From the IMG/VR virus record IMGVR_UViG_3300033153_007299, positions 1 through 23,898 of that record: DNA of 23,898 nt, one strand, 5' to 3'. Below the pieces are notes generated by a model, which had not been told where the DNA came from, did not search any database, and saw only the letters and a program-made list of their open reading frames with translations. The position numbers and the translations under genes were made by a program. Of this stretch, positions 1 to 23,898 are shown in pieces (position 1 is the stretch's first letter; every line of letters starts with the position of its first letter). This stretch comes from a virus.

Positions 1-315
1 AATGTATCCTGATTTAACTAATGCTATTAACGAGCGTGATAAATACTGCTTATCAGTCTGTACCATGTCATGCTTATCACTCATAAACCGCAATAGTTCA
101 GTAAATGTAAATCTGCCACGTTCCAGTTCGTTGATTGCGACCTCGGTGGAATCAGTACCGTAAGGTATGCTGAATTTCGTTTGACGGCCACGCCTATAAG
201 GTTTAACGGTCTTTTTTACGGTAACTGTTTTGTCATTGAGAAGATCTTCAATCGCTTGCTCAAGTGCTTGTTTCTGTCGAAACATATCCTCAAGCTTCTG
301 CATTTTTTGGTTCAT
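1..315 (-). CDS. Hypothetical protein, 3' end cut by window edge
   Basis: A minus-strand frame opens at ATG 315 and stays open for 105 codons to the window edge, so the C-terminus is missing. I do not recognise the family. The first 30 residues (MNQKMQKLEDMFRQKQALEQ...) look like a short amphipathic or coiled helix. A basic patch follows (KKTVKPYRRGRQTK, about residues 35-48), then a helical stretch with alternating charged and hydrophobic residues (NELERGRFTFTELLRFM) that could be a helix-turn-helix or winged-helix fold; that is inference only. The start is supported by the leader element TTATTATTAA, 9 nt upstream, which two other minus-strand genes here share. It is the last visible gene of the leftward group. 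Confidence 0.6.
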   Translation of the reverse strand, partial: MNQKMQKLEDMFRQKQALEQAIEDLLNDKTVTVKKTVKPYRRGRQTKFSIPYGTDSTEVAINELERGRFTFTELLRFMSDKHDMVQTDKQYLSRSLIALVKSGYI

Positions 316-324
316 ACGTTGTTT

Positions 325-334
325 TTAATAATAA
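325..334 (-). promoter_or_regulatory. Shared leader element TTATTATTAA (copy 1)
   Basis: On the minus strand the 10-mer TTATTATTAA ends 9 nt before ATG 315. Identical 10-mers lie 10 nt before ATG 770 and 11 nt before ATG 1839. Constant distance to the start codon suggests a translation-initiation enhancer or a -10-like promoter with a very short leader. Which of these it is cannot be told from sequence alone. Confidence 0.4.
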
Positions 335-342
335 ACCCACTA

Positions 343-358
343 CTGCCCAGAAGGGCAG
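343..358. other. Intergenic hairpin CTGCCC-AGAA-GGGCAG
   Basis: A perfect 6-bp GC-rich stem with a 4-nt loop lies in the 59-nt gap between two minus-strand genes. No T-run follows it on either strand, so it is not a clear intrinsic terminator. It may be an mRNA processing or stability element. Confidence 0.35.
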
Positions 359-374
359 GATGTCAGGTTACTAT

Positions 375-770
375 TTATAAGGAGTTTAAGATCTCTTGAT
401 TCTTTTTAAGTTCTTCAGTAAATTCCTTTAGGTATTCTTTTTTAATTTTAAGATTTTTACAATTTTCCTTTGTTGCATTTATCTGGCGTTTTCTGTGTTT
501 AATATTGTCTTCAATGAACTGTTTATATTCAGGTGATTTCAGTGCCTGTTCTTTTGTAGTAAAAGCACATTTGTTTAGGTTGGAGTGTAAAATATTACAA
601 CCAAACGGAGTACCATTTGTTTCTGTAGTAATTCCATATGATATATATCCTTCAGGATCTTCTAATGTTTTTCTGGTTTCGATAATCCCAATTACTGATT
701 CGTAGATGTAAGGAGGTTGTTCGTTGTGATCGAAGAAACACCAGAGTGTATCTCCCAGTTGTTTTGTCAT
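375..770 (-). CDS. Hypothetical protein with C-terminal coiled coil
   Basis: A 131-residue protein of unknown family. I place the start at ATG 770 (MTKQLGDTLWCFFD...) rather than the in-frame ATG at 794, because TTATTATTAA sits 10 nt before ATG 770, matching the leaders of the genes starting at 315 and 1839. The first 85 residues are mixed and aromatic-rich (WCFFDHNEQPPYIYES, then YISYGITTETNG), suggesting a small beta-rich domain. The last 45 residues are strongly charged (KHRKRQINATKENCKNLKIK, then EFTEELKKNQ) and likely form a coiled coil. No catalytic motif or signal peptide is visible. It belongs to the leftward group of small genes, which in phages are often early host-takeover or replication-accessory genes; that role is inference. 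Confidence 0.6.
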   Translation of the reverse strand: MTKQLGDTLWCFFDHNEQPPYIYESVIGIIETRKTLEDPEGYISYGITTETNGTPFGCNILHSNLNKCAFTTKEQALKSPEYKQFIEDNIKHRKRQINATKENCKNLKIKKEYLKEFTEELKKNQEILNSL

Positions 771-780
771 ACAATTTTTA

Positions 781-790
781 TTAATAATAA
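781..790 (-). promoter_or_regulatory. Shared leader element TTATTATTAA (copy 2)
   Basis: Second identical copy of the 10-mer on the minus strand, ending 10 nt before ATG 770. It decides the start of that gene against the in-frame ATG at 794, which would overlap the element. Confidence 0.4.
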
Positions 791-820
791 GCATAGCACG
801 ACTATTCTGAATGAATAGTC

Positions 821-973
821 CTATTTCTTATCAGCATACTCTTTAGCTTTCATTGTCTCTTCAACTGCACGAAACAGAGCATTACGAACAAGTTTGCTCT
901 GGAAATCGTTTAATACGCAGTTTAAAAGAAAACGGTTATCTCGCAGTATACTTTGTTTAATTTTTTCGTTCAT
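821..973 (-). CDS. Small hypothetical protein, 50 aa
   Basis: A minus-strand frame from ATG 973 to TAG at 821-823 encodes 50 residues (MNEKIKQSILRDNRFLLNCV...). It begins 4 nt after the stop of the upstream 74-residue gene, so the two are probably co-transcribed and translationally coupled. The protein is charged and predicted to be mostly helical (for example LVRNALFRAVEETMKAKEYA near the C-terminus), with no membrane segment. The family is not recognised. The length makes a chance frame possible, but the tight spacing and codon content support a real gene. Confidence 0.5.
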   Translation of the reverse strand: MNEKIKQSILRDNRFLLNCVLNDFQSKLVRNALFRAVEETMKAKEYADKK

Positions 974-975
974 AT

Positions 976-993
976 ACTTAAATTAATTTAAGT
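976..993. other. 18-bp perfect palindrome over a gene junction
   Basis: ACTTAAATTAATTTAAGT reads the same on both strands. It covers the last codons and stop of the 74-residue gene and ends just before ATG 973 of the next gene. It could form an AT-only cruciform or mRNA hairpin near the start codon, or bind a dimeric regulator. Because it is coding and AT-only, chance is a real alternative. Confidence 0.3.
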
Positions 994-1202
994 CCATTAT
1001 CTTTTATAAGGAATACCTCAATTGCGTCTACATGCTCAAAAACAACCGTTAGTATATCGCCGCAAGTTCCAGGGCCTCCAGGTATAAAATTCTCGATGAT
1101 TGAGTAACTACAGTTTTTTGCTAACTTTGCGACATCCGTGGCGAGATCCTGATCTTGTAAGTAGGCAAGGATCTTTTTTCTTATGTTTGCTTCAGTATTC
1201 AT
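978..1202 (-). CDS. Hypothetical protein, 74 aa
   Basis: A minus-strand gene from ATG 1202 to TAA 978-980. It has a helical N-terminal part (MNTEANIRKKILAYLQDQ) and then a stretch with Gly and Pro (ENFIPGGPGTCGDILTVVFE), ending in a hydrophobic beta-like tail (AIEVFLIKDNGLKLI). The family is not recognised, and no catalytic or metal-binding pattern is convincing. It lies 9 nt downstream of a possible 35-residue membrane peptide gene and 4 nt upstream of the 50-residue gene, forming a compact leftward cluster. No Shine-Dalgarno is visible before the start. Confidence 0.6.
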   Translation of the reverse strand: MNTEANIRKKILAYLQDQDLATDVAKLAKNCSYSIIENFIPGGPGTCGDILTVVFEHVDAIEVFLIKDNGLKLI

Positions 1203-1211
1203 AGGATTTTT

Positions 1212-1319
1212 TTAGAGTTCTTCGCTACTCGCCAATACTACAAATAGACAACCCCCTAAGAATAAGGAGAAGTACACGTTAAATAGTACATGGAGTACGC
1301 TTATTAGAGTTGAAATCAT
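1212..1319 (-). CDS. Possible 35-aa single-pass membrane peptide
   Basis: A short minus-strand frame from ATG 1319 to TAA 1212-1214 encodes 35 residues. About 25 of them form one hydrophobic segment (VLHVLFNVYFSLFLGGCLFV plus flanks), followed by a short acidic tail (SSEEL). It ends 9 nt before the start of the 74-residue gene, in the same direction, which fits an operon. The leader is AT-rich (AATAAATATAACATT before the ATG), like other starts here. A phage-encoded small membrane peptide is plausible, but the frame is short enough to be chance. Confidence 0.35.
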   Translation of the reverse strand: MISTLISVLHVLFNVYFSLFLGGCLFVVLASSEEL

Positions 1320-1431
1320 AATGTTATATTTATTGAGTTAAATGTACCTGACAGAATATTTTGCCTGATACGCCTGAAGAAACGCCTTTAATGCCTAATG
1401 TTGGCCTTTTAGCACTATAAAATAAATAGCT

Positions 1432-1470
1432 AAAAAACCCGCCGGCGACTTAAAGTGATTTTTTCTTTTT
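1432..1470 (-). terminator. Candidate intrinsic terminator for the leftward gene at 1528-1839
   Basis: Reading on the minus strand, the GC-rich palindrome CGCCGGCG (within CCCGCCGGCGAC, 1438-1449) is followed by a run of six T. An A-run lies on the other side and can pair with the T-run. It starts roughly 60 nt beyond the stop of the 103-residue gene. The inner stem is imperfect because the palindrome has no loop, so the call is tentative. Confidence 0.3.
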
Positions 1471-1485
1471 TAGTAAACACAATAA

Positions 1486-1512
1486 ATACCACTATATTAG
1501 GTATAATGGTAT
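1486..1512. other. Inverted repeat ATACCA...TGGTAT downstream of a leftward gene
   Basis: Six-bp arms ATACCA (1486-1491) and TGGTAT (1507-1512) flank a 15-nt spacer that contains an inner TATA/TATA match. It lies 16 nt beyond the stop at 1528, next to a short TATC tandem tract (about 1509-1520). It could be a weak 3'-end hairpin. Confidence 0.3.
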
Positions 1513-1527
1513 CTATCTATCTATTAT

Positions 1528-1839
1528 CTATGCCGTGTATATAGGTAATCCTTTTTCTATTCTTTTGGCTTGCTTTTCTATTGCTTCACTTGATGGTTGA
1601 AAACAATCGTCGTTTACATCTTTTTCAAAAATAGGTTCAATCCATCCGTTTTCGGCTAAGAATAGCTCTTTTTTGTCTTCTATGAATTGGCGTTTTGCAT
1701 GATCGAAGTTGTTTCGTCGGATCTTTTTTTCCGCCCCGTCTATAAGTTTTTTCCGGCTTTCATCGAACATTGACGCTTTTTGGATCGCTTGTAGAAGTTC
1801 GTCTTGTGACATTTTGGCCATGTCTTCGTGTGTAATCAT
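1528..1839 (-). CDS. Hypothetical charged helical protein, 103 aa
   Basis: First gene of the leftward group. I choose ATG 1839 (MITHEDMAKMSQDELLQAIQ...) over an in-frame start at 1968. The extra 43 residues would be read from the leader, and TTATTATTAA lies 11 nt before ATG 1839 as in two other genes. The protein is rich in Lys, Glu and Asp and probably mostly helical (SQDELLQAIQKASMFDESRK; AKRQFIEDKKELFLAENGW). It has no membrane segment or obvious catalytic motif. The nearest promoter is the consensus sigma-70 site about 160 nt upstream, so this is likely an early gene; that timing is inference. The family is not recognised. Confidence 0.6.
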   Translation of the reverse strand: MITHEDMAKMSQDELLQAIQKASMFDESRKKLIDGAEKKIRRNNFDHAKRQFIEDKKELFLAENGWIEPIFEKDVNDDCFQPSSEAIEKQAKRIEKGLPIYTA

Positions 1840-1850
1840 AGTAGTAATGG

Positions 1851-1860
1851 TTAATAATAA
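1851..1860 (-). promoter_or_regulatory. Shared leader element TTATTATTAA (copy 3)
   Basis: Third identical copy on the minus strand, ending 11 nt before ATG 1839. It is well downstream of the sigma-70 promoter at 1999-2027. At this gene it therefore lies inside the transcript, which favours a role in translation rather than as a -10 box. Confidence 0.4.
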
Positions 1861-1998
1861 GATACTACCGATAGATACTATTGTTGAATAGCACCTATTT
1901 TTTAATACCCTATTGTTGTTAAGGTTCGGTTGTTCAACTAGACAAGGATTCAAGGATATGTCAATCATTCAATCAATAGGTTGTGTATGTCTATATCC

Positions 1999-2027
1999 AT
2001 TATATATCATTTTTTTCATCTTGTCAA
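1999..2027 (-). promoter_or_regulatory. Consensus sigma-70 promoter, leftward
   Basis: On the minus strand TTGACA (2027-2022) and TATAAT (2004-1999) are both perfect and separated by exactly 17 nt, the optimal spacing. Transcription should begin near 1992 and enter the leftward gene at 1839. A perfect match on both hexamers with optimal spacing is unlikely by chance in a control region, so this is the best-supported regulatory site in the window. Confidence 0.8.
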
Positions 2028-2116
2028 GCCTAAAAATAGTATCATATAGCTATTTTGGTGAAGTGGGGGATCAAGGGTTCAGATCCCAAAAAAAACCCAT
2101 GCCCTTATTATATAAC

Positions 2117-2128
2117 GGGGTATACCCC
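2117..2128. promoter_or_regulatory. 12-bp palindrome GGGGTATACCCC, candidate operator
   Basis: A perfect GC-flanked palindrome in the divergent control region. Next to it, at 2112-2107, is a minus-strand TATAAT without a good -35. A palindrome overlapping the spacer of a possible second leftward promoter would suit a dimeric repressor. Function is inferred from symmetry and position only. Confidence 0.35.
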
Positions 2129-2293
2129 CACCCTACCTCTCCCTAATCCTCCTTCACAATTTTCTATTTTGCCCTTGACAAGGCACTTTGCTAAGGTTGG
2201 GGGATAGAAGGGGAAGTGGTATGGCCAATCACACGGGAAAACTTTGCTAAGGTTAGGAAAAAAGTGATTGTAAAATTTAGAATTTTGCTTATA

Positions 2294-2302
2294 TGTTATA
2301 AT
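2294..2302 (+). promoter_or_regulatory. Extended -10 promoter TGTTATAAT, rightward
   Basis: TATAAT at 2297-2302 is preceded by TGn, the extended -10 motif that can replace a good -35. No strong -35 is present (best is a TTTAGA-like hexamer at short spacing). It is followed by AAGTG, exactly as at the second promoter. Confidence 0.5.
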
Positions 2303-2358
2303 AAGTGATAGTAGTAGTATGCTAAGATAAGGGATAAAGGCGGTTTGTTGGTTTTTTA

Positions 2359-2367
2359 TGGTATAAT
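2359..2367 (+). promoter_or_regulatory. Extended -10 promoter TGGTATAAT, rightward
   Basis: A second TGn-TATAAT followed by AAGTG, so the 11-mer TATAATAAGTG is shared with the upstream promoter. Transcription would start near 2374, about 140 nt before the first rightward gene, with a GCTAAG repeat at the presumed start region. Confidence 0.5.
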
Positions 2368-2514
2368 AAGTGGGTGCTAAGATTAGGCAATAAAAGAGGT
2401 TTGCCCACGGGGGAACTCTGGGAAAAGGGTGTAGTCGCAAAGATCTGTCAAGTCTTGAAATTTCTCAAAAAGTGATATAGAATAAGAAAACAGAGATAAT
2501 TTATTATTTGGGAT

Positions 2515-2667
2515 ATGCGTAAACTTCTTGGATTACTGGTGGTGGTGTATGGTAGTACATATATTTTCTGGTTACTGGGGGATTACACACACGGATGGTG
2601 GATGGTTTTTTGTTTAGTATTTTTAGTTGCTATAGGATTACGTAGTATTACAAAAGATAACCGATAG
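2515..2667 (+). CDS. Small two-helix membrane protein, 50 aa
   Basis: The first rightward gene, from ATG 2515 to TAG 2665-2667. It encodes 50 residues with two hydrophobic segments: about residues 4-21 (LLGLLVVVYGSTYIFWLL) and 28-42 (WWMVFCLVFLVAIGL). The segments are joined by a short polar turn (GDYTHG), and the protein ends in a charged tail (RSITKDNR). This is the layout of a small hairpin membrane protein inserted in the cytoplasmic membrane. It ends 5 nt before the small terminase start, so the two are probably co-transcribed. Holin-like size alone does not prove a lysis role, and a better holin candidate lies near 15.5 kb. TTATTATT occurs shortly before the ATG. Confidence 0.55.
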   Translation: MRKLLGLLVVVYGSTYIFWLLGDYTHGWWMVFCLVFLVAIGLRSITKDNR

Positions 2668-2672
2668 AATTT

Positions 2673-3167
2673 ATGTCATCAAAAATAACGGTTCCTCCGA
2701 GATTAACTGAGAAGCAGCGAAAGTTTTGTGAGGTATATATTTCTAATGGGTACAAAAAAACTGTGGCGTACCAAGAAGTATTTGGCACCGAAAAGAAGGT
2801 TAGCGATATAACAAACCGCGTAATAATCTTGATGAAGAAGCCTGCTGTTGTAGCGGAGATAGAACGGATAGAAGGGGAATACAGAGCATTGGGGCATGAG
2901 ATAGGGATAGACAAGCGGTATGTTTTAAATAAAATAAAGGAACAGATAGAGGCAAAGAAGCCAATTATCCGTGGTGGGGTACTAATAGGGGAGGTGCCTG
3001 ATAATGCTGCTATTAATAAAGCATTGGAGTTACTCTTAAAGGTACTAGGTGATTTTTCACCAGAGAAAAAAGATTTGCTTATAGATACACCTGCCAGGGT
3101 TGATATAGCTGATATGACTCCTGCACAGCGTGAAGAATATAAAAAGAAATTATTAAGGGAAATATAA
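2673..3167 (+). CDS. terS: Terminase small subunit
   Basis: A 164-residue protein that should recognise phage DNA and recruit the large terminase for headful or cos packaging. The N-terminal half has the pattern of the Terminase_2 family: LTEKQRKFCEVYISNGYKKT (about residues 11-30), then a region with TNRVIILMKKPAVVAEIERI, which forms the helix-turn-helix DNA-binding part. The C-terminal half (about 95-164) is charged, with a likely oligomerisation helix (AAINKALELLLKVL) and a basic tail (REEYKKKLLREI) that would contact the large subunit. The gene directly precedes a small basic gene and the large terminase, the usual order. The start ATG 2673 follows a 5-nt gap after the upstream gene and has no Shine-Dalgarno sequence. 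The family call is from motif recognition; DNA target is unknown. Confidence 0.85.
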   Translation: MSSKITVPPRLTEKQRKFCEVYISNGYKKTVAYQEVFGTEKKVSDITNRVIILMKKPAVVAEIERIEGEYRALGHEIGIDKRYVLNKIKEQIEAKKPIIRGGVLIGEVPDNAAINKALELLLKVLGDFSPEKKDLLIDTPARVDIADMTPAQREEYKKKLLREI

Positions 3168-3343
3168 TGCCGTTAATTAAAGGGGTCAGCAAAAAAGTAG
3201 TTCGTAAGAACATAGAGGAATTAGTTAGTAGTAAGCCGTCTAAGACACGTGAAAAGGCGATTAGGACGTATATGAAGTCACATAACGTAGACTATGAAAC
3301 TGCTAAAACAAAGATAGCTGTAGCAATAGCTATGAATCAATAG
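3167..3343 (+). CDS. Small basic phage protein between terminase subunits, 58 aa
   Basis: ATG 3167 overlaps the TAA of the small terminase by one base (TAATG), a typical coupled junction, and the frame runs to TAG 3341-3343. The 58 residues begin MPLIKGVSKKVVRKNI and end AKTKIAVAIAMNQ. This matches the start and end of a widespread family of tiny basic phage proteins that I recall with the pattern SKKAISKNI...KQAVAIA, often found next to terminase genes; its function is not known to me. This copy has a longer middle (EELVSSKPSKTREKAIRTYM) than the shortest relatives. A DNA-binding or packaging-accessory role is possible but only inferred from charge and position. Confidence 0.6.
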   Translation: MPLIKGVSKKVVRKNIEELVSSKPSKTREKAIRTYMKSHNVDYETAKTKIAVAIAMNQ

Positions 3344-3356
3344 AGTAGAACCTCTT

Positions 3357-4055
3357 ATGAATCTGGAATATATAAAAAAAGTATCTGAAGATCCTGCTTT
3401 ACAGGATATGGAATGGTGGTCATGCCATGATGATCCTTATTATTTTCTAACAAATTGGGCATATACATTAGATGTACATGCGGTTTCGGATGTAATAAAA
3501 CCTTTTCCCAAGCGTGAATACCTTCGGATCATTGTTGATGTCTGGCTAAAGAATAATCTGTTATTGGTTCCTAAAAGCAGACAAATGATGATGAGTTGGT
3601 TGTTTACCAGTCTTTATTTATGGGATACCCAGTTCCATGAAGGGCGACTTACTTTTTTCCAAAGCAAGAAAGCTGATGATGCGGATGATCTTGTTAAACG
3701 GGCAAAGTTTGTGTTTGATCGGGAACCCTCGTTCTTGCGGCGATTCTATATAGATGGTCGTTTTTTTGATTTAAAAGTTAACCCTCAACACGGAGGACAA
3801 CATACCCAGGGGAAGTTGGTGTTTCCTGAAATTAATAGTGAGATTAGGGGGATACCTGAAGGTGGGGATATTATTAGGATGCATACGGCAAGCGGGATAT
3901 TATCTGATGAAATGGCATTTCAACCAGAAGCTGAAGATGCTTATACAGCTGCAAAGCCTACAATTTCATCTAAAGGCAGGTTTACTGGAGTATCAACAGC
4001 TGAAGATAATACTTTTTTTGAGGATTTGGTTTTTGATCAGATAGAAGTAGAATAA
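3357..4055 (+). CDS. terL: Terminase large subunit, ATPase part (split gene)
   Basis: A 232-residue protein equal to the N-terminal ATPase domain of a phage large terminase, the motor that drives DNA into the prohead. It shows an N-terminal adenine-binding region (DPYYFLTNWAYTLD then IKPFP, about 26-51), a Walker A variant (VPKSRQMMMSW, 71-81), Walker B with its catalytic acid (GILSDEMAF, 180-188) and the coupling motif (GVSTA, 211-215). The family is normally one chain of roughly 450-600 residues. Here an in-frame TAA at 4053-4055 ends the chain in the linker after the coupling motif, and the rest continues in the same frame from ATG 4059. Either two polypeptides assemble, or the stop is a mutation or sequencing error. 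Confidence 0.85.
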   Translation: MNLEYIKKVSEDPALQDMEWWSCHDDPYYFLTNWAYTLDVHAVSDVIKPFPKREYLRIIVDVWLKNNLLLVPKSRQMMMSWLFTSLYLWDTQFHEGRLTFFQSKKADDADDLVKRAKFVFDREPSFLRRFYIDGRFFDLKVNPQHGGQHTQGKLVFPEINSEIRGIPEGGDIIRMHTASGILSDEMAFQPEAEDAYTAAKPTISSKGRFTGVSTAEDNTFFEDLVFDQIEVE

Positions 4056-4058
4056 TTT

Positions 4059-5861
4059 ATGTATAGAGATATTAAAAAAGAAGAAATAATTAAGGGTGTT
4101 AAGTTATGGAAAAATATTGATAATAAGTTTACTGTTTTGATGTTGCATTATAGTGCTGATCCGGAAAAAACTAAGGAATGGGTTGATCGCGAAAAAGAAG
4201 GCACACCAAAAGCCACATGGGCGAAAGAATATGAGATTGATTTCACAACAAAGGCAGGGAAACTGATTTACGGGCCTGAGTTTTGTGATTTTGACGAGGA
4301 TATACATCTAGTGGATTGTAGTGTGCCTGAACCATATGAATTATGTATAGGTTTAGATTTTGGACAGTCTAATCCAACAGCTGCCGTTGTGGGGGCATGG
4401 ACGGCTGATGGGTCTATGTATATTATTGATGAATATTATAATCCGGCATTGCCGTCTGTTTCGTCACGTGAAATGTTTGAGAAGTTCAAATATCTTATGG
4501 GATATGATGATGAAGCTAGTTTTGCAACTAAAAAGGTATTGATAAATAAGACATTTTCAATTCGTGTAATAGACCCAAGCACTAAAAACAGAAACCGTTC
4601 TAAAGTACGTTTTGGTGAAGAAATCCAGTATAGTATTAAAGAAGAATTTGAAGATAACGGATGGGACTTTGAATTAGGGATTAATGATGTTCAGGCAGGA
4701 CTTACCCGTGTTCGTGAATATATGAGCGTAGTCGGCAAGAAAACAAAACTTTATATCCTAAAAGATAAGTGTCCTAATCTTATAAGGGAGCTTAAAAATT
4801 ATAGATACAAGACCCTTACAAAACAACGTGAAAAAACACATAACAATCCTGAGGAACCGATAAAGAAGAATGATCACGCTTGTCTTGTTGGTAATACAAA
4901 AATATTGATGTGGGATGGGTTAGAAAAACAGATAAAAGATATTAAAGTAGGGGATTTGGTAAAAACACAAAACGGTTCTGAAAAGGTTATTGATTGGGCA
5001 TTAATAAGGAAAAAGGCTGAAATTAATGAGGTTATTCTATCTAATGGATTCTCTTTAAAGGGAACTAAAGACCACAAGATATATACAAAAAAAGGAGTAA
5101 TGCCTATTGACACACTCAGATACGGTGACAATATAAGGGTATTGAATAATGAGTTAATATCTTTATGCAGAAATCAATTATCTTTAATAAAAAGAAATAT
5201 AACTGGGATGGTAAGTATTATAGCCCAGTCGGTGGATATAAAGACGGAAGAAGGCGATTACACCAAGCAATGTGGGAATTTCATAACGGACAAATACCAG
5301 ACGGATTTCATGTTCACCACATCAATAGATGTGCATGGGATAATAGAATCGACAATCTTCAACTTAAAGAAAGAGGTTCCCATTTATCGGAACATTCTAA
5401 AAAGTGCTGGTCGGATATTGAATATAGAAAAAGAGGGGAAGCAAATCTTGCAAGAATTAGACCGCTTACAAAAAAATGGCATAGATCTGTTGAAGGACTT
5501 GCGTGGCATAAAGAAAATGGGAAAAAATGCTGGATTAATAAACAAAAGCATAAAAGATTTTGTAATTGGTGCAAGAAAGAATATGAAACTTATTTCCCAA
5601 CTAGATCAAAATTTTGTCATCCGAATTGTAAGCAATCAGCCTTGCGGAAAAGAAGATGTCTACAACATAACAGTTGAAAATGAGCATAGATATTTTGCTA
5701 ATGGGATCTTGGTAAGAAATTGTGATGCTTTAAGGTATCTGTTAATGACCAGACCACCAGTAATTACAGCTACTCGAAAACCAAAAACAAGGATTCAAAA
5801 GGATATAGACAGTCTGTTGAAACCAAAAGCCAGGTTAGATAATTTGTGGGATATTGATTAA
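4059..5861 (+). CDS. terL: Terminase large subunit, nuclease part with intein
   Basis: A 600-residue precursor in the same frame as the ATPase ORF, starting 3 nt after its stop. Residues 1-95 are the end of the ATPase domain (LHYSADPEKTKEWVDREKEG; WAKEYEIDF). The RNase H-like nuclease follows: motif I GLDFG with Asp100, motif II region VIDPST with Asp172, and motif III KNDHA/CDALRY with Asp272 and Asp556. Motif III is interrupted by a 280-residue intein (residues 275-554). Splicing would leave 320 residues and join A274 to C555, rebuilding HACDALRY. Nuclease activity should thus depend on splicing. The ATG context (AATTTATG) matches other starts here, so independent translation by termination-reinitiation is credible. 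Confidence 0.88.
   Translation: MYRDIKKEEIIKGVKLWKNIDNKFTVLMLHYSADPEKTKEWVDREKEGTPKATWAKEYEIDFTTKAGKLIYGPEFCDFDEDIHLVDCSVPEPYELCIGLDFGQSNPTAAVVGAWTADGSMYIIDEYYNPALPSVSSREMFEKFKYLMGYDDEASFATKKVLINKTFSIRVIDPSTKNRNRSKVRFGEEIQYSIKEEFEDNGWDFELGINDVQAGLTRVREYMSVVGKKTKLYILKDKCPNLIRELKNYRYKTLTKQREKTHNNPEEPIKKNDHACLVGNTKILMWDGLEKQIKDIKVGDLVKTQNGSEKVIDWALIRKKAEINEVILSNGFSLKGTKDHKIYTKKGVMPIDTLRYGDNIRVLNNELISLCRNQLSLIKRNITGMVSIIAQSVDIKTEEGDYTKQCGNFITDKYQTDFMFTTSIDVHGIIESTIFNLKKEVPIYRNILKSAGRILNIEKEGKQILQELDRLQKNGIDLLKDLRGIKKMGKNAGLINKSIKDFVIGARKNMKLISQLDQNFVIRIVSNQPCGKEDVYNITVENEHRYFANGILVRNCDALRYLLMTRPPVITATRKPKTRIQKDIDSLLKPKARLDNLWDID
4881..5720 (+). mobile_element. Intein in terminase nuclease motif III
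   Basis: A 280-residue intein. Its N-terminal block starts with Cys1 (CLVGNTKILMWDGLEKQIKD), followed by KVGDLV and block B with TKDH (intein residues 62-65). Its C-terminal blocks are VYNITVENEHRYFANGILVRN, ending in Asn280 before a Cys +1 extein residue. The usual His before the last Asn is replaced by Arg (VRN), as in some active inteins. About 170 residues in the middle do not look like any endonuclease in this frame. The same DNA encodes a clear HNH endonuclease in another frame (5165-5677). Insertion in the most conserved active-site motif is typical of inteins, because it resists loss. Confidence 0.88.
5165..5677 (+). CDS. HNH homing endonuclease in an alternate frame inside the intein
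   Basis: A 170-residue protein in the +1-shifted frame relative to the terminase intein. It shows the HNH_3-type layout. First comes YYSPVGGYKDGRRRLHQAMW (19-37). Then comes the HNH core GFHVHHINRCAWDNRIDNLQ (47-66) with His51-His52, Asn60 and Asn64, then HLSEHSKK. The C-terminus has a four-Cys zinc knuckle (FCNWC at 132-136, FCHPNC at 150-155) and a basic end. It would cut intein-free terminase genes to spread the element. The frame stop at 5150-5152 means it is not a simple fusion to the N-terminal intein part. Its ATG sits in CTTTATG, a start context used by real genes here, so separate translation is plausible. Its stop lies inside the C-terminal intein block. Confidence 0.8.
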   Translation: MQKSIIFNKKKYNWDGKYYSPVGGYKDGRRRLHQAMWEFHNGQIPDGFHVHHINRCAWDNRIDNLQLKERGSHLSEHSKKCWSDIEYRKRGEANLARIRPLTKKWHRSVEGLAWHKENGKKCWINKQKHKRFCNWCKKEYETYFPTRSKFCHPNCKQSALRKRRCLQHNS

Positions 5862-5879
5862 ATAATTAAACAAAATCGT

Positions 5880-6044
5880 ATGAGTGACGAAGCTAATCAA
5901 AAAAAAGTAAAAGAGTTCGAGGAGAAGCTAAATGCACTCCAACAAGAGTTTGGAGTAAATATTTATGCAGCCAACCAGATGCTTGAATCTGGAGAAATTG
6001 TTACATTAGTAAAATTTAGACTTTATGAAGATCAAACCAAGTAA
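5880..6044 (+). CDS. Small hypothetical protein, 54 aa
   Basis: A frame from ATG 5880 to TAA 6042-6044 encodes 54 residues. It has a charged N-terminal helix, probably coiled (ANQKKVKEFEEKLNALQQEF), and then NIYAANQMLESGEIVTLVKF. It starts 18 nt after the terminase stop and overlaps the GroES-like start by 20 nt, so it sits within one operon. The family is not recognised. Its position directly before the chaperonin genes hints at a link to head assembly, but nothing in the sequence shows this. Confidence 0.55.
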   Translation: MSDEANQKKVKEFEEKLNALQQEFGVNIYAANQMLESGEIVTLVKFRLYEDQTK

Positions 6045-6279
6045 AGGTATTCTAATTATCAAAAAACACAAAAATACTGCATATGAAACAGATATTATTG
6101 CTGTTGAAGAAGAAGATAAAAGATTAATTACCGGTGAAGTTGTTGCTGGGGAGGCTTATTCAGTTGGATCAACAGTTGTTTTCGGAAAATATGCACTATT
6201 TCCCTTGACTATTAAAGGAGAAGATTTCTTTTTCTTAGAGGAAAGAGATGTAATCGGAACTTGTGATTATAAAGAATAA
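6025..6279 (+). CDS. groES: Phage GroES-like co-chaperonin (Cpn10)
   Basis: An 84-residue Cpn10-like protein, slightly shorter than the usual 95-100. It starts with the family's first strand (MKIKPSKGILIIKKH). A divergent mobile-loop segment follows (TDIIAVEEEDKRLITGEVVA), in which IIAV stands where GroES has the GroEL-binding hydrophobic triplet. The end is the conserved beta barrel (VGSTVVFGKYALFPLTIKGE then FFFLEERDVIGT). GroES caps the GroEL ring and encloses folding substrates. The gene overlaps the upstream 54-residue gene and is followed 40 nt later by a GroEL gene, so the phage carries both halves of the machine. In known phages such co-chaperonins help fold capsid or other large proteins; that substrate is inferred here. 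The short loop region may set specificity for the phage GroEL. Confidence 0.8.
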   Translation: MKIKPSKGILIIKKHKNTAYETDIIAVEEEDKRLITGEVVAGEAYSVGSTVVFGKYALFPLTIKGEDFFFLEERDVIGTCDYKE

Positions 6280-6318
6280 TTAACAACCTTTCGGTTAATT
6301 TACTAATTAACAGCCATT

Positions 6319-7872
6319 ATGTATAAAAAAATCCTATTTGAAGAGGAGTGTGTAGAAAAAATAAAACGTGGGGTTAATACCGTAGCTGATGCGGTAGAAT
6401 CTACTCTGGGTCCACGCGGACAGAATGTTATTTTTGAAGAAGGTTTAATTCCAACAATTACAAAAGATGGAGTGACAGTAGCTAGGCAGATACTTTTAAA
6501 GGATAGATTTGAAAATATGGGCAATATGATTGTTCGTGAAGCTGCAGAAAATACAAACCGTGAAGCTGGCGATGGAACAACTACAACTATTGTTTTACTG
6601 CGTGAACTGTTTAATGAAGGAGTAAAAGCAGTTTCTTCAGGAATGAATCCTATCCTTATTAAACGAGGTATGGATGCTGCCCTAGAAGAGGTTCTCATAG
6701 AACTTGAAAGCCAGAAGAAGGAGATTAAGACAGACAAGGAGTGTGAATCAGTAGCAATTATCTCATCTAACAACGATAAAAAGATCGGCAGATTAATAGC
6801 TAGTGTTATTAAAGAGGTTGGAACAGACGGAGTAATAACAGTTACTACATCAAACAGCCTTAAAACAGATGTTGAGTATGTAAATGGAACAAAACTTAAT
6901 TCTGGATATGAATCACATTTATTTATTAATGATTCAAGAAACCTAAGTTGTTCGTTTGATGATCCTGTTATTATATTAAGTTCAGATAAACTAACTCTTG
7001 CATCACAAGTTATACCGATTATTGAAAAGTGTTTAAAAGACGGCAAAAGAAATATGGTTTTATTTGCTGACGAAATTGCACCACAAGTAATTGTATTTTT
7101 GGTACAGAATTATATGCAAGGCAAATTCGCATGTGTTCCTGTAAAAATTCCTTCATTCGGAGGATTTCAAACAGATTTAATTTATGATTTGGCAGCTTCA
7201 ATAGGGGCGACCGTATTAGGCGAAAATAAGCCCATAGAACAAGCGGAACTAGAAGATCTGGGTACTTGTGGGAGAATCGTTGTAGGACGCACAGAAACGA
7301 TTGTAGCCGGTGCTTTAGGTGATATAGAGGATCGTATAGAAGAAGCAAAGGCGTTATTGGAAACAGAAAAAGATACATTCAATATTGTTAAGTTAAAACA
7401 ACGAGTGGGCCGTTTAACTGGTAAGATTGCAAATATTAGTGTGGGTGGAGCTTCAGAAAGTGAGCAAACAGAAGTGCGGTATCGTATGGAAGATGCAATT
7501 AATGCTGTTAAATCTGCTATAGAGGAAGGTATTGTCCCAGGTGGTGGCGTAGCCCTTCTTAGATGTAGTGTTAAAGAAGAAGGCGGCGAAGAGTTTAACC
7601 GTGGCAAATCTATTGTAAGAAAGGTTCTTGATGCACCTCTTAGAAAGATAGTTAATAATAGCGGATTATCGGGCGAAGCTGTAGCTTCACGTGTACGTGA
7701 AACTGGTAGAGGATACAATGCACTAACTGGTGAATATTGTGATCTGATAAAGGAAGGGATAATTGATCCTAAAAAAGTGGTGCGTAATGAAATAACAAAT
7801 GCTGTAGCAACTGCTGGTATTCTTTTGACCAGTAGGGCAGCGATTACTATTAAAGAAGATATATGCAAGTAG
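6319..7872 (+). CDS. groEL: Phage-encoded GroEL-type chaperonin (Cpn60)
   Basis: A 517-residue group I chaperonin. The ATP site is intact: STLGPRGQNVIFEE (28-41), TKDG with Asp50, GDGTTTT (84-90), and the hydrolytic Asp of RMEDAINAV (Asp392, matching GroEL Asp398). EEGIVPGGGVALLR follows. The apical domain is present (ESHLFIND; QVIVFLVQNYMQGKFACVPV; FGGFQTDLIYDLAASIGATV). The last residues are ITIKEDICK, so the flexible Gly-Gly-Met tail of most bacterial GroELs is missing, and the protein is about 30 residues shorter than E. coli GroEL. With the adjacent GroES-like gene it should form a complete folding cage in the host cytoplasm. Its stop overlaps the next gene by 10 nt. Location among packaging and head genes fits a role in virion protein folding. 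A chance host gene is unlikely in this compact phage operon. Confidence 0.93.
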   Translation: MYKKILFEEECVEKIKRGVNTVADAVESTLGPRGQNVIFEEGLIPTITKDGVTVARQILLKDRFENMGNMIVREAAENTNREAGDGTTTTIVLLRELFNEGVKAVSSGMNPILIKRGMDAALEEVLIELESQKKEIKTDKECESVAIISSNNDKKIGRLIASVIKEVGTDGVITVTTSNSLKTDVEYVNGTKLNSGYESHLFINDSRNLSCSFDDPVIILSSDKLTLASQVIPIIEKCLKDGKRNMVLFADEIAPQVIVFLVQNYMQGKFACVPVKIPSFGGFQTDLIYDLAASIGATVLGENKPIEQAELEDLGTCGRIVVGRTETIVAGALGDIEDRIEEAKALLETEKDTFNIVKLKQRVGRLTGKIANISVGGASESEQTEVRYRMEDAINAVKSAIEEGIVPGGGVALLRCSVKEEGGEEFNRGKSIVRKVLDAPLRKIVNNSGLSGEAVASRVRETGRGYNALTGEYCDLIKEGIIDPKKVVRNEITNAVATAGILLTSRAAITIKEDICK

Positions 7873-8573
7873 GTATTGTAGGATATGGCCAAACAGGAAA
7901 GGCTGTAGCACGGTTTTATACAAAGCCGTTTATTGCAGATATGGATAGAAATGAATTGATACCAAATCTTGATTTTTTGCATATTTGTTTTCCTTTTAAT
8001 GACAGATTTATTTTTAATGCTGCTGATTATTATTTGCGATATAAACCAAAAATAGTCATAATACATTCAACAGTTGCTGTTGGTACTACCGCACATCTAA
8101 ATAGTAGATTCCCAGCTTTTGTCCATAGTCCTGTTAGAGGAGTTCATCCGCATCTTTATGAAGGGATTAAAACATTTGTAAAATATGTTGGGGCTGATGA
8201 CGAAGATAAAGGTGCAGAAGTTAAACAACATTTTAATGAACTTGGAATTGTATCCAAGGTTTTAAGCGAATCAAGAACAACAGAACTAGGGAAATTATTA
8301 GATACTACTTATTATGGGACAGCAATTGCTTTTGCTGACTATGCTGACAAGCTATGTCGCAAAACAGGATTATCTTATGAAGAGGTTATGACAGAATTTA
8401 ATGAGACTTATAATGAAGGATATAAAAAATTAGATAAGGATAATGTGGTCAGACCCGTTCTATATCCACCTAAAGGAATGATTGGAGGTCATTGTATTCT
8501 TAGTAATTGTCGAATCCTTGAAGAACAGTTTGGTGAACATAATACACTTAATAATATACAAGACGTATGCTAA
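7863..8573 (+). CDS. Short nucleotide-sugar dehydrogenase-like protein (UDP-Glc/GDP-Man DH fold)
   Basis: A 236-residue protein that overlaps the end of the GroEL gene. It begins with a Rossmann NAD-binding motif (VGIVGYGQTGKAVA, 3-16). It then carries features of the UDP-glucose/GDP-mannose dehydrogenase family: VIIHSTVAVGTT (65-76), SPVRGVHPHL (89-98), TELGKLLDTTYYGTAIAFAD (140-159) with Glu141 and Lys144, and GMIGGHCILSN (205-215) with Cys211 where the family has its catalytic Cys. Normal family members have about 400-450 residues and a third, sugar-nucleotide-binding domain; that domain is absent here. It might oxidise an unusual activated sugar, or be a partial enzyme with a new partner. 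A glycosyltransferase-like and a methyltransferase gene later in the window suggest glycan or sugar modification by this phage. Confidence 0.75.
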   Translation: MQVGIVGYGQTGKAVARFYTKPFIADMDRNELIPNLDFLHICFPFNDRFIFNAADYYLRYKPKIVIIHSTVAVGTTAHLNSRFPAFVHSPVRGVHPHLYEGIKTFVKYVGADDEDKGAEVKQHFNELGIVSKVLSESRTTELGKLLDTTYYGTAIAFADYADKLCRKTGLSYEEVMTEFNETYNEGYKKLDKDNVVRPVLYPPKGMIGGHCILSNCRILEEQFGEHNTLNNIQDVC

Positions 8574-8827
8574 CGATTTTTATAATCACATTGGTTTTTA
8601 TTTTTGCCTGGCAGATTCGTGCTGATAAGATGGAGAAATTAAGGTTTCGTGAGTTTGTTATAGCTACCAAATCAAAAAATATTGAGAGCTATAAGGAAGC
8701 AACGGAAGAATTGCCAGATATAAAAGTGAAGCCAGAAGACGAGGTGATGGATATGTCAGATGTTGATCCACAAAAACTTATCAGGTCTATAAACAAAATG
8801 CATGAAAGTAACGAAGATCAAATTTAA
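8567..8827 (+). CDS. Single-pass membrane protein, 86 aa
   Basis: The start overlaps the dehydrogenase-like gene by 7 nt and the end overlaps the SpoVG-like gene by 26 nt. The first 16 residues form one hydrophobic segment (MLTIFIITLVFIFAWQ). A basic stretch (RADKMEKLRFREF) follows, so the rest is probably cytoplasmic. The remainder is charged and acidic (EATEELPDIKVKPEDEVMDM; PQKLIRSINKMHES). It could be a signal-anchored protein with a helical tail. No family is recognised, and nothing points to lysis or entry specifically. Confidence 0.6.
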   Translation: MLTIFIITLVFIFAWQIRADKMEKLRFREFVIATKSKNIESYKEATEELPDIKVKPEDEVMDMSDVDPQKLIRSINKMHESNEDQI

Positions 8828-9050
8828 ACTAATTGCACCACAAAAAGGACATATTGGATTTGTTTCCTGCGTTATAGATGATTGGTTGTTTTTAAATAAT
8901 ATTGCAGTATTCACCAGACTCAAAGATAACAATCGGATTCGTCTTGTTTTTCCTGAGAAAAAAATAAATGACAATGTGATTAAAATGTTTTATCCTTTGT
9001 GTAGTAGTAGCTATTTTGAATTAGAACAGATTATAAGTGATAAAATATGA
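8802..9050 (+). CDS. SpoVG-like nucleic-acid-binding protein
   Basis: An 82-residue protein matching the size and strand order of SpoVG. It begins VTKIKFKLI, continues with HIGFVSCVIDDWLFLNNIAV (17-36), then NNRIRLVFPEKK (43-54) and IKMFYPLCSSSYFELEQII. In SpoVG these correspond to the conserved VxDxFVVxxI strand, the (L)xxPxK motif and the region before the C-terminal helix. SpoVG proteins bind DNA and RNA and act as global regulators in Firmicutes and Borrelia. A phage copy could regulate host or phage transcripts, which is inference. The gene ends in TGA, showing that TGA is a stop here. Confidence 0.7.
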   Translation: MKVTKIKFKLIAPQKGHIGFVSCVIDDWLFLNNIAVFTRLKDNNRIRLVFPEKKINDNVIKMFYPLCSSSYFELEQIISDKI

Positions 9051-9095
9051 AATTTAGAATTTTGTTTATAGATACAATCTTTGATTTATAGCCTT

Positions 9096-10934
9096 ATGAT
9101 GACACTTAAAAAACTTACATCTGAAGATATCAAACCTGGTAACACAGAGGCTGTTGTATTTATTCAGCAACTGTATGAAGATACGATGAAAAGATATCTA
9201 AAAATACATAGGGATTGGTATATATATGAACGATTTGTAAGAGGAGATCATTGGGTTATTTTTAATAAGACATTGAATAAAGTTCAGATCATTCCGATAC
9301 AGGATGGTGAAATTCGAAGAACAATTAACAAAATCAGATCACAGATTCGTGGTGTTAAAAACTTTATTAAAAGAAATCAGCCGAGATGGGAAGTTCATCC
9401 AGATGGTTCAAGTGATCAGGACTTAGAAGAAGCACAAAAGAAAAATAAGATTTTACAGCATAAGTATGTGACATTGAAGTTTCCAGAACTACTTACGGAT
9501 GTAATCGTTTCAGGGTTAAAGTTTTCTGTTGGTATTTTAGAAGGTGGTGTTATAGAAGAAGAGAGTAAACAAGTAATAAGATTCTGGTATCATGATCCAT
9601 TTGATATTTTATTTGATCCGTTCGCAAGTAGTGTTGATACTTGTAGATATATTTTTAAAGCATTAAAAAAGCCATTGACGGATATTCAAGACAATCCAGA
9701 ATATACAATTCAGGGTGAATTAAAATCTGATAATCAACAAAGCTCTTCTTATAAGGAATTATTGAACAGAGAAAAGTATGGAAGTGATTTATCTGGTAGT
9801 GGTGATTTAGAATCGTGTATTGTTAAAGAATTAGTGGTTCGGTATATAGAGGATGGCAAATCAAAGTTCAAAAGATTCACAATAGCTGGCGGTCAACTAA
9901 TAAAGGTTAAAAAATCAGAATACAGAAGATTTAATTTTTTTGTTTATAGTCCTGAAAAAACACCAGGTGCTATATATGGTGATAGTTGGATAAAGGATTT
10001 GATTTCAATAAATAAATCTCTTGATAAAAGTACAAGCCAGATTGAAGCATATATTCAGCGAATGTTAGCTGGTAAATATCTTATTAAACAAGGTGTTGAG
10101 GTTAGTTCAATTTCTGATAAGGGTGCAGAAAAGATTTATTATAAAGGATCAACTCCACCAACACAGCTTAATTTGCAGCCATTACCTGCAGCACCATTCA
10201 ATCATTTGAATAATTTAGAAAGATGGATTGAGGAACTTGGTGGTACACGCGAGGCTTCCCTAGGAAGAGTTCCTGGCGGATTGCAATCTGGAAAAGCTAT
10301 TGAAGCATTGCAAGCTGCAGATGCAGCAACAGTATCTGAACCAATCGAGAATCTTCAAAATTTCTTATCTGAGATTAGCGAGTTTATTTTAGAACTTATT
10401 TCTGATTTTACTGTTGCTTCAGAAGAGATTGTAGAAGATAATGAACAGATTCGATTTATTGGGGATGTTAAGGGTGCTCCTGAAGGTGCTTTAAAAATAA
10501 AACCTGGTCGTGTAACTACAAAGATAGTTCCTGAGATTGCATATAGTGAAGATATGAGATTTGCTCGATTGATGCAGTTGGCTGAAGGCGGATTGATTGA
10601 TCCACAAACAGTGTTAGAAAAATTATCTGTTTCTAATATCGGTGATATAATTGAAAGAATGGAAAAACAAAAGAATGAAAGCTTTAAGCAAGATATGATT
10701 AAACAGCGTGAATCCCACAGAACAGAAGGTGAAGGACCGACTGATAGTGCTGATTTAGCTAATCAAGAAAATTTACAGATGGCAGCAGGCGTACAGGTTC
10801 CGATGACACCACAAGCGTTATGGGTTCCAGAACACACAGAATTGCATATGGCCTTCATACAGCAGAACATGGATGCATATGAACAGAATAAAGAACTGTT
10901 TGATATGCATATTCAAGAAGAAGAAAGTTATTAA
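9096..10934 (+). CDS. Portal protein
   Basis: A 612-residue portal protein, the dodecameric ring at the head vertex through which DNA passes. I start it at ATG 9096 (MMTLKKLTSEDIKPG). The frame also allows a TTG at 9081, but ATG in a TTATG context is the usual choice here; ATG 9099 is equally possible. Portal features: an N-terminal helical part with a Trp/Tyr-rich stretch (RDWYIYERFVRGDHW), IRRTINKIRSQIRGVKNFIK, the FWYHDPFDILFDPFASS core, and GDSWIKDLISINKSLDKSTS before the clip and stem. The C-terminal third holds GGTREASLGRVPGGLQSGKA and a Gln-rich tail. It precedes scaffold and capsid genes, the normal order. The length fits non-HK97 portals of podo- or siphoviruses. Confidence 0.85.
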   Translation: MMTLKKLTSEDIKPGNTEAVVFIQQLYEDTMKRYLKIHRDWYIYERFVRGDHWVIFNKTLNKVQIIPIQDGEIRRTINKIRSQIRGVKNFIKRNQPRWEVHPDGSSDQDLEEAQKKNKILQHKYVTLKFPELLTDVIVSGLKFSVGILEGGVIEEESKQVIRFWYHDPFDILFDPFASSVDTCRYIFKALKKPLTDIQDNPEYTIQGELKSDNQQSSSYKELLNREKYGSDLSGSGDLESCIVKELVVRYIEDGKSKFKRFTIAGGQLIKVKKSEYRRFNFFVYSPEKTPGAIYGDSWIKDLISINKSLDKSTSQIEAYIQRMLAGKYLIKQGVEVSSISDKGAEKIYYKGSTPPTQLNLQPLPAAPFNHLNNLERWIEELGGTREASLGRVPGGLQSGKAIEALQAADAATVSEPIENLQNFLSEISEFILELISDFTVASEEIVEDNEQIRFIGDVKGAPEGALKIKPGRVTTKIVPEIAYSEDMRFARLMQLAEGGLIDPQTVLEKLSVSNIGDIIERMEKQKNESFKQDMIKQRESHRTEGEGPTDSADLANQENLQMAAGVQVPMTPQALWVPEHTELHMAFIQQNMDAYEQNKELFDMHIQEEESY

Positions 10935-10998
10935 TAAATAAGGCGTTCGTGTTCGTACTCACGTTAAAAAGTTCGTTAAAGCCTAATATTGTAAAAGT

Positions 10999-11727
10999 AT
11001 GAATGAAAAAGAAACAGACGTTACACCAGCAGAAGAATCTGCTAGTGGTGCAGATCCGTCAACTGCACAAGAAGAAGTACCTTCGCCGGAAGTAAAATCG
11101 GAAGTTCCTAAACAGAACGAAGACAAGACGAGTGGTCTTCAAACACAAGTAGACAATCTAAATACTGCTCTTGCTAAAGAACGTGCTGAAAGCAAAAGAA
11201 CAGTAGATAGTTTGTCGCAAAAACTTGAAGACACAAACTCAGCTTATAGTAGGATTAAAGAGGCTTTTTCTCCTGAAGAGGAAGAACAGTCACAAGTTGA
11301 TTATGCAACTAAAGATGAATTGGAAGAAGCTTTAAATCAAAAGATCGAAGAGTTTAAAGAGGAACAAAAGCGTCAAGAACAAGTTGCCGTATATAAAACC
11401 GAGATTAGTAAAATGACAGAAGAATGGGATGGTAAAGATGGCAAACCTAAGTATGATGATAATGAGGTTTTAGAGTGGCAAAAGGCTACCGGCAAAACTT
11501 ATTTATCACCAACGGATGCTTTTTTTCAAATGAAACGTGACGATGTTCTTGATTATGAAGTTAAACAACGTCTTTCAGGTGCTAAATCAGCAGAAAATGT
11601 TGAAACTCCATCTGCAACACCTTCAGTACATGAACCTGGTAAACAAAATGATTTTGATAAAAATGTAAATTTGGATACTAGAAAAGCTGTACTAGAAGCA
11701 ATGGAACAGATGTCGAAAGAACAGTAG
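10999..11727 (+). CDS. Scaffold-like protein for head assembly
   Basis: A 242-residue acidic, Glu/Gln/Ser-rich protein between portal and major capsid, the usual position of a scaffold. The first 45 residues are low-complexity and acidic (TPAEESASGADPSTAQEEVP). A long coiled coil follows (about 46-90, LQTQVDNLNTALAKERAESK), then a second charged helix (EEALNQKIEEFKEEQKRQEQ). The C-terminal 60 residues end in a helix (DTRKAVLEAMEQMSKEQ) that may bind the capsid protein. Scaffolds have little sequence conservation, so the assignment rests on position, composition and predicted structure. The 64-nt gap before it holds repeats of TTCGT and could fold, but I see no terminator. Confidence 0.7.
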   Translation: MNEKETDVTPAEESASGADPSTAQEEVPSPEVKSEVPKQNEDKTSGLQTQVDNLNTALAKERAESKRTVDSLSQKLEDTNSAYSRIKEAFSPEEEEQSQVDYATKDELEEALNQKIEEFKEEQKRQEQVAVYKTEISKMTEEWDGKDGKPKYDDNEVLEWQKATGKTYLSPTDAFFQMKRDDVLDYEVKQRLSGAKSAENVETPSATPSVHEPGKQNDFDKNVNLDTRKAVLEAMEQMSKEQ

Positions 11728-11749
11728 AATATTGTTTTAAATTAAAAAT

Positions 11750-12958
11750 ATGGGACAGTCAGTAAGTAATTTGGCAAATGCGTCAATGAGAGTATATGAC
11801 AAGGTTGTACATGATCAGATATTCTCAAAGAATGTTCTGTTTATGAATATTCTAAAAAACGTAGCACATGAAGTTGGTGCAACTACAAAATATATTAGTT
11901 TGCATTATGATCGAAATGTAGGATCTGCTGCTGGTAGTGAGACATTAACACTTCCAACTGCTGGTAATCAGCAGTATTTGCAGGCAAATGTAACTATGAA
12001 ATACAACTTTCATCAGTTATCTATTACAGATGTTGCAATTAAGGCTTCACAAAGATCGAAAGAATTCTTGGTTAATGTACTTGAATCCGAGTACAATGGT
12101 GCTAAGAATGATATGCAAAGACAGTTATCCCGTCAGGGTTATGGAGATGGTACTGGTATCATCTGTCGTGTAAACGATGGTGCAGTAGATACTACGCTTA
12201 CCTTTGATACTCCAATGGTAGGAAAATATCCTAGTGATTATTTCTCTATCGGTAATGCTGTTTGTTTTGCATCGGATACAGCAGGAACCACATCGGCTGC
12301 ATATGACACCATTACAGCTATTACAGGAAACTATGATATGACCGTAGCTGATGATACTGGTATTGCTGATGATGATTATGTGTTTATCGCACATACAGCT
12401 GCTGCACCTGATACTAGCAATGCTGCAAAAGAAATGATGGGCCTTAAAGGATTGATTGATGACGCTACAAATGTGGCTACCTTTGAAGGATTAGCTCGTG
12501 GTACATATATTTGGTGGAAGAGTTATGTAAGTTCTAATTCGACTCAGAGGTCTTTGACTGATGCGTTGATGCATGATGCTTTTCTTGAAGCTAAAAAGAA
12601 AGGTGAGCCTAAATATGCTCTTACTCATTTCGATGTTTATAGTGCGTATGGACAGTTCTTATCACCAGACAGACGATATACAGAAGATATGAAATTAAAG
12701 GGTGGATTTACGGGTGTTAGTTTCAACAATCTTCCGGTCGTAGCGGACTATGATTGTCCTTATGACGAGTTATATTTTGTTGACCCAAGCACTTTATCCG
12801 TTGAGGATTTGGCACCTATGTCTTTCCTAGACGAAGATGGAAGTATTCTGGATAGAAGTTCTACACAGCCAATTTGGAGTGCCACCTTACGGTACTATGC
12901 TAATTTGGCGAGCAGTGCTCCTAACAAATCGTCAGCACTTAGAGACGTTATCAAATAA
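11750..12958 (+). CDS. Major capsid protein, HK97 fold
   Basis: A 402-residue protein in the major-capsid position. The N-terminal region (GQSVSNLANASMRVYDKVV; FSKNVLFMNILKNVA) is helical. Beta-rich capsid features follow: EVGATTKYISLHYDRNVG, MKYNFHQLSITDVAIKASQR and the E-loop-like stretch. The central part (about 150-220) is Ala/Thr/Asp-rich, which suggests an inserted surface domain. The C-terminal half carries the A- and P-domain signals (KYALTHFDVYSAYGQFLSPD; GGFTGVSFNNLPVVADYDCP; WSATLRYYANLASSAPNKSS). No protease-cleaved delta domain is obvious, because the scaffold is separate. The leader has no Shine-Dalgarno (TTTTAAATTAAAAATATG). Two hairpins lie after the gene. Confidence 0.85.
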   Translation: MGQSVSNLANASMRVYDKVVHDQIFSKNVLFMNILKNVAHEVGATTKYISLHYDRNVGSAAGSETLTLPTAGNQQYLQANVTMKYNFHQLSITDVAIKASQRSKEFLVNVLESEYNGAKNDMQRQLSRQGYGDGTGIICRVNDGAVDTTLTFDTPMVGKYPSDYFSIGNAVCFASDTAGTTSAAYDTITAITGNYDMTVADDTGIADDDYVFIAHTAAAPDTSNAAKEMMGLKGLIDDATNVATFEGLARGTYIWWKSYVSSNSTQRSLTDALMHDAFLEAKKKGEPKYALTHFDVYSAYGQFLSPDRRYTEDMKLKGGFTGVSFNNLPVVADYDCPYDELYFVDPSTLSVEDLAPMSFLDEDGSILDRSSTQPIWSATLRYYANLASSAPNKSSALRDVIK

Positions 12959-12980
12959 CATTGTAAGAGTGTGTTTTTAG

Positions 12981-13008
12981 CTAAGGAGAGGCTTTAGCTT
13001 CTCCTTAG
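12981..13008. terminator. Strong hairpin after the capsid gene
   Basis: CTAAGGAGAG-GCTTTAGC-TTCTCCTTAG forms about 12 bp including one G-T pair around a small loop, 22 nt past the capsid stop. No T-run follows it on the plus strand, so it may be an mRNA 3'-end stabiliser or a partial terminator separating the highly expressed capsid gene from downstream genes. Confidence 0.5.
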
Positions 13009-13027
13009 TCTGAAAAAGTCTTAGTAT

Positions 13028-13043
13028 CTCTATTTTAATAGAG
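13028..13043. other. Second hairpin CTCTATT-TT-AATAGAG
   Basis: Seven-bp perfect arms with a 2-nt centre, 19 nt after the larger hairpin. Together they make a two-stem structure in the 121-nt gap between the capsid gene and the next structural gene. Confidence 0.4.
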
Positions 13044-13079
13044 GGAAAACTATAGATTGGACAACTAACTAAAAAAAAT

Positions 13080-13670
13080 ATGATTAAAGATCGAAATTTA
13101 GAATTACAAGCCTACAAGTTTTACAACATTTTAAGGCCTGAAGTTGGAACTGCAGTTGTTGTAAGTGCAGAAGATATTTCAGGTGGTGATGTCGCCGCTT
13201 GTTCACTTGTACGAACTCGACTTGATTACCCAAGAAACCTTCTTTACACATTAGTTGATAATGCCAGCGACACATTAGAAGCAACTTTTGTAACAGTTGG
13301 ATATGATCAGTTTGGTAAAGAGGTAACGGAAACAGTTACTGTTGATTATAATGTAGCGGTAACACAAGATGGATCACAGATTTTTGCAGAGATTGTTTCT
13401 GTACAAATTAAAGATACTGCCAATGCCACATCTTCTGATACAGCATCAGTTGGTGTTAGTATTACAGCTGATGTAGCTTCGTTTGGATTACCGGATAAGA
13501 TCGGTGCAATTACTGATGTAGAATCTATTAATTGGATCGATGACGGAACTTCTAAAGAAGAAGATGTTGATTCTACCGCAGTTGTCATCGCAAGGGATTG
13601 TATTAGACCTTCGCAGACAGTTGCTCTAGCTGATGATTATGTTGTGAGATATAAGAGTACAGCATACTAA
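13080..13670 (+). CDS. Probable virion structural protein, 196 aa
   Basis: Follows the major capsid gene. The protein is rich in beta-forming residues and Thr/Val/Ala/Asp, with short strands (VGTAVVVSAEDISGGDVAAC; TVGYDQFGKEVTETVTVDYN; DTASVGVSITADVASFGL). No hydrophobic anchor or catalytic motif is visible. Composition and position suggest a decoration, head-tail connector or other virion protein. I do not recognise a named family. The start ATG 13080 follows an A-rich leader (CTAAAAAAAATATG), the style seen for the capsid gene. Confidence 0.6.
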   Translation: MIKDRNLELQAYKFYNILRPEVGTAVVVSAEDISGGDVAACSLVRTRLDYPRNLLYTLVDNASDTLEATFVTVGYDQFGKEVTETVTVDYNVAVTQDGSQIFAEIVSVQIKDTANATSSDTASVGVSITADVASFGLPDKIGAITDVESINWIDDGTSKEEDVDSTAVVIARDCIRPSQTVALADDYVVRYKSTAY

Positions 13671-13742
13671 TTTATTATGGTGCAGGCGTAAATGATTACT
13701 CCTTAATAACAGCCATAAGACGACTTATTAAACAGAAAAATT

Positions 13743-14081
13743 ATGAAATTTTTAAACAACAGCGAGACTTTTGATTTGGTTTATGATGGGCATGATTACA
13801 AGATTCCTAATGGGGAATTTGAAGTAGTCAATGACCACTTGGGTCATTTTATAGTTACTACTGCCCGTAAGTGGAATAAAGATGTTGTGATGACAGCGGA
13901 AACACCGGTTAAACAGATTAAAGCAGAAATTAAAGTAAGCGAACCTGAAACAATAAAGCCGATCGAACAAGCTATTGGTCCAGCAATTGCTGAATTAGAA
14001 AAGAAAGAAATTGTACCAAAACCATTACCAAATGACGCACCAAGAAGAGGACGACCGCCTAAACAAGCCATTGGGGTATAA
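13743..14081 (+). CDS. Hypothetical protein with C-terminal AT-hook-like motif
   Basis: A 112-residue protein. The first 45 residues are a compact beta-rich part (FDLVYDGHDYKIPNGEFEVV; HFIVTTARKW). A Pro/Glu/Lys-rich linker follows (about 55-100). The end is PRRGRPPKQAIGV, where RGRP resembles the AT-hook core that binds AT-rich DNA minor groove. Similar short phage proteins sit between capsid and tail genes. The function is unknown, and the AT-hook reading could be coincidental in a basic tail. The next gene starts 4 nt after its stop. Confidence 0.6.
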   Translation: MKFLNNSETFDLVYDGHDYKIPNGEFEVVNDHLGHFIVTTARKWNKDVVMTAETPVKQIKAEIKVSEPETIKPIEQAIGPAIAELEKKEIVPKPLPNDAPRRGRPPKQAIGV

Positions 14082-14085
14082 TCTT

Positions 14086-14385
14086 ATGGATATTCGACTA
14101 AAGACGTATGACAGATTGCTTTTTATTAAAAGGAAGCTTGATGGTACAAAAATTGTATGTAGAAAAAGTCCATTTTCTTCTCGTAAAGATCATGAAATAT
14201 TAACGATTGAAAACAAACGACTGGGCGGTTGGGTACTTAAAAAAATAATGACAATGGATACACAGCGATTTGATATTATTGATAAGGCAGCAAGAAATAA
14301 TAGAGCAATAAAAAACAAAAGAGACGATGACAGAACCTCCAGAGAAGTAGCAGATTTTTTTATGATAGGAGGGGTAATAAATTAA
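14086..14385 (+). CDS. Hypothetical basic protein, 99 aa
   Basis: I start at ATG 14086 (MDIRLKTYDRLLFIKRKLDG), 4 nt after the previous stop, rather than an upstream TTG at 14011, which would overlap that gene by 71 nt. The protein is Lys/Arg-rich (VCRKSPFSSRKDHEILTIEN; DKAARNNRAIKNKRDDDRTS). No family is recognised. Its place between head proteins suggests a connector or a protein that contacts packaged DNA, which is inference. Confidence 0.6.
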   Translation: MDIRLKTYDRLLFIKRKLDGTKIVCRKSPFSSRKDHEILTIENKRLGGWVLKKIMTMDTQRFDIIDKAARNNRAIKNKRDDDRTSREVADFFMIGGVIN

Positions 14386-14395
14386 ATTTAAAATT

Positions 14396-14881
14396 ATGCC
14401 TACAAACACAAAAAAGGTTAAAAACGTAACTGTTTTATCAGCAATTACTTTAGAGTCTGATGAAACAACAACACAAGCAGCAACTTCAAGGGTAATAGTA
14501 AGCAGTTATTTCAGCGATCAAATGAATTTGTCGTGTACATATACAACAGGTGCTACTGAGACTTTGAATAATTGTTATGTGAAAGTGTGGGGATATATCG
14601 GGACAAAGCCAGAAACGAATTCATATCCGTATAGTGCTACTACAAACAGTGCTATTGCAGCCGATTCAACTAATTGGATTCAACTTGGAACATATGATAT
14701 ATCATCTGGTACAGCTACTTTTACCGCAACCTTATTTAAAATAGCAGGAGCTGCTGCAGCAACAGCATATTCAGCACACTTTGCACATGGGATTACCTTT
14801 TCCCATTTACGTGTGTCTGCATATGAAGATGGTGTAGCTTCAAATAAAGGAACATTAACTGCCGTACTATCGGTACAATAA
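14396..14881 (+). CDS. Probable virion structural protein, 161 aa
   Basis: A Thr/Ser/Ala-rich beta protein (VTVLSAITLESDETTTQAAT; SRVIVSSYFSDQMNLSCTYT; NCYVKVWGYIG; WIQLGTYDISSGTATFTATL; ITFSHLRVSAYEDGVASNKG). The repeating strand pattern and absence of charge clusters suit a jelly-roll or Ig-like decoration or tail-associated protein. The start ATG 14396 follows an AT-rich leader 10 nt after the previous stop. I cannot name the family. Confidence 0.6.
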   Translation: MPTNTKKVKNVTVLSAITLESDETTTQAATSRVIVSSYFSDQMNLSCTYTTGATETLNNCYVKVWGYIGTKPETNSYPYSATTNSAIAADSTNWIQLGTYDISSGTATFTATLFKIAGAAAATAYSAHFAHGITFSHLRVSAYEDGVASNKGTLTAVLSVQ

Positions 14882-14903
14882 TTAAAAGTAAAAATAGATT
14901 TAT

Positions 14904-15488
14904 ATGGCGTATTCTAATCAACTTAGGGGAAACCCCAAGGCTTTTTCAGAGGATATAGAAATTAGATCTGGAACTTCTTCTACCGCAGTAACTATTGCTG
15001 CAGAATATGTAACTTTAGGATATGAACCTGGTGTTGGAACAATGTATATGTCCTCATCAGGTATTCTTTTTTTACATGATTCTGCTGGAATTACAGATGA
15101 CAATTGGTCTCAAATAACTGATACTTCTGCATTTACACAGACACAATCAGCAACAATGACACTAGCAGCAAGTTTAGCTACCGCAGTTATTGGAAAACAA
15201 TTAGGTGCATCTATTACACCGTCGGCATCGTTTATTACTTCTTTGGTTAAAACAGCACAAGAGGCAGCAATCACACTTAGCGGAACAACTGCTGCAAGTA
15301 TTGGTACAGAAAAAGCAGGCAGTATGACATTAGGTGGTGCTCTTACTTCTGATTTAACAAATGTACATGAGATATTTAATGTTTCGATTGCTTTATCAGG
15401 TGAAAAAAGTGTTAGTTTAGAAAAAACAGCACAAGCCGGAACACTTACACTTGGCCCAGACTTTTCTTATTCGCATAATCCAGCTTAA
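14904..15488 (+). CDS. Structural protein with TL-beta repeats, 194 aa
   Basis: The N-terminal 80 residues form a mixed domain (AYSNQLRGNPKAFSEDIEIR; GVGTMYMSSSGILFLHDSAG). From residue 84 on there are about six repeats of 18-20 residues, with a strand ending in TL followed by Gly/Ala/Ser (ATMTLAASLATAV, AITLSGTTAA, SMTLGGALTS, SIALSGEKSV, TLTLGPDFSY) and a KTA spacer in several. The same repeat type is expanded to about 17 units in the large tail protein at 21848 onward, so the two share a module. It is probably a surface-exposed fibre or head decoration. It is followed 5 nt later by the holin-like gene. Confidence 0.65.
   Translation: MAYSNQLRGNPKAFSEDIEIRSGTSSTAVTIAAEYVTLGYEPGVGTMYMSSSGILFLHDSAGITDDNWSQITDTSAFTQTQSATMTLAASLATAVIGKQLGASITPSASFITSLVKTAQEAAITLSGTTAASIGTEKAGSMTLGGALTSDLTNVHEIFNVSIALSGEKSVSLEKTAQAGTLTLGPDFSYSHNPA
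15153..15470 (+). repeat. TL-beta repeat tract, about six units
   Basis: Repeats of about 18-20 codons encode (T/A/S)-(I/M)-T-L-x-G-S-like strands and KTA linkers. The units are diverged at DNA level, so they are older than those near 23.2-23.5 kb. Confidence 0.6.
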
Positions 15489-15493
15489 TTTTT

Positions 15494-15670
15494 ATGAATA
15501 AATTAACAGGAGATATTATTCTAATTCTGGTTGTTATTGGTGGTATAATCAGTTTTTTTTACAATCCTGGTAATACGGATATGGAATTCATACGTATTCT
15601 TATGGGTTCAGTTGTTGGGTATTACATCGGATTAAAAGAGATTCCTGTATTGCGTGTAATAAAAAAGTAA
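15494..15670 (+). CDS. Holin-like protein with two membrane segments, 58 aa
   Basis: A frame from ATG 15494 to TAA 15668-15670 encodes 58 residues. Two hydrophobic segments occupy about 8-22 (IILILVVIGGIISFF) and 33-46 (IRILMGSVVGYYIG), joined by a polar turn (NPGNTDMEF). A basic tail (LRVIKK) follows. The short N-terminus, two helices and basic C-terminus match class II holins. Its stop is 1 nt before the next start, and the gene after that encodes a cysteine peptidase, which supports a lysis-cassette reading. No functional proof exists in sequence alone. Confidence 0.6.
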   Translation: MNKLTGDIILILVVIGGIISFFYNPGNTDMEFIRILMGSVVGYYIGLKEIPVLRVIKK

Positions 15671-15671
15671 T

Positions 15672-15980
15672 ATGACACAGGAGGATCTCTTTAAAAAACT
15701 GATCGAAGTAACAGAAAAAAGAACTGTAAATGAAGAGATGAGTATTGTTTTTGCAAAATTAGATAAAGCATTGGCATTATTAACCCAAGAAGTCGGATAT
15801 ATTAGGAAAGCACTAGATGAAAATTTTGAAGCACATTCAATAAGACTTAATACCCTGGAAAAGCGTGTTAGTATTCTTGAAAACTGGAAGATAAAGCTTT
15901 TGGGAATTTGTATAGGTGTAAGTGCAACTGTTGGATTTATCTCGAAATGGATTTGGGATATCATTAAATCTAAGTTTTAA
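15672..15980 (+). CDS. XhlA-like coiled-coil membrane protein, 102 aa
   Basis: Residues 1-70 form a charged helical, coiled-coil region with heptad-like spacing (TQEDLFKKLIEVTEKRTVNE; LNTLEKRVSILENWKIK). They are followed by a single C-terminal membrane segment (LLGICIGVSATVGFISKWIW). This order, coiled coil then C-terminal anchor, resembles XhlA, which works with a holin in prophage lysis systems, and related phage membrane proteins. It starts 1 nt after the holin-like gene, so the two are coupled. The XhlA comparison is structural, not a proven homology. Confidence 0.6.
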   Translation: MTQEDLFKKLIEVTEKRTVNEEMSIVFAKLDKALALLTQEVGYIRKALDENFEAHSIRLNTLEKRVSILENWKIKLLGICIGVSATVGFISKWIWDIIKSKF

Positions 15981-15990
15981 TAGCATATAT

Positions 15991-18033
15991 ATGTTTTTCA
16001 AGCCGAAATTTGCAACAGGATGTGTGCCTGACACTATAGACGAAAGAGATCATATCTTTGACGGTCTTGGTGCTCCAAAAGTTGATTGGGAGCATGGATA
16101 TGACATAGAGCAAGAGTTAGGATATCAGATCCCTATAAAGGATCAGAACGGATCTTCTTCGTGTGTAGGGCAAGGTGTTGCTTATTATGTAGGTGTATTA
16201 AATGCTGTTGAGATGGGGATGTATAAAGAAGTATCCGCAAAAGCGATTTATAGTCAGATTTATTTACCACAAGGTGGAGCATATATTCGGGATGCCATGA
16301 AACTGGCTGTTAATTGGGGATCTTTATATGAGTATATTGTTTCTTCTTATATAGGGGATAAAGCTCCAAATGAGAAGTTCATGAGAAAAATTGCTTGGAA
16401 AAATGAATCATATAATCCTAAAGTGCTACAGGCTAAAGAATATCGTGTTATACAGGCACGTGATGATATGGATATGTTTGCTGGTGCTATTATGGCTAAC
16501 CACGGTGTTGTAGGGGGCGTATACGGTGATAATGATAGCGGATGGGATACAGGTGAACCACAACCACCTAAAACAAAGAAATGGGCCCATTGTTTTCTAG
16601 CTAATCAAAAGGTTTTAACAAGTGATGGATATAAAAATATTCAAGACATCACTGTTGGCAACTTTGTTTTAACTCATAAAAACAGGTTTAAAAGAGTGGT
16701 TAAAATTGGAAACAAAGAATACTCCGGCAACATTTGTAAAATAAGCACCTGTAGTTCTATAGATGATATTATTGCAACAGAAGAACATCCTTTTTATTGT
16801 ATGTTTGTTGGTAAAAAACATATTAGTGAGGTTTTAGAAGAAGACAAGCAAGAATATCAGTTTCTAAAACTTAGTGAAATCATTAGAACGGATAATAAAA
16901 GGATGTTATACGACAATCTTTTTATAGAAGGTATTTTGCCTGAAAAACAAAACAGTATTAGTGAAAATATTGCTTTTTTGTTAGGAGTATTTATCGGTGA
17001 CGGAAATCTTGCAGGACGAAAAAGAAAAGATGGGACAGTGAATTATAAAGCAATCAGGTTTATAATTGGAATTAATAAGCGAAATGGAAAGTTACGTGAG
17101 AAGGTTATTTCTTTAATGGAAAAAGAGTTTGGATTATTGCCGCGTTTTTATAATCCAAAAGGAGCAAATTGTGAACAAATTATTTTTTATAGTAAAAAAA
17201 TAGCTGATTTCTTTTTGGCGTATTGCGGAAAACCTAGAAACAAAAAGATTCATTCAGATATTCTTTTGAGTAAAAAAAGTGTTTTGAAAGAATTTGCAGA
17301 AGGCTGGTTTATGACGGATGGCTGCTTGGTTGAAAGTCAAAATAAAAAGATGATTTCTACATCTTCTAAAGATTTGGCATATTCTTTATCGGTAGTTTTA
17401 AATAAGTTGGGATATGCTTTTTCAGTACAACAAAGACCAGAAGGAAAAACAGTTATTCAAGATAGGATAGTTTTCTGTAAAGAAAGTTGGCATTTTAGTT
17501 ATAGAGAATATAGCAAGAGAACACAAAGCTGGTTTCATAATGGATATAAATTAGTAAGACCTAAAAAAATAGAAACAACTTTTTTTGAGGGAACTGTTTA
17601 TAATTTTGAAGTAGAAGAAGATAACAGTTATACTGTTGGAAATTTAATTGTTCATAATTGTCTCTTCTATGGAGCATTTGGTACAGATTCTATAGGTAGA
17701 TATATTTCGACACCTAATAGTTGGGGTGGTAGTGAATGGCAGAAACTGCGGGCTAATTATTTTACACAAGCCTTCCAGTTCAATCCGTGGACATTAGTTG
17801 ATAAACCGAACCCTTTGACTGAGGGACAAACGATTATAAAGGAATATGAAAAGAAGGTTATAATAGAAGGAGAAGGAAAAGGTCGTAAAGGAATTATAAT
17901 TAATGGTAAGTTTTTAGAGATTAAAAAAGATAGAGTTGGAGAAGCTTGTTTGTATGCTCTTGCGAATAATGGGTTTGGAGTAACTGTATCAACTGAAACA
18001 ATAGATGAATTAATTAAAGGAGATATTTTTTAA
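15991..18033 (+). CDS. Papain-like (C1) cysteine peptidase with LAGLIDADG intein
   Basis: A 680-residue precursor; splicing would give 324 residues. I start at ATG 15991 (MFFKPKFATGCVPDTIDERD), because the longer frame from 15922 reads back through the previous gene. C1 peptidase landmarks: oxyanion Gln52 and nucleophile Cys58 in KDQNGSSSCVGQGVAYY (50-66), catalytic His200 in KKWAH, and Asn576 in PNSWGG (NSWGG motif). The intein (201-556) begins directly after His200 and ends before CLFYGAFGTD. The short end domain has a region rich in Lys and Gly (EYEKKVIIEGEGKGRKGIII). There is no signal peptide. Placed after two holin-like genes, it may be a lysis peptidase or a virion-borne peptidase; both are inferences. 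Activity should require splicing. Confidence 0.85.
   Translation: MFFKPKFATGCVPDTIDERDHIFDGLGAPKVDWEHGYDIEQELGYQIPIKDQNGSSSCVGQGVAYYVGVLNAVEMGMYKEVSAKAIYSQIYLPQGGAYIRDAMKLAVNWGSLYEYIVSSYIGDKAPNEKFMRKIAWKNESYNPKVLQAKEYRVIQARDDMDMFAGAIMANHGVVGGVYGDNDSGWDTGEPQPPKTKKWAHCFLANQKVLTSDGYKNIQDITVGNFVLTHKNRFKRVVKIGNKEYSGNICKISTCSSIDDIIATEEHPFYCMFVGKKHISEVLEEDKQEYQFLKLSEIIRTDNKRMLYDNLFIEGILPEKQNSISENIAFLLGVFIGDGNLAGRKRKDGTVNYKAIRFIIGINKRNGKLREKVISLMEKEFGLLPRFYNPKGANCEQIIFYSKKIADFFLAYCGKPRNKKIHSDILLSKKSVLKEFAEGWFMTDGCLVESQNKKMISTSSKDLAYSLSVVLNKLGYAFSVQQRPEGKTVIQDRIVFCKESWHFSYREYSKRTQSWFHNGYKLVRPKKIETTFFEGTVYNFEVEEDNSYTVGNLIVHNCLFYGAFGTDSIGRYISTPNSWGGSEWQKLRANYFTQAFQFNPWTLVDKPNPLTEGQTIIKEYEKKVIIEGEGKGRKGIIINGKFLEIKKDRVGEACLYALANNGFGVTVSTETIDELIKGDIF
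16591..17658 (+). mobile_element. Intein with LAGLIDADG homing endonuclease
   Basis: A 356-residue intein. It opens with Cys1 (CFLANQKVLTSDGYKNIQDI), has KxxVGxxV, and block B with EEHP (His66). Two LAGLIDADG motifs follow: LLGVFIGDGN (130-139) and FAEGWFMTDG (235-244), which place the catalytic acids. The C-terminal blocks are VYNFEVEEDNSYTVGNLIVHN with the canonical His-Asn, then Cys +1. All parts are intact, so it should splice and home. It is a different intein type from the one in the terminase. It sits between the catalytic His and the next Cys of the peptidase. Confidence 0.9.
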
Positions 18034-18037
18034 AAAT

Positions 18038-18175
18038 ATGGAAGCAAAAAGAATTATTAAAAATCCAGGACCCCAAGTTGAGGTTCGGGTTAATAAAAAA
18101 GTAAAATATAAAACGTATGAAGGAAAAAAAGAAGAGAGTAAAAAAGCCGATCAAGGTAATGGTAGCGATTCCTAA
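18038..18175 (+). CDS. Small Lys-rich hypothetical protein, 45 aa
   Basis: ATG 18038 to TAA 18173-18175. The 45 residues are basic at the front (EAKRIIKNPGPQVEVRVNKK) and end in a polar tail (ADQGNGSDS). It starts 4 nt after the peptidase gene, but overlaps the glycosyltransferase-like gene by 59 nt if that begins at 18117, or by 17 nt if it begins at ATG 18159. The frame is short and may be spurious, though such small genes with a coupled junction are common here. Confidence 0.4.
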   Translation: MEAKRIIKNPGPQVEVRVNKKVKYKTYEGKKEESKKADQGNGSDS

Positions 18176-18875
18176 TCAGGGGACGATATCAGTACATCTG
18201 GCTAAGAGTTTATTAAAGATGTTTAACGAAGCTCTGTTAACAAAAAAGTATTGTATTGATTTGGTGTTTTCAAAGGTCACATGCATAGATTACAATAGAA
18301 ACACTATCACACAGCAGTTTCTTGATTCGGACAATAAGTGGTTACTCATGATTGATGATGATAACCCATGTCTAAAGGATCCGCTTGATTTGATTGAACG
18401 CAACAAAGACATCATTATTTATCCGACATTGATGTTTAAAACAGATGGTCAGGATAATCCGTTATTGCAGTATAATGTATTCAAGCGTGATAAGAATATG
18501 TGGCGATCACAAAGAATGACTCCTGGTAAACCGTTTATGCAGTATGACGCAGGAGGTACAGGATGTATCCTTATTAAAAGGAAAGTGTTAGAACATCCGA
18601 AGATGAATAGACCATTTCTTTCTAAACTGTATCCGAACGGCACTAGAGAAGTTGGAATGGATCTATGGTTTTGTGAGCGGGCTCGTAAGTTGGGGTTTGA
18701 GATATGGGCTGATTGGGAATACTCATGTAGTCATCATAAAGAAGTTGGAGTAAGAATAGATGCTGATATTGTGCTACGGGATAAAAGTGGTAAAATAAAA
18801 GCAACAAGAACAATCAGAGACGGTAAAGAAGTAAAAAAAAAGATTATCAGACATTGCCAAAAAGGTGATGTTTAA
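18117..18875 (+). CDS. Glycosyltransferase-like protein (GT-A fold)
   Basis: A 252-residue protein with GT-A features. After a Lys-rich leader it has KVMVAIPNQGTISVHLAKSL (13-32), the first strand and nucleotide-sugar region. A DxD-like metal motif in WLLMIDDDNPC (75-85, Asp80-82) follows, then YDAGGTGCILIKRKVL (143-158) and VGMDLWFCERARKLGFEIWA (179-198), the acceptor-side part. Such proteins transfer sugars from nucleotide donors. In phages they modify DNA, virion proteins or host surface glycans. The start could instead be ATG 18159, just before AIPNQG. The sugar-nucleotide-dehydrogenase-like gene at 7863 and the methyltransferase at 20618 suggest a scattered sugar-modification set. Acceptor and donor are unknown. 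Confidence 0.75.
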   Translation: MKEKKKRVKKPIKVMVAIPNQGTISVHLAKSLLKMFNEALLTKKYCIDLVFSKVTCIDYNRNTITQQFLDSDNKWLLMIDDDNPCLKDPLDLIERNKDIIIYPTLMFKTDGQDNPLLQYNVFKRDKNMWRSQRMTPGKPFMQYDAGGTGCILIKRKVLEHPKMNRPFLSKLYPNGTREVGMDLWFCERARKLGFEIWADWEYSCSHHKEVGVRIDADIVLRDKSGKIKATRTIRDGKEVKKKIIRHCQKGDV

Positions 18876-18921
18876 AATAAAAAAAATGTATCTAAGAAAA
18901 TAGTTTTTTCAAAAAAGATGT

Positions 18922-19503
18922 ATGCCAAAAGGAATACCAAAAAATGGTATAAACAAGGGATGGTTTAAAAAAGGAAAAGCAGGTTGGAATAAAGACAAAA
19001 AAGGATTACAAAAGGCATGGAACAAAGGATTAAAAATGTCTAAAGCATCAAGGGAAAGAAATAGACAGGTTCATTTAGGCAAAAAAGCTTCTGCTGAAAC
19101 TAGAGAAAAGATGAGTTTAGCTCATATCGGCAACTGTTATTCAAAGGGGTATAAGCATACAAAAGAAGCTAAAAGAAAAATATCTTTAAGTTCTAAGGCA
19201 AATCAAAATGCAAATTGGAAGGGTGGTATAACACCAGAACTTCAAAAAATTAGGGGTACTTCTGCTTATAAACAATGGAGATTAGCAGTTTATTCTAAAG
19301 ACCATTATTCTTGTCAAAAATGTAACAAAAAAGGTGGAACATTAAATGCACACCATATTGAAAATTTTTCAAGCAATACATTACAAAGATTTAATATTAA
19401 CAATGGTATTGCTTTATGCGAAGGGTGTCATAAAAAATTCCATAAAAAGTATGGTATAAAAAATAATACCTTAGAACAGGTGTTAGAGTATTTAAAAAAT
19501 TAA
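18922..19503 (+). CDS. NUMOD3/HNH homing endonuclease
   Basis: A 193-residue freestanding endonuclease. The first 70 residues hold repeated basic motifs with Trp and Lys-Gly (GIPKNGINKGWFKKGKAGW; KAWNKGLKMSKASRER). Two NUMOD3-type DNA-binding motifs follow (ETREKMSLAHIGN, about 60-72; TKEAKRKISLSSK, about 80-92). The HNH core is at the end: SCQKCNKKGGTLNAHHIENF (His-His pair), then NGIALCEGCHKKFHKKYG with the last Cys pair for zinc. It would cut a specific site near its own location and copy itself. No introns are visible around it. It separates the glycosyltransferase-like gene from the tail-fibre-like gene. Confidence 0.85.
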   Translation: MPKGIPKNGINKGWFKKGKAGWNKDKKGLQKAWNKGLKMSKASRERNRQVHLGKKASAETREKMSLAHIGNCYSKGYKHTKEAKRKISLSSKANQNANWKGGITPELQKIRGTSAYKQWRLAVYSKDHYSCQKCNKKGGTLNAHHIENFSSNTLQRFNINNGIALCEGCHKKFHKKYGIKNNTLEQVLEYLKN

Positions 19504-19513
19504 ACATAACAAA

Positions 19514-19891
19514 ATGGCAGATGTAATCGCAACCGTTGGTAAGAACGCAGTCGCAGAAATGATTGCTGCTATCGGATCCAACGAAGGATTTGATCAGTTA
19601 GCACTTGGTACTTCTGGTACTGCAGCTGCTGCTACTAACACCGCCCTTGCTGAAGAGTTAGTTGGTTCTGGTTTAGCGAAAGCAACCGCAACTTGTACTA
19701 CTACTACGGCAAACATTCTACAGCTACAGCACACATGGACTGCAACAGGCACTAAAGCAGTCAAAGAGTGTGGAATCTTTAATTCCCATACCGCTACTGA
19801 TGGTACGATTTTGGCTAGGTCAGCATTCTCGGCTATTAATGTCGATAGTGGTGATAGTTTGCAAATAACGTATAAGATCACAATTTCCTAG
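19514..19891 (+). CDS. Tail-fibre-like structural protein, 125 aa
   Basis: An Ala/Thr-rich protein. It begins with ADVIATVGKNAVAEMIAAIG (2-21) and ends with a conserved-looking beta region (WTATGTKAVKECGIFNS; GTILARSAFSAINVDSGDSL; QITYKITIS). That ending occurs in many phage tail or receptor-associated proteins that I recall, usually as a small domain of a fibre or its partner. Position among virion genes and before a hairpin supports a structural role. It starts 10 nt after the HNH gene, which may have inserted next to it. Confidence 0.65.
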   Translation: MADVIATVGKNAVAEMIAAIGSNEGFDQLALGTSGTAAAATNTALAEELVGSGLAKATATCTTTTANILQLQHTWTATGTKAVKECGIFNSHTATDGTILARSAFSAINVDSGDSLQITYKITIS

Positions 19892-19910
19892 AGTTAATAC
19901 AGTAGTATAT

Positions 19911-19939
19911 CCCCCAAGGTTAGCTAAATACCTTGGGGG
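19911..19939. terminator. Strong 10-bp hairpin after the tail-fibre-like gene
   Basis: CCCCCAAGGT and ACCTTGGGGG form a perfect 10-bp GC-rich stem around the 9-nt loop TAGCTAAAT, 19 nt past the stop at 19891. No T-run follows. A promoter lies about 50 nt further on, so this separates two transcription units. A related sequence (ATCCCCCAA then TTAGC) appears in reverse complement at the first GCTAAG repeat near 2187-2205. Confidence 0.6.
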
Positions 19940-19992
19940 AGGTGGTAAAAAACCGCGGGGTCGAGAAAAGCAAGTTAGAAACAAAATAACAC

Positions 19993-20021
19993 TTGCAATA
20001 AATAAATGAATGATATATAAT
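19993..20021 (+). promoter_or_regulatory. Sigma-70-type promoter before an HNH gene
   Basis: TTGCAA (19993-19998) and TATAAT (20016-20021) are separated by exactly 17 nt. The -10 is perfect and the -35 matches four of six consensus bases, including TTG. It should start transcription near 20028, just before the HNH gene at 20047, so this homing gene may be expressed independently of the late operon. Confidence 0.7.
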
Positions 20022-20046
20022 AGATACAAATAATTAATTTGTGTCT

Positions 20047-20625
20047 ATGGAAACTAAAACGTGTGCTTATTGCAAAAAGACCTTTGAAAAAGGAGCTATC
20101 ATGGGGAAGAGGTGGGAAAGAAAAAAGTATTGTAATTTTGATTGTTACAATAACTATCGAAAAGAATTTCAACCACGTAAAGGAATCAAGTTTTCTGAGG
20201 AAGTAAAAAAAAATATGAGTCGTGGACAAATGGGAAAATATCTTGGCCCACATTCTGAAGAACACAAACGAAAGATAAGCGAAGCTCAAAAGGGTGAGAA
20301 AGGGCATTGGTTTGGCAAAAAACATGATGAAGAAACGAAAGCTAAAATGAGTGCAAGTGCAAATAGAAAGTATGGTGAGGATAATATAAACTGGAAAGGT
20401 GACGAAATTAAATGTGGAGGTATCCATCATTGGCTAACACGTGAATACGGGCAACCACAGCGGTGTGATAACCCCAAATGTCCATATAAGAACATCAAGC
20501 GGTATGATTGGGCTAACGTCCACGGACACGTCTATGAGCGTGATAGGGCACATTTCATCAGGCTTTGTAGAGGGTGTCATTTAAAATATGATAAACATGA
20601 ATTAACAATAAAAACGTATGAGTAA
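20047..20625 (+). CDS. Zinc-finger NUMOD3 HNH-type endonuclease
   Basis: A 192-residue protein; I take ATG 20047 over the GTG at 20041. The N-terminus has a zinc-finger pattern (CAYCKKTFEKG then KYCNFDCYN, about 6-40). Two NUMOD3-like motifs follow (SEEVKKNMSRGQMGKYLGP; SEEHKRKISEAQKGEKGHWF; DEETKAKMSASA). The C-terminal part has a Cys/His-rich nuclease-like region (RCDNPKCPYKNIKRYDWANV; HGHVYERDRAHFIRLCRGCH). The usual HH of HNH is less clear than in the gene at 18922, so the catalytic class is less certain. It has its own promoter and follows a hairpin, as expected for a mobile gene. Its end overlaps the methyltransferase by 8 nt. Confidence 0.75.
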   Translation: METKTCAYCKKTFEKGAIMGKRWERKKYCNFDCYNNYRKEFQPRKGIKFSEEVKKNMSRGQMGKYLGPHSEEHKRKISEAQKGEKGHWFGKKHDEETKAKMSASANRKYGEDNINWKGDEIKCGGIHHWLTREYGQPQRCDNPKCPYKNIKRYDWANVHGHVYERDRAHFIRLCRGCHLKYDKHELTIKTYE

Positions 20626-21142
20626 CAACAGCGTAGCTTTCTGGGATAAAACATGGAAACGGGAGAATGATCGGTTTTATCAACATTTTGAAAACATAGC
20701 AGATTTATTGCCTGAGGGAGTAAAGCGTGTAATCGATGTAGGGTGTGGCACAGGCACACTCTTGTATTTTTTAAGAACAAAATTCAACGGGCTAGATGTA
20801 CAGGGTCGGGATCATTCATCGGTAGCAATCCGCAAATTAAGGCATCGTGGTTTAATCGGTAAGGTTGAGAAGTTGCCGCGTATTAGCGGTAAAGCAGATG
20901 TTTGTATAGCTACCGAGGTTGTAGAACATATGAAGGATGATGTAAGACTTTTAAAAAACATGGCTAAATGTGCTCCAGTAGTAATCATAACGGTTCCGAA
21001 CAATCGGTTAGGACCGGAAGAATGTGATGAACATGAGCGTTTATATACAGCCGAGAGTTTAGGGAAACTACTAGATCCGATTTTTTCTAAATATGTGATA
21101 TATGAAGCAGGGCTTTATTTACTAGCGAAAGCAATCGTATGA
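20618..21142 (+). CDS. SAM-dependent methyltransferase (class I)
   Basis: A 174-residue protein with the SAM-binding motif RVIDVGCGTGTLLYFLR (37-53). An acidic loop-like region (QGRDHSSVAIRKLRHRGL) follows, then CIATEVVEHMKDD (motif near the active site) and VVIITVPNNRLGPEECDEHE. This is the layout of small-molecule or sugar methyltransferases (UbiE/type-11 like) rather than of a DNA methyltransferase: there is no DPPY or PCQ motif. The size is short for the family but the domain looks complete. It could methylate a glycan on the virion or host surface together with the glycosyltransferase-like gene. The gene overlaps both neighbours and ends in TGA. Confidence 0.8.
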   Translation: MSNNSVAFWDKTWKRENDRFYQHFENIADLLPEGVKRVIDVGCGTGTLLYFLRTKFNGLDVQGRDHSSVAIRKLRHRGLIGKVEKLPRISGKADVCIATEVVEHMKDDVRLLKNMAKCAPVVIITVPNNRLGPEECDEHERLYTAESLGKLLDPIFSKYVIYEAGLYLLAKAIV

Positions 21143-21846
21143 ATGAGATTTGCAAAGGTGAATACGATAATACACCATTTGGCATTATTGAAGGGGCAGA
21201 TATTCTTACGATTCAGGATTTAACTGATCTCTCGGCACTTGGAACTGAGTTAAAGGAAACATTTAAAAAGTCACAGATGTTTCGTACCAGGACTGAAATG
21301 GAAGTATCTGTTTTAAATAATTTTAAGTTCCCAACAGCTTCTAGTAAGTATTGGCAATCAATTAGAGAACAGAATGTAATGTTTAATGAGCTTGTGATGC
21401 TTTCGTATGATTATCGAAAGATGTTGATCGAGATCAAAAAACACAAGCGTGAATTAGTGAAAGAAGAAGATGATCTGGAAAAAGAGTTGATAGAAATGGA
21501 AATAGATAAAAAATCTTTTTTATTAAAACGAATGGAGAAAGTTGCTCATGAACGGATTCGTGAGATTAAACATTGGTCTGAAATAAAGGAGCGTGAAAAG
21601 AAGTTGATGGATAAAGAAGAGTTTGAAAAAGTTGATACACACCAACTGGTTAGCTATACAAAGAGATGGATTTTTCAATCTATGTGTATGCGTGGAAACG
21701 AAAGCTTGCCTGAAAAACAAAATCTAATGGGCCAATTAAATTCTGGTATAAAAACATGCATTACTAGAGGGTGCATAGAAGAAGTATTAAAAGATTTCAA
21801 TAAAGATGTCCAAGATAAAATCCGCGAGGAGTATAAGATAAAGTAA
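21139..21846 (+). CDS. Phage protein of unknown function with long coiled coil, 235 aa
   Basis: Overlaps the methyltransferase gene end by 4 nt (ATGA). The N-terminal third is mixed and includes KFPTASSKYWQSIREQNVMF (about 54-73). Then a long charged coiled coil spans about 95-160 (KKHKRELVKEEDDLEKELIE; EIDKKSFLLKRMEKVAHERI), followed by VDTHQLVSYTKRWIFQSM. I recall proteins with the KYWQ..REQNVMF and HQLVSYTKR motifs in many phages, with no known function. The coiled coil suggests a scaffold, connector or complex-forming protein. It directly precedes the tail protein gene by 1 nt. Confidence 0.65.
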   Translation: MNEICKGEYDNTPFGIIEGADILTIQDLTDLSALGTELKETFKKSQMFRTRTEMEVSVLNNFKFPTASSKYWQSIREQNVMFNELVMLSYDYRKMLIEIKKHKRELVKEEDDLEKELIEMEIDKKSFLLKRMEKVAHERIREIKHWSEIKEREKKLMDKEEFEKVDTHQLVSYTKRWIFQSMCMRGNESLPEKQNLMGQLNSGIKTCITRGCIEEVLKDFNKDVQDKIREEYKIK

Positions 21847-21847
21847 C

Positions 21848-22650
21848 ATGGCTAATGCCTGGATAACGGGTGGGAATTTAAGTACTGGAAGAGTATCTTT
21901 AGTTGGGTGTGGAATACAGACAGCGGGTCTTTCATTTGGCGGATATATTAGTACATTTAGTAATGTAACAGAAGAATATAACGGTACCGCATGGTCTGGT
22001 GGTGGTAATCTTGGTGTGGCTGCACAGGAAATGGCTGGTTGCGGAACACAATCAGCAGGTCTTTCTTTTGGTGGAAGTTCTTCAGGTGTTACAAATTCAA
22101 CAAGAACTGAAGAATACAATGGAACCGCATGGTCTGTGGGTGGTGTTTTAAGTACAGCAAGAAGAACTTTAGCTGGATGCGGAACATTAACAGCAGGACT
22201 TAGTTTTGGAGGAGTAAATGGACTTAAAGTTACTGAAGAATATAATGGAACAGCATGGTCTAGTGGTGGTGCTATGGCAACAGACAGATTTCTTGTTAGT
22301 GGATGTGGCACACAATCAGCGGGATTAGCAATTGGCGGGTATACAGGATCAATGCATAGTACAACGGAAGAATACAATGGAACTACGTGGTCTGCTGGAG
22401 GAAACTTAAGTGAAGCAAAATGTGCTCAAGCCTCTGGTGGTACACAAACATCTGGAGCAACTTTTGCAGGATATACACCTGCTTGGGGAGTTTCTGACAC
22501 AACTGAAGAATATAATGGTACTGCTTGGTCTAGTGGTGGAACTTTAAATACAGCTAGATACAGCCTTGGTGGTTGCGGTGCTTCTAGTTCTTCTTGTCTT
22601 TCTTTTGGCGGTGATACAAACTCTGTTGTAACAGAAGAATATGCTGAAGA
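21848..22650 (+). repeat. Kelch-like repeat tract (six units)
   Basis: Units of about 40-50 codons carry a GG-strand, TEEYNGTxWS and a Gly/Ser-rich turn. Good copies start with ACAGAAGAATA-like DNA near 21968, 22106, 22232, 22363 and 22502; a worn copy lies near 22631. DNA identity between units is moderate, so the array may expand or contract. Confidence 0.7.
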
Positions 22651-23898
22651 CCTTGCAACATATGATGGTGCTGGAACTATTTCTTTAGCTGGAAGTGAGT
22701 TTTCTAAGGCTATCAAAACACCAGAAGCTACAATAACCCTTGCTTCAGAAAAGGCTGCTAATACGCTTGTAAAGCAACTTGGGGCAACCATTACTCTTAT
22801 TGGAAATATCATAAGGGCTATTATTATTGACGCAAAAACAGGAACTATCACTTTAGCTGGTTCAAAAATAATTGGATGGGTTCGTAATGCCTCAATTTCA
22901 TTAGCTGGTTCAATAACGAGAGCACTTGTTACTACTGCAAAGACGGCAACAATTACACTTACAAGATCAAGAATGTTTGGATTAGCTTATGAGGCTGTAA
23001 TAACACTTGGTGGTACAACAACAAAAGCTGTTGACTGTGCGTTAGCGGCAACAATCACACTTGCGGGTGCATTTACAAGATTTTATTCCTTAACTGCTAA
23101 AGCTGGAATAATAACTCTTGGTGCTGAAAAGACTGCTAATACTCTTACAAAACTGCTTGGAGCAACTATTACATTGGTCGGATCAATTATAAAAGCTACT
23201 ACTGGAATTATTAAAAGTGCCACTATAACACTGGCTGGTTCACGGGCATTAATAGGATGGATTCGAGGTATAACGATTACGCTTAGTGGAGCAACAACGA
23301 AAGCAATTGTTATTACGGCAAAAACAGCAACGATCACATTAGTGGCAGCTTTTGCAGGCGTAAAGGCTGCTTTTTATACGGGGATAGCAACCATAACTCT
23401 TGCTGGAAGCACTACTAAAGCGATGGTTATTACTGCAAAAACAGCAACAATTACTTTGGCTGGATCAATAATTAAAGCAACTACAACAGCAGCCAAAGCA
23501 TTAACATTGACTTTGAGTGGGGTTTTTGATGCTATAAAAGGTGCTTTTGAGACATTAAGTGCTACAATTACATTAACGCCTGATATTTATAATGAGAATT
23601 ATTCTAGAGGCGATTACAGTAGTCTGCCAGGAGACGATAGTGAGCTTGAAACTGAGTTTAATAAGAGTTTGGTTGAACACGATGACGATACATATGCTTC
23701 ACAAACAGCAAATAGTGAATATGCGGTATTTCAATTTAAAAACAAGTATATAAACAATATGGGTGCTCCAGACGTTGAATGGATCGGTAGAAGTTCACTT
23801 GCACCTTCCAGTTCAACAATAGCTTTGCAAGTCTATAACAGAATAACACCAGGATGGGAAACAATTGACAGTGATAGCGTAACGGGAGCAGATACAGA
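21848..23898 (+). CDS. Large Kelch- and TL-repeat tail/receptor protein, 3' end outside window
   Basis: Open from ATG 21848 to the window end (683 codons and more). Domain order: residues 1-265 contain Kelch-like repeats with TEEYNGTAWSxGG (five good copies plus a worn sixth) and GCGTQSAGLSFGG, which should fold as a beta-propeller. Residues about 277-580 contain roughly 17 repeats of 16-20 residues with TITLAGS-like strands and KTAKTA spacers. The last part, from about 580, is a separate domain (YAVFQFKNKYINN; WIGRSSLAPSSSTIALQVYN) that resembles a galactose-binding-like carbohydrate domain. It is probably a tail or baseplate-associated protein that contacts the host surface. The start follows the previous stop by 1 nt. 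The missing C-terminus could hold the receptor domain. Confidence 0.75.
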   Translation, partial: MANAWITGGNLSTGRVSLVGCGIQTAGLSFGGYISTFSNVTEEYNGTAWSGGGNLGVAAQEMAGCGTQSAGLSFGGSSSGVTNSTRTEEYNGTAWSVGGVLSTARRTLAGCGTLTAGLSFGGVNGLKVTEEYNGTAWSSGGAMATDRFLVSGCGTQSAGLAIGGYTGSMHSTTEEYNGTTWSAGGNLSEAKCAQASGGTQTSGATFAGYTPAWGVSDTTEEYNGTAWSSGGTLNTARYSLGGCGASSSSCLSFGGDTNSVVTEEYAEDLATYDGAGTISLAGSEFSKAIKTPEATITLASEKAANTLVKQLGATITLIGNIIRAIIIDAKTGTITLAGSKIIGWVRNASISLAGSITRALVTTAKTATITLTRSRMFGLAYEAVITLGGTTTKAVDCALAATITLAGAFTRFYSLTAKAGIITLGAEKTANTLTKLLGATITLVGSIIKATTGIIKSATITLAGSRALIGWIRGITITLSGATTKAIVITAKTATITLVAAFAGVKAAFYTGIATITLAGSTTKAMVITAKTATITLAGSIIKATTTAAKALTLTLSGVFDAIKGAFETLSATITLTPDIYNENYSRGDYSSLPGDDSELETEFNKSLVEHDDDTYASQTANSEYAVFQFKNKYINNMGAPDVEWIGRSSLAPSSSTIALQVYNRITPGWETIDSDSVTGADT
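22676..23585 (+). repeat. TL-beta repeat tract (about 17 units)
   Basis: Units encode strands such as TITLAGS, TITLSGA and TLTLSGV with KTAKTA linkers. The segments at about 23272-23340 and 23389-23460 are very similar at DNA level (GGCAAAAACAGCAAC versus GCAAAAACAGCAACA), pointing to recent duplication. Confidence 0.7.

What the first reader, a model, noticed from the sequence alone, without database searches (positions are those of the whole stretch)
5165..5677. HNH endonuclease gene encoded out of frame inside the terminase intein
The 513-bp HNH ORF (HHIN core, four-Cys zinc knuckle) lies in a different frame from the intein that surrounds it. The intein frame must stay open through the same DNA to reach its C-terminal splicing blocks. 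In random AT-rich DNA a frame of this length without a stop is unlikely, so both frames seem to be kept. Intein endonucleases are normally fused in frame; here the splicing domain and the endonuclease would be two separate proteins made from one stretch of DNA. The HNH gene has its own start in a context (CTTTATG) used by other genes here. An alternative is an ancestral in-frame HNH displaced by two compensating frameshifts.
Basis: partly seen in the sequence, partly recalled or inferred. Interest (0 to 1): 0.85.

Follow-up and report, generated by a model that had tools for sequence, protein, structure and literature searches.

The report
Endonuclease gene hidden inside terminase intein
In this phage, and in more than a hundred divergent relatives, the DNA of a self-excising segment of the DNA-packaging protein also encodes, in a different reading frame, a DNA-cutting enzyme that probably spreads the segment, so two unrelated proteins share one stretch of DNA, and in some relatives the same pair has become a naturally split intein.

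Summary
A 280-aa intein (4881-5720) sits in the nuclease half of the large terminase (TerL). A 170-aa HNH protein (5165-5677) is encoded in the frame one base before it. This is neither an accident nor a recent double frameshift. Searching with the HNH alone, and separately with TerL-intein profiles, gave 298 IMG/VR loci (132 divergent clusters, the window's included). All have the HNH in exactly this phase and none has it in frame. Across 123 of these clusters the intein frame has 0 stops inside the HNH, where codon shuffles give 291. HNH Leu/Ile/Val codons ending in A never precede A or G, but precede C or T 525 times. Selection acts on the HNH sequence (dN/dS 0.11-0.33 in most resolvable pairs). 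The intein frame there is mostly kept only open (dN/dS about 0.6-1.5; AlphaFold: linker disordered, splicing blocks confident). Intein and HNH move together between TerL genes as little as 36% identical. Relatives carry the same HNH free-standing beside TerL or between the halves of a naturally split TerL intein, there with 7-11 stops. The held literature has out-of-frame HNH insertions without splicing domains (ShiLan) but none inside an intein. One relevant preprint could not be read. Splicing, HNH expression and cleavage are untested.

The parts
3357..4055 (+). TerL N-terminal (ATPase) ORF; ends at an in-frame TAA (4053-4055)
   Evidence: PHROG terminase large subunit E 1.3e-8
4059..5861 (+). 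TerL C-terminal (nuclease) ORF carrying the intein; exteins 4059-4880 and 5721-5861
   Evidence: PHROG terminase large subunit E 1.8e-14; Terminase_3C E 5e-5
4881..5720 (+). Intein, 280 aa, Cys1 ... Arg-Asn | Cys+1, inserted directly before the conserved D-A-L-R-Y of the TerL nuclease
   Evidence: PF14890 E 1.5e-9; intein_Cterm E 6e-6; invariant Cys1, TxxH, Asn; fold matches gp41-1 intein 6qaz E 1.7e-7, TM 0.88
4881..5150 (+). N-terminal splicing half (Cys1; block B T-K-D-H with Thr62 and His65)
   Evidence: AlphaFold pLDDT 83-97 over residues 1-90
5187..5600 (+). Intein-frame linker (residues 103-240) overlapping the HNH gene: stop-free but low-confidence and not conserved beyond an echo of the HNH codons
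   Evidence: mean pLDDT mostly 24-44; overlap dN/dS about 0.6-1.5 in pairs
5643..5720 (+). C-terminal splicing half (blocks F and G); its first 35 bases also encode the HNH C-terminus, a truly dual-coding stretch
   Evidence: pLDDT 93-94 over residues 261-280; frames
5165..5677 (+). HNH endonuclease gene, out of frame (intein frame = HNH frame + 1 base)
   Evidence: HNH_3 E 2.7e-13; AlphaFold mean pLDDT 93.5; profile hit to I-HmuI 1u3e E 1e-3
5255..5368 (+). HNH_3 core (HH...N...H)
   Evidence: Pfam residues 31-68; invariant columns
5561..5629 (+). C-terminal zinc knuckle C-x2-C ... KFCHPNC, family signature
   Evidence: invariant in alignment A2; note that KFCHPNC was also a retrieval pattern

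Best explanation
This is a mobile intein whose homing endonuclease is overprinted rather than fused. One stretch of DNA makes (a) TerL with a minimal class 1 intein of about 120 splicing residues whose loop is a long meaningless linker, read in frame with TerL and predicted to excise itself, and (b) a separate HNH endonuclease read in the frame one base earlier, probably from its own internal ATG. The HNH would cut intein-free terL genes at the conserved DNA for the D-A-x-R-Y motif, and repair would copy in the intein together with the gene hidden in it. TerL, an essential protein, forbids stops in its own frame; the HNH tolerates this by avoiding NTA before A/G and NTG before A. Shown by sequence: the architecture, its conservation, selection on the HNH frame, stop avoidance, co-transfer of intein and HNH. 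Inferred: splicing, independent translation of the HNH, and cleavage and homing.
For: Same phase in 298 of 298 continuous TerL inteins with an HNH, none in frame. Splicing residues conserved: Cys1 132/132, C-terminal Asn 132/132, +1 Cys/Ser 132/132. +1-frame stops 0 vs 291 expected, against 2461 vs 2345 in the other frame. Codon test: L/I/V codons ending in A precede A/G 0 times and C/T 525 times; Met precedes A 0 times and C/G/T 284 times. HNH identity exceeds intein-frame identity over the overlap in 377 of 378 pairs; dN/dS 0.11-0.33 for the HNH in most resolvable pairs. AlphaFold: HNH frame pLDDT 93.5, intein linker mostly 24-44, splicing halves above 90 over most residues. Natural controls within one HNH family: +1 stops 0 in nested forms, 7-11 in split-intein forms, 6-13 in free forms. 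Mobility: 34 pairs with extein identity <0.40 and HNH >0.65, 0 the other way; terL exteins mostly saturated at synonymous sites while intein and HNH are not. Decay leaves TerL intact: L036 has a nonsense codon in the HNH; L160 and L321 are mini-inteins with HNH remnants in the same phase.
Against: No expression, splicing or cleavage data. No Shine-Dalgarno motif before the window's HNH ATG, nor before many others, although the window's other genes also have A/T-rich starts. The window's intein has Arg instead of the usual penultimate His; the rest have His (120), Ser, Lys or Ala. The HNH is intact in nearly all clusters, unusual for a purely selfish endonuclease, so another benefit is possible. 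Each scan kept only its best 80 loci, so 'always' applies to the retrieved set. Nei-Gojobori dN/dS is biased in overlapping frames.
Confidence: 0.86

Rival explanations
1. The HNH is mainly a DNA-packaging cofactor of terminase (as HK97 gp74) that happens to be encoded inside the intein, not a homing enzyme.
For: The HNH family is tied to TerL in every form: nested, between split halves, or free beside terL. The HNH is intact in nearly all nested clusters. HK97 HNH acts with terminase, and the two roles need not exclude each other (PMC10448857).
Against: Intein and HNH transfer together between divergent TerLs. Many phages have TerL without it. The best solved sequence relative is the homing enzyme I-HmuI. 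L007 shows an HNH inserted next to a duplicated terL 3' end, as after homing into terL.
Confidence: 0.1
2. An ancestral in-frame HNH was displaced by two compensating frameshifts, or by assembly errors, in this copy.
Against: The same phase is seen in 132 divergent clusters and in isolates LS06-2018-MD07, Highwayman and TJE1; no in-frame case was retrieved. The intein frame keeps no HNH-like conservation except an echo.
Confidence: 0.02
3. The HNH is made not by internal initiation but by programmed -1 frameshifting from the TerL/intein frame, giving a Hint-N/HNH fusion.
For: No Shine-Dalgarno motif at many HNH starts.
Against: In the window only 4 codons lie between the upstream stop and the HNH ATG (open frame 174 vs 170 aa), and in 59 of 132 clusters 5 or fewer. 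An aligned ATG precedes the conserved N-terminus in several families. Conserved slippery sites were not searched for systematically.
Confidence: 0.07
4. The open intein frame over the HNH is chance, because HNH proteins are poor in Leu/Ile/Val/Met and so rarely make +1 stops.
For: True in GC-rich cases: free-standing L092 and L093 are open by chance.
Against: Conditional nulls reject it in AT-rich cases and over the family; free and split forms of the same family have 6-13 and 7-11 stops.
Confidence: 0.01

Closest known systems
[quoted passage not shown]
   Same: An HNH gene hidden out of frame in an insertion that stays open in the host gene's frame; disjunct, homing-like distribution
   Different: Those insertions have no intein splicing blocks and are thought to stay in the protein; here a bona fide intein carries the HNH, so TerL can be restored
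Canonical inteins with an in-frame homing endonuclease (e.g. mycobacteriophage TerL inteins, PMC5050341)
   Same: Class 1 Hint splicing residues, conserved site in an essential gene, endonuclease gene inside the intein
   Different: Endonuclease here is a separate overlapping frame; site is in the TerL nuclease domain, whereas the mycobacteriophage TerL inteins all lie in the ATPase domain
Fractured genes: split inteins with an intervening endonuclease gene (Dassa et al. 2009; known from citation and own knowledge, paper not held)
   Same: A subset of this same HNH family sits between N- and C-halves of a TerL intein (L095/L330, L331, L334)
   Different: The window's form is continuous and overlapping, not split
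I-HmuI-type HNH homing endonucleases
   Same: HNH core, profile hit to 1u3e (E 1e-3)
   Different: Different zinc-knuckle C-terminus (KFCHPNC); carried by an intein, not a group I intron; no significant Foldseek match

Membership tests
Intein (class 1) | Nucleophile Cys1, block B TxxH, C-terminal Asn, +1 Cys/Ser/Thr | tested here: met
   Cys1, T62..H65, Asn280, Cys+1 in the window; invariant in relatives
Intein (class 1) | Penultimate His | tested here: not met
   Arg in the window; His in 120 of 132 clusters. Common but not universal in inteins (own knowledge), so not taken as disqualifying
Intein (class 1) | Hint fold | tested here: met
   AlphaFold halves above pLDDT 90 over most residues, Foldseek to gp41-1 intein E 1.7e-7
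Intein (class 1) | Protein splicing activity | not testable with these tools
   needs an assay
HNH homing endonuclease | HNH catalytic motif | tested here: met
   PF13392 E 2.7e-13; invariant H51 H52 N60 H73 and others
HNH homing endonuclease | Mobility of the element independent of the host gene | tested here: met
   extein/HNH discordance, 34 pairs vs 0; dS contrast
HNH homing endonuclease | Cleaves the element-free allele at the insertion site | not testable with these tools
   needs an assay
Canonical intein with fused endonuclease | Endonuclease domain in the same reading frame as the splicing blocks | tested here: not met
   phase differs by one base in all 298 loci
ShiLan-type hidden HNH insertion | No splicing domain around the HNH | tested here: not met
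   full set of splicing blocks present
Split intein / fractured gene | N- and C-intein halves on separate ORFs | tested here: not met
   continuous here; met in relatives L095, L330, L331, L334

The most novel reading that the evidence does not exclude
Overprinted HNH inteins are a distinct, widespread class of mobile element and a source of natural split inteins: once a stop arises in the freely evolving linker frame, TerL survives only if the two intein halves work in trans, which gives the N-intein/HNH/C-intein arrangement seen in Lactobacillus phage CL2 and two more divergent lineages.
Probability: 0.35. Interest if true: 0.9.

Novelty: new variant of a known kind. Interest (0 to 1): 0.82.

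Why it matters
It is a long, deeply conserved same-strand gene overlap with an internal control for stop avoidance, and one in which one frame is evidently constrained for little more than being open. It shows a way for an endonuclease to live in an intein without being fused to it, and a plausible route to split inteins, which are major biotechnology tools whose origin is unclear. Annotation hides it: in isolates Highwayman, TJE1 and LS06-2018-MD07 the record shows only TerL over the HNH.

Tried and rejected
Chance open frame: rejected by codon-aware nulls and controls. Double frameshift or assembly error in this copy: rejected. Group I intron in the window or in EauM-23: no Rfam match. Named-genome scans with the HNH found no relatives, so the host remains unknown. 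Foldseek of the HNH gave no significant hit. A scan with the N-half alone failed for lack of conserved patterns. Clean empty site by Acinetobacter BP10 vs Highwayman: TerLs only 27% identical, not usable. Literature: no out-of-frame endonuclease inside an intein in the held library; the preprint 10.1101/2025.01.02.630785 on non-canonical intein architecture is not held.

Full report
What is there. The window is a 23,898-base IMG/VR virus record. TerL is encoded by two consecutive ORFs in one frame, 3357-4055 (ATPase) and 4059-5861 (nuclease), both hitting PHROG large-terminase families. The second carries an intein at 4881-5720: PF14890 E 1.5e-9, TIGR intein C-terminal model E 6e-6, first residue Cys, block B T-K-D-H, last residue Asn, next residue Cys, inserted just before D-A-L-R-Y of the TerL nuclease. 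Inside it, ORF 5165-5677 encodes a 170-aa HNH protein (HNH_3 E 2.7e-13) in the frame one base before the intein frame.

Is it more than chance? Naive expectation for 170 open codons is 8e-7. The fair null keeps the HNH protein and varies its codons: P = 0.0002 with the window's codon usage, 0.008 when only the gene's own codons are shuffled. The frame in question is intrinsically easier to keep open than the third one (+1 stops need NTA|A, NTA|G or NTG|A), so one locus would be suggestive only.

The family. Searching IMG/VR with the HNH protein alone gave 44 loci. In about 40 of them the same +1 frame is open over the whole match and, apart from fragments at contig ends, extends into an ORF of about 575-1426 aa; L014 is open only locally, and the exceptions L007, L008 and L043 are not inside an intein. 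Searching instead with TerL-intein profiles gave many more. Of the loci held then, 298 have a continuous TerL intein with an HNH, all in the same phase, none in frame. They fall into 132 divergent clusters, the window's included, with GC of 26-62% and a median intein length of 273 aa; Cys1 and the last Asn are present in all, +1 is Cys (104) or Ser (28). Named isolates include Rhodobacteraceae phage LS06-2018-MD07, Acinetobacter phage Highwayman and Tetrasphaera phage TJE1. The limit is that each scan kept its best 80 loci, ranked with profiles that at least partly include the overlap.

Stop avoidance. Over 123 clusters the intein frame has 0 stops within the HNH, 291 expected from codon shuffles; the third frame has 2461, 2345 expected. 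Inside the HNH genes, Leu, Ile and Val codons ending in A occur 0 times before A or G and 525 times before C or T; Met occurs 0 times before A and 284 times before C, G or T. Codon choice depends on the first base of the next codon, as only the other frame requires. Within one sub-family found with the CL2 HNH, four nested forms have 0 stops, split-intein forms 7-11 and free-standing forms 6-13. Two GC-rich free-standing relatives are open by chance.

Which frame is selected? HNH amino-acid identity exceeds intein-frame identity over the overlap in 377 of 378 pairs, and differences fall at HNH codon positions 1/2/3 as 20886/18896/28128. Nei-Gojobori dN/dS is 0.11-0.33 in the HNH frame in the pairs where it could be resolved and about 0.6-1.5 in the intein frame over the overlap (the method is biased for overlapping frames, so the contrast matters, not the values). 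AlphaFold folds the HNH frame confidently (mean pLDDT 93.5). In the intein frame it folds residues 1-90 and the last 20-25 confidently but leaves 103-240 mostly at pLDDT 24-44; the model matches the gp41-1 intein (E 1.7e-7, target TM 0.88). The conserved glycines of the linker appear to be the HNH tryptophan codons read one base on (by inspection). Near the 3' end the HNH also overlaps block F, so some bases carry two functional proteins.

Mobility and decay. 34 pairs of clusters have TerL exteins under 40% identical but HNHs over 65%; the reverse never occurs. For L016/L023 extein dS is 1.4 against 0.41 (Hint) and 0.74 (HNH); for L032/L041 extein identity is 0.36 against 0.71 for the HNH. L036 has a nonsense codon in the HNH with the intein frame open. 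L160 and L321 are mini-inteins of 151 and 163 aa with HNH remnants still out of frame. TerL survives loss of the HNH; loss of the intein frame was seen only with apparently functional split halves.

Other homes of the same HNH. Free-standing copies lie beside or close to terL in PAE1, FBPa53, SN1, Shemara, BP10 and Poludnitsa. In L007 the HNH follows terL and is itself followed by a second copy of the terL 3' end (direct repeats 672 bp apart), as if it had homed into terL. In CL2 (with its near-identical relative L330), L331 and L334 the intein is split: a TerL/N-intein ORF ends in a stop, the HNH follows, and the C-intein plus D-A-x-R-Y lies on a further ORF; in L334 the C-part has an ATG preceded by GGAGG. 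A tree of 73 HNHs mixes the three states, needing at least 9 changes, well below shuffled labels; it cannot tell direction.

Expression. The HNH has an ATG close behind an upstream stop (174 open codons for 170 aa in the window; 5 codons or fewer in 59 of 132 clusters). A Shine-Dalgarno motif is absent in the window and in many relatives, but the window's other starts are likewise A/T-rich and mostly lack one. Internal initiation is the simplest reading; it is inferred.

Known or new. The closest published case is the ShiLan domain, an out-of-frame HNH in a phage methylase without any splicing domain (PMC11855218). Mycobacteriophage TerL inteins described in 2016 lie in the ATPase domain and have identifiable intein endonuclease domains (PMC5050341). 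Split inteins with intervening endonuclease genes were reported by Dassa et al. 2009 (cited in PMC10448857; paper not held). No paper found in the held library describes an intein with its endonuclease in another frame; a 2025 preprint on non-canonical intein architecture could not be read. I therefore call it a new variant of a known kind, with that caveat.

Noticed in passing
window 4053-4058: TerL is interrupted by an in-frame TAA followed by TTT ATG, so its ATPase and nuclease halves are separate ORFs; the TerLs of the nested relatives examined are continuous. Natural split or a local mutation is unknown.
   Followed up: partly
window 6025-7872: The phage encodes its own GroES (PHROG E 3e-7) and GroEL (E 7e-135) directly downstream of terL.
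   Followed up: partly
window 15922-18033: A second intein, this one with an in-frame LAGLIDADG endonuclease, in a protein whose exteins look like a papain-type peptidase by eye (no Pfam hit for the exteins).
   Followed up: no
window 18922-19503 and 20041-20625: Two further NUMOD3-bearing ORFs (the first also a Pfam HNH), giving this fragment several homing-type elements.
   Followed up: no
L095 1967-2771, L330, L331, L334/L335: Naturally split TerL inteins with an HNH gene between the halves (Lactobacillus phage CL2 and relatives); the HNH+1 frame has 7-11 stops.
   Followed up: yes
L045 1700-3500: What looks like a ribonucleotide reductase gene with the two halves of an intein on separate ORFs and a GIY-YIG-like ORF between them; host and endonuclease identified by eye.
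   Followed up: partly
L007/L008, repeats 3823-3942 and 4495-4614 (L007): Free-standing HNH of this family placed between terL and a duplicated terL 3' end, direct repeats spaced 672 bp.
   Followed up: partly
L094 2051-3400 (Exiguobacterium phage vB_EauM-23): TerL ends at NNHSMAA-stop, then an HNH of this family, then CDATRYAMEM in another frame; looks like an interrupted TerL but no Rfam intron match.
   Followed up: partly
L321 2324-2813 and L160: Mini-inteins at the TerL site holding short HNH remnants in the out-of-frame phase.
   Followed up: yes
L041 363-4640: One 1426-aa TerL ORF that appears to hold three inteins, the last with the out-of-frame HNH.
   Followed up: no
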